From contig JACATO010001115.1 of NCBI GenBank assembly GCA_018389105.1, forward strand, positions 186,001 through 250,000: a DNA stretch of 64,000 nucleotides, given 5' to 3'. The notes below the pieces were generated by a model. The model did not search any database and had not been told where the DNA came from. It saw only the letters and a program-made list of their open reading frames with translations. This document shows positions 1 to 64,000 of this stretch, in pieces. Within the stretch, counting starts at the first letter, position 1; every line of letters begins with the position of its first letter. Made by a program: the position numbers and the translations under genes. This stretch comes from Nautilus pompilius (taxonomy: Eukaryota; Mollusca; Cephalopoda; Nautilida; Nautilidae).

Positions 1-568
1 AGAGAATTGGGTACCAAAGATTATCTTGGCAGCAAAGGTTCTGGATCTTCTCTTTGCCAATGTTTAGATTGTGATTACAATTTTTCATATTTGAGAACAT
101 GAAGGAGTTTGAAAATTGTTTGTTTGTTTTTGTTTTTTTAAGTTTTATTTTGAGTTTAAAATGTATTGAGAATATTAAGATCTGCTCATTTTTTTAAAAA
201 AAAAAAGAAAGTGTTTGTCAGGTTTCATAAAGCTCAGTGGTTCAACAAAGAATGTGAGTAGTCAAGCTCTCGAAATGTGGCACCTCGGAAAAAATGTACC
301 AATGTTGCCTGTGAGAACCTGGGAACTGCTACTTTTAGCTAAATTATAGCATCAGAGGTGTGCTCGTTCATTCATAGTTAGAATTTTTCTTTTAAAAGAT
401 TTCTTTGATGGTTTTATTGATATAATAAATTGGAGTTTTCGTGTTGGTGTTTAACCGAGATGATGCAATAGCAACAACAGGTAGAAAAATGTCTAGCTTC
501 AAGTTAGCCATCAGCTGCAGATTCATGTTGAGAGAGCTGATCACTAATCTCATCAGACCATCTTTCAG
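1..568. other. Intron of TRMT6 upstream of the first visible exon
   Basis: AT-rich sequence with poly-T and poly-A runs. I see no coding exon here. The open frame running into the exon at 569 (from 441) lacks family similarity before the acceptor ending at 568, so it is read as intron. The first TRMT6 exon or exons must lie to the left of the window. Confidence 0.55.
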
Positions 569-3500
569 GCCAGTATTTGTGGACAAAATCCAGTTTACCT
601 TAGATGAAATTATTGGCCAGCCTTATGGTTCAAAATTTGCTCTGAAAAACGGAAAGATGGTGAAAGTAGATGGAAAACAAATGGATTGTATTGACCTACA
701 AGGTATTGTATTTTTGTATTTTAGAACAAGACCTACTTTGTTTGTTTGATTCCCTCCTGTTAATTTTATTAATAAATACAACATACTTTTGTCATATTTT
801 CCGTGTTTGTTATAAACTTATTTTTTCAGCCTATACTTGAGTTTATTAGAGAAAAAACAGCTGAAGTAATTTATCTTCAATATACAAAAACTTTTATTTT
901 TTAATAAATCATTTTGCTGAATGTAAAATATAGCATGGAAATATTCTGAGTTGACTGGAAATAGTATTGAGAATGTAAACATTGCAATTGTTCACTTATA
1001 AAATCTCTCATTTTAAAAATGTCTTAATAAATTTATCCATATCTGATAAATAATATTTTATATAAAAATGGAATTCTATTGAGTTTATACTTTCAGCCAA
1101 AACTAATTTAAAAAATTTTTGTAGTAAGGTACATTCTCGTGTACATTTAAAAAATATTACAGTAAATACTGAAAGTCAAATTGTGAAATAGAATTTAATT
1201 AATATAAACTAGAATACATTTATACTATTTCTCAGTGGTCAATTTTTAAAAAAAAATTAAATCTAATTTATTATCTCTCAAAGACATAGCTTTGTTTGTT
1301 TGTTTTGGTCAAATTTGTAAAGGGCTCACTTGTGTTAAACCTTGAGACTTATATTTACCATGATCCAAGGTAATGAAATTGGTCTTCTGTGGTATGCACT
1401 GTGATTTAAGGCAGATAAATTGATTTTCCTCTAAAATGGATTGCACTGGATACGGAATATTTCATGATATCTCAAACAACACTTGTTGTTGTTGTTCTTC
1501 ATTAAATTTTAGGTTTTTCTTTCTTTCCTTTTTTATTTTGTATTTAAGAGTATGGAAAAGGGATAGACAACAGAAATCTGGTTGGTCGGGACAGTAACCA
1601 GAAATTATCACATGATGAGATACAGTCAATGAAGAAGAGTGGAGTTGATGGAGAAGTAAGCGAATTAGTTAAATTAAAGATATTTGTACACTAAATTTGA
1701 TAGTTGTAGTAAATTTTTTGCCTGTTTCTTTAAGAACAGTTTCAGACACCTGATTTGCTTGTTATTTTGCTAAGTTATAAATTACATTATCCTCTTGATG
1801 ATATCCTGTTTTGACATCCTGTGCTTCTATTAGTATAATTATTATTGTTGTTCAGAAAGTTAAAAAAAAAACAAAGAGTCAATTTAGTGTTTTATCACAT
1901 TTGCTAAATTAACTTATAAGAATTTAAAGATAGAATTACTTTTATGGCACTGATATCTAAACCAAAGTGGGAATGATTTTGCTTTGATCTACAATTTTGT
2001 TATGTGCTAAGAACTGTTTTTCTTTTCTATAAGTTAGTTTTGATTATTACACTAAGGGAACAAAATATATATAGCATACAATAATATAATAAAAAACTAA
2101 AATTGACAAAACAATTACAATATTTTTTATTTCTACCAATTAGTAAGCTTCACTGCTACTTAAATAATAATCTATAATTGAACTCTTGCTACAGCTAGTT
2201 TTTGTTGTAATTGAATTACTCTATTATATTTTAGAGAGAGTGAGTGTGATACGCAAGCATCTAACAGCAAACTTTATCCACACTATTTTAAGCTTTCCAG
2301 AAATAAATTACCAGGACTGTTACTGTACTCATAGCACTAAAGAGTACTACAAAGGGCTTAACCTGTAAAATAGTATATTGTAAGCTTACTAATGTTAAAT
2401 GTTGCTGGTATAATTGATTAAAGATTATAAATATGCTATGATCAACATGTAATTTCTGTATCAAAAGCCTGGATTGCTCTACCTTTCATGTTTGGGTGAT
2501 ATGTATTTGTATTAATTAAGAACTATGTTTGAATGTGGAGGAAGAAATCAGAAACAAATTCTTTTACTTATCACAGTGATTGATATCTTCATCTTTCAGA
2601 GTATTGTAGAACGACTGATAGAGAACAGTTCAACATTTCAGGATAAAACTGAATTCTCACAACAAAAATATGTCAAGAAAAAAAAGACTAAGTAAGTTTG
2701 AACGATTCTGGTAGTGCATCACTTGAGGAAGAATAAAATCTCAAGAAAAAGATTTTTTTTTCAGTTAGACAATATGAAAATGTATTTTAAAATGTGAATG
2801 AATATAGTTTTTAAGATGACAATAATTGAATAAAGTTGTCATTTACTTTGTCAAATTTTGTTGGCACACATTGTGCAACATAAAGTTTTTCATCATATAT
2901 GTTGTGATCTGTGCATTCATATGGTTGCTATGGAAGGACTGATTCCATCTGTAGAATAGAATTGATCTGGATGTAAATCTTTTTATCACGTTCTAGAATT
3001 CAACTCCCTTTTCATGATGATCACTTCCTAATCTCCATATCTCATATGATTTAGTGGAAATGTTTTCCATTGCATTTGTGATACCTTTCACTTCCCATTT
3101 TTCTGATAATCCAAGTTTAGAAATAAGCAAAATATTTCTCATAAGTCAAAGCTCCTATTGAAAACTTAAAAAAACTTATAGAAGTATATACGAACAAGGG
3201 AGGTAACTGCACCAAGAATAATATATCTGGTCAAATGAAATATTGCACAATTTTTGTCTGCTACTAGAATTGTTTGTGTTAAAAACCCATATATATATAT
3301 TTTTATCTGTAATCCAGTAAACAACAACTGTAGTAGTTATTAAGAGTTCAGTATGCTACTTGTCACATGACATTGATTATTACTGATATTACAGACACAC
3401 CATGATGTCCACAGTACTTTTTCCAACAACCAGGCTTTTAGCTGAAATGTACTTCAACAAATCTCCTGCTAGAATATGGTAAGTTTAAAGTTGTATCAAA

Positions 3501-6500
3501 AAATGCAGAGACTACATTCCCATAGTTTTTCTGATGGTAACAAAAATTAGCACCAACATTGGTATTAAGCAATCAGCTTTCTGTTAGATAAAATAATATT
3601 TGTGGCTGAGTCTTAAATGGTACCTGAATGTTCAAAAAATATATACATTTTGGCTTTATTTCAATGAACGAATAAGAATTTTTTTTGTGTTATAATTTGG
3701 CAACTTAAATATTTATTCAAGGGAGCACTTGGTTTGTTTGATATAGTTTGCATTGGTTCATTGGTTCTTTTTTTTTTAAATCAAACTGCGCTAATATAAT
3801 TGACAAACAAAAATTGAAAGTAAACCAATTGATTTACCCTTGCATTTCCAAAAAAAAATAACTTGTCTACTTTAATTATTGGGCTAAACCAAAATAAAAA
3901 AAATTCTGAAGATTTTCGAACTCTTTAAAATTAAGCCTTTAAGTTTAGTAGTATTTCTTTTTTTATTCTAATTTGCTGAAATGTATTTTGATTTTTTTAA
4001 TTGTGCAGCTATTTAAGACAAGATACTCTGGGACAGATACTAACATATGGAGACATCAGAGCTGGCATCAACGTGGCTGTCATGGAAACCTGCCTGGGGC
4101 TTGTGGTTGGTGCTGTCATGGAAAAGATGGGGGGTGAGGAATTCATTATCTAACAGAGGTTTTCCTTGAGGCATTCTTTTGCTGTTTTTACGAAAAGCAA
4201 AAAAAAAATTAATTCATAGGTCAAAGTATATAATTCTTGGCTGTTTATTTTTTTGTATGTGCAGTGTTTTCAAAAACATTTTTTGTAAAAAATAAATTAT
4301 ACTTGTTTACGGTGAAATATGCCCATAAAAAGTGTTGCTACCATCTGTCAAGAATGCACAGATAGATCAATTCATCAATGTGTACACCCATGTGATTCTA
4401 TAATCACATGTTATAATATGTTAGCAAAATTCAGTCAAACTAATGGAAGCTAGGGTACATCGTTGATTCTAGACTTGGAATACAAACAGCCATCTGACGA
4501 GGTTCTGTATAAATTTCTAAAGAACAGTATCAAATGCAGCTGTGGTGGAAGAGCATCTGTTAATTTAGTTTACAGTTTATTATGTAAAATTGTTTAAAAA
4601 CACTAAGTGAACTTGTCATAGGACTTCTTTCTAGTTATGATTTTGTTTTTTTTTTTTTTTTAAGTTGCTTTAACTGCTGTTATTCAGGTCATGGCAAGAT
4701 CATTCACATCTATCAAGACCATGTTCCATCAAGGTAAGTAAAATTTTATTACAGGCCTATGAAATTCAACAAAATCTTAGTTAAATGGAATACTTTTCTG
4801 AAGTAACTCAAGACTTTTTTTTTCACCTAAAAATTCATTTTGATTCTGAAACAAGATATCAGAGTTTTGAACCACATGAATTAGCTTCAGACTGTTTTCA
4901 TATCAGAACAAAGGTGCACAGTTTAATTTCTACCATCACAAATATTAACTGAAGAGAGATAAGATACATCAAGGCCAGAATGTTCAGTTGTTTTTGTTTT
5001 TTTAAATCACGTTCATAGACAATTTTTATACTTGGTCACTCTATCAGGTCTGCATAACCATGGAGATGCCACTTTGTTTCTTATCAATGCATCTTGATTT
5101 TCAGACCTGCTGTTGATTATTACAGTTTTGATGAACAACATCTTAACTCATTATATGGATTTCCTTTAAATCAGCTGAACTCACTCGGGTGTACTGAGCA
5201 TATGACAAAAGATATAGTAACTGCTGCTGGAAAATTAGAGAGCTTGGAAGATAGTATAGACAATAAAATAGGAGTAAAACAAGAAATGGAGAATGAATCT
5301 CATCATATCTCTGAGTTAGGGGGAAAAGTTGCTCTCAGTGAACGTAAAGAAGATGATACAGATCTGCAGTTAGGAGATTCCATTCTGGAAAGTTCTGTAA
5401 CTCCAGGGAAAAGGAAACTAAAGTCATGGGTAAGTAACATTTAAAAGTTGTTTTTGTTGTCTTTCTTACAGCATATTGAATAGAATTATTAAACGTTAAT
5501 TCATCTAAAATAGGAACCTGCCATTAAGACTACCCTTTTTTCAGTGAGCCAAAGGTGGTCTTGCTTTGAGCATTTAGAAGACACTTTCACTTTTTAGAAC
5601 AACTTTAAGATGATTAAACCTGGGAAAGAATATTTTTAATAATAATAATGTGGTACTACTGGCATGGAATGAACTGCCAGGAAAGGTCAAGTTGACTAAA
5701 CTGGTTAAAATTGTATAAGTTTGCTCTTATTTCTAATAATTCCACTATACTAAGTTTGTGTGAACAGCATAGTGTCATTAAACAGGAAAAGACTTTGGTA
5801 TTTGTGCATATTAACTTGTTAATTATTGCATTGTCTTCTTCAGGATATCACAAAAGAAAAGAGGAGAGAACAGCAGGCCAGGAAAATCACAGAAGCACGG
5901 GGGTTATTAGTGGATAAAAAACTTGACTGGTCAGTGATATTTCATATAATGTTGATTTACAAAAAGTATTTTTCATTTAAGTTTGTGATAAATTTTTTTT
6001 AAGATTTCAATACACACTTCTAACTTGATTTATTTCTAACATCCTTGGAATCTGTGAAAACATTTGATGATAATTAAACTGTAGAGTTGAAAAAGTTATC
6101 AACAGCTATAACAGTATTATATTGGCATTTTGTCTCTCTGCTGTGCCTGTTCTCAGCTGGGGCTTGAACCAATACCTATCTATCTTTGGTTTTTTTCATG
6201 CACTAACAGAATTACATTGTATTGTTCCAGCTTGATTGTAGCATGCAAGTTTCATCCCACACCTATCGTGCTAAGTCTTGTGGACTGTGTGGCTCCCTCT
6301 AGACCCATCATTGTTTACTCTCAGTACAAAGAGGTAGGTCTATTATCCATAACCTGTATATATATAAAAAAAAAAAATTATTGATAAATAAGTGCTTTAA
6401 CAACAATCTGAAATAAATTACAGAACGGCAGATTTTCTTTTTTGAAAGGGCTAAGAAGTTTGATATTTTATAAGCTCTTCTGTTTTTTTAGCATTTTTGC

Positions 6501-9500
6501 TTGTTACTACAAAAACTAAAATTTAAAAAAGAACTAAATTTTTAATCTCTAATTTAGTGCTTTTCATATATGGTTTATTACTAATATAAAAAGCCATTCT
6601 TAATGTACTTTTTACTACTAAAAATGTATAATACAGGGTGACTAAAGTCCATGCACAGCTTTAAACTTTAATACTGCTGATATACACATAGACACAAACA
6701 GTAAACAGCATATGAAAGCATAAATATTGAAGTTTTTTAATACGCTGCATTACAAATGTCTAGGTCTCAACATACCTGCCTTCTTTCATGATACATCATT
6801 CAGTCTGATCTTCCAAATGTCTGAAAAATCTAGTTTCTGAGGAATTGCATTGGTAATCCTGGCCTTAAGTTCAACCAGCAAATGTGGTTTTGAGAAGTAA
6901 ACAACATTTTTAGCAAGATTCCCATCAAAATAGTAGTTTAATGGGTGGAAGGGACAGGTCAGGTTATAACAAGGCCAAACAATCTGTCCATTTGTCAATC
7001 TATTTGGCTTGGAAGATTTCAGATAAAAATTTTGACATTCAAAGCATAGTGGCAGGAATCAAAATCTTGCTGAAAGGTGTTATTCCAAAGATTTAATTGT
7101 CTTAGCTCAGCTATAAAGAAATTCTGCAATATTTCAAGGTAATATTCAACATCAACTTTTGTTTTTCTTTCAAAAAAAAAAAAGACTTTTGTGAGTTTTT
7201 GTTTCCAGTCTTTGCATGGCTTTTCTTTTTCCCCAAATGCAGCATTTGTGTCAGTTAACTTTGCCACTAACGTAGAATGCTGCCTCATCAGAAAATGTCA
7301 GCTCATCTGGCAACCCAGAATTCCTGGTTTTTTTTTATTGAAACTGTTTACAGAAATCTAACCTCATGGTAACATTTAAACCATCTGAATCTTGTAAGTA
7401 TGTTCATGCAAAGTCACAGAATTTTGTGTACAGTTGACTGTTCATTGGATGCATGTCATAGTGATTTGTGGACTCCTATCAAATGCTTCCTAGACAATGG
7501 CTGCAGTTTTTTCACTATGTTAAGCCTCCCAGATCAAGGTCTATCCATCACTGATCCAGTTTTTAAAAATATTTTTCATCTAATTGCTAACTGAGTTCCT
7601 ATGTGGTGCATCTTTCTGGTAATGAGCAGTAAATTTCCCACAGCTATTATGAACATCAGTCCTGCTAGCTATAAAAAGTTTACCTTTTTTCTGCTGCTGT
7701 CATTTTTAGTCAGATTTCAGATATGAATTGAATTAACATAAAGGAAAACAAATATTTATTCTTTTGTATGCTGTTCACTGTTTTATTATGTGATTTCCCC
7801 ACCCCACACCCCAAATTATCAGACCAAAAAAACTAAGCAACATATTTTGTCTGTCTGTCTTCATAACTAGGATGTTATGCAAACATGTCATCCCAGTAAA
7901 AATCTTTGCCTGCAGTTGTAGTGGTTCAATTATTATTTGTCTGGTTAATGGTTTTAGAAATTGCCATTACAAGACAAAAATCCTAAATGCAAGATTCTTT
8001 AGCAAAAAATGTCCCTTTTTTAATTTCAGCCCCTGATAGATTGTTATGCCCAGATGAGAGAGGCAGGAGGGGCTGTCAACTTCAGGCTGTCAGAGACATG
8101 GCTCAGGGAGTATCAGGTATGCCTTTCCATCAGTTATTATACAGACTGCAAATGAATCATTTCCTCATGGTGAAGACAGTAAAAGAACATTTTTCTGAGG
8201 TTGACAAGTGTGGTAGGATGATATGCCATTTCAGACAGATGAGCTAAAAAACGATAGCCATCCATATAAGGTATCATTTTTTTATTACATATTGATATTT
8301 TTGGATTGTTATCCTCTTTGTTATTTTCATCACTACGTTTCAACCAGTGGAGTCTTCCAGTGCCCTGGCTGAGGATTGAAACTTTATTACTAATGTTTGA
8401 GCGCAGTACTCTTATCCACTTGGGTGTAGAGGTAGCCATATCAGACTTGCTAATTGGATCTGCTATTAGAGCCATGTACACAGCTTCCTTGATCTTATGT
8501 AAACGGAAATTTCATTCCGTAGTGGCCGATGGTTTTCCTTTTCGCTCCATACATATTCTGCCATTCCTGATTTTGTTGTTTCACCCCTGACAATGGTTTT
8601 GCAGTGTTCCTCAAGCCTGATCTTCAGAGAGCATCCCGTTTCAGCCTTGTAGGCTCTCCCACAGTTGCATGGAACGTTGTATATGCAGTTCTTGGCACTA
8701 TCCATTTTTGAGTCCTACTGAAAAGAACATAATGGAAATGCTCACATTCTGTGTGAGGACAAGATAGCAATGGGCTCCACACTATCACCTATAATGGCCA
8801 CTTCTTCCTCGTTCTTCAGATGGTGACACCAATCGTCTTAATAAACATAGCCATTCTCCTGAGAGCCTCCAGGTCTCTGAAGAGTTTATCCCTCACTGGT
8901 ATCGATGCTAGCCGCATGGCTCATTGGAGTCCCTCCTGCATTGGGCAGTCTTGGAGTAGGTGCTGAGTGGTCATCAGAGCTGTGTTACAGGGACACATCT
9001 CCAACTGGCCAATTTTCAGCTTGTTGTACATATGTGCATTTAGCCAGTTATGATAACCTGCTCTGATCTGCTGAGGTAGTGGTAGTTATCAGAGGTGTTG
9101 TAGTTTGAGTGCTCCTGTCTCCACTTTCTGTTGTAGATTGTCTTAATGACAGTTTTCTCATCACAGTAAGACAACTGCTTGTTCTGCTCTAGTTGGCCTC
9201 CTTCCTTCACCAATTTGTCAGCATTCTCATTACCCTGGATTTCACACTGTAAGATCACGGGTGTCTGCATGGCTAATTCCACCATGGAAGCTTTGAGGTC
9301 GTTTAGTTCCTTCTGTTGAGGCTGCTGGAAAGCATACAGGACAGAGAAGGCATCTGTGAAGATGATGACATTAGACTTTGTTCTTGGTAAATTGGCAGAA
9401 ATATCTTCTGCTGCTGTCTTTAGTGCCTCCGCTTCTGCCCGGAAGTTAGTGGAAAATTTCCCTGTTGCCACTCTGATGCAGCTGCCTCATCATTGTACTT

Positions 9501-12500
9501 GATGTATATTCAACCTCCATCCTCGGTGGCTTCAGTTGCAGAGCGGTCCATGCATGTGTGGGTCCACTTGTTCTCTGGATATCTGGTGCTGATGAATTCC
9601 AGCGTTAGGGCTTTTCTCTCCTGATCAGTCTGTAGGCCCTGGTATAAGCGTGTTGATAGTTGGGCGTTGGTCTTTATTCCATGAGGGTATCATCACAACT
9701 GGAGAAATTGCGTTTGGTTTCAGGATGATCCTTTTCTAGTATTTTGCTCTGTGCAACGAAGTTTAACCTCTTGAGTCTACCTTTCTTTGGCTGGCTCATG
9801 TGCTGATTCATGGCGTGATCTTGTAGCCTTTTGAATTTTGCTGCTTGCATCAGAACTTGGCATCTCTACTGTCCTCTAAGGGTTGGATTCCTGTAATAGT
9901 CTCCATGGCAGAGATAGGCTCATGGCTTGGTTTTGGACTCTTGAAAGTTTATCCATGTTGTATTTGGCTGCTGTTGAGCTTGCAGCCATACCATACTCTT
10001 CCAATGTAGAGTTTCTTCAGCACCTTCTGATCAGAGCCCCAGTTGGTTCTTCCAGGTGAGACTGCAATCTAGGGTTACTCCAAGGTACATTGATGTGTCT
10101 CCTTTCTGCAGTCCTTGCCCATTTAGCTGTAGTCTTACTCTGTGGTCAGTACGATAGGCTGAAGACAGTGTAGGTTGTTTTCTTTTCGTTTATTTTTTAC
10201 AAGCCATGTGCTTGCCCAGGGCTTGTTGGAACCTGTAGTTTGCAGTGGTGATGTGCTCTTTGCTGCACCACAGTGTAAGGTCGTCTGCATTGATGGCTCC
10301 GAATGAAGATGAGGAAAAGTGTAGGTGACAGGACTCCTCCTCCTGGAATACCTTGTTTCAGGATTCTCTTTTTACTAACATGGTAATGGCCACTATTTAC
10401 ATGGAATACTTTGAAGACATAGCTCTAAGAACTGCACCATTACAACCTGCAGCTTGGCTTAAATATGTTGATGACACCTTTGTCCTCTGGCAACATCAGA
10501 AGGATGTCCAGGTCCTACTGGACAATGTGAATTCCCTCAGAACATTGAGACAGTTCATCATGAAAAGAGAAAATAACAACCAACTCTCATTCCTGGATGT
10601 GCTAGTACAGTGCACAGAGATTGAATTGAAGACATCTGTGTATCACAAGCCTACATCCACAGGACTACTTCAACTCCTACCACCCATACAGTGTAAAGAA
10701 AGGCAGCATCAGGTTAAAACCATCTGTACCAATGCAAAGACCTACCACCAAGTGATGACCCACATAGAGAAAACATTCCTGAGAAACAATTATCCTTAAA
10801 GCTCTGTAAGACCAACACCCATTTTCAGTCAAGAGGAACAGGTAAAATCAAGTGCCACCCTGACTCTTCCCTATAGCGGAGGCTTAGCAATGAAAATTAA
10901 AAGAATCTCTGGACAACACAACATCAGAATGGTCTTCAGAAGTAACACCACACACTGTAGTGCCAAGAACTGCATATACAACGTTCCATGCAACTGTGGG
11001 AGAGCCTACAAGGCTGAAACAGGATGCTCTCTGAAGATCAGGCTTGAGGAACACTGCAAAGCCATTGTCAGGGGTGAAACAACAAAATCAGGAATGGCAG
11101 AACATGTATGGAGCAAAAAAGAAAACCATCGGCCACTGTGGAATGAAATTTCCATAACTGACAGGGAACCACATTATAAATTACGTAAGATCAAGGAAGC
11201 TGTGTACATGGCTACCTCTACACTAATGTCCCATGGGACAGTGCCCAAATGATAGTAATAAAATTTCGTGATTTCAATCCTCAGCCAAGGCACTGGGTTT
11301 GGCATGTTTATACAGGTACATCTTCGTGGAAGATTTAATTTTTTTTCCATAAATAAATTCAAACAGTGAAACTTTCATATATTCTAGATTCATTACACAT
11401 AAAGTGAAATATTTTTTTTGTTTCAATTTTGATTATGGCTTACAGCTCATGAAAATCAAAAATCCACTATCTCATTCTAATATTTAATTTCATAAGATCA
11501 ATAAAAAAAATTTTAAAAAAGGATTTATAATATAGAAATGTCAAACTTCTGAAAAGTATGTTCATTTATGCACTCAATACTTGGTCGGGGCGGCATGGCA
11601 TGGAGATGATCAGCCTGTAGCACTGCTGAGGTATTATGGAAGCCCAGGTGCTTTGATAGCGGCCTTCAGCTCATCTGTATTGTTGGGTCTGGTGTCTCTC
11701 ATCTTCCTCTTGACAGAATTTATGGGGTTCAGGTCAGGTGAGTTGGCTGGCCAATCAAGCACAGTAATACCATGGTCAGCAAACCAGTTACTAGTAGTTT
11801 TGGCACTGTGGGCAGGTGCCAAGTCCTGCTGGAAAAGGAAACCAACATCTCCATAAAGCTTGTCAGCAGACGGAAGCAGGAAGTGCTCTAAAATTTCCTG
11901 GTAGATGGCTGTGTTGACTTTGAACTTGACAAAACAGTGGACCAACACCAGCAGATGACATGGCACCCAAATCATCACTGAATGTGGAAACTTCACACTG
12001 GACTTCAAGCAACTTGGATTCTGTCCTCTCCACTCTTCCTCTAGACTGTGGGACCTTGATTTCCAAATGAAATGCAAAATTTATTTTTATCTGAAAAGAG
12101 GACTTTGGACCACTGAGCAACGGTCCAGTTCTTTTTCTCCTTAGCCCAGGTAAGACGCTTCTGATGTTGTCTCTGTTTCAGTAGTGGCTTGACACTAGGA
12201 ATGCGACACTTGTAGCCCATTTCCTGGACACGTCTGTGCGTGGTGGCTATTGATGCACTGATTCCAGCCTCAGTCCACTCCTTGTGAAGCTCCTCCAAGT
12301 TCTTGAATCGGCTTTGCTTGACAATCCTCTCAAGGCTGCGGTCATCCCTCTTGCTTGTGCACCTTTTCCTACCACACTTTTCCCTTCCAGCCACTTTTCC
12401 ATGAATATGCTTTGATACAGCACTGTGAACAGCCAGCCCTTTCAGCAATGACCTTCTGTGGCTTACCCTCCTTGTGGAGGGTTTCAATGAGTGTCCTCTG

Positions 12501-13040
12501 GACAACTGTCAAGTCAGCAGTCTTCCCCATGATTGTGGTTGTGTGTACTGAACCAGACAGAGATCCATGGTATTTATGCCGCACAAATAGTGATTTACTC
12601 AAACTCGAAATGGAATATTCTAATATTTTGAGAGATGTTTTTTCTAATTTTTTTTAGCTGTAGGCTGTAATTATCAAAATTAAAATTAAAAAATGCTTGA
12701 AACATTTTAGTTTACATGTAATGAGTCTAGAATATATACAATTTTCACTTTCTGAAATAACTGACAAAAAATATTGAACTCTTCCATGATATTCCACTGG
12801 TTGAAACATAGTGATGAAAATAACAAAGATGAGAATAACAGTCATCAGTAATTTTGTTTTGATGCACATCAGAAGTATCCGTCCACAAACTTCGATAAAC
12901 AGTTTGTAAAAACATGTTACAGATGTGAAAGTATTTTTCCTTTCCATTAACAGGTGCTTCCAGAACGAACACACCCACTGGTAAACATGAGTGGGACAGG
13001 AGGGTATTTGCTGCTGGCTACAACAGTGATCAAGTCTTAA
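569..13040 (+). CDS. TRMT6: tRNA (adenine-58-N1) methyltransferase non-catalytic subunit TRM6 (5' partial, 11 exons)
   Basis: TRM6 pairs with catalytic TRM61 to make m1A58 in the T-loop of tRNAs, mainly in the nucleus. Visible exons: 569-702, 1549-1655, 2600-2691, 3395-3478, 4009-4133, 4688-4733, 5105-5429, 5844-5929, 6231-6333, 8030-8116 and 12954-13040. All have GT-AG borders and matching phases. The joined frame gives 424 residues and ends in TAA at 13038-13040. Family landmarks in order: IGQPYGSKF, IDNRNLV, LIENSSTFQDKTEF, GDIRAG with VMETCLGLVVGAVMEKMGG, SLYGFPLNQL, an acidic insert, a basic helix (EKRREQQARK), KFHPTPIVLSLVDCVAPSRP, RLSETWLREYQ and MSGTGGYLL. The N-terminal exon is missing, and the C-terminus stops soon after the GGYLL motif, earlier than I recall for human. 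The last intron (8117-12953) is swollen by a transposon nest. Family assignment is very secure; exact exon edges were judged by eye. Confidence 0.95.
6640..7740 (-). mobile_element. Decayed mariner/Tc-type (IS630 superfamily) transposase relic
   Basis: Read on the minus strand, frame-jumping translation recovers transposase landmarks in the right order: LQDSDGLNV, then TFSDEAAFYVSGKVN (first catalytic Asp region), then FQQDFDSCHYALNV (second Asp), then WPCYNLTCPFHPLNYYF, where the usual SPDLTPLD-like motif is eroded. Stops and frameshifts break the frame at least three times, so it is dead. A start such as acagggtgactaaagtcc near 6634 resembles a terminal repeat of such elements, but I did not find its partner. 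It lies in a TRMT6 intron. Confidence 0.7.
8246..8710 (-). mobile_element. Penelope-like element fragment (C-terminal part), inverted
   Basis: The minus-strand frame from 8705 to 8466 reads AKNCIYNVPCNCGRAYKAET followed by a helix ending RLEEHCK. This is the pattern of the GIY-YIG-type endonuclease at the C-terminus of Penelope-like retroelements. The expected YIG triplet reads YKA here. It is a near copy, in inverted orientation, of 10963-11215. The flank towards 8300 also matches the 3' flank of the other copy in reverse complement (shared tttcaatcctcagcca). Confidence 0.75.
8740..10352 (-). mobile_element. RNase H-bearing non-LTR retrotransposon (LINE) relic
   Basis: Minus-strand translation near 10340 gives the reverse transcriptase stretch GGVLSPTLFLIF, then, after a frame slip, INADDLTLWCSKEH (the catalytic YADD-type box, here NADD). 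Further on come QLNGQGLQKGDTSMYLGVTL and, from 9471 to 9040, an RNase H-like domain with AEAEALKTAAED, VIIFTDAFSVLYAF and the end motif GNENADKLVKEGG. The tail continues as HMYNKLKIGQLEMCPCNTAL, a cysteine-containing end typical of this kind of LINE. Several frameshifts and stops make it non-functional. It lies between two Penelope fragments of opposite orientation. Confidence 0.8.
10353..11300 (+). mobile_element. Penelope-like element fragment with RT core and endonuclease remnant
   Basis: The open frame 10353-10799 carries the reverse transcriptase palm box WLKYVDDTFVLW and the following NNQLSFLDVLV motif, both typical of Penelope-like elements. After a stop, 10890-11252 encodes the downstream endonuclease-like domain (IYNVPCNCGRAYKAETG, then RLEEHC). 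The Y-I-G triplet of GIY-YIG nucleases is Y-K-A, so cleavage activity is doubtful. The copy is 5'-truncated at the junction with the minus-strand LINE at about 10352. The terminal part is duplicated in inverted orientation at 8246-8710. Confidence 0.8.
11333..12785 (-). mobile_element. Tc1-like DNA transposon with long inverted repeats, broken transposase
   Basis: Arms of roughly 150-180 bp at about 11333-11510 and 12610-12785 are inverted copies of each other (shared ttctagattcattaca / ttctagactcattaca and tttcaattttgattatgg / ttttaattttgataatta). Between them the minus strand encodes a Tc1 transposase in pieces from about 12530 to 11634: an N-terminal helix-turn-helix (MGKTADLTVVQ), then VLFSDKNKF (first Asp), FQQDLAPAHSAKTT (second Asp) and WPANSPDLNPI. 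Straight after NPI the expected E-N-L-W is gone and the frame resumes at SVKRKMRDTRPNNTDEL, so the third catalytic residue (Glu) appears lost by a short in-frame deletion. Frameshifts between blocks confirm it is dead. It is the right-hand member of the TRMT6 intron nest. Confidence 0.85.
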
Positions 13041-13156
13041 CATCTGATGTAATCTAAAGCAGTAAATTTTTATAGTGCACAGTCTTTCTTGTTGTTTACA
13101 TAAAGTAAATCAACTGATGGTCATCAGCAGGAAGGCAGATTTCTAACAGGAACAGA

Positions 13157-13162
13157 AATAAA
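13157..13162 (+). promoter_or_regulatory. Probable poly(A) signal of TRMT6
   Basis: AATAAA lies 117 bases after the TRMT6 stop codon. No closer canonical hexamer was seen. It sits just upstream of the opposing CHURC1 signal. Confidence 0.5.
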
Positions 13163-13178
13163 CTATCATATACACTTG

Positions 13179-13184
13179 TTTATT
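13179..13184 (-). promoter_or_regulatory. Probable poly(A) signal of CHURC1
   Basis: TTTATT on + (AATAAA on -) lies about 130 bases beyond the CHURC1 stop. It is 16 bases from the TRMT6 signal, so the two convergent transcripts probably end within or just past each other. Confidence 0.5.
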
Positions 13185-13312
13185 GGTACCAGTAAGTCTG
13201 TCAGTCCAGACAAGTTGTAGGTTAGTCATTATGTGACCTATCCAGATAAATTTACAGTTAGGAGAGACTCCATAAGGGATTTTAGTTATTCACAAAAATA
13301 AAATACATACAC

Positions 13313-16300
13313 TCAGAAACGTCTGATTCCTCTAGGATCATAGGGCATGATGCTGCGCTGATCTTCTGCTTCTCCACACAACATACATGACATGGAATAG
13401 ATCTGAAAAGATGAGCTTTTTTAGGGAGATAAACTTTACTATTGCTGGTTGAGCAGTTTTTACTATTACCAAACTCCATTTAACACATCTTTGCTGCAGT
13501 ACAGCAATATTCAACTTAAAGGGTACTACAATTCCACTGGGTTTTTTAACATATGCATCACTAAGTTAAATAGCAACTCTCTTGAAATTAAATTTCTCGA
13601 CTGACCAACTCATTCTTATACTGTAACATCAAAAAATGAGTATTATAACATAATGAACATTTATTTGATACATGTAAATTCCATTAATTTAACTATTTAA
13701 ATACATCATTTATTTTTCATCAGTGTGTTATGTACACATTTTAATCCCTGCCAGAAGTTTCTGGTGTAATGACTGGAAAAAAAAAAACGTTCTAAATATA
13801 TCTAATTTTAAAAATGTTATAGCTCAGATTAATTATTAAAATAATCCTGGAGTGTTTATGATTTCATTTTTGGGGATTGCTGCAGCTTCCTTCATTTCTT
13901 TTTACCCAGGTGCTTTTCCACCTGTTTACAGAGACTACTTTTTAATTGTTTACTCCAGCATCTAATCCAAAGTCCACAAACACATTGTTCAGAGGGCGTT
14001 TTTATTCTTGGTCACTGCTTTAACATTAAAGTCTTAAAAGGGAATTTTGATGAACTTAACTAGAGGTTTAAACTTTCATACCTGACAACCATCTTCCACC
14101 CTGAATGTATACTCATGGCTGGCAATAACATGACCACAGCTCTGGCAAACATCTGAAAAGTAACAGAAAAATATATTTTTAAATAATGCTGCTTAACTGT
14201 TAAGCTTTGCAGTTGGAAAGTGTGCACTGGATGAAACTTTATATAAAAATATCTTTCTTTTTTGCCAATTCAACTAACATCTTTTTATCAGTGATTCTTG
14301 TTTGGGAAAAAAAAAAAAAGTAAATGCTCTACAAGAATCTATAAAAAGTCTTGTTAGAATCCTTCTGCATCTTAGCAACAGGATGTACAACTTTATCCAG
14401 CCTGGAGTTGTTAGGTTACACAATATTGATTTGTTATCACATTCTCATAAATTCATCCTAATATAACCTTATTTTCTATTGCAGGTGATATATACAATTG
14501 ACTTCATTCAAAGATCTCGAGTTTTCCCCTAATCTTACTGAATTTACATTAATATTTAAAGTTTGTATATATTTGTATGGCTTATACATGGATATTGGCA
14601 AGTTGAGGATAATTTATGTAGAGATTCACCTGAAAGTTTTGACAATAGATAAAATGTTAACAACTTTCAAGTTTATAAATAAAAGCTTGAGTAAAAATTT
14701 ATGAAAACTTTCCCCCCTTCTGCACCCATTAATTATGTGATTTTTTTCCAGTTGTCTTTAGCTAGCCACATTCAGTGATGAAATTGACAATTCATGTTTG
14801 AAGATTGCTTAACATCAGTGTTTTTAAAGAATCTTCATTACACTTTCTTTTCTCCAGTTTTCATTTGCACCATTTAATCATATTAGTATATCATTCTAAC
14901 ATTATCAATGTTAGAATGATATACTAATAAAAAAAAACTATTCAGTTGCTAAAATCTCAACAAATCACAGTGAACAAGTATCCTTGGAAATACAAATACT
15001 TTTTTTTTATAACTTACAAAACTAAACAAAATACAAAAAATATTTACAGATACAAATAAAAACAAATTTTTTAAAAAAAGTATAAATGTTAAGTATTGCC
15101 AATTAGGCTTGTCTTAAATGCAGATAAGCTGGCTGATGCTGTGAAAATTAGGTGGTATTAATGGTAGTATTTATTTTATAAACTTGAAAAAAAGGTAAAG
15201 TTAAATACTACCCTTTTCTGGTAAACTGAATAATTTATTTGACAGATCAGTTAAATGAAATTTTATGCTAGAAAAATAGAAATAAAATTCAAATTATCCA
15301 AACAGGCAATAAAGAAAATTATCATTCTTATATGGGGTGACAGTAAACTAGAAAATGTAACTTCAGAAAAGTATCTAGTAATAATTGTTAATAAGCACTA
15401 CACAATTCACTGCTCTTCACATTTGAGAAAGGATATTAATTTATTGGAGTTCAGCATAGACTGACTAGAACATTTCAAGGTGTTAAGTATTTGGAACAGA
15501 CTGAACGATTTAAAATATTAAATCTGCAGTTATATAGGAGATTAAATACAGGTTTTCAAAAATGAGGGGTTTTGACCATGTAAACTGGGAAATTTTTTCA
15601 GCAGTGTACAATTAATAATACCAGGGGGTCAGTCTTTATTACATTAGCTAATATTCCACAGGATTAAGTATCAAAAGTTTGTTTTTTTTATTAATAAAAC
15701 TGTTCAGTAGGTGTAGTTAATTGTAATAATATTAATCAATTTAATCTGGATAATGGAAAGTCTTGCATAAGCCTTGAAAATTTTCCCTCTTTGTGACTAC
15801 TAAACTGAAGTAGTACTTTGCCTGTATTGTCATTTTACTTTGTGTGGCTGTATTTGGTATTTTTCATAGTGCTTGTATTTATACATAAAGTCATTAACTC
15901 TACAACTACAAAAATTGAACAAAACAAATATACGTAGGTTAATGCTAAAACCCAGTATCTTTAAAATTAGTGCAAATGAGATGCATGAAAGAATAAATAA
16001 TCCTAGAAGCAGGAAAGCCTATTTAATGTAAAGGTGAAGTTGACAGTTTATTCCAGGTTGGTTAACTCTCTTATTCTCACTACATCTTGAATATGCTGTG
16101 CAGGTCCCTTATTTGAGAATGTTTGGTTTAGATGAGCGGTGGTAAAAGATGGCACAGAAGTTAACCATTTTCTGATGTACTGCTAAATAACTTACGCTGA
16201 TAAGTAATAGTTTCCTGTTCATCGTCATCCTCAGACCGCACCTTGTTTTCCACTTGTATCAGGTCCAGCTTATGACACTCCGAGCATCCAACATAATTTA

Positions 16301-16937
16301 AGAAATATGAACCATTTTCCAGACATATTGTATCCTGAAATACAGGCAAAGGCAAATCAACTCCAGTGCAAATGTCAAGACGACAACAATACCAAGGAGA
16401 ACTGCGCAAAGTTTCTTGAAAGAGATTTGTCCGAGCATCTGAATTTTTTTGAAACTCTTCTTACTCCTTTAGTCTTTGTTTGAAGCAGACAGAAGCTCAA
16501 GCTATTAACAGATTTAACGGGTAAGTATCCATCCATCCATCCATCCATCTATGTATGTAGGAGTTTTGATTTGTCTACTCATCAAACAGGTCGTAATTTC
16601 TGGCTCAATAAATACATTCTAACCGCTCGCTGTTGGGGAGGGGTGGTGGTGGTGGCTGCGGGTGCCGCCGTATCTAGTGCTTTGCAAATATTATTAACCG
16701 AATACAAAATGAGCCGCATCTGTTTGTTGTTTTAAATTAGTGGTATCGTTTCCAATGGTCGACAGGCACGAGAAAATATTTACGCTTAACGTCAATAATA
16801 GAGAAAGATGGAGGAAACGTCTCCCTCCGTCTCACTGGCGGTCGATGTCTCGTCCACGTTCAAACAACAGGGAAAAAAAAAAGAGAGGTGCGACTTACAC
16901 GATCGGGGTACTCTTCCTTAACACAGCCTGAGCACAT
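13313..16937 (-). CDS. CHURC1: Churchill-family zinc-binding protein, complete, 4 exons
   Basis: Churchill is a small zinc-binding protein, described as a transcriptional activator in vertebrate neural development. Its biochemical role elsewhere is unclear. Exons on - in transcript order: 16937-16899 (start MCSGCVKEEYPDR), 16334-16196 (DTICLENGSYFLNYVGCSEC and an acidic linker), 14152-14082 (HVCQSCGHVIASHEYTF) and 13402-13313 (MLCGEAEDQRSIMPYDPRG, stop TGA). Introns are GT-AG, and the joined CDS is 339 nt, or 112 residues, the same length as I recall for human CHURC1. The paired cysteines (C-x2-C near the start, GCSEC, C-x2-C in exon 3, C-x2-C in exon 4) and HE-Y residues that hold zinc are all present. 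It is convergent with TRMT6 and divergent from the unidentified gene at 19.6 kb. I consider the model complete and intact. Confidence 0.95.
14881..14929. repeat. Perfect 23-bp hairpin with 3-nt loop
   Basis: Positions 14881-14903 are the exact reverse complement of 14907-14929, with loop ATC at 14904-14906. The sequence is in a CHURC1 intron and is followed by an A-run. No flanking duplication was recognised. Confidence 0.9.
16510..16560. repeat. ATCC microsatellite
   Basis: Five tandem ATCC units begin near 16528 and degrade into ATGT units. It lies in the first CHURC1 intron region. Confidence 0.8.
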
Positions 16938-17900
16938 CGTCGCAGTCTCAGAAGCTTATCCGATTAATAAACGCAGGGAACTTCTCCGGTCTTCATCGTT
17001 CGCCTTATCGACGCCGAGCGAAGGCTGGCGGACAGACAGCGAATGGCAGGAGATCTGTGAATCGAATTTTCATTGGTGGTTTTACACATTAGTCTCCCAA
17101 ATTTAGCCAACCAACATCGCGCTTACAAACTGCGACGAACACGTGGCCGTCATCCCCCCCCCCCACACACACACACACACCTCCACGTGTGACGACCGGC
17201 TAGCAGACGACAGCGAGTGCACGTTCCCGTTATGGCGTCCTCGATTACTGATCAAATCTGAATGAATTGCCTGGAACATTTGCAGATCCTCTGGGAAGAT
17301 ACCTTGGAGTTTTGTTGCGAGAACTAGGTTTTTTGTTGTTGTTGTTGTTTTAAATCGCAGACCTCCCGCACAACATTAAAACTCGGGGAGCGTCCGCCGG
17401 TGGTTTTTTTGTTGTTTCAACAACAAGCAGGTAAAGGGACTCTTCTTTGTTTGTTTAAGTTTGCTATTTTTAATTAATTTACCTATTGGGAGAGGCCGGC
17501 CGGGGCCAGGTTGTCGCATACAGCCCAGTAATTCTCCTCTCATTGAACGGTACGGCCGAGGTCTGTGACGCCATGAGAATTACCGGTCCTTGTAATGTGA
17601 TAGATAACCTGGCCCCTTGGACCACCCCACCCCCCCCGACCCCGACCCCTTTTCTGATCTGTCGCCGTTTCCTGTTACTTACAGAAGAACCAAAAAAAAA
17701 AATATATACTGAATCTTCCCTCAGTGAATCATCCCACGCTTATAAGCCTCGGTTTCAGTGGGCCCTACCTGGCGGTGCGCTGAGGAGGTGCAGCTCCTCC
17801 AGCAGGTATGCCCCGTCTCTCTCTGCTCTTTCTTTCCCGCTCAGGTGGGCAGCGAGCGAAAGAATGATGTCTCGACTTCTCCCTGTCTGAAATTTTCTTT
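16600..17900. promoter_or_regulatory. GC-rich bidirectional promoter region between CHURC1 and the gene at 19.6 kb
   Basis: This stretch is much richer in GC and CpG than its surroundings and contains the CHURC1 start codon (16937). No coding exon beyond CHURC1 exon 1 is convincing. A GT donor-like site (cagcag|gtatgc, near 17806) could end a non-coding first exon of the + strand gene whose first coding exon starts at 19550. It also contains a C-run followed by an AC microsatellite (about 17153-17181). The open frames seen here are long only because of base composition. Confidence 0.55.
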
Positions 17901-19568
17901 TCTTTTTTTTTTTTTAATTTTTACTTTTTTTGTGTGTGGGGAGGGGCGGGGCGGGGCCTGTACGGATGGCACTGGGGATAGGTAGAATCCTGGTTTATTT
18001 TCTTTATGCTGATCATAAACAACAAATATTCGCCAGTATTCCTGTACATCTGCTACTGCATAAAATCTGTTGTTTTGTTTTGTTTTTTTTTTTATAATTA
18101 AATATCTTATAGATTTCCAACAGACCACTGGAAAAAGAGAGAGAAAAGGACTAAAGTAATGGTGGGGGGAAGGGAAATCGTTCATAAAACAAATTAAATA
18201 TTCCAGTTTTCACTGCTACAATTAATGGTTACTCTAAAATTCTGAGTAATTATTTTGTTTCAGAATGAATCTAGTCGGTATCAGTTATTTTCCCCAACTT
18301 TCGTTGTTAGTAATTTATATTAGAAGGCATTAAAATTTTTTCAGATGGCATTAATATTGCATTTTGATTAACTGGCTGTAACAGTAAAATGTTGACTGTG
18401 GTACAGAAACAGATTAGCTGATGGATGGAGACTGCTGCAGACAAGTCCAAATCAAAGAAACCAGACAAGTTATACACACACTTATTTCCTCTCAAGCAAT
18501 GCATTAACAGCTAAACAGTGTCTAGACAGCTATTTCCTAACTTAGTGACCAGTCGTGTAGGTTTGCAGATCTGTTAATAGTTTTTGAGTTTGCACGAACC
18601 CTACCACCAATCATCTAGTGGTACCCCACGATGCAATTTCTTATTGTTTTATGTTTCACTCATTCTGTTTTTTTTTATTCTATATTCTAGAGGCATCAGA
18701 GTTAATAACTTTTTGTTTACTCTAACTTAAAAAAAAACAAACTAAAAACTACACATCCAAGTTTCAAACATAAATGATTTCATTTCTTTACTTTGTTTAG
18801 GGAATGCATGGTTTATGCTACTAAAATACATTTTACATTTTGACTTTGTACATTTCAATTAGTATCAGAAATATATAAACAGCGAAGGTTTCATATTTGG
18901 TATGCAGCAACCAAGCTTTGCTATTCAATAGAAAATAAGATTTTTTGCCTATTTGAATTTTGTAGGAAATTTAAAATCATGATCACTTTCTTGAATCTTT
19001 TCACTTAAAAAGACTAATTATCATATAAGACATTTTAGGAATGTTTGTCTATACAAAAAGAAAGGAAAAAAGCCCATATGTAGAAAAAAAGAAACAAAAG
19101 TAAAACATTTATGCAGATTACTAATTTCAGACATTTTTAAAGGTAGGTTCTGCAGATCCCTCTCTGTCTTTGCATCTGTGGTGGTGTCTATGTTTTGTCA
19201 CAGAGTAAAATAACACAAAAGCCTTTCTGCTGAATCCTAGTGACAGGCCCGGATTTGTAACTTGAGCAGAATACTTCTTACTTATAGTCAAACAAAAGAA
19301 CACTAGCTTTTTAGTGCTTTGATGTAGTCACTTTACACACGTGATCTTTCATTATGGGAACTATTGATTATTTAGCAGCACTCATATCAATTTATATTCT
19401 TTAATATTTTGGTAATTTAGTTTCATTAGTTTAAAATTCTAGTTTTAATTCATTCATTATGTTTTCAACATAGTTGTGGATAACAAGTCTAATTTCACAA
19501 CTATCTACTTGTGTTATTGCAGATCTACTCTGTTTTTCATATTCTTCAGATTATGCCAAGAGTCCATA

Positions 19569-22500
19569 ATGCTCTACACACCAGTTGTTAACAATCACAT
19601 GGAAATATTACAAGTTTCTCATCAGAACTACAGACCTACTAGTATTGGTAATGCTATTAAAGTACAGGATCTTTTACAATTAATTGGTAGGTTGAGTAAA
19701 TGAACAAACTGAAGTTTTTCTAATACTTAGTTTTATTTCACTAAAGATTTCAGCTAAATATTTGGTGATGTTAAAATTTTCATTTTGTCTAAATATTTCA
19801 ATAGTTTTTCAAAAATAACCATAATAATAATTTTTAAAATCTGTTAAACCTTTTTAAAAACGAATCTGTTTAAACTATTTTTTTTCTAAAATGTCAAATG
19901 CCAACACACACACACACACATTTAATATTTAGAAACAGTACATTGCTAAGTAGTGCTACTGAGGTGTTTTTTCAACAAAAGAAATTCATACCAAGTACAA
20001 ATGTAAACTATTGTTTTGCATTCTAGAATTATGTGTAAAAGCAACAATAACCACCATAATTTCTTGGGTCTGAAAATCTTTCCCCACTTATTTTATAGTT
20101 TAAAAATTAATGATAATCAATATGACAACAACAAAGAATATTTCAGCAGTTTTTGTGTACTTTTATTTTACTTCTTTTTGGAAATGCAGAAAATTAAAAA
20201 AATGTTGTGTGGTTTGAATTCTTTATTATTGATTTCCCACTTGACAATTGGTGACCAGTGTGTTTACTACTATTTATCAAAACAGTTTTTTTTATACACC
20301 AAATAACTGTTTAACATCAAAACAGAATTATTCTTTACACCTGAATAAATTATCGTTAGCAAGCAATTCAAGCTTAGGTTAACTGAAAACATCAAGAAAA
20401 GAAAAATAAAACAGCAAAAAACAAAACTAACAAAAAAACAGATGATGCTTATTGATTTTTTTAAGTGGATAAATAATTATATTTAATTTATTTCTCTATA
20501 ATTATTGATATAAAAACAGTTTACTGTTTTTTTGTTTGTTTTTATTTACCCCATCCTCTTCCTGTCACTCAGATCCTTCTATCTAACAGCATAATGGGAT
20601 CAATCTTGATAATAATAATTTTTTTTTTTTAAATCTGAGGAATTAATTTTGTTTATATTACATAAAGCTTAATTTTTCTAAAATTAGTTGTGGTTGTAAT
20701 AAAATAGCTTTCTGTTTTTCGAGTTTAAATATTAACTTTAAAAGTAATAATTTTTTTTTACTCTGATTAGTTCTAAATACTATTTTAGATGATGACACAC
20801 AGCCAGTTGAAGCCATTGATAAACATCTTTACCAACACACAGATATAGAGCTGACAGATGATACCATTGTGGATTATCTTCTGAATGTCATACAATCATC
20901 AACTGAGTCTAAACCAGAACCTCACTTAGTCTCAGTGTCTACACCTTTACCAGAATCTCAGGTAAATTAATACATGCTTGACTAAATGTCACTAAGTCAT
21001 TTATTTTTCTTTTCTCAGTTTGTCTCTCTTTTTTTTTTTTTAGGCATTTTAAAATAATTCTTTAATTATTTAGAGTTGTCAAATTCATGTGCTAAAATCA
21101 CACACACACACGCACAAAATTATCTCATTTATAATAAATAAATACTTTTTAATCTGTTGTTGTTAGGGATTTTATTTAATTAACATTACTGATAGTTACC
21201 TCAAATGTTTTGAGTGATCAAACATCAACTATAACCATTTTAGCAGGTTTGCATTCCTGTTACAGCTAAAGTTCCAGCAGGCATCACCAAAGCACAGAAT
21301 TTGTAAAAGGACAAAGTTATTGACATTTACTGAAGCACAAGCTCTGAAAAGACAGCAAAAGGAAAAAAGAGAGATGAAAAAAGAAAAATTCAAAGCAGAT
21401 TCTGGTGGTCAGAGACGGGTAGGCAAATACATAATCATAACTGTCTGTGCCATATAGACAGAATTTTCTTTTTTTACTTTTTCTGTCTGCATGTAGCATA
21501 TGGTTTCGATAAGTTGCACTTCCACTGTGTTCATGCCTTTTTTTACATGACCGTTTATTTTTAAGCCAACCAAGTTTTGCTTTCAACTGCTGAATATGGC
21601 ATCCCACACCTGCAGAATGGCTGGTCCCTGTTGAGAGAGAGAGAGAGGACACCATGCCACAGTGTTTTATCTCAGAAGTTACTCAGCAAGAATGAGATGG
21701 AAACACTGTAATGGCTTGCATTGTTATTACTGTTGGTTTATGTTGAATTACAATTGCAACTGTTCCCTTTTAGTGAATCTTTAGCAGTGGTGGTGTCATT
21801 TTGTAAAGACAGGTTCATCATAGCCACAAAAGCTCTGGTGCAGCCTCTTATGTACTGCTGTTACATTACAGGGTGATTAGGGATTGCAGATGTCAGCCAC
21901 ATCTAGAGAAGGATGGTTCGAACATTGTTCAAATGCTGTTGGGTACTACTTAAATTCTAATGTTCCATCAGACAATAAATGGAGTCAGTGGTAATCTCCT
22001 CTGAACCCCATTCTTTTTAAGTGTTCTTTCATGCCTACTTAGAAGTTTTTATTCCTAGTCCTTGTGTCCAGCAGTAGCAACTCAACACTAGGTAAGGTAG
22101 GGATCATGCACAGAAACTGCTCATTGTATCTGGCCAGTGCTATGCTGTTACAATCTTTCAGTGGAAATATTTGTAAATATTTTGAGTAGGGGAGACCAAG
22201 TCTAGTTGTTACAGGACCAGTAATTCCTAATTAAGAATATTGATGCCATATGCTTCATACAGATGAGGCCAAAATCAATGCCAAATGCCTAGCTCATCTA
22301 TATGCTCAATGACTGTAACAACTAACCCTGGCACTCTCCTCTAAAGTGGCTGTTGCTAAAATCAAAATTGTACTCACCTGCACCCCTCTAGTGAGTGTCC
22401 CCTAGAAGTATCTTGTTTGTATTTTTCAGAGTGAGAGGAGGAGGATGAAGGTGAGGTATTTCTAACAGCAGAAAAACCTTGATCAACAAAGACAATTCCA

Positions 22501-22656
22501 ATGTGCAGATGTTCTCTATTCTTCCATTTAGTGTGCACCATTCAATGTGGATTAAAAGATAATCTCAAGAAAGAAATTTTAAAAAAGACATTAAAAATAT
22601 TTACAAAGTAAAATTGGTTTACTTTCATTTTTTTTTAGAAAGTAGATTCTAAGTAA
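19569..22656 (+). CDS. Unidentified small basic protein, 5 coding exons including a 21-nt microexon
   Basis: I do not recognise this gene. Coding exons: 19569-19686 (exon itself from 19550), 20789-20961, 21278-21418, 22430-22450 and 22639-22656. All have GT-AG borders and consistent phases, summing to 471 nt (156 residues). The start chosen is the ATG of MLYTPVVNNHMEIL, assuming a non-coding first exon in the GC-rich region at 17 kb. The middle has an acidic helix-like part (IELTDDTIVDYLLNVIQSS). The third exon is strongly basic and probably helical (TEAQALKRQQKEKREMKKEK). The last two tiny exons add SERRRMK and KVDSK, a run that could serve as a nuclear localisation signal. A nuclear role is inference from charge only. 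An alternative acceptor at 21244 would instead end the protein early. Exon phases agreeing across five exons argue for a real gene. Confidence 0.55.
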
Positions 22657-22800
22657 AATAAAAGAAAGTGTGCAGAGAGTTTACGATAATAAACCAAAGA
22701 CCTTCTGGATGGCAGTCAATTAACTCACTAATTAAATATTTGAAAACTTATATATTATTTATTTAATTTTAAGCAAGAGAATTTTAGAAAGTCTATTATA
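22657..22800. other. Short intergenic stretch after the unidentified gene
   Basis: AT-rich. I see no poly(A) hexamer that stands out and no coding sequence. Confidence 0.4.
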
Positions 22801-23990
22801 CTTCTTGGACTCTTCATCAGTTCTGGGCCCGCCCCATCATCCCCGACAAAAATAGAAAGGTTTTCACGTGATGGTTATCCGGAGTGTTTCTGTTGTTTAT
22901 TATCATATAGATGAATTAATTACTGTGATTTGAACTGAAAAACAGTACAAAATATAAATACCATGGAAGAGGTAGACGTAAATTGCCTTATCTTTTAGAA
23001 AAAGCTCGTCTATGCCGAGCAGCGAGCGCCCTATGCACGAAGCTGAGTGTGTGAGGGGGTTAATTAACCGCGCACCCTCCTCTCTCCATATATGGAGGTG
23101 GAAACGCTGCCCTCGTTTATTTCCGGAAGCGTGGCGTGTGTGGAGGGAGCTGGAGTAGATAAGACGAACCAAAGTTAGGGAAGTGAGTCCACGTCTTTGT
23201 ATTGACTTTCTAGCTTCAGAAACGTACACTTGGCGTCTGACGACACTCGCTAAGCTACTTTTTATACCGATTTCTATTGTATACCTTTGTATTGTAACTA
23301 AGAATAGGAGCACTTCATTTCCTAAGGGGGGGAAGGGAGATCCACCCGACTTACGTTAAGTTTTTCCCTCAACTCTGTTTGCTTACCAATGGATTGATTA
23401 GCTATTATTATTATTTACAAAATTTTAATATGCTATAAATCGTTTTCATGATTTATATTTAAAAAAGGAAATAAGAAATGAAAGGAAAAATAGTCCCTGT
23501 TACCCTAAATAGTAATGGAATAAACCTCTAGTGATAGATATTCTCCCATACGTAATTGGAAAGCTTTTGTTGATTGATGAATCGGAAAAAAAAGTAGATA
23601 CACCGATTGAATCTGTTTTGTAAATTTAAGTTGGTTGTCTGAAAATCAGTAATATCCCGGACTTTTCTGTGAGTGTAAATTCGGATATCCATTCTAAGTA
23701 ACTCTGATTTAATGATATCGATATATCGGTATTAACTCCGGCTTATCGTAGTATTTGCTTCCTAGGTCAGTAAGTCGTCAGCGCACGAACTTCGGTTTTT
23801 GTTTTAAAATACCGTATAATATAACTTTGTATCATCTGTTGATTGGATATCTCCGTCCAGTATATAATGCCACAGGGTTTAGAACAGCGAAGTTGAAAAA
23901 TCAACAGACACGCCCAACTGGTAATGAGTCCGGGTATTTTCTATCGCCGATCAGGGTTATAACTACTAACTAAGCGTTTTTGTTTTAAAC
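22800..23990. promoter_or_regulatory. GC-richer region, probable ACTMAP promoter and non-coding first exon
   Basis: CpG-containing sequence in an AT-rich setting, about 1.3-2.4 kb before the first ACTMAP coding exon. That exon begins directly after an acceptor (ag at 25218-25219) only 8 bases before its ATG, so a non-coding upstream exon is expected. Open frames on both strands here have no family similarity that I recognise and are treated as chance. Confidence 0.4.
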
Positions 23991-25219
23991 TTTGTAGTGA
24001 TCGCAATATAAATCACAATTACCGCTAACTTTAATAGGAAGTTCTTTTATTTGATTCTTTAATAATTAAGACTGACCCCCCCTCTCTCTCTCTCTCTCAC
24101 ACGTTAGATGTTAGAAAGTGAAATGGAACAAACGATAAATGTAAACGAGAAATCCCTACATCATACCAGTCAGCAAATTTCATCGCTGATAAAAGTGCGT
24201 TAGTTCAAAGAATGCGAAAAAACTATTATTTGCACTTCAGTCTTCCTCCAATATTTGTCTATTGTGTACAGACCAGATTTAAAAGGAACAACAGCTGTTA
24301 TTTATTTTTTTTTTTTTTTAAACTGAATAACTTGATTAATGTACTGACGCAGTGGTGTAGGCAGGCAGGCCTCAGTGATGTATTTACATAATCCCCCTCA
24401 GTATTTCAAAATTACATTTTCTATCTCTACACTCAGTGTAATTTTGAAAACTTTCTATATTTATTATTATGGTTAATAATTTTCTCTGTGTGGGGAAACT
24501 AAGTCACATTTTCAAAGAGAATTTTAAGAATCAGTTTGTCTCTTGTACAAAATTGACCTCTTATCTCGTAAATATTTTAAAAGTAAACATGAACTTTATT
24601 AAAAAAAGAGAAAATGTTGTGATATTGTGCAATGAAAACCACATTTTAATGGGATTTTTGGTGCATATTGATCATTTTTATTGTGGAAGCCTTTTTTAAT
24701 TATCATCAGTAGTGTGCTAGAGTTCAGTGATTACATTCTATCCTTTGATCCTTAGTATTTTTTTAAATGTTTGTCATGAACTGATAATTTGGTTAGTGCA
24801 CAAAAAAGTCCAATCTAGAGAGGATTAAAGCATTTTTGCTAACTTTTTACCACTGAAAGTTATAATGTTATTAATAATAATACTAATAATAATAGTAATA
24901 AAGGGTATTGTAAAAAGGGAAAGTAATGTGATCAATAAAATAAACAGCATCAGCTACTTTTGGTTATATTAAATTTTTTTTTAAAACGTGGTAATAGATA
25001 AGATTGCTTTAGGTGAAATGCTGTTAAATCAACACTGGAGTCAGTTAATAAGCAAAGTTTATTTGGTTCATAACTGAAAATAGGTCCTTTAGAAGACTGT
25101 GAATTAGCAGTAGCAAGAGTGATTGTAAGGTACCCCACTAGTGTAGAACAAACTTTGTGCCTGGTATGTGAGCAATGCTTCTATTAATCAAAGGTGACAT
25201 TTTTTGTTTTTTTTTTTAG
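23991..25219. other. Probable 5' UTR intron of ACTMAP
   Basis: AT-rich, with a CT microsatellite near 24078-24100 and an AAT-type repeat near 24870-24900. No coding exon or recognisable element was seen. Confidence 0.4.
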
Positions 25220-25227
25220 TTTCAGTG

Positions 25228-28200
25228 ATGTCTATCTCATCAAAATTCACCACACTCCCACCATTGCGGGTCATTCTGGATCGTGGATCATCCTGTCCCT
25301 TGGGGAAATCCTCAGTCAGTGTTCAAATTGCCAATAACACTGAGTTGCTGGGACAGCAGGCTTATAATTTTACACAGTTGAGGTGTGTGTAGTATAGTAG
25401 AATCTCATTATCCAGATCTTTTTGCTTGAGTATCCAGTCATCTTGAAGTAAATATTTTAATTGGATGAAATCATTTACAAATGAATGTATTTTGCGGGTT
25501 CATTTGATTCTAGGACTGATGCTGTAAAATATTAGCCAAGCTACTGTCCTCAGCAGTACCTTTTCCAGATACTTTCTCTGCAGTCCTTCAATGTTGAACC
25601 TATGCATCAAATGGTGGCTGGAGATCATGTCTGAGTAGGGTACAGAGTCTGGCCATTACAGCACACTGAATCTCTTTTAAAATGAAATGATTTTCTCTGA
25701 GTTTCAATGTTAGGAACAACCCGAAGTCACGCATGAATGGCACAACAGTGTTCAGTTTGCAGTGAAACACCATCTCAGTGTTACAGCACACATACCTGCC
25801 TGTACTTATATGCAGTACAAACGAAGAAAGCTTATACAGCTGCTTTGTATTATTGAATCCTACTCAGGCCATCTTGTGGCTACTTACACTACAATTTTTT
25901 TGGTCTTAGAATTAAATAAATAATCACTTGGTTTCAAAATCAGTTTGTTCAAATTATTTACTTTAAAAATCTGTTTAGGATGAAGTAATTGTTAAGGCCA
26001 GAGCTATTGCTTAGTTGTTCTTAAAGCAAATTTAGCCTCTGGATTGTATGATCTGACTTTGATTTTTGTGGTACACTCAAGTCTCATGAGGCCAGATGTA
26101 AATTAATGAAAAAGTGACTCAAAGTGTGGTACCTGCTGCCATTTAAATCAGCCTGGTGAATGTTTCAACCTAGTTTTGATGGTTTTCTCAACATTAAAGG
26201 AACCATTTTCCTCCCCCTAAGAGAAAACAAAAATTAAAGACAAAAAGATAACATCTTTGTTTTGAGCAATGTCATTTCCTTGCTCTATGATGCATTCTTC
26301 AAATAGTTATAAACTCTGAAGTTAGATGGCAATCTTCAAAAAATCATGACTGACAAATAATGGAAGGGGGTTGTGTATTGAAAGAAGCTCACTATTACTT
26401 TTTGTTGATTTTGACACCACCGGATCAGATCAAGTTAAGCCTGTGTAGTTGTTGCATTAAAACAACTTCCCTTTCTCCCATTGTGCCAAACTGAAGAAAA
26501 TGTGCGAAAGTTGCTCACCATTGAGCTGAATAACAGGGGAATGGCAGCACTGCTCTTGACATGTTAACTGATAATGAAACAGCACTGGCAGAAAAAAAGA
26601 TTCCAGATGTTTTCCAAAGCAAACTTTATATTGGCTTATTTTTCTAGAAATTGTAATTAACTTTTTTCAATGGAAAAAGCATTTTAAAATATAGCCCTTA
26701 AGGTATGTGCATCATTTCAGTGAATGAATGATTATCTAATGTATAGTAAGCAAGCAATTTCTGGTTATGAAGCAAAGTCTTTGGCAGCAGAGGTAATAAT
26801 TCTTAATTAAGACCTCCAAAAAATTTATTCATTGAAATTATATTGGGAGGGGGGAGAATAATTTGATGTTTTACTACTGATGTTTTTGATTTTAACAGTA
26901 TTTCTGGTGGGTCCTGCAATCTTCTCTGGCTGTCGGCTGGTAGAAACGTGAAACCTTGTATACAGAAAGGACCTCAGTAAGTGGCGGCTTACACATAGAC
27001 AATGCAAGTAACTGCTATGTTAAATTTTGCCTAATCTATTAACAGTGTTCTGCTGAAACAGGCAATTATTTACATTAAAAAAATATTTGGAAATTATCTT
27101 TATATAGCATACATAGAATAATGTGTTCACAAAATGGCAAAAGTATTTGTGCAACAAAATGTAGGAAAACAAAATCAACAAAAATAATCTGATTTTTTAA
27201 AATCACAGACAGATTCATTTCTAATGTAAAATCTACAGGTGTCTGTCTTTTTTTACCTGTAAATATCTACATGTCCTGATTGAGCCTGGTGTTTTTTTTG
27301 ATTGCCTATTTAATTAAAAAAGGTTTTACCTATGATTGTCAGTCCATAAATTAATTAAATAATGACAAGCTAACTGAGACACATAAATTCAGATCTTTCT
27401 TACAAAGGAAGTGCTGTGGGCATAGTCAACATTTAAAAAATATTTAAGTAACCGAAAACATACTTTGTAAAATTATGTAGCATCAAAATTTTTAAAAATG
27501 CACATTTCACTTTTTCTAAATTAATGAACAAAATCATAATTTTGGCTGTTGCACATATTATTACACTTTTAGATTTCTCTGTGCATGGAACAAATGTTTT
27601 ACAGTGTGTGTATACCAGTACTGAAGATGGAGAAATCCATGCTTACAACAACAAAAATTTCAGCAAAATTTTTGTTTAGCTGTACTTCATTTTCAGTATT
27701 CTAAAACATTTTATTAGATTATTGTGTGTGTTATCCAGTGCAGCTCTTCTAAATTAAATAAGTAATCCTTTTTCTGATGCAAGTGAGATTTTGGTGGTTT
27801 TTACTAGCCTAAAGGGCCTACACGTATCCACAAAAACAAAGGTGTCGCTTATCAAGATGATCCTCATAGAGTACATTTGAAAGTTAGTGTATTTACGTCT
27901 CTGGATTGTCTAAACAAGAACATGTTGGTAACAACACCCTTCCTCTTCATTCATTTGAGGTGCTAGCAATTTTATATAGACAGAGTCAGTGGCTACATCA
28001 TCTCATTTTAACTGGTTTCAGGTGTGGATTTGTTGCATTGTTAATGGCTGCCCATGCTCTAAACAGAGAGATCAATCTTACTGACTTGTTACTCTTGGCA
28101 CAAAAAAGGGGCTTTACTTTACGTGGAGAACTCTTCTCAGGTGAGTGGTTAGCTCATTGCCAATGTGGCTGGCTGCTTGTTAACTACCTTGTAACTTTTG

Positions 28201-31200
28201 AATACACTTGACTGGAACCTAAACATATATTGAAATGTGTATTTAAAAAAAAAAAGTTTTTTATACTTATCTCCCTTTGTTTGAATATCACACGATTTCC
28301 CTCCCACTGGCAGCATTAATGATAAACTGTAAAATTATAAAATATGAATAGTTATTTACTTGAAAATTATTATTTTAAATTTTTTTGTTGACAGTTTGAG
28401 AAATTTTACAAAAACTCTTAGGTTTAAATAACCTTCTAAACAAGAGAACACAAAGGTGCTTGTCATCTCTTTAAGATGTCTCTCTAGAGATGTACAGGAC
28501 TTAAGTAATGAAGTTTATTTAGGATTTCCAAGTTAAAAGTTTTCTGATTACTTCATTACCTACAGTAGTAGCCAAAATTATTGCACCACCTTATGTTTTT
28601 AACAAAATATGTATTTGTGGATGTGTTACAAAGTAAAAAAAAATGCTTTTTTAATGTAATATGCCCAGTTAAGCTCTGTTTAATATTCAGAGCTAAACAC
28701 AGTTACAGACTTCATTAAATCAATCAAATTGCTTAAACGTTGCACTGGTCACCATATGATCATACTTAAACAATAACAAAAAATCATTATTTCAAGTGAT
28801 GCAATGATTTTGGCCATCACGCCATAAGGTGATGCCCTGGGTATTAAACAAGATGCACTTATAATAACCAAACTGAAAGGGATTCCCCACTGAAAAGGCA
28901 ATTAGTCTAAAACAGCCTCTCTGCCTCCGAGGCATTCATTTCATACTTAGTACAAAACAGAACTGGTTAATCACATTTCCCTTTTCTTTTTACAGGTAAA
29001 TTGTCACCCTTCAAAGTAGTGAAAACTTTTAAACTCAGTATAAAGGCAGAAAAGAGTCATAAGGGAATTGTAAATATAGGAGAGCTAAAAGTAGACAAAT
29101 AATTTTGAAAGAATCTTTTTTTTAATCACATATTTGAAATTAAACTGTACTTATAAAATAAAATTCTACTTCCGCTCAGTAAGATTAATTTCCTGATTTG
29201 TCAAGTAGGAGAAATGCCATTCAGACACTAGAAAATTCTGGAATCACTTTGCTAAGAAAAACAAAGTATTATAGTTCATTAGTTTTGTATTTATTGTAAT
29301 TTTTTTGAAAGGAAGGTGAATGTTTTGCTGATTCTGTTTTCTAGCTTACTTCATGGAAGAGCTTGCAGCTGAGGTGTGTCATAGTGAGATCCTTGACACA
29401 TGGGGCAGTGCACACAAGATATGGAAACATCTTCTTCAAGGAGACATGCTGCTTGTGCCGTATCCTGACACTTTATTTCTAATGTGACAAGAGTAATAAC
29501 TGTATTGAAATAATGGTTCTCTTAGCTTATATAACTCATTTGCTAGCAACTGCAGTGTGGAATGAAACAGTATAAAAGCGAAAGTAGACTCCCAAATGAC
29601 AACTCAGCTAAATTCATTGATGAGTGTCAGTTAAGGTAAAAATGCTGATATTTGTTCCAGTCTAGTTATATAACCAAATAACTTGTTGACCTTGACTTTC
29701 TTCACCAGATATGACTCAGATAAAAACCACCATCCATGTTGCCAGAATGGTTACAATGCCCATTGGGCACTGTTGTCTGGTAAGTGGATGTTTTTAGACT
29801 TGAAGTAGTAGAACATGAGGTGGCAGTTATACAAATGAAAACCAGGTCTCTGTTTCAGGCTCTGAACCACAAATCGTTTTTTTTAAAGACAGACTAAAGA
29901 TTTAATATAAAAAGACAAAAAAAAAATTATATACATTTTCTTGCTTTATCTGAATCCTTACCATTAAACTCAACCCGTAAGACAGTGTGGGTCCAAGCAT
30001 TTTCTTATTAAAAATCATTACATCTTATAGCAGTTTTTGTTTTTTCTATAAATTGATAACTTTTTAAAAACATTAGCAGCAGCTAGTGGAGGAAGAATTA
30101 AACTAAATTTGTGGAAACATTCACAAGTAGAAAACAATCGTAGGCAGGCGCTTGTCAGGTTTAACTACAATAGACCCATGGTTTACTTTAGAAATGAAGT
30201 GTCAAATATTCCCAGTATATTGCCCAACCAACATACATATATTTCTGGTGTTGACTTCTTTACCAGAAAAAGTGGAAAGAAAATCTATACTGTATCAAAA
30301 CAAAATTTTTAAGCATTACATCCATTTTGTCTATAATTTAACATTTCTGACTAGTTTTTTTTTTCTTTTTCTTGCTTCACACCATTATGATGAAAGCCAA
30401 AAAAACCTACCTCTTAATACACGGACTGCTTGCTGGTTACTACAGTTGGCATTATTGGTTGTCTCATCTGAGATGTCAGACCTTTAACACAAACATTAGA
30501 CATTCAAAAAAAAAAACATGAGCTATTTTAGAAATGCTATCTGAAAATCTGGGATCATTCATGCAGACAGCCATTTTTGGATGTAAAATTTGCTGCATTT
30601 CCAGTTCTTATCAATTTGCAAGTAACAATATTTACTGGTGGTAGTTACATATAGATGCACACTAGTGTACTGCAAAAAACACTTCTACATTAAATTAGGA
30701 TAGATATCTGGAGGCCATCAGTTTATTGCCCGTAAAATATTCATGATTTATTGACACTCGCCCAGCTCATACAAATGATCAGGTAGGGTAGGAAGCCATG
30801 GAAATGTTGTGCTGTTTGCCTGATTACTCGTAGTCATTGCAGGGAGTCAAAAAAACAATGTTAAATGTAAACATTTTAATAAACTTTAACATATAAAAAT
30901 AATTTGAAATTCAAAATGTTTAATTTTGTTTAGTTTGATGGTTTACATTAAGTACATGAGACAATGTTTGCCAAGCTCTGATCTGCATTAGAAACTAGTA
31001 ATGTTAAGAAAGATAGTGTAAAAATATCACATGAATTGTTTTGTTGCAGGTTGTTTACTGGTAATTGATGATAAATGCAGACACATTGTCCAGAAGAGCT
31101 GTAAACAGGACTCAAGCAACTCGTCTTTGTTCCACACACAAGCTGGCTGTAATAATGAATTGGTAACCTCCCTAGAAGGAGCAGTCCATAGTGTTTTGTC

Positions 31201-31276
31201 TATGGAATGCAGGGGAAAAGCCGTTACCCTGGGGTGTGGTCCTTGTCAGACCTCCTCCTCAGCAACCAAAACCTAA
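25228..31276 (+). CDS. ACTMAP: Actin maturation protease (C19orf54 family), last exon apparently frameshifted
   Basis: ACTMAP is a cysteine protease of papain-like or C39-like fold that removes the N-terminal acetylated residue during actin maturation. Coding exons: 25228-25382, 26899-26976, 28022-28140, 29345-29459, 29709-29779 and 31050-31276. All have GT-AG borders and agreeing phases. Key motifs: CIQKGP then QCGFVALLMA, where the Cys (residue 79) is the expected nucleophile; RGELFS; LLQGDMLLVPYDSDKNHHP; and NAHWALLSG, with His174 the expected catalytic His. The frame in the last exon stops at 31276 after an unfamiliar tail. The family ending (QGKSRYPGVWSLSDLL, then DYIIPPDGIENELCGKAVLL, stop at 31378-31380) is present in another frame from about 31215, so a small indel near 31200-31215 breaks the model. 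The first exon is less conserved, but its phase fits. A non-coding 5' exon probably lies in 22.8-24.0 kb. Confidence 0.88.
28561..28827. mobile_element. Short non-autonomous Tc1/mariner-like element (MITE) with inverted ends
   Basis: The left end (agccaaaattattgcaccac from 28570) and right end (gtgatgcaatgattttggcc, ending near 28814) are imperfect inverted copies of about 25 bp, with TA at the left border. The interior is AT-rich and non-coding. It lies in an ACTMAP intron. Confidence 0.6.
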
Positions 31277-31380
31277 ACAAGGTTAGGCCTGACAGAGACA
31301 ATGAAGATTACATCATCCCACCAGATGGCATTGAAAATGAACTGTGTGGTAAGGCAGTTCTTCTCAAAGCTGCTCAGTGA

Positions 31381-32176
31381 CAAAAGTCAGTTCCCTAAGG
31401 GATCTATGGCTAACCAGATTGTTCTGGGGGTAATTGTCCTCAAGATAATGCAATATTCTTGTAGTTCGTAAAACTTTTACACAGGTTGCTTATGTCAGTA
31501 ATCTTCATTGGCTCTACTATGGGTTGGTTTTATTCTAAGAAATTGTAGAAACTTTGATCCAATGCTCACATTTTATTGTTGACCCTAATGTAATTTTTAT
31601 ACAAGATGTTTTTATAAAACGTTTTTTTAAAAAAATGTATTAACCATTTAAAAGAACAATTTTATTGTTTTAAATATACTGTTATGCATAAGAATTCAAA
31701 AAACTGGACAATCAGGGAGTAAGGATATCCACTATTTTATAAAGTATAAACTTTTGATAAATTTACCTATAGCCAAACAAATGATGAATACTCAGTTTCT
31801 ATGAGCCATCACATTTACTTTTTAAAATTTAATTATTAAGGGTGTTTAAAATAATCTTTCCTGTTTTGAAGTATTGTACTTTCAAAGTATTATATTTTTA
31901 AAAAGTTTTTCCCTGTATTTTAAAACAAGTCTTTTACTGTAGCTAGAGTGAAATAATTTAGGTATATTAATATTTCACACACACAAGAAAAAAAAATCTC
32001 ATTATCAGTAAGATTTTTTTCTCCTCCAGCGCTGCACTGCAGAGGTCTCAATCTTGCTCATTCCCAAGAAAGCAGTTATTAAACAAATTTTCTTCTTGCA
32101 TAGCAGTCAGTGTATGCAGACAGTAATGGCAGATTTTAAACCAACTATGCAACATTGACATTTTTTTTGCCTTTAG
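31381..32176. other. Intergenic region after ACTMAP
   Basis: AT-rich. I see no conserved exon. A polypyrimidine tract and AG at 32175-32176 immediately precede the ATG of the candidate microprotein. Confidence 0.4.
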
Positions 32177-33271
32177 ATGGCTGGACCTATATTAATGAAA
32201 TTAGCCAGGTCTGTACTTGCATGGAAACGTATGGTGAGCGGTGTTCCTTTAATATTAATTTTATATGTTCTTCAAACAATTTTAGTTTTCCCCACCTGTA
32301 ATAAAATCGAAATCACCTATCTTTACACTGGTTTATATATTTTCAGTAACTTCTATATTTTGGAGTACTTATTTAATGCCTGTTTATCTAAAACCTACTT
32401 TAAGGACTAAAAAATATCTATAATTGAGATTACTTTACTTTCACTATAAAAATCTACAACACAAGCAACAGGTTCATTTTTTTGCTAATTTGGGCACAGT
32501 ACCGTATATTAATAAACTTAAATCTTTCTGAAACTGTTTTTCAAATCATATTTGGCATCAGAATTGTGAATACAATATCCAATTTGTTTTATCTGAGAAA
32601 CAGATATTAAATGCAAGTAGGACATGTAAAAAAAACTATTTATAAGCAGATCCTTGCCACTTTTTAAAATGTTAATCAGTTTATTTTTCAGCTACAGATT
32701 TCCAATATCATAGCAATTCTACTGGCAAATTCTTTGTCTAGTTAACATAATCAACATTTCAATCAAGTTTATACTTAGTTTAATGCAATCTAACAATGGT
32801 AAAGGTTCAAAGAAAATACCAAATAAATCATAATGCCCCAAAAACTGTGATAAGAATTCGGAGATGAGATGAGTTTGAAGTTTTTTTTGCCTGCAATTGA
32901 AGGTGCTTTTCTTTAATGACTCGTCATGCATGTACTGACCCATTACCAAATAAGTGCCTTACAAATGTAGTCTATTTATAACTCACCTGTATTTGTGTTG
33001 AATCATATCTTGTTACACAAATGTTCCTTGGCTACCTGTTGTGGTTGGTTGGCTATTTTGTTTTCCAAACTGGTATGCTTATATTTATTATACAAAATAC
33101 AAATAAAGGTTATTCACATGTTCATTTATTCATTTATTTTTTGCATAGCGGCTTAATGTCATTGGAATCACTATCTACTTAGCTTTTACAATTCCTTTAT
33201 TCTCAAATCCAACTGAGTTTTTGGAAGGAATTTTGTCAGTTTTAAGGAGAATTTTTGAACACAGTACATGA
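32177..33271 (+). CDS. Candidate two-exon membrane microprotein, 59 residues
   Basis: Exon 32177-32233 begins with ATG directly after a good acceptor (gcctttag) and ends at a strong donor (ATG|GTGAGC). It encodes MAGPILMKLARSVLAWKRM. The second exon, 33149-33271, follows a pyrimidine-rich tract ending gcatag and continues in phase: it starts RLNVIGITIYLAFTIPLF and ends LRRIFEHST, stop TGA. The joined 180 nt give 59 residues: a short basic amphipathic start, one likely transmembrane segment (about residues 21-37) and a basic tail, a layout common in small mitochondrial or secretory-pathway membrane proteins. I cannot name a family. A non-coding upstream exon would be needed. It could be chance, but two clean splice sites, phase agreement and the hydrophobic profile favour a real gene. 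Confidence 0.45.
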
Positions 33272-35775
33272 ATTATTATACTTAGAGCATACTGGAGATA
33301 ATTTTTCAAATTTGAGATCATTTTCTTTTTCTGTAAAGGTTAAGCAAATGGAAAATACAAACTTCTTAAAATAATAATTTAAAGAACTTACAATAGCTCA
33401 ACATAACTTGCCAAACAAACAAACGAGCATTTGGTTTAGTTAACAGACGTAGTGCACATATGAATAATATAATGCTATTGGCATCATTTTATAATCTGGT
33501 ATTGATAAAATACTTTAATTTTAAGCATAACTACACTGTTCATTTGCACACATTTTGATCCAGCTGATAATTTGACAGTAAAGCCTCAATTTAACGGACT
33601 TTGGAAGCAACAGACACTATCTGGTCTCCAAACAAAAGTCCATGTGCGAAAATATTTTGCTTGGGTGCCTTTTGTGTGTATGCATATGTAAATGTCCAGA
33701 TTTAAAGGACTCCTAGCATTAAGACACCCTTCATGCCTATTAGTCAGTTAAAATGAGGTTTTACTGTAATACTAAAAATTTTGGAGTATCACCTACAGCC
33801 AAAACACAATGAAGTTCTAAGTATTTATTTTTAAAACTTTAACTAGCACATGCACAAATGTATAATTCCCAAACCCTAAAATATAATTCTGAAGTGTGAA
33901 TAAAAATTTAAAAACAGAGTCAGGAATTAAATCTAAAACTGAAAAAACTCAAGCTACTGCTGCATGAATATGGTAAATATTACAAAATGAAACATACCTT
34001 TATGTAGTTCTATTCAGATTCTGGATTTTAAATTTCAATGTTTTTGATGAGTGACTCACAATGTAGTCAGTTTTCAGTTTCTACCAACCAATCAACAAAA
34101 TCAAACAAGCCCTTACTACCACTGAATACCACCAGTTGTAGAATTAAGATATAGAACAATCATAGGACTTCCAAAATTTTATTACAAACGTCAGTCATTA
34201 CAACAAATGTACAAATGCAGGTTTATGTTGTATAAAAATGAACGTGACTGACAGCTGTCCACTTTACCCACCCTTAGTAACTATACCTAGAGAACTAACC
34301 CCAAGATATCCAAGCTGGACAACTAATAAAATCAGTTGTTATCTTCTATTATAGTTGTTTTATACAGTTGCCTGTCTTTGTAAGCACACATACACGCACG
34401 CACGCGATTAAGAATTGTATTGCTTGTAAAGGTAGTAATAACCAGCAAAAAGCTGTCGAGCAGCAACTTAATTTCTATGAAAAAATGTAGGGCACTTACT
34501 ATTTTGTTAAAATAAATGAGTTTAAAAAAAAAAAACAAACTTTTTTTAGTGATATAGCTAGAAATGTGCATCAATTATAGATGAAAATTAGAACAGAAAA
34601 GGAAGCATTAAATACTATGCTGTTAGCTTAGGTTGGTTTAATTCTGGAATACTATTTTATCTATGCAAAATCAGTGTGTTGGAAAAACACATGGAATCCA
34701 CAAACAGTCTGACAGCGCAGAATAGTTTCAAATCTTGATATTTCAAATGAAAAGTCAACATGGGACATTTACCCAAGAATATAGAATGTAAACTTCAGGC
34801 AAACATCTTGCTTGATTATATGGAAATTTTCTTTCTTCGCTAAAAGGTTATTTCCTTTTGAAATGCTTAATGAATCCTCAATCCTGGCTAGATTTAGATT
34901 TTATAATGCCAACTGATTCCATATCAGTAATTAACCAGCAATGTAGAATTGGACACGGAGAAAACCAAGTGCTAGAGTCTGTCTGCATACTATCAATCAA
35001 GAAACTATTACCTTAAAGGAAGAAAAAAAAACTAGAATTTTAAAGCTATGATACACTTTATAGATTTGTTGGCATCTCCTTTAATAGATCTTTGTAAAGA
35101 TTGGTTCCCCCTACCAATTATATTGAGAGAATAGGGAACTGCAACATCTCCTTCTGACTAATCTGTGTGTAACACCATAATAAAAAATAGCAATTTTTTA
35201 AATAGAATGTGGCTATTTTTCTTAAATGTTATCAAGTCAGTGTGACAGTATAATGACAGCACCCCCCTCTTCATATACGTACATTCAACAGACTTCAAAA
35301 GGTACTTTCCTTTTTCTTAAAAATTAAGGACCACTTGGTGTGTACACAAAGCTAATCAAAATGTCATTGCACCAGTTTTCATTTAAATAGAATAGTAATA
35401 ATATATTTACACAATACTAGCTTGCCTATTTTATTAAAATAGTAGTAAATAAAGAAATAAAAGCATCCTAACAATCTGCAAGTACCCCTTCTTTTCTGTT
35501 CCAAAATGACATCAAATTTCTTTATTAGGAAGGAAACAAGGAGATTCTGGGACTTTCATGCTGCCACATTGAAATGTTATTAACTATAGCCTCCTAGGAT
35601 GATTGAGCACCTTATCAATCAGAAAACAACAACTGATATGGTGGTTTATCCAATGACAAGCACTACAATCTTTTAATTCCATTTGACTCAAAACTGTTGA
35701 TTGAAAACCAGTATACTTACCTCAAGACTTGCTGACGCGAGTTTGAAATACCAACATTTAAAAACCAACTACTAG
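33272..35775. other. Intergenic region between the candidate microprotein and PNN
   Basis: AT-rich. It contains the pogo-like MITE at 33576-33766 and a short CA/CG repeat near 34383-34405. It presumably holds the PNN 3' UTR (minus strand); several TTTATT hexamers occur (for example 35430) and none can be chosen. Confidence 0.4.
33576..33766. mobile_element. 191-bp MITE with pogo/Tigger-like inverted ends
   Basis: The left end cagtaaagcctcaatttaac and the right end, whose reverse complement reads cagtaaaacctcattttaac, match over about 25 bp with few differences. The ends resemble those of pogo-type elements. A TA follows the right end; the left flank reads GA, so a target duplication is not clean. 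No coding capacity. Confidence 0.7.
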
Positions 35776-38700
35776 CTAATCATAACCTGCTTCTATAATT
35801 GCATCATCATCTGCATCTACTGTCAGAACCACTCTCCTACCACCCTTGCTAGATTTTACCTGTCTGGTATCACTGTCTATTTCTCCCTCCTCTTTATCTT
35901 CATCTAATCTTACCTCCCTCTTGTCACTTTGGGGCAAATCTATTGGCCCTATCTCCCCCTCCTCACCACTATCTTCTATCTCTGTTTGTGTCACTCTCCT
36001 GGTGTCACCATGAGCATTACCCGTTTCTTCAGATGCAGCTGGATGCTCCCTTCTATCTCGTTTGGAGTGTCGGGATTCAGAATGACTCTTCTCTCTACTT
36101 CTGTGTTTACTTTTATTTTCTTTATTTTCATTACTTTTATGATCTTTCCCCAAACTTCTCCTCTCCCTTGGTCGCGACCCACCCTGTTTAGAAGCCCTCT
36201 CTCTCCTGTGCCGCACATCTGATTCCAACTCATGCTCATTGTCTTCTTTATACCCCTGACTCATCAACCCTTCAATTTCTTCCTCCAACCGTCTTCGCCT
36301 TTCATTAATCATTTCTGAAAACAATATAATAGTCAAATTATACAAGTTCTAAAAATATACTACCATTTTGTTGTAACACCCCATAAACAGAGGCAGCAGA
36401 AAAAATATTACACTGCAACTCCAACACTAATTTCTCTACCTACTACACAGTAATATATAGCAGGGCAAGAAACCAATAAGACATAGCATCCTGGAATTTT
36501 TTAAAACTTTCCTATAACAAGTACATCTCTCTGTGAACTGATGGGTATTCAGTATTCTGGACAAATCATAGGACCATTCATTAATTTTGACAAACAGAAG
36601 TTTAGCAGCAAACTAGTAGAAAAACTAAAGTTTAAAAACTGTTTTAAAAATAACCATCACAACAAATTTTTTCTTTAATAAGTGTTACATTCATAATCTT
36701 TAATTTTAGTATTTACAAAAAAAAAACTAAAATGTTTTAAAACTCACAAACTCCTAAATTATTTAAATGATCAAGTCAGAAGAAGAAAGTTTGGTATTTT
36801 TTATGGTCAAAACAAATCAAAATAAATTTCTATCTCTGTAAATCAAACCTTGACTCAGCTAGCAAAAATAATAAAAAAATATAGAATAACCTGATTGACT
36901 AAGAAGGTAAGAGTTCAAATATATATATATATACCTGATTCACTTAAATTTAATTCCTGATTCCTGATTTTGGAATCCATATTTAAATGGTGATGTTTTC
37001 TAGTTGAAATTCTTTAAAAACAACAATAAAATAAATCTATTTTGTAACAACCTTAAATTAACAATGAAAATTGTGCTTTACCAATAAAACAAGTCGTGGC
37101 TTCCTTGGTAGAACTGAACTAGATAAAATTCTTGAAAATGTGGCACAGCAAGTTGTTAGACAGACAGACAATCTCGGAAAGCAGATGATCCGAACAGATA
37201 CAAAAATTGCTGACAAAATTTTTTTAACATCCCTGACAGCGAGAAGGGCAACAATAGAGTTCTCCAGCACCTCTGTCTGTCTGTCTGTGTGTGTGTGTGT
37301 GTGTGTGTGTATTTTATCCCCTAACATTCACAAATCAGCTAATTGCTAGCTCAAACCAAACCAAAACTCTGGGGTCTAATAACATGCTCTAGCTAAATAT
37401 CAGCTTCTCTAACGGGACCCAGAGGGACTTCCAAAAACTTCCCATGACAAGGTATTCAGCTAGCAATAAATACCAAATAAAATATTTACAAATTATAATT
37501 AATTAAAGCAGATGACCCAATCAACCTTACCCACCCCCAAAGTTTTAATACCAAGAATAGCAGCACGGCAATGGCAACCATCAATAGCCAAATAAAATGC
37601 TATCAAGTATCTTTGATCTAAAATCCATATAAACAAACACCTTAACATACGACCCGATACATTTTTTAAGTATTAAGAAATTAAATGACAACATTTATTT
37701 TCTGGTATTATACATCTCTTTGTAAAATGGCATAGAAAAGTAGAAACAGGCTGTTGATAAAAGTATTGTTGTAAAGCGTATGGTGTTAGATGCATCAATA
37801 TTTTAAAATGAAAATAAAATGTCAATACTACATGGTATTCTTGGTGCAAAGCTTTGGCCATTGTGCTATTTCGTTAAAATTCCCAAGTTGGTTCCTCATA
37901 GTTCAAATCTTGGCTTTAAGAGGCGCCATTACATTGCCCCGTGGACAATGCACCACAGCAGCCGCACATCAGGATAGGCATGGCGTTGTCACTTATAAAT
38001 ACTGATCCATAGCAAGTTAACATGCTTTAAGATGAGGAACAACAGCCTCAAGAACATTTTTAACGGTACTTGCTGGCATTCAGGGTTCCAGGCACCATAA
38101 CAAAAGCAAGTTAACACATCTTGTACTATGACAGCTTCACCACCACCACAAGCAAGTGTCCCAACAATGTTTCCTTGATTGTAAGCTTATCCTGTCACCG
38201 AACTCATTCGACTACAGACAGTGCAGGAGTAATCAACTTTCATCAGACCAATTTTACCTCCCATCACCACCTCCAATTTTGCTAGAATTGTTGTTTAGTC
38301 TGATTAAGTCTAGTTTACATATGTTGATCTGACAACCTTGGATGGCTGTGCTAATGAAGGTAAATCAGTCTTCTTAACAGTTGTAGTAGACCACCCTGTT
38401 GGTTTTCCAGGTTTCTTTAGGCAAGAAACACTGGCGAAAGAATTATGGTACATTTCTCAACTGTCAAGTTTCCTAGATTTGCTTTCTGAAACCGTTCAGC
38501 AGCAAAATGGTTGCCTCCCTACATCTTTGCAGATAAACCTAGCATTTTCCATTGCACTTTTAGATACAGAACCCCACCTTGATTTTATACTGCTTATGCA
38601 TTATAGATTATAATATTATAATTTTTTTTTCTAAAGCCAATTCTCTGTGGTCAACCTATACCAAACAAAGCTTAGACATATTTGGTAGAGATTTATATTT

Positions 38701-41700
38701 TATTTCTCCCAGATAAGCTTCATTGAAACTATTATATAACATTATTGAATAAATTATAAATTGGTACATAAGATATAAAATAATAGTGTTTTTGTTCTAA
38801 ATGAATATTTTTAGAACCTAGGAAATAACATTAAAATGGTAGTGATGAATTTTTTGTACTTGTTTTTAGATTCCCATCAAGCCAAAGTATCAAACTAATC
38901 TTTGTAACTTACGACGTTTTCTTTTCCTATGCCCTGAAATAAGATTAAAGTCAGGTTACCTTACCTATGGACAAAAACGACAAAAAACTTTCACTAAAAA
39001 CATAATTTTGAATAGTGAGTGAATGATTGAATGTAGTAAATTTCTTTCTTCCTAGCTAATGTTGCAGTTGCTCTCATGATGGCATGTCAACAAAATTATA
39101 TAGAAATCTTCCATATTAATTTGGCTACCCCTATGATAAATGTGCAGTAGACCAGTGGTAGACTATTGGACTACTAGGTTGAGGGCCTGATTTTAACTAT
39201 TGGTTGGAAGTGCCAGTTTCTTCTCAGTCATCTTCACTAGTTGACCACATAAGTTTCCTCTCACATCTAAAAAAAATAATTCTAGTAAAGCCTTTCATAT
39301 TTCACATACATTTCTCAAGGGAAACCACCTCAAGTATCCATTTCTATATGATATGATTCTGAATCATAGACCTGCAAAGTACTGATTATGATAGGATGTC
39401 TAGGTGGGCAGATCAGTGTGCACTAGCACCATGTCAAACAGGTGGATGCTGATATTTTCCCCATTTACTCAAGGTTGTATTATAGGCCATTCAGGGTGTG
39501 CCCAGAGTCAATGACAAATTTCCGAACATCTGGTAGATCTAAGACTGATATTATCACGGCTGAACATCACTGCCATGGCAAAGCCACTTTCAAGCTTCCA
39601 CCAGTAAAACCACAAGAATGTGTCATTATTTGCCACAAGTGCACTCATCATGATTCTCTCACTGACATTACTCAAACAGAAGGTGCCAAAGAACAATCCA
39701 CTAACTTAACTAAGGAGAATATCAGCACATAAGAGAGCCAAAAAAGAATAAAATACTTTGAAAGATCTGGGTCAGAAAACATGTTTCAGCAATTCATGTC
39801 AGAGAATCACTCCTGGGTTTGAAAGAAACCTAACAGATCTTTAAGCCCCATATCTTCAGGTCATGATCAAGTATGAACATGGAAGTATCGTGGTATAAGC
39901 TGCAATATTTTATAGGACAAAACTGGTTTACCAAAGGGCATCTACCATTGTACCATCAAAGCATACTGAGATTTGATACCCATATTCTTCAAGAGGATGG
40001 ACAAACTTGTTTCTGGAAGAGAAATCAATATTTCAACTTTTCCCATGGATACCCCTAAGCCCTGATGCGAAAATGTTTGAGCACTTGTAAAAGCATTTTG
40101 ATTATCAACTGAGAGCAAACAACTCATTCATATTCTGCCAATGACGAAATTAAAGGAAGTTTTCATGTCAACTTTTCATGGTGTGAAAGGCGACTCAATC
40201 AAGCACTAACAAAGAAATTCACTTTACTGTTGGTCTGTCACTTATATCATAAATACCCATCTACTTACGGTGTTTTATTTTCTTATGCTCTGAAAAGAGC
40301 CAACGTTGTTCATTTTTAATGCTGAAATTTTCAGTGTTGTGGGAAAGAAAAAGAGACAATGATGGAAATGAAATCACAGCGAAAGAGAAAAACAATTTTG
40401 CATGAACATAACAATTTTGAATAAAATCTGAGTGGAGAAAAAAGCCAACTAGCATGGCCAGTCTATGTATTTACAGAAAATAATAAATAGATTTATAAGC
40501 ATTTTATCTGTTCACAAAATTGACTTCATTTAACTTATGATTACTATCCATTCTTATTAAGTCAAATGCACATCTAAAAATACTGCAAAAACTTACTATG
40601 TCTCCTCTTTAACTGAAAAAAAAAAACTTAAAATTTAATATTAGTTTTAATATTTCTGCTAATTAAAATTTTACAAGGGCATAGTGTAATGCTTAACTTA
40701 AGGTTTATTTTTATATGCATCAATGAAGCAAAGTTTAAGAATCAAACATCTTTCACACAGAACTGTAGGAGTGGTATGTAATTATACTGATGAGAAAAAT
40801 CTATAGTGAGCAAGGTTGACATTAAATACTACTAATAATAACTGGTTAGAAATCATTATTTTTAAATACAAAATTAAATTTAATAAATAATGGAATGAAC
40901 ATCAAGCTAATGAAATATTACTCACAAATCTCCTATGTAATTCTGAAATAAAAAGGAAGGAAAACCGCTGACTTCTAACTAGACTACATATATGAACCAA
41001 AGTAAACACTTAAAAGTACAGGGAATGTATGCTGAAAAGCACTAGAAATTATATTTAGCAATGTTGACAGAAAAATTAGAAAATACTTCAGTTAAACAGA
41101 AGCTGGCTTCCTGCCCTACTATATACTATTGACCTTCCTGGTTCTTACAATGTGCCATGTAATATTCTCCTAGGTCTTTCTGATAATGCAACACGCTGAA
41201 AAAGTTCCAGTGAGGTTTAAATAGGAGCCAAATGTCACATGCCAGAAATACAATCAAATGCCAAAAGTGTGTAGTGGTAATAAGATAGAAAATTTGGTAA
41301 AACCAGGCTTCAAACAATTCAAGCTATATACAATTGGCCCTCGTTATACACGGCAGTAAATTTATAACATGTAATAATGTCAGTTTTGCCTGCTTCAGGC
41401 ACTACCAGATCAACATCACTCACGGCCCCACGTCTGCTGGGGTTGCAACCATTAGTGTTTTCTTTTAGCACGCCACACACAATCCTGTCACAAAATTGTC
41501 TTTGTCTTGGTCCTTTTCTTTGCAAATCTACACAGTGGTGTCGCTTCTGACACTCATTTGAATACGTTTTGACCAATCCTATTGTCCATGTTATTATCCG
41601 TATCGCATATCATAAATAAAGGCCCTGCAGAATGTAATTTCATTCCCTTCAATTCCAAACTTCTTCTGCAGTGACCTGTCCATCACAATAGACTCTACCT

Positions 41701-44700
41701 TATGTCCTAGATGTAACACTGGGCATCCAGAGATAGGGATAGTGATGTCCCTCTTGATACTGAAATAAAACTGCGGAGATAATGCAAAAACGTGGATAAT
41801 GAAAGCACATATAACGAGGGTCAACTGCACTCTAATAAATATTTAACCAATGAACATCTTTTCTTTCCTTTTTTTTTTTAAAAACACCTCTTGATATAAT
41901 ATTCTTTGAGAATTAAAAGGAAAAAACAAGTATTTAGTCTCTGGAGTCTTGTACTGAATAGGCTGCCTCAAAAATGCTTGTTAGTCCATCATTTAAAGAA
42001 ACAAAACACAAACATGGCTCTAACTATTTACCAATATAGCAAATCAGTTTCTTAAACAAGTTTTTAAAAAAGATGATATTCATTTTTGGCTCTAGATTTC
42101 AATAAGGAAAACAGTGACTTATGTACACAGATGTTACTTGGAAATCAAAAAACAATAAAAACAGTTTGGAGGGTTTACCATGTTGATTAGATTATTAGAA
42201 AGATAAGTTATTTTTTTAAAGTATGAAGCAAGCAATACATCGTCAGAAGAATCTGGAGCATATCCTGAGTTGTATAGTTTAGATAGCACTGAACACCAAA
42301 GTTCAGAAAAACCACCACCCATTACTAAATCTCTTCCATATTTTCAAAGTTTTCCATTATTTTATTCCTTACATTTCTCAAGAGGAATTGTCAAAAAGTA
42401 GCCAGAATTATCATTCACAGTTTTCCTACAAAATGAGTCCAGTAGAAAATTTTTAAAAATTGATTCCTCAAATATAGCATTTATCGCATTATGGAGGCAT
42501 ATCTGTTTTGAAATGAGATGCCTTTAAGCAAAGTGTAACATGAAAAGTTTGTTATGTTCTAAGTCAGCAATACTATCCAGTATCTACAAAAGCATATCCT
42601 GACACATTTGCTGAAAGTTTATTCTGAGAATGGAACCTATTTGCCAATACTATCCAGTGTTCTACAAAACCATATCCTGACACATTTGCTGAAAGTTTAT
42701 TCTGGGAATGGAACCTATTTGCCAATACTATCCAGTGTTCTACAAAAGCATATCCTGACACATTTGCTGAAATAGTTTATTCTGGGAATGGAACCTATTT
42801 GCCAATTTTACATTATTTTAACAGACATGCAAGTTTACAATGCAACTATTCTTCCCCCAACATTTCCCAAGCACACTTTAAAACACACAAAATGGCATAG
42901 AGAGAATACATAGATGAAAATAAATTGATCACCTGTATATTTTTAATAAATGCTAGTTCATCATTTGGTGGTTGAATCCAACTAAATATATATATTCCTG
43001 CACAAATTATATCAAATGAATATATTTTTGCCTAAAAGAAAAAAATTTCAAGAATTCCTGAATTCACAAATAAACAAACAATGATGATTTTGAAACAAAT
43101 TTACACTTAAAGTAATATTTGGCACAACAAAACAAGAATTTATTTTCCACCATGCATAGTTGAGTTTCTGTGTATATTTAGTCCATTTCAATTTTTTCCT
43201 GACCTAACAAGTCTTTAGTCCAGCATTAATCAAATTCTAAACTTGTGTTTGTTTTTTTGTTGGCAAGGGAAAATTGCCTACTTGATATTTATTTTTTTTT
43301 CAAATCAGCTTAAAACACAGATGTCATTGTCTATAGCGGGTGTAAATGTTCAAACAAACAACTTACCCTGCACTACCCTGCGAGTATCCTTGAGCTTGTT
43401 CTCTGTTGCTGGGGTTAGTATTTTAGGCAAGTAAAATAGATGAGGTCTGGCTTTAGTACGAATAAAATTCTCCAGCTTTCTAATTTCTGTTTCCCAACCT
43501 TCATGCTGTTTTAAAAGGAGAGAAATAGAAAGTTTGCTCAACAAGCCATAGTGGATGCACTTTCCAAAGATAAAAGGTTATTAGTAGGCAAGTTCCTTAG
43601 CATATATATATATTTATAAATCAGTTTTTTTAAAAAATAGTAAGTTGTTCATTTAAGTAAATTCAGTTAGAGCAGAATCTACAAAATAACCTGTTATTCC
43701 ATAAACTATGCTGACATCAAAGAAAAAATGTCGGCCAAATCTGGAAAGTTTAAATGTTTTATTTGGTGACACTTTGAAGAATGTGCTCAGAACAAGGCTG
43801 GCACACCCAAAAAAGCCAAAAATGCAGGTGTCAAGTGAGTTAAGGTTGAGGAACAAGCTAAGGTAAATCTATTCCAGTCATCATCCTCAAGAATTGCAAA
43901 AAGATTTTCTCCAAAGATGGATAAAGATGAAAATGTAGATAAAAATTGTGAGAAAATCTAAGGATCCAGATCTAGTCAAAAAAAGGGATTAAAGCTTTTA
44001 CATTTAAAAACAGCTTTCTCTACAAGATGTGAACTAATTTTACTTAATTTTATTAGACAAAGGAAAATTCATCTGATATTGAAGATAATGCTCCTCTCAA
44101 CAGTTTTTAGCGGTGGGAGATTCAATAGTATGGCAGATAAACTGGAGTGTTTGCAAGTTGGATACTATAAGTCCTATTAGACGTGGGTATCCATCCTGAA
44201 GGTCATGTTAGTAATTAGGTGACCTGGTCAAGGACTCCTTCAATATACCAGTTGTAGACCAAACATATGCATTACTAAAGGTATGATTAGGACCAAGTTG
44301 AAGTCATTTAATTAAAATAAATCTGCTCCACCTCATCCCCCCCCCAAAGAATACTGAAAGATGTTTGTCAACCTTTGAATGTTTTGTTCAATTCATCAAC
44401 ATCAAAAAGTGTTTTCTACGATTTGAAAGAAACAAATTTCACACATTTTTAGAAAGGGTTATAAGTGACCCTGGCTACTACAAGCTATAGTTTTTCATAG
44501 TTTACAGTGTCCTTTACAGACTCATTTACTTATTCTAATTGCTTGAGTAAAAGCATCTAATCTTCAAAAAAAATGATGACCAAAAAAAGACTTAGTTGAT
44601 TATGCAGATATCAGGAAAACGTTCTGCATAAAAATTATTAGAAAAGCTAAAAGCATTAGTGTTTTTGGTCTAAACAAACTTTTAGAGTTAGACAACATAA

Positions 44701-47700
44701 GTTTAAACAGTGTATCATCAACAAAGCACTAATGATATGCTACAGGGTTAACACTGAAAAAGATGGTGATAAATCAGAATATTTTATGAGTAATCTTTGA
44801 AGTGGCAAATGGAAAATTAACACTTAAAATGTGAAATTATTTAAAACAGGAAATGGAGTAAACTGTAATCATTATTATAAAGTAAATACTAAATTAGAAA
44901 TGTTTTAGTAAAAGAATCTAGTAGTGTTTGACAAACATCTTAAATGTAAAGGGCGATGTATTTCAGATGCTAGTAGAATACTTCAAACTTAAACTAAAAC
45001 CAAAGTAATTTAAGAACTATTCTGTAAACCTTTAGTTAAGAAAGAATACTGAAATATTCAAGTTAACCATAGATCATAAATCTTTCCAGATGTTTCAATG
45101 CTAAGAATAGCCAAACAATTAAAATTCTTAGTTTTACATAGTTTAGATATTAAATGTTGGAAGAAAAACATTAATAAGAAAGTGTTAATCTAATCTAAAG
45201 GACAGCCTGCTGTAGACTGATAAGTAGCCAAGGAATTCTAGATTTTAACTACTATATTTAACACCAATTTTATCACAGAGACAAAACAGAAGAATTTACT
45301 TTAAATATTTATTTTGTCATTTGATTATTTTTTTTGTGAAAACCAATATACTGCACTACCACACTAACCATTCGCACCAGCTCCATCTTTTGTTCCAAAA
45401 GCCGTATTTTTGCTTGCCTCTGCCTGCGCTCTTGAAACAGTTGTTCTCTCTCCTTACGTATCTCCTCTTTTTCTTGCTGGGCTTTCTCTTCCAACTTTTT
45501 CTCAATTTCTTTTCTTTGAGCTTCCTGCATGGAAATCAACAGTGAAAAAACTCTCTGATCCATTCAATTAAAAAAGTTCAAGTGGTCTAAAACATTATAC
45601 TTTCTCCCCTTTTCCAAAGGATAAATGCAGAAACTGAACTCACTCTGATTACAACCCACCTCTCCACAAAACAATTATGTAATCTCAAATTAGAGAAATA
45701 AATTGCACATAGAAATTATGAGCTAATTTCTGATTCTGGCAAAGTCAAATTTAAAAAATACCTAATGTAACTTTACCCTTTGTGCAATAAAAGAATTTTT
45801 CTGTGATCAGGTCACAGCTTTTGATATGAAATATTTCAATATAAATCTTTGACTGCTGTTTTCTCAATAAGGACCACTCCAAGTTTCACAGATGACCAAC
45901 TCTTATTCAATATTCTTTTTGCTCAAATTTTGAACAGAAAAAAACTGAAACATATAGAATCATTCTTGTAGTAAAAGTGCAATGTCATCATATTGATTCT
46001 GTGGGAGGGGGTGCAGTGAGAGCTTAGAATACAACACCATAGTAATTGATTACCAAAAAATTCTATTAAAATGTTTTAATTTGTTGGATAAGTAAATGGC
46101 ACAAACCAAGTTTCACGCAGAAGTGTTTAAAATAAAGAAATCAGGATTTTGAGCAATGGTCTCTGTTTGATGCCTGGATCCACAAGAAATAAACTAGATT
46201 TTCAATGAGTGATGAAATAAATGTAAAACAATTAGCAATGCCTAAAAGATACATTCTTAAAATCAGCTTGTTACATTGACAAAAATCTGTTATCAAACTG
46301 AATTTATTTCTAAAAAATGATAGTATATTCACGCATGGTTTACATGATTTTTTTAATGTTAAATAAAATAAAATTTTAGTTGACAGTCATCAAGAAAATC
46401 ATCAAAAAAATTGCAGATAATACAGATGAGAGCATAGTTAGTTTATAAGTTTGCAAAATTTACTAAAAACCTAAATAAAATACCTAAGTTGTCTCTGCTG
46501 CTGCTTCTAATCACCAGCTACTCTTCTTAAGGTTGGTCCCAAGTTGAATTTTCAGCAAACCCCCCACCACTTCCAGTCAAAATCAATTTCAGACCCTGTT
46601 GTTCCAAAATGATAACAGTAATTTTATTAGCTTCCACAGATATTCTTCATTATTGGAAATATATAGATTCCACAGCAGTCAGCGCTGTAAAATTTCATTT
46701 TTCCTACAATTATTTTGTTGGGGACAAGACCATGCAGCAGCCTACTATTTTCATTTTACTTGGTTATTTATTTACTTTGGTTTTTCTTCACTTCAGTGAT
46801 TCCCCTTGGACATATGAATCACAAGGAATGGAGCTAATTAAAAGTAAAATCACCAATCAAAAGATTGCCAACTATTAAAAATAGACAGTATAAGTATGTG
46901 CAATGGCATGGCAAAGATTCTGTCTTCTCTACCAACTCAGCTTCCTCTTGTTGTTGAACAGAAAGGACTTCCTTTTTACCCCCCCCCCTTCAATGGAAGT
47001 ATTCAGATAACCTCTTTACAAGAGATATAGGGGCCATTCTTTGTAGCCTCATCCAATTTCTGGAGTTAGGTAAATCTCACATGCAGAGTACAATTGCCAG
47101 ACTTTATGAATTCCTGGAGACTGAATAAATGGCACATGAAAATGATGTGACCCCAAAGAGTTTGAAATGTTTAGCTAAAAAATTTCTACTGTAGATAATA
47201 CAACTTACTACATAACGACTTTCTCTTGCTTCATCTCTGAACTTTTGTAATGTGCCCATTAGCAAATATCCAAACATTCTACGATTCCTATAATTTAAGA
47301 AAAAAAAAAAAAATTGGTAGGGAAGAAATTCAGAAAAAAAGATTTTATCATCTGAAGTAAAAACACTGAAAGATTTTTATTCTACCAGTCTTTACTTATA
47401 TCAACAAATAACCATAGTCTCTGTTGTTGTAATCACAGCACAATCAGGCAGTAATAATGTATATTAACTTTTTAAAATACTATTTTTATTCCTAAGATTT
47501 TTTTTTTACTAAATAATGATTCAGTCAACTTAAAAGATCACAAAGAAAAAATTCTGCTCCAAACAAAAACACAATTTCTGCTGAATGTCATAAACTTGTT
47601 ATTAATGATATATCATGTTACAAATTATAAAGTTTGAAAGTCTATCTCAACAGATTGTCATATTTCAGAGTTGTATTTATTCTCTTAGTCATCTTTATGC

Positions 47701-50700
47701 AATCTTCCAAGCACCAGAAAACTTTTGATCTGACTGTTAACAAAGGAATATTATATAGTTACCAATCTACCTATTGAAGTAAATAAATTACCTAAAGATC
47801 TTTCTAACAATGACTTAGTAAAAGAGCCTTTTAAAAATGGTCATGAACAAATGTATCAAAAAAGTATGAACTGAAACTGTACATGCATTGCACGTATGAT
47901 CTGTCACAAAGACAGATAATGATAATACCTTCTAAAATAATATTATTTTATCTAATTCAGAGAGACATTTTGAATGAAGTTGATACTATTTTACATCACT
48001 TCTTGTAAACTTTATATTTTAGTGCATGAATGTAAGATGTATAGTACTCTAATGAGGAATGAGAACTAAATCAGAAAACAGAAATCCAACAGCAGCTACC
48101 TGGCCATGCCCTGTGAATCTTTGCCCTGAGCTTCAAGCATGTCCTTCCGAGTCAGTGAGTCTCTGTTTGTAGCAACAATTGAGGACTGAACAGTGGGCTA
48201 AAAGAGAAATTAGACATACATGTATACATGAAAAATGCCATAGGTTTTGATATCAATCAGTATAATACAAATAACAAAAATGTTCAAAAAGACTGATATG
48301 TTCAATCACCTTACAAAAGACATTAGTCAAGCTGTATATGGTTTCTCATTTCTGGGTTTCGTTTCCCTTTTTTAATATTATAATATTTGAAAACCACTAT
48401 ATGAAAGATCCTACCTATAATACCTGTCAAATGCTTCTAGTTTACATGACACTGTATTAAATTTTTAATTTTAATAAAAATAAGATTTAGATTTTCCTTT
48501 CTCTCAAAGTTTCCAAGATCCTGATTTTTTACCCTAACCAGCCCAGTGAATCAAACTCCCTCCACAATTAAATCTGTACCACCAATTAATTAAAGACACC
48601 TTACACAATAAAACCAGTTTGATTGGCTATATGCAAATAAGCTGAACTACACTGCCACACTAGCAAACACTTGTGTACAGTGGTGTTTCCTGGCCAGACC
48701 AATCAGGCATCTTCAAACATGGCCAAAACATCTGCAATGCAACACAATCCACCACTTAGCACAAAATGTCCCCTCACCTAATTGATTAAAGCGCAATTTT
48801 GAAGTGGGTATATTTTATAAGCAAAAGATTGCAAAATGTAAAAAGATGATAATATTTCATTATTATTTTTCTGTGTAGTGAGCAAAGATTCATTGTATGT
48901 GTTATAGATTTGTGGACAGGCAAAGTTCCATGTTCCTTTCAATATCAACCAATCAATCCATCCTTTTTTTAAAATATTGAGGCAATATTTTTTATGGATT
49001 GTTTATGCTACTCCACTCTTCTTACACAGGGGAATGTTGAAAGAAATTTTAAATTAATGATTTTTCATTTCCAAGACAGTGATGTTTTAAACTAAAAAAA
49101 TAGCCTACTCAAATAAGAATTGTTTAGCTTACCTTTTTTTTCCTACCTGTTTTAAAATAAAAATTAATCTAATACTTTGTTTCACATTTATAAAATGTAC
49201 CTGTACAGATTCATAGAACTGAAGTTTGCAGTGATAAATTTTCTACAAATTCAATGCACACACTTTTTAAAATCTTAAAACTTTTGAAGGTTGTGCACTC
49301 ATACCAAATAATATAACCTACATTAAACAGCACTTAATAAACTTTGCATTAGTAATGTTCTTTTGAATATAAAAATTACAAACTGTTTTAACTCAGATGT
49401 TTCAGTCAACAAATTTAAGCATTCCATTTTCTAAAACTGAAAACAAAATGATCCAACAGAGATAAGAGCAGATAGATTTTCAAATGTCTTTGCTACTACT
49501 CAGTCAACAGCCACCATCTCCATTTCGGTGTTTAAAATCTTACTCCAGATCATTTAAATACAAATCATTTTCTCTGTGATAGGGAGTGGAAGTTTCTTCA
49601 AAACTAAAATTTTCAGCTATGCTGTAAATGTCTCTGATTGGTGAATCAAATAAATCATATTAGTAACATTGTTGCTTGCAGCATTCATGTGATATTTTTA
49701 TTCAAATACAAATTCATAGTGAACACAAATGTGGTTGGAAATTGGGATAAAAGACAAGAGGCAGACAAGTTAGTAGGGGTCTGGATATAGCAACAGTTAC
49801 CCCACGTTTTTTTGGATTTTTTAAAAAAATATTAGAAAATAATAAAAATTTAATGCGCTGTTCATTATAATGAATACTGTCTTCATGAATAGATTCATTG
49901 TTTGACCATCAGATATTGTACATTATCAGTGGATTGTTAATAAAAACTTTTGAATGCACAGAAATAGAAATATCTATTTTGGAACCTCTTAATGAATTCT
50001 AATGACCTGTCAAAGATAGGGCAAACAATACTTCAGCAACAGAATGATCTAAGTTTTATACACTAGGGCAAAAATCCATCACATTTCTAATTATGTAGGG
50101 CAAATGAAGTGGTGTAGAGATATAAGATGAAAGGCAAGCCTATCAGCAGGCTTGAATTTATTTTCAGTTTGGTATTAATTCAGTAGACACCTCTCTACCC
50201 CTCCCTTTAAACCATTATAACTAAAATTATACTCTACAATGATTTTAAGCTCCAACTTTACTAATTTTTGTTTCTGTATCCTTCAGAAATATCATCTTAA
50301 TTAAAAGTGAAGTGTGAAAATAACTTTGTCCCAAAAGAATCTGAACAATGTGGGTAGAATAGAAGACTAGATCCAGATTTTGCAAACCTTATTAGGCAGC
50401 TCTTCCTCTTCCCCACTGTCCTGGGTGGATCTGTCTGGTCTAGGACCAAGTCTGAAAATACCATTTCATAAATAAATCAACCCGTAAATCAAAGTTAAGT
50501 CATTCTCTATAATATTACCTTTTAAAGTACATTCTCTACACACACCCTTTTAATTTTTCTTTCATCGTTGTTGTTGGGGGCTATTATTTGATAATGGTGA
50601 ATAATATACTTCAGTATTCCCAGAGGTAACTGCATGTCAGAACATATGGTAACTTTACCAATCTCTGACTGATCAAGGAAATGCAGTCAATTTACTCCAC

Positions 50701-53447
50701 TCATTTATAATTGTTATTAAAGAACTATTTCATAATATCCAGGCTTGTAGATAGTTTAGCCAATTTCTATTTACTTACATTCCTTAGCATCTGTATTCGT
50801 TCATAAATAGAAAATAACCTACATACCGAAAACCTTTAATCACTTCTTTTAAGTCCCCTCTCTCAAACTAAACTAAATTAGCTTTACTAAATCTAATCAA
50901 TCTGAATATTTTATGATTAAATCTTTGAAGAAGACTATGTTGAACCTAGTGTTTCATTGTCCTTTCTAAAAAGAAGTTGTGTTAACTATTCAGTGTGGTT
51001 GGTCTTTTACAAATGCATTAATTTTTTCTTGGTATTGCATCTTATGGGCTTTTCAGTTATTCTTAGAATTTTATCCCATTAGTTTCATTACAAGATTTTT
51101 ACTTATAATTACTCCCAACCCTCCCTTTGAAAAATACAGTTAGGAGTTCATCCCATGGTAGCTAGTGATAAGAACAAAAAGTATTTATAAATAAACAAAG
51201 AAAAAAAATTCCTACCTAATATATAATTCATGTAATTGCTCTGTAAAAATAGATCCTTAATCAAACCAGAATACAAACCTGCTAAGAATTCCGCCAACTG
51301 CTCTTTTCTTGGTTGGTGGGCCATCTACTTCAACAATGGTCCGTCTAGAAAATTTTGAATTTCAAATAGTTATCATGAATGTCATATTAATTAATTAAAT
51401 AATACATTTCTATCCTTGATTTAAATATTAACAATTTTGTCTGTCATATATTTTCTATGGAAGCCCATAAATGAATGTCATGATATTATAATATTCAAAA
51501 AAAATTTGTAAACACTACAATTTTTTTTTTTTTTTTACCTGGCCAGACTAGCAATCCGGTCTCTTCCTCCTCGCCCATCACCTGGACTCACAAGAACTCT
51601 TCTTTGACCAAGTCTGCTACTAAAAAAACAAAACAATAACTATCAAATATGTTTCTAAGGGAGAAAGTAGGTGTGACCAAAATGGGTCTATCAAAAAAAA
51701 CTTGGTGTCACCTATTTTCAAACTTTCAGCTTGCTTGTAAATAGTTTGAAATCAATTCAATTCTATGTAGTATTGTTGATGCTTCTGCTTGTCTGACATT
51801 TTGGGGGTAAAAAAAAAGCTATGGCCCACAGTTTTAGATTTGTAAGCATTTCCTGACAGAGACCGTACAAAATACCAAATAATGCAGTTATTAACTGTTT
51901 GGAGGTGATCATTGCATACAAGTTGAGAAAAAACCTGCACTATCATTGTAACTTATCAATGACTGTTCACGTTCATCATCAATGGATTCATGTGCCACTC
52001 ACACGCAAGACTTGTAGAACATCCAACTTATAAACTGCACTTACAACTACATTGCATGTTTGCTCAAGACGTTATTATTATAATACAGTACTTCTGTAAA
52101 TTCTTTGTCTGAAATTTTCAAACAAAGACCTGCTCCTAAATAGATTTCAGTTTTTGGCGTAATGAATGATCCCAGATAACTGAACGATTGTACCTTTTGT
52201 CACTCACACCCTGCTTTGAAACCAATTGCTTTCTTATACTTGTGTTCATAATCTTTGTTCTACTATTGTTGACCCTTAAGCCAATTCTCTGCCACCCCTT
52301 TGATTTCTCTGAGCCTCATCCATATCAGCCAGATCTTTCTCTCTCAAATCAGTGTGTGCCAGTATTCTCATCTCGTTCTCTCAGCATTATTTCTCCTTTC
52401 CTGTTTCTCACATCTCACTACCCACTCCATTCTGATATCAAAGAGCATTGGTAATAGGATGCACCCCATACCTACCTTACAGCTGTTGTAACATTAAACT
52501 CCTCCCACGAAATTCCCTTCAATTTTAATGCAAGAGTCACTACTATCTTTGTAAAAACAAGTAATCATCCGTATAGGCTTCAAAAGATTTTTTTTTTTTT
52601 TTTGAATGTTCTATACATTTACATGCAAGCTATCAAATTCCCATAACTTTTCGCAGATTGACAGCCCAGTTACTTCTACAAATGTATCAAACTTATCATA
52701 ATTAACTTTGCCCATACATGCATGGAATTTATGGTCCCTATAATATATAAATCTCAGCTTTCTAACATATTTCAGATTTCCATTCAGCATTAGTCGGAGG
52801 ACAAATTCCACATTATTTTCCACTAGTAGTTTTAATTTAAAGGAACGAGTAATTTTATTCCTCCCGGACGACGAGGTGACCGAGAACGTTCCTATGACCC
52901 TTAATATTTTATTAAACAAAAAAAACCAATAATTTCTTTTTTTTTCCTGTCTTTTTCCGGAAGATATTCTTCTCCACACAGTGATCGAATTTAGCCGGGT
53001 TCTTCTACTACACCGGCGCATGCGCAGAGAGGAGGAAGTCCCACCCGTAATCTAGCCGACATTACGCATCGGGAACAAGATGCAAGCATTAATATCCACG
53101 TCGTTTCTTTAGTCATTAGTTTACTTGTACACACGCAGCGTCGTTACCCGTGCAGCTGGTGACGATCAACAGCTCGGATGCAGGAAAACAAACCATAGCT
53201 GCTTCACCAGGCCAACGCTGGAGAGGCAGAGAGAGAGAGAGCCGAAGAGGACCCTTTTTTTTTCTAAAATAAAATAATTCGATGCAATTTACTTAGGTTC
53301 CGCAGGATCTCTTCCAGTTAACTTCTTGATATTGTCGTCAACATCTTTCAGACTTTCTCGGGCCTTTTCGAGCTCTTCGTGCAGGGCATTGGCTCCACGC
53401 AGAATCTCCGCCATTTCGCTCTGGCTTTTTGACCGTGACGCTGCCAT
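35776..53447 (-). CDS. PNN: Pinin, 13 coding exons including four consecutive microexons
   Basis: Pinin is a nuclear-speckle protein tied to the exon junction complex and splicing control; in vertebrates it is also reported at desmosomes. Exons in transcript order: 53447-53293, 51619-51539, 51344-51279, 50451-50388, 48197-48100, 47287-47212, 45524-45369, 43505-43367, then microexons 40942-40926, 40612-40597, 40289-40269 and 38933-38913, and last 36314-35776. The CDS is 1449 nt, or 482 residues. Landmarks: LHEELEKARESLKDVDDNIK and LTGRDP (N-terminal domain), RRMFGYLLMGTLQKFRDEAR, a long coiled coil (QQEKEEIRKEREQLFQERRQ), then FIRTKARPHLFYLPKIL (core motif). The microexons add a basic stretch rich in H, R and K. 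The last exon is RS/RE-like with acidic EEGEI repeats and ends AIIEAGYD. It lacks the long Ser-rich tail I recall in human pinin (about 717 residues). An alternative start at 53414 (MAEILRG) fits the family equally well. Confidence 0.93.
37283..37310. repeat. TG microsatellite
   Basis: About 12 TG units preceded by CTGT units, in a PNN intron. Confidence 0.9.
38913..40942 (-). other. PNN: Cluster of four PNN microexons (17, 16, 21, 21 nt)
   Basis: Each is bounded by a pyrimidine tract plus cag on the 5' side and a good GT donor (three GTAAGT or GTAAG, one GTGAGT). Positions 40926-40942, 40597-40612, 40269-40289 and 38913-38933. The 17- and 16-nt exons only keep the frame when both are used or both are skipped; each 21-nt exon can be skipped alone. 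The two 21-nt exons are alike in sequence, suggesting duplication. Together they encode ELHRRF, LKRRH, KHKKIKH and RHRKRKR-type basic blocks between the core domain and the RS-like tail. Confidence 0.8.
39145..39300 (+). mobile_element. Old tRNA-like SINE copy
   Basis: It starts with an A-box-like TGGTAGACTATTGG and a decayed B-box. The body ends with cacatctaaaaaaaataatt followed by ctagtaaag. The body matches the minus strand of 59806-60100 (cacatctaaaacaaagaatt followed by ctagtagag), so the two are copies of one family. Limits are approximate. It lies in a PNN intron. Confidence 0.55.
41331..41827. mobile_element. 497-bp MITE with pogo-like inverted ends
   Basis: The left end caattggccctcgttata and the right end, whose reverse complement is cagttgaccctcgttata, differ at two of 18 positions. 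TA flanks the left side. The interior holds no convincing protein, although frames are open on the minus strand for 80-odd codons. It lies in a PNN intron. Confidence 0.75.
42567..42808. repeat. Three-copy tandem repeat of about 78 bp
   Basis: Units start near 42567, 42644 and 42722 with (c/g)caatactatccagt. They differ by only a few substitutions, a 3-base insertion (tag) in the third unit and a base missing from the first. It lies in a PNN intron. Because 78 is a multiple of three, an antisense frame repeats every 26 residues; that is a by-product and not a gene. Confidence 0.92.
43640..45300. other. PNN intron between exons 7 and 8
   Basis: It starts with a broken reading frame on + (about 43690-44330) that may be an old element. 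I could not match it to a family with confidence. The remainder is AT-rich with no visible coding. Confidence 0.3.
48200..50387. other. PNN intron between exons 4 and 5
   Basis: AT-rich, with no recognised exon. A short region near 48600-48760 looks repeat-like, but I cannot assign it. Confidence 0.35.
52140..52520 (-). mobile_element. Decayed LINE reverse transcriptase fragment
   Basis: Minus-strand translation gives GVRQGCILSPMLFDIRMEWV, the RT motif block of non-LTR retrotransposons (R-Q-G-C-x-L-S-P-x-L-F). It continues as IGLRVNNSRTKIMNT, matching the GLKIN-KTK motif that follows the catalytic box. The catalytic DD itself is not readable and stops interrupt the frame. It lies in PNN intron 1. 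Confidence 0.75.
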
Positions 53448-53543
53448 GTCGAGGCTCGAGCCTCTCTCTCGCTTCGCGGGCCGTCGGTCTTTTCCGCTCC
53501 GATGCAGTCTCACCGGAATTCCACGAAGACCTCGCCCCTGGAA
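53415..53543. promoter_or_regulatory. Compact divergent promoter between PNN and TRAPPC6B
   Basis: The start codons of PNN (53447 or 53414 on -) and TRAPPC6B (53544 on +) are only about 96-129 bp apart in a GC-rich stretch. The two 5' UTRs must therefore be very short or overlap. No TATA-like box was seen between them. An upstream in-frame ATG for TRAPPC6B exists at 53512. Confidence 0.65.
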
Positions 53544-56500
53544 ATGGACGAAGTCACGTTCGATTTTCTGCACATGGAAATTGTCAGCTACATACACCGA
53601 ACTGCTAAAAAAGATGAAAAGGTAATTTCTACATTATCGGAAATGCGTTAAAACGCTCACCGATTTCTTCATGTGGTCTCTCGTACCGTCGATGAATTTG
53701 CAGTAACCTGGTTATTTGCTGGAGGGGTTCTCTCCCTTTTCGGGATATAAACAGTCTTTTCATTTTGACTAATTTTGTTCCTAATATTAATATTAAAAAT
53801 ATCAGAAAGGTGAGGCCTCTTATTAACCTTTCTTCCCCTTAAGATTCTCTGATAGAATCTCGTGAACAACATTAAATCAAGTCCCTCGTGGTCAGCAGAA
53901 GACTAGTTAATTAGCTCCCAAGAGACAGTTTGTGTTTTTCTGTTAAGGTGGTACTGCACCAAATTATGTGAACCTCTGTAGTGGTGTGTCCACAGGGGTG
54001 GGGCAGGGGTCAGTGTTAGGGCTATTCTATTTAGGACATTGCCCGAACAAACCTCTTACCACTGAGACTTTTGCTGACGATACCACGTCCGTCGGTAGGC
54101 GGTAAGACAAAGGTTTTTGGTTGTCATGGACACGGGTACAAAATCAGCAGACTACGTTCAGGTCATCCCCTCCTATATGTTCATATGAGAGTAGGGGCCA
54201 TTTCAGGGACATTGCCCCAATTTTCAACGTGGCTGAAACTGTTGAACACTGCCTCAGAGAATGTCTCAAATACAACCCAAGGCAGACAAATTTGTTGTGG
54301 TGGCAGCAGCACTGTTGAGATGCTTTTAAAAGATGTTAAACAAAGATTACGATTTCCAAGGTCTTTTGTTGTGTTTAGAATACTCAATAAGTTTATATTT
54401 TAAAATGCTTTTTTTATACATTTGCAAATAATCATGGTAGAAGTGATCATCATTTTGAGTTGTTTAAGTCTAGAAGTAGATTTGATATTCATGAGTCTTT
54501 AGCTATCAGTTGGTTGGTGTGTGGGATAGTTTGGCTAAACAAAGTCTAATTGAATAAATGCATCTATAAATATGCTTGGCATATTTGGGTTTATGGGGAG
54601 TATTGTATAAAATGTAGACTTTCTGACCTTTAGAAGGCATTATATTAGTGAAACAAGTCACATCAACATATACAATTTGTGCAACTTTTGTAACTAACTG
54701 CAAACCGACACTAACAGTAGCAATTTCAGGCTAAATTAAATTTTCCTAATATAAATGCAGTATTTGTCCCTGGAATAGAAGGAAACTAGTCTAGCTAGAT
54801 TATAAAACTAGTCGGCAAAAATATGTACATGTACAGCTGCTATAATCTTTCTTGCAAAGCCTGCTCTATTAGGTTTTCCATTGTTTTGCTTTGGCTACAT
54901 GACAAACCTTTCATATAACCAAGTAACCTGTGACTTTGAATTTTATAAAAGTTATGGCCATGTAGTGTTAATATTTTCATGTTTATTTGTAACTGTGACT
55001 TAGACTTTACTTATTTTAAAAAAAAATGAAGCTTTTAAGATTTTTAAATAATGAGTAGTATATTTGTCCAAGTATGGAACTTTAAATCTGATACAGATGG
55101 AGGGACACTTACCACAAGTTTGAGTCTCTACTGTGTACATTTTTTTAACTTGCCAATGTTTGTTGTGCTATTTCTCATGACATTAAGTCTTAGTTATTTT
55201 TCTAAAAAAACTTTTTAAAAAAAATATATATTTCTGGTTGTGTTTATTTTTAAATTTCTTATTTTATAGGATATGTGTGTCTCACGACTGGAGTCACTTG
55301 GTTTTCGTGTAGGCCAGAGTCTGGCAGAAAGGTTTGTTTGTTTGTTTGTTGACTGCAGTGCCTAGTCTTAACAATTCAGTTGATGAATTTTTTACCAACT
55401 CCACTAAGTCAGGTGACCTTTTTGTGGATAAGAAAAATAATAGAAGAAAAATACTTGTGGCATAGTTTTTTTATTTTCTTTAAAAAAGATAGTACCTGTT
55501 GCTGTATTCTGATATCTTTCTTTAACATATTCCTAGTAGTTCTACCAGCACAGTTAGGTTTAGCTGGACATTTTTCATCTGCAGATCATATAAAATTGTT
55601 AGTAGTACCAAAAATAGAATCAGACAGACGCTAATAGGGTTGAGCATTCTAATTAATATGTATTGCTTATAAGCACTTTTGGCTGTTTCATATTATGAAC
55701 ATATTTTTAATGGAAAAAAAACACCAAACTTAACTGTTCTGCAAAAGTATAAATTAATCTTTTTACTTCTGGCTCCATATGAGTAAACTTTAGTATAGTG
55801 GATAAAAGTTTTCTCAACCACATCAGTTGTTGGTTACTTGTTGGAGTTGTGACAAATCTCAAATCTCAGTTATCCAAGCAAATATGCAACTCACAACTAT
55901 TTGATTCAACAAAACCACTTAAAACAAACAAGCAGTAAACTCTCAAGCAGCTGTGGAACAGGCAGTAATTATCAGTTAAAGCTTTCTGTAGGTCCAAATA
56001 AATGAATTCTTCTCATTTATAAATGTTTGTCACTTAATTTTTGTGTGTGTGTATGTGTGTGTGGATAGCAGTCAATTTTGGACAGCCTCTCTATCTTCTA
56101 AAAAAACTAGGGGTGTGTGTGATAAAAAAAATTGTATGTAGCTTTGATTTGATTAGAAGTTTAAATTCTAATTTCTGAACCAAAGAGGAACATTTTTATT
56201 GAAATCAAAAAAAATGAAGCAGGCACAAATTAGTACAGATTTATTCTAGGTAAAAGTAATACACAGCTAAATGATTAAATAGGAAGACTTTAATTTCAAA
56301 TAATTATATCTACCTACACCTACAATTCCATGACCAGTCTACAGTCAAGCACTCAGAAAATTTATTTACACAAAATTTGTCAACTATTAATTTTATTTTG
56401 ATAATATCAGCTACAGTAATGTATGCACACTTAAAGATGCAAACATTTGCTGAAATAAATTGCCTTGTTTGAGCAATGACCTATCTGAAGGTTTCCAAAC

Positions 56501-59500
56501 TGAATTTTCCAACTTAACTAGTCTTCGCAGGCTATCATTTTAGCCAACAAAGATAACTAATTGCCAAAATCAAACTGCAAATTAGGGAATCAGTAAGCAT
56601 GAACAGAACAATACCCAAATAAACTGGTAAGAAAGATTCCATGTCATTTTCCTATACAAAACTTTCCAGCAGGTGACATACACAATTGTATACTGCATCT
56701 ATTAGCTTAATGCACCTATAGGGAAATACTCGTCCCTAATTTGTAATGTATAGATATATAAACTCATTTCTAGCTCAATTGTTTCTGGCTATTAAAATTT
56801 ATAAACAGTTAGTGACAGCTGTAATGAGGTATGTATTGTAATATGTGGTGACTTATCAAATCTCTGTAACTATAAACATTTGTTTTATTGCTTTTTTTGC
56901 AGGTTTACTAAAGATTGTCCTAGATTTAAAGATGAACTGGATACAATGAAATTTATCTGCAAGGACTTCTGGACAGCTATCTACAAGAAACAGGTGGATA
57001 ATTTACGAACAAATCATCAAGTAGGTAGATGATCCTAAACATTTTTTCATACATGCATGTTTGTTTATATGTTAATTTTGGTATAAAAATATTATTTTAC
57101 TTCAGTTAATTTAGCTCATTAATCTAATCATTGCTATCTAAAGATATCTTTATTTTTATTTTATATTTCTGCACAACTGTGTTTGTTTTTTAACATAAAG
57201 TTACAAGATATAAACATGGATTTAAGAAAATTATTACTAAATTCTAAAAGCATTCAATTCAGATTTACTAATAATATCTGGCATTTAATTCCATATATTG
57301 AGATTTAAATCAATACAAATCTTTAATGAGTAATATAAATGGTATTTCTTAACAAAATGTGATAGGCAGTCATTTTAGTACATAGTGCATATGATATTTA
57401 ACTTGTTCTCAGCAACCATTTAAGTCAATCAGGTGGGCAGACTGTGCACAGTAGCAAGTGCTTACTGCATTTTTCCAAAAGATTCCTCTGACATAACACT
57501 GGTCAACAAGTAACGCTGATTTCAAATATACAATTAGATTTTTGACATCATGTACAGTTTTCAAGATGAGAAAGTTTTTGTTTTAGCTCATGCATTATAT
57601 AGAAATTCCAATTAATGACGTGTATGCATGTATTTCATTTACATCATGAAAACATACCTTTAAAATAAACTACATTATTCATTGCTGCGTAGTTCAGATG
57701 CAATATTTTATCATCTTAAATTAACCAATCAAGTTTTGTCTGATGAAATAGATATTTCAACATCTCAAATTGTCCAGTCATAATTGGTCTGATGAAATAT
57801 TTCATCATCTCAAATTCAATATAAGTATAACCGTTTTTATCTATTTCCTTACTTGTTTTACAGTGTTAACAATGTCAAGACAGTGTATAAATCCTCCTGA
57901 TGTGTTTTGTTTTGTCTGTGGACAATTTATTGTGAAAGCTCAAAAACGTACAACAACACCAGAGATCAAGAAGATTTATAAGCTATACTTTGACTGTCCT
58001 CTTGGAGATCAGGACAAGTTATGGGCACCACATTTTATCTGCTCAGCTTGCTCAAATGGCTTATGTGACTGGTTCAATAAGAGGAAGAAGTCCATGCCTT
58101 TTGCCATTCCAATGATATGGAGGGAGCCGAAAGACCATTTTAATGACAGTTATTTTTGCAAAGTAAATGTCACAGGATTTTCTATGAAGAATAAACACAA
58201 AATTGTGTATCCCAATTTGGATTCTGCAATGAGACCTGTGCCTCACAATGGAAGTCTGCCAATTCCAGTTCCACCAGATGATGGTATTGAAACATCAGAT
58301 GATGATGCTGACTGTCACGATAGTGCTGCTGAGGAAGATTATGTGGATGATGACGATAGCTTTGAACCTCAGAAATTTTCCCAAGCTGAACTGAATGACC
58401 TTGTCAGAGACCTATCCCTCTCAAAAGATAAAGCAGAACTGTTGGCATCAAGACTGAAGGAGAAGTATCTGCTAGAGCACAGTGTTTGTATAACTTATTT
58501 TCGGCAGAGAAATGTGGTTCTACAAACGTGTTTTTCTGTTGAAGGCCCGTTTTGCTTTTGCAGTAACATTGATGGACTTTTTGAATGTTTATCACAAAAT
58601 CATGATCCTGCAGAGTGGCGTTTGTTTATTGACTCTTCAAAACGAAGTTTAAAAGCTGTACTTTTCCATAATGGTAATTTGAAGCCCTCCATTCCTATTG
58701 CACACTCCATTCATCTTCATGAATCATATGAGAATATGGAACTTTTACTTCATGCCATTGCCTATGAAAGATACTCATGGAAAATATGTAGAGATTTAAA
58801 AGTCATTGGAATGTTAATGGGAATGCAGTCAGGTTTCACAAAATACTGTTGTTTCTTGTGTCTATGGGATAGTCGGGCAACTGACAGACATTATTCGGAA
58901 TCAAACTGGCAGACAAGAACATCATACCAGCCAGGACTGTCTAGCGTCAAGAATACACTTCTTGTAGATCCATGTAATGTCCTATTGCCTCCTTTGCACA
59001 TAAAGCTTGGACTGATGAAACAGTTTGTAAAGACATTAGGGAAGAGAAATGCCAGAGGGTTTGAGTATATTGTAGAAAAGTTTCCCAAAATCACACAGGC
59101 AAAGTTGAAAGAGAGTATCTTTGTCGGACCCCAAATTAGAGAAGTATTCAAAGATGTCAACTTCAAGACAACAGTGGATGAACTGGAACTGCCTGCCTGG
59201 AATGCTTTCAATTGGATCTGTGAGAATTTCTTGGGCAACAAGAAGGCAATGGACTACAAGGATGGCATTAAGAATCTTCTGAAATGTTACTCAGCAATGG
59301 GCTTGGATTTCCATCTGGATTTCTTCGCAGATAACCTTGGAGCAGTGTCTGATGAACATGGTGAAAGATTTCACCAGGACATTAGTGCTATGGAGAAACG
59401 GTACCAAGGCTTCTGGAATGACAGTATGCTGGCTGACTACTGCTGGACACTTTACCGTGATCAACCAGATCAGGAACACCGCAGGAAATCCAAATCACAA

Positions 59501-60229
59501 TGTTTCTAACTCTGTTGTTCTAACTTTGTCTGTTTTGTCTGACCCATTTTTTGTATTCACTCTTTGTAGAATGATAGTGATGATTTTTAACTCAATAAAC
59601 TCATTTACTTTCTAAAACTAATATGTCCTTATTTATTACGTTAATGATTTCATATATGTAAATATTTGCATGTATCTACTGAAAAACTGATACGTGCTGT
59701 ATACAAGTGGAGTGAAATTTTGAAATCAGCATGAAAAATTAGTCTAAAAAAGTTGGTTTGCATTCATAATGAGTATAATACATTTAATTTTGTTGACCAG
59801 TGTAATTTGTGGTCATATACAAGTTTAAACAAAGGAGATAACCTCTCTGCATTAGAGAGAACTGGTGAGGGAGTGTAGTGTTGTTTATTCTGTCCCTCGA
59901 GGGGCCTGGCACTTCTGATTTCAGCTGGGAAATCTCTACTAGAATTCTTTGTTTTAGATGTGGGAAGAGACCCATGTGACTGACCAGTGCTGAAGAGAGA
60001 AGAAGCCATGCTAGGGGAATAAGTCAAATCAAGCTGGTCCTGATTGAGGATTGAACTCGGGTCCTAAACCTTAGCAGTCCAGCCAGTCCTAAACATTTGC
60101 TGTCCTATATGTGAGTAAATAGCAATATTTTTGTTTTGTTTTTAGGGTGTGTACGTTTTGCAAGACAACAAATTCAAATTTCTGACCCAGTTGTCTGGTG
60201 GTAAACAGTTTCTAGAAGCAGCTCCCAAG
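53544..60229 (+). CDS. TRAPPC6B: TRAPP complex subunit 6B (3' partial, 4 exons)
   Basis: TRAPPC6 is a Bet3-family subunit of the TRAPP vesicle-tethering and Rab-GEF complexes in ER-Golgi traffic. Exons: 53544-53621 (MDEVTFDFLHMEIVSYIHRT), 55270-55331 (RLESLGFRVGQSLAER), 56903-57020 (FTKDCPRFKDELDTMKFICK, then DFWTAIYKKQVDNLRTNHQ) and 60146-60229 (GVYVLQDNKFKFLTQLSGGK). All are GT-AG and in phase. This covers about 114 of the 158 residues I recall for the human protein; the final part (YLAFTCGLIRG-like) was not found by 64000 and should lie to the right. The 53544 ATG aligns with the family start. An in-frame ATG at 53512 would add about 11 residues. Intron 3 hosts the transposon at 57497-59802. 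It is head-to-head with PNN. Confidence 0.93.
53990..54400 (+). mobile_element. LINE fragment, internally deleted
   Basis: The plus-strand frame near 54000 reads GVGQGSVLGLFYLGH, then ETFADDTTSVGR, the RT blocks around the FADD catalytic box with the stretch between them mostly lost. It then jumps to NVAETVEHCLRECLKYNPRQ, a C-terminal cysteine or histidine motif of LINE ORF2. It lies in TRAPPC6B intron 1. Confidence 0.7.
57497..59802 (+). mobile_element. Intact-looking DNA transposon with 13-bp TIRs and TAA target duplication
   Basis: The left end cactggtcaacaa (57497-57509) is repeated exactly in inverted form at 59790-59802. TAA flanks both sides (57494-57496 and 59803-59805), as expected of a 3-bp target duplication. 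The unit is 2306 bp and contains one uninterrupted ORF (57872-59509) and an AATAAA at 59594. Termini beginning CACT with a 3-bp duplication are typical of CACTA/EnSpm-like elements of the CMC superfamily; the placement is inference. It sits in TRAPPC6B intron 3. Confidence 0.8.
57872..59509 (+). CDS. Putative transposase, 545 residues, CMC/CACTA-like (uncertain)
   Basis: A single exon with no stop. The ATG chosen begins MSRQCINPP, just after a possible acceptor (ttttacag at 57856-57863); the frame is open upstream to 57770. Visible features: an N-terminal cysteine module (FCFVCG, C13/C16, and HFICSAC, C57/C60) that could bind zinc; an Asp/Glu-rich linker (about 136-165); a possible coiled part (170-200); then LFIDSSKRSLKAVLFHNGN (D254), WKICRDLKVIGM (D308) followed by CCFLCLWDSRA (C327/C330), LPPLHIKLGLMKQFV, and near the end NLGAVSDEHGERFHQDI and MEKRYQGFW. 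D254, D308 and a Glu around 495-498 are candidate DDE residues, and a C-x2-C after the second Asp is also seen in CACTA transposases. From memory, this family occurs as many uncharacterised copies in invertebrate genomes. A segment before FHLDFF seems a few residues shorter than I recall. Confidence 0.7.
   Translation: MSRQCINPPDVFCFVCGQFIVKAQKRTTTPEIKKIYKLYFDCPLGDQDKLWAPHFICSACSNGLCDWFNKRKKSMPFAIPMIWREPKDHFNDSYFCKVNVTGFSMKNKHKIVYPNLDSAMRPVPHNGSLPIPVPPDDGIETSDDDADCHDSAAEEDYVDDDDSFEPQKFSQAELNDLVRDLSLSKDKAELLASRLKEKYLLEHSVCITYFRQRNVVLQTCFSVEGPFCFCSNIDGLFECLSQNHDPAEWRLFIDSSKRSLKAVLFHNGNLKPSIPIAHSIHLHESYENMELLLHAIAYERYSWKICRDLKVIGMLMGMQSGFTKYCCFLCLWDSRATDRHYSESNWQTRTSYQPGLSSVKNTLLVDPCNVLLPPLHIKLGLMKQFVKTLGKRNARGFEYIVEKFPKITQAKLKESIFVGPQIREVFKDVNFKTTVDELELPAWNAFNWICENFLGNKKAMDYKDGIKNLLKCYSAMGLDFHLDFFADNLGAVSDEHGERFHQDISAMEKRYQGFWNDSMLADYCWTLYRDQPDQEHRRKSKSQCF
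59806..60100 (-). mobile_element. tRNA-like SINE copy
   Basis: On the minus strand it starts with a tRNA-like head (GGACTGCTAAGG, then a B-box-like GAGTTCAATCC) and continues into a body ending cacatctaaaacaaagaatt followed by ctagtagag. The body is shared with 39145-39300. The neighbouring transposon and its target duplication end right at its border (59805). Confidence 0.55.
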
Positions 60230-63100
60230 GTAAGACAATCTTGTTAACAAGTGATCTCGTTGTTAATGCAGAGGATAAGTTGACGTTAACTCTGTTTTGT
60301 CAAAACACTACTTAGAAAGTTGTTTCTAGCTAATGACCTCATTTGCATGTGAAAGAAAGCTTGAGGTTTATTTGCCAAAATCCATACCTAACAGACAGCA
60401 GAAAAAAAACAGAAATTTCTTTTTTATCTATTCTGTAATGCTGTTGCCATTATTCAGCATGTAGTTGTATTTTGAGTGTATTATTTATCATCTAAAAACA
60501 AAGGTGGATATGGCTGTCAGTTGTCTTTTTCTGGATACTTTGGCAGATACTCCAATCCACTTTTTCTTCCCCTTTGTTGTTTAAATGGTTATTCATGAAT
60601 TTCAACACTTGTGCTTGATTCTTCCTCTTGACTTTCCATGTTAATTGCAGATTAGCTTCAACACTTTCTATAAGAAAACAAAGAATATTTTGGTTAATCT
60701 CTTGTCAGAGGTCACTTTAAGCTGGCTTGACAAGTTGCTGTTGACTATTAATCACCAAGAGTGAAAATAAATTTATTGTCAATGAAATTTAAAATTATGC
60801 ACTTGAACTCTTTCCTTTTCAAAAAATGACTTACAATGCCATACAGTTAAAATTATATAGTTAACAGCATTTTACATGAGATCAGCATTTGTTGAATACA
60901 CAGAGCATTGCATGAATATTTAGTTTGTTTTGTTTTTATTTTGTACAGCCCAAGCATTTTTTCTGAGACAGCTATAGATTTTTGCTCAAGAAGTGTAAAT
61001 GATTGTTCATAAAATTAATGAAGGACAACTACAAAGCATTAAAATAGCACGAAAGGATTTCTAAAGATGATTGACAGTTCACCTTGGTATGCACATCTTC
61101 ATCATAAGTCACGTTGTATGCCATCATGAAGTTGAAGAGTGAAGCCTGGATGTGGCCAGTCTTGTTTTAGGATGCAGTAACAAATATAGATGGCCTGGCT
61201 ATGTCATAACAGAATTGCAACTTACCAGCAACACTGTGTGTCAGTAATGGTAGGAACTTTGATGTATTAGTGAATCCAATCACCATCAAAAAGCCAAATT
61301 CAGAGAATTTAAAAAGCCTTACAGTGCAACAGTTGTGACTAAATAGTGCTTCATGTGGACCAGCAGTTTACAAAGAAAGGCTTGCACTCAAATTGCAGAG
61401 TTTTAGACTAATGCTTTTTTTTTTCCTTCAGATAATTACAGTTTGCTTTGTCATTTGCTGATGGCAAAGACAAATTTTATTGTCATCCACATAAGCAGTT
61501 TGCAGACTAGATCAAATTTGGCAATGGTGGCATTATGGCAAGAGCTGCTATGAACACTAATTTTAGGTCAGTCAGTGGTTCTGAACCAAAATTTAAGAGT
61601 TCAGTAGTATGTGGATAATATTCTTCAACTATTTCTATTTTTCCACAGTGACATAGCAGATTCAGATCCAGCTTTCAAAAACTAAAATGAAAGAAAAAAT
61701 ATGCATCTTTAAAATACTGTGTAGCATTAATATTTAAGCTATTTAATCAGTTAACATTTATGAGAATTAAACGGCTTGGTCATTTACTCCAAAGAAATCA
61801 CTTTATGAACATGAAGCAATGGCACGTCCATTTTAGTCTTTTTTTGTCTCATTGAAAACTTTATGTAGGTTTTCAGACATCTGAGTGCAAAAACTCACTT
61901 CTCACACACAGATTTTAACAGGTGCTGTGTACAGGATATTCAATATATTCCAGATGTCAAGAAATAGCTTCCAGTCCTTCATTTCTAGAGTTTCTTGGCT
62001 GTACTTGGTAGATTTGTCTTGTCACTCCACAATTTGTCCCACGGGTCTAGCTCAGCATTTAAATTGTGTTCAGATGGAAGGTCAGTACAGTAAGCATTAG
62101 AGAATTGTTTGAAGTTCTTTTTGCACCCTGTATTTTTTTTTGATTTTCCAGGTATAACTGCATTTCTTATTTGTATAATGTACTGTTGTCCAATTGTGTT
62201 ACCTCCTGGATTATAAGGTCCATGAAGGGGATGGAGAGGAATCTTCTGAAGTATTTTTCTGTGTTGTCAGCTTACATGTTATCTCGCTTTTTTAAAAAAA
62301 ACCTCGTGATCTTGGCTTCTTATCTCATTTTCTGGAAGACATGGATTTGCATTTGTGTAAACATCACACGCAATGCATGCATACTGAAGGGCTGACACAA
62401 GCTTTTTTGTATGACCAGCAGGACAGGTTCAGCACACCCAGTGCCTGCCGGACCAATATTTCAGCAGATCTGGGGAATGTGTACCAGGGCAGATCAGAAA
62501 ACACCACGTTTCTGGGAAAGTCACTAACTGTTTTTCTCATTATTTTGGCCTCACTGAACTTTTACACAAGTTTTCAGTTTAATCAGATTTTACTTAGGTT
62601 TGTGTTAGAGCAATGAAGGAGTAAGATGAGAGAAAAGGTCTTTGTTTTGACTAGGATGGCAAGATGTTGGCCTTGGGAACCTTATATAATAATGTCGAGT
62701 AATAAGTCAGTTCATTAACATTACCAAGTTTATTTTTATTAAGAAAAGAAAAATAAGGGATTTGGTAATGGTTTAATTATCAAAGTTTTCACTGGCTCTA
62801 AACAGCAAGGACAGCATGCTACACCATCAAGAAAGATGTTAACATATGTATGTAATTTGTCATGTGTTATGGATATTTGAGAATAGAAGTTATAAAGGTA
62901 AACTGCAAAAAATAAAGCTCTAATTACTGAAAAGTGGAGCATTGTAAAGGTGGATAAAAGAAAGAATCAGTAAATTCTTACTACCAAAAATGTTACTTGG
63001 TGATTGATTGTTTTACTTTCCAAGTTTTTCAACTTCTGCTTTTGGAAGCCTTCCTCCACCCAGTGATTTGCCAAACCAATGTTGAATTGCTTCTGCTGCC
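60230..63100. other. TRAPPC6B intron 4, left part
   Basis: AT-rich. Some stretches (61.9-62.6 kb) look like worn repeats with broken frames, but I cannot assign them. No exon resembling the final part of TRAPPC6B was found. Confidence 0.35.
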
Positions 63101-63109
63101 CTTAGAAAA

Positions 63110-63345
63110 CATCAGAGTGCTTGAGACTAGCCATCCAGATCTGATTTTATCCCTATCAAGCACATTTGGGATGTACTAGGGTGGCTGCATTGTCGGGGTA
63201 ACAACATTGTGTCTCGGATCTGTCAACAGCTTGCTGCACAACATCTCTGCAATCAGGATACAATCCAGATGCCAGTTCATGAACTGTAGACAATGCATTT
63301 GCCATAGCAAGAGGTAGCCATACCTTGCTAGCTAGACCCTTGGAG
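63110..63345 (+). mobile_element. Tc1/mariner-type transposase C-terminal relic
   Basis: Plus-strand translation reads DFIPIKHIWDVLGWLHCRGN, then ICQQLAAQHLCNQDTIQMPV. This matches the end of Tc1-type transposases (NPIEHIWDVLGRR, then QL..L, then DTIQ). The catalytic Glu position is Lys, and stops follow. No terminal repeats were found. Confidence 0.65.
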
Positions 63346-64000
63346 TTATGTGACATTTAGTTATTCAAGAGTTTTGGCCATCAAATATTGTCATCTACAT
63401 TCAAGCTATTTTTACCATTTGTGTATGTTGCTAGTGCTTATTATTGCCAGCATAACTAGGTGTTGTATTTAAGCTGATTACAGTAGCTAGGCTGGTTTGG
63501 TTGCTGTAGTTTATACAAGGTCTCCAGAAAAATGTTAAAAAAAAAACTTAGAACTGATATCTAATTGTGCCAGGATTTTAGCTAATTTGTAACCCTAACA
63601 TTAGTAATTATAGACCCCATCCACACATTCGGAATCCCTAGTTATTTTTAAATTGACTATCAGGCCTTCTCTTAAATGTCTAAAATTCAGACTTTGTAGA
63701 TTTAATATTTCAAATCATTTTGTGTAAGTCCTAGAAACATTCTAGTAAATCTATTTATGCTGAACTTTCAAATAAATCAGTATTCTTTTCCAAATAAGGA
63801 CTCAATGCCTGCACAGCATGTTCAAGTTGTGTATGAACCAAGAATTTATAAAAAGGAAAAGATAAAAAATGCTACTTTTGTTTGATCCTCTGGTTAATTG
63901 GTCCTGTCATTCTGCTTGCAGCTAAAATACACTGCTCTTCACATTTGAGATCTTTGGTTAAGATTGGTTTTTGGCTGGGGAAGCGATCACTCCCAACTAG
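63346..64000. other. Right edge of the window, no gene seen
   Basis: AT-rich, probably still inside TRAPPC6B intron 4. I see no exon or recognisable element. Confidence 0.4.

Follow-up and report, generated by a model that had tools for sequence, protein, structure and literature searches.

Chapaev3 elements are DNA transposons of the CMC group. According to the portion of PMC4079192 available, published Chapaev3 elements start with CAC and finish with GTG, and in all examples examined the TWA target duplication lies between A and T. The same portion describes mostly single-exon elements whose proteins contain the motifs C(2)C, LH, and H(4)H. The sizes given there (PMC4079192, in part) are 2,289 bp and 556 residues for Garfield_BM, 2,451 bp and 562 residues for Merrow_PM, and, for the smaller Conan_ET, 1,865 bp and 461 residues. 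Chapaev3 is distantly related to RAG, the enzyme that shuffles antibody genes. In the accessible text of PMC4411706, which cites Kapitonov and Jurka (2007, 2008) for Chapaev3, the N-terminal zinc-binding domain of Chapaev3, designated Chapa, is shared with RAG1. The Pfam family DUF1280 (PF06918) has been equated with Chapaev (PMC3985635).

The window analyzed here, a stretch of 64,000 nucleotides from contig JACATO010001115.1 of Nautilus pompilius, contains an element of 2306 bp (57497–59802, + strand; the features below lie on the same strand unless stated). This element is very probably a copy, itself decayed, of a high-copy and recently amplified Chapaev3-type cut-and-paste family of the CMC group. 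It is bounded by 13-bp terminal inverted repeats that match exactly, CACTGGTCAACAA at the 5′ end (57497–57509) and TTGTTGACCAGTG at the 3′ end (59790–59802, − strand), and is flanked by two copies of TAA (57494–57496 and 59803–59805), with A at position 57493 and T at position 59806. The exact ends, the TAA duplication (read as A-TAA…TAA-T), and a polyadenylation signal (AATAAA, 59594–59599) had all been claimed in an earlier note made from the sequence alone, and each was borne out. Inverted ends and a duplication are by themselves not rare, since string matching alone detected seven inverted 13-mer pairs in the window, 0.4 to 6 kb apart, with equal 3-bp flanks. The CAC…GTG reading was found in only one of these seven pairs, that of the element. 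The reality of the element is settled because all 48 copies read in the host genome carry its ends with 0 to 3 mismatches. The left flank of the window copy is unique, the right flank belongs to a dispersed repeat, and no joined-flank (empty) site was detected among 19 flank matches in the genome.

The host genome (727.6 Mb) contains copies of the element in at least 80 places, including that of the window (83 matches, three places being represented by two pieces). This number is a lower bound since 80 of 8083 first-look candidates were scored. The 48 copies that were read comprised the 30 best, among which the window copy, and 18 selected among the remaining 50 places; all are close relatives (DNA identity of at least 93%) ranging from 2283 to 2416 bp in length. 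Both 13-bp ends were exact in 31 copies, and 42 copies started with CAC and finished with GTG. Identical 3-bp flanks were present in 37 copies (TTA in 21, TAA in 14, TCA and TAC in one each), the remaining 11 having no identical pair. TWA was found on both sides in 35 copies, with A and T also present outside in 31. Mean divergence from the majority sequence was 1.5% (30 copies). The earlier note had proposed a recently inserted, defined DNA transposon and a search of the genome for copies with the same ends. A defined DNA transposon belonging to a recently amplified family was supported, and relatives with other ends were not encountered among the 48 copies, all of at least 93% identity. Comparison of the flanks of the fetched loci revealed no empty site and indicated that two copies, L089 and L090, represent a single insertion within a duplicated segment, thereby limiting the number of independent insertions among the 48 copies to at most 47. 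Thirteen places displayed only 74–89% identity at the protein level. They belong to the same family since DNA identity over the whole element was 93.2–97.5%, and we infer that they are frameshifted.

The transposase frame (57872–59509) is a single exon of 545 codons plus a stop codon, extending from the ATG at 57872 to the stop at 59507–59509. The stop-free run comprises 585 codons, versus a maximum of 198 in 30 Markov-shuffled windows. Relatives that have not suffered deletion encode a protein of 554 residues, also in a single exon. The frame is indeed uninterrupted, as described in the earlier note, but this is misleading, as nine codons and conserved residues are gone in comparison to these relatives. 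The proposed D…D-C(2)C…E layout was supported. The putative first and second catalytic acids are Asp254 (58631–58633) and Asp308 (58793–58795), the latter located 19 residues before the C(2)C motif, like D708 of RAG1, and the putative last acid is Glu498 (59363–59365), in the register of E962 of RAG1. The C(2)C motif (C327-F-L-C330, 58850–58861) and the LH motif (L375-H376, 58994–58999) are invariant across nine aligned copies. The undeleted relative L065 contains, in this order, D308, C327-x2-C330, LH, H485-x4-H490, and E507; the H(4)H motif of the undeleted protein reads HFLDSH at positions 485–490. Both histidines are present in seven of the eight undeleted copies of the alignment, L078 having Arg in place of the first. 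The N-terminus contains a zinc-binding-like region (residues 13–96, 57908–58159) with the pairs C13xxC16, C57xxC60, and S93xxC96, in the order found in RAG1. The third pair is C93xxC96 in six of the eight other aligned copies.

Comparison with the other copies revealed three lesions in the window copy. A 27-bp in-frame deletion (junction at 59301–59302), present in two of the 48 copies, eliminates nine residues, one of which is the first His of H(4)H, the motif being HFLDSH in most relatives. The window protein is consequently devoid of H(4)H between the second D and the last E. A literal HGERFH at positions 496–501 spans the putative Glu498; it would qualify as the motif only with Glu508 as the last E. 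A private deletion of 44 bp (junction at 57510–57511, one of 48 copies) corresponds to bases 15–58 of an element without it, and has eliminated the greater part of the spacer together with the outer 13 bp of a subterminal repeat located at the 5′ end. Finally, residue 93 is Ser, whereas Cys is present at this position in nine of the ten other long-frame copies, the tenth having Ser. Judged from its sequence, the window copy is most likely a decayed derivative that encodes no functional enzyme and would serve poorly as a substrate, since nine codons including that of the first His, a conserved N-terminal Cys, and the outer segment of the subterminal repeat at the 5′ end are lost. The suggestion that this copy is possibly active is therefore not retained, the family itself being unaffected by this conclusion. 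An intact, active, autonomous element, as first proposed, would account for the exact ends, the matching duplication, and the uninterrupted frame, as well as for a second copy of the deletion lineage elsewhere in the genome (L064), but is very unlikely in view of the absence of the first His of H(4)H, the replacement of Cys93 by Ser, and the 44 bp missing beside the 5′ end. The surroundings of L064 show no similarity to the flanks of the window copy. The 27-bp deletion thus did not stop its lineage from moving; mobilization in trans is the simple reading, and retention of activity by this lineage is also conceivable.

The Cys-rich animal proteins of this class are otherwise known only as uncharacterized proteins. 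The window protein matched no Pfam family at E ≤ 10 and is therefore not DUF1280 (PF06918) according to the model. The comparison with Transposase_21 called for in the earlier note was likewise negative at this threshold. Searches with four sub-stretches of the window protein produced matches far below the cut-offs (PIP49_C, 0.1; DUF4428, 0.47; Barstar, 0.19). With nine members of the family, only zf-AD (four of nine, best value of 0.053), Barstar, and HAD_2 (one member each) were obtained, and both DUF1280 and Transposase_21 were absent among the Pfam families listed. Sequence searches of the PDB with the window protein or two of its parts returned no match at E ≤ 10, and a nine-copy profile retrieved only two FtsA chains with E of about 1. 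NCBIfam and Rfam contained no match. Collections devoid of animal DNA contained no relative, whether viral contigs (whole protein and two parts), bacterial and archaeal genome contigs (two parts), or plasmid and phage records (whole protein) were searched. The pattern of the ends occurred in 62 stretches of the viral contigs, which was taken as chance. When the literature was searched for the terminal 10 bases, the matches listed were on unrelated subjects as judged by title. Single-sequence structure prediction of the lone protein had a mean pLDDT of 35.6, with no residue reaching 70. It is through their ends that these Cys-rich proteins, without a Pfam match here, are tied to Chapaev3-type transposons.

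Chapaev3 elements and the Nautilus family have in common the CAC…GTG ends and TWA duplications between A and T. Element and protein sizes are also similar, 2.3–2.4 kb and 554 residues versus 2,289 bp and 556 residues for Garfield_BM and 2,451 bp and 562 residues for Merrow_PM (PMC4079192, in part), and the motifs C(2)C, LH, and H(4)H are shared, the last being present in relatives without the 27-bp deletion. Two differences emerge from the available portion of PMC4079192: Garfield and Merrow have two exons, whereas the family has one, like most Chapaev3, and unequal bipartite ends are not mentioned there. The affinity to CMC elements proposed in the earlier note is supported by the ends, the target duplication, and the motifs. 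In contrast, its proposal of an undescribed transposase branch is unlikely since ends, target site, size, and motifs match those of published Chapaev3, by description in the accessible part of PMC4079192.

Transposase_21 is represented by a model in Pfam, and CACTA elements are larger and are not known to have a TWA target preference, which is displayed by PIF/Harbinger elements. The earlier note leaned toward CACTA/EnSpm (Transposase_21) in the narrow sense, which would be compatible with the CAC…GTG ends, a 3-bp duplication, and a C(2)C motif between the second D and the last E, also present in EnSpm (PMC12730594, in part). This assignment is highly improbable since the duplications are TWA in 35 of the 37 identical pairs, with A and T outside in 31, which is the signature of Chapaev3, and since size, single exon, and LH motif also fit Chapaev3; furthermore, the window protein matched no Pfam family, Transposase_21 included, at E ≤ 10. 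An affiliation with PIF/Harbinger, to which TWA duplications of 3 bp would point, is hardly tenable given the CAC…GTG ends and the C(2)C-LH-H(4)H layout, the lack of any Pfam match, and the absence from the element of a second frame of at least 110 codons apart from two that overlap the transposase. Alternatively, the element might represent a superfamily not yet described, or a new deep-branching lineage within CMC, that acquired Chapaev3-like ends and target by convergence. In its favor, no library match exceeded any cut-off and the likeness to Chapaev3 is by description, but independent convergence of the ends, TWA between A and T, element and protein sizes, and three motifs, to which the N-terminal CxxC triple adds less firmly, appears very improbable. 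A Chapaev3-type family thus remains the preferred assignment.

The chain D-x18-CxxC…LH…HxxxxH…E is present both in L065 and in mouse RAG1 (from D708), compared with one of 20,000 core shuffles, with spacing ranges chosen after inspection of both proteins. The pairwise score of the core against RAG1 is in contrast ordinary and without significance, being reached by 17.2% of 500 shuffles with gap costs of 11/1 and by 146 of 500 with gap costs of 7/1. The probability assigned by hhalign was 1.4% for the N-terminus and 0.3% for the core. The three N-terminal CxxC pairs of L065, which follow the order of RAG1, align with the three pairs of RAG1 with a score reached by 32 (7/1) and 195 (11/1) of 2000 shuffles; for the N-terminus of the window protein, scores were reached by 119 and 169 of 2000 shuffles. 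RAG1 also differs by its chain of 1040 residues and its RING finger, and Transib target duplications are 5 bp long.

In copies without the 44-bp deletion, the ends are bipartite, consisting of the 13-bp repeat and a 29-bp subterminal inverted repeat. The spacers between the two blocks are 32 and 42 bp, a difference of about one helical turn. In the window copy, the 3′ subterminal repeat is complete (29 bp, 59719–59747, − strand) and the inner 16 of 29 bp remain at the 5′ end (57511–57526). The undeleted transposase of 554 residues, which includes the N-terminal zinc-binding-like region, would presumably adopt an RNase H fold with D254, D308, and E507 as catalytic residues. It would bind both the 13-bp terminal and the 29-bp subterminal repeats and catalyze excision of the element and its integration at A-TWA-T sites, with duplication of TWA. 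RAG signals (RSS) also consist of two blocks with unequal spacers, which are used according to the 12/23 rule. The 32/42-bp asymmetry recalls the 12/23 asymmetry of these signals. By analogy, the ends of the family might be RSS-like, functionally unequal signals, synapsis requiring one short-spacer and one long-spacer end, a proposal that we regard as rather doubtful. If true, the paired-spacer rule would be older than the Transib/RAG line or would have arisen apart from it. The unequal bipartite ends allow a specific and cheap test of paired-spacer synapsis outside RAG and Transib, and the family, young, homogeneous, and represented by at least 80 copies in a single genome, provides material for the study of end structure. 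The leader of the element additionally contains imperfect direct repeats (57703–57816; two of 48 bp, 79% alike, and a third that is partial), within which lies an 18-bp palindrome (57790–57807).

The element spans 2306 bp (window 57497–59802) and its termini are exact 13-bp inverted repeats, CACTGGTCAACAA, with TAA flanking both sides and, outside these triplets, A on the left and T on the right. The transposase is encoded in one frame of 545 codons (ATG at 57872, stop at 59507–59509), which sits in a stop-free run of 585 codons; the maximum was 198 in 30 Markov-shuffled windows. With these ends, flanks and frame, the element had been correctly delimited in the earlier note. The terminal repeats and target duplication are by themselves weak evidence for an element since the window contains seven inverted pairs of 13-mers whose 3-bp flanks are equal, although CAC...GTG is found in only one of the seven, the present element. 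The right flank (59807–59888) belongs to a dispersed repeat detected in 17 other places at 76–86% identity, and all 17 matches start 2–25 bp from the insertion point.

A protein search of the host genome (727,640,739 bp in 2558 contigs), in which the best 80 of 8083 first-look candidates were scored, identified at least 80 places (83 matches), the window's own included, a lower bound since the search reaches the nearest relatives only. The 48 copies compared comprised 30 returned loci, including the window copy, and 18 loci drawn from the remaining 50 places; of these 18, 13 were selected because their protein identity was low or their stops were numerous, and 5 were others. The search for copies with the same ends suggested in the earlier note was borne out, as all 48 share the terminal repeats with 0–3 mismatches (ends located by 13-mer search in 30 copies and by alignment projection in 18). 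Both 13-mers were exact in 31 copies, the termini were CAC...GTG in 42, and lengths ranged from 2283 to 2416 bp. Identical 3-bp flanks were present in 37 copies (21 TTA, 14 TAA, 1 TCA, and 1 TAC) and missing from 11. A precedes the left triplet in 44 copies, T follows the right triplet in 46, and TWA (W, A or T) is flanked outside by A and T in 31. Two of the copies represent a single insertion within a duplicated segment. Among the first 30 copies, mean pairwise identity was 97.1% (96.1–99.1) and mean divergence from the majority was 1.50% (0.61–2.05). Thus, the family is young and homogeneous. A frame of more than 540 codons was kept in 11 of these 30 copies, with the usual family C-terminus in 9 of the 11, window copy included.

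The published description of Chapaev3, a group of cut-and-paste transposons within CMC (CACTA-Mirage-Chapaev), reports that the ends are CAC/GTG, that every element examined has a TWA duplication lying between A and T, and that most have one exon; its member Garfield_BM is 2,289 bp long and encodes 556 residues with C(2)C, LH, and H(4)H motifs (PMC4079192). The present family (2.28–2.42 kb, one exon, 554-residue protein) shares these ends, the TWA target, the single exon, and the three motifs, as C327-x2-C330, L375-H376, and HFLDSH (residues 485–490 of the undeleted protein). Because size, exon, protein, and motifs agree, the family very probably belongs to Chapaev3, the comparison being with the published description rather than with sequence. 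The CMC-type relationship had been rightly suspected, and the proposed undescribed transposase branch is most likely one family of this known group. The window protein matched no Pfam model at E ≤ 10, hence not DUF1280, which one report equates with Chapaev (PMC3985635). Sub-stretches and relatives gave only Pfam matches far below the cut-offs, most commonly zf-AD, which appeared in 4 of 9 members with a best E of 0.053.

Called against the majority of 30 copies, the window copy carries five deletions, of 44, 2, 27, 2, and 8 bp, which follow positions 57510, 57579, 59301, 59551, and 59654, respectively. The 44-bp deletion is private to the window copy (1 of 48). The 27-bp deletion is in frame and removes nine residues, including the first histidine of H(4)H; it was found in 2 of 48 copies, the second being L064 on a different contig, and four further copies lack 11–18 of these 27 bases. 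Residue 93 is serine in the window protein; among ten other long-frame copies, it is the cysteine of the third CxxC in nine and serine in one. The earlier note considered the element possibly active; the deletions, the lost histidine, and Ser93 indicate that the window copy is probably a dead, passive, decaying member of the family. No similarity was found between the flanks of L064 and those of the window copy, and the two share 11 substitutions relative to the majority, five of which are absent from the rest of the 30 copies. The separate location of L064 and the shared substitutions indicate that an ancestor bearing the 27-bp deletion transposed at least once. This movement could imply that the shortened protein still works, which is less likely than mobilization of the lineage by the enzyme of other copies, the reading that we favor.

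In L069, a relative without the 44-bp loss, each end contains a further, 29-bp inverted repeat (identical at 25 of 29 positions; bases 46–74 from the left and 56–84 from the right), separated from the 13-bp repeats by 32 and 42 bp. A 12-bp core of this repeat is present at both ends with at most two mismatches in 46 of 48 copies (exact in 34); in 35 of these 46, its depths are 63 and 73. This agreement does not show constraint because the copies are too alike. Of 5000 Markov shuffles, 121 contained a shared 12-mer at any position and 20 had one at similar depth (within 10 bp), this limit having been chosen after the result was seen. RAG signals have 12/23 spacers, which the 10-bp spacer difference, about one helical turn, recalls. 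No description of subterminal repeats in Chapaev was found among literature judged from titles, and one may exist. The transposase leader contains imperfect direct repeats spaced by 45–49 bp (57703–57816) and, within them, an 18-bp perfect palindrome (57790–57807); both possibly have a regulatory or transposase-binding role.

The family, with its observed duplications, ends, and copies, most likely moves by cut-and-paste transposition. By analogy with the named families, from which its DNA binding, fold, and chemistry are deduced, the 554-residue enzyme from undeleted copies would bind the paired blocks at both ends, then cut and join the element into A-TWA-T, thereby duplicating TWA.

A complex zinc finger, the Chapa domain, is reported to be common to Chapaev, Chapaev3, and RAG1 (PMC4411706). 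When the core of the window protein was aligned locally with mouse RAG1, the top-scoring alignment placed D308...C327-x2-C330 ungapped on D708...C727-x2-C730, the distance from D to the first C being 19 residues in both. The score was ordinary (17.2% of 500 shuffles reached it; with more permissive gap costs, 146 of 500 did), and hhalign assigned the core a probability of 0.3% and the N-terminus one of 1.4%. NLGAVSDEHGE498 gave the top score of 335 window 11-mers against SIGAWASEGNE962 of RAG1; this pairing is a lead, not proof, because nearly the same window segment has a still higher score with an unrelated part of RAG1, the stretch from D600. The undeleted relative L065 has, as RAG1 does, the ordered chain D-x18-CxxC...LH...HxxxxH...E, found in 1 of 20,000 shuffles with spacing ranges chosen after both proteins had been seen; the chain is absent from the window protein. 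Three CxxC pairs in the L065 N-terminus aligned on the three of RAG1, a triple occurring in 5 of 20,000 shuffles. The L065 N-terminal score was reached by 32 of 2000 shuffles at gap costs 7/1 and 195 at 11/1, versus 119 and 169 of 2000 for the window protein.

Elsewhere in the window, frames at 9040–11252 that by eye resemble remnants of retroelements, those on the minus strand RNase H-like and those on the plus strand Penelope-like, gave no Pfam match at 0.01. A Tc1-like transposase in two overlapping frames (11634–12508, minus strand; HTH_Tnp_Tc3_2, 1.1e-13; DDE_3, 1.1e-7) appears to be a frameshifted copy. The conserved region of pinin is found in a frame resembling an exon (53292–53633, minus strand; Pinin_SDK_N, 1.2e-10), which marks a host gene and is consistent with an animal genome.
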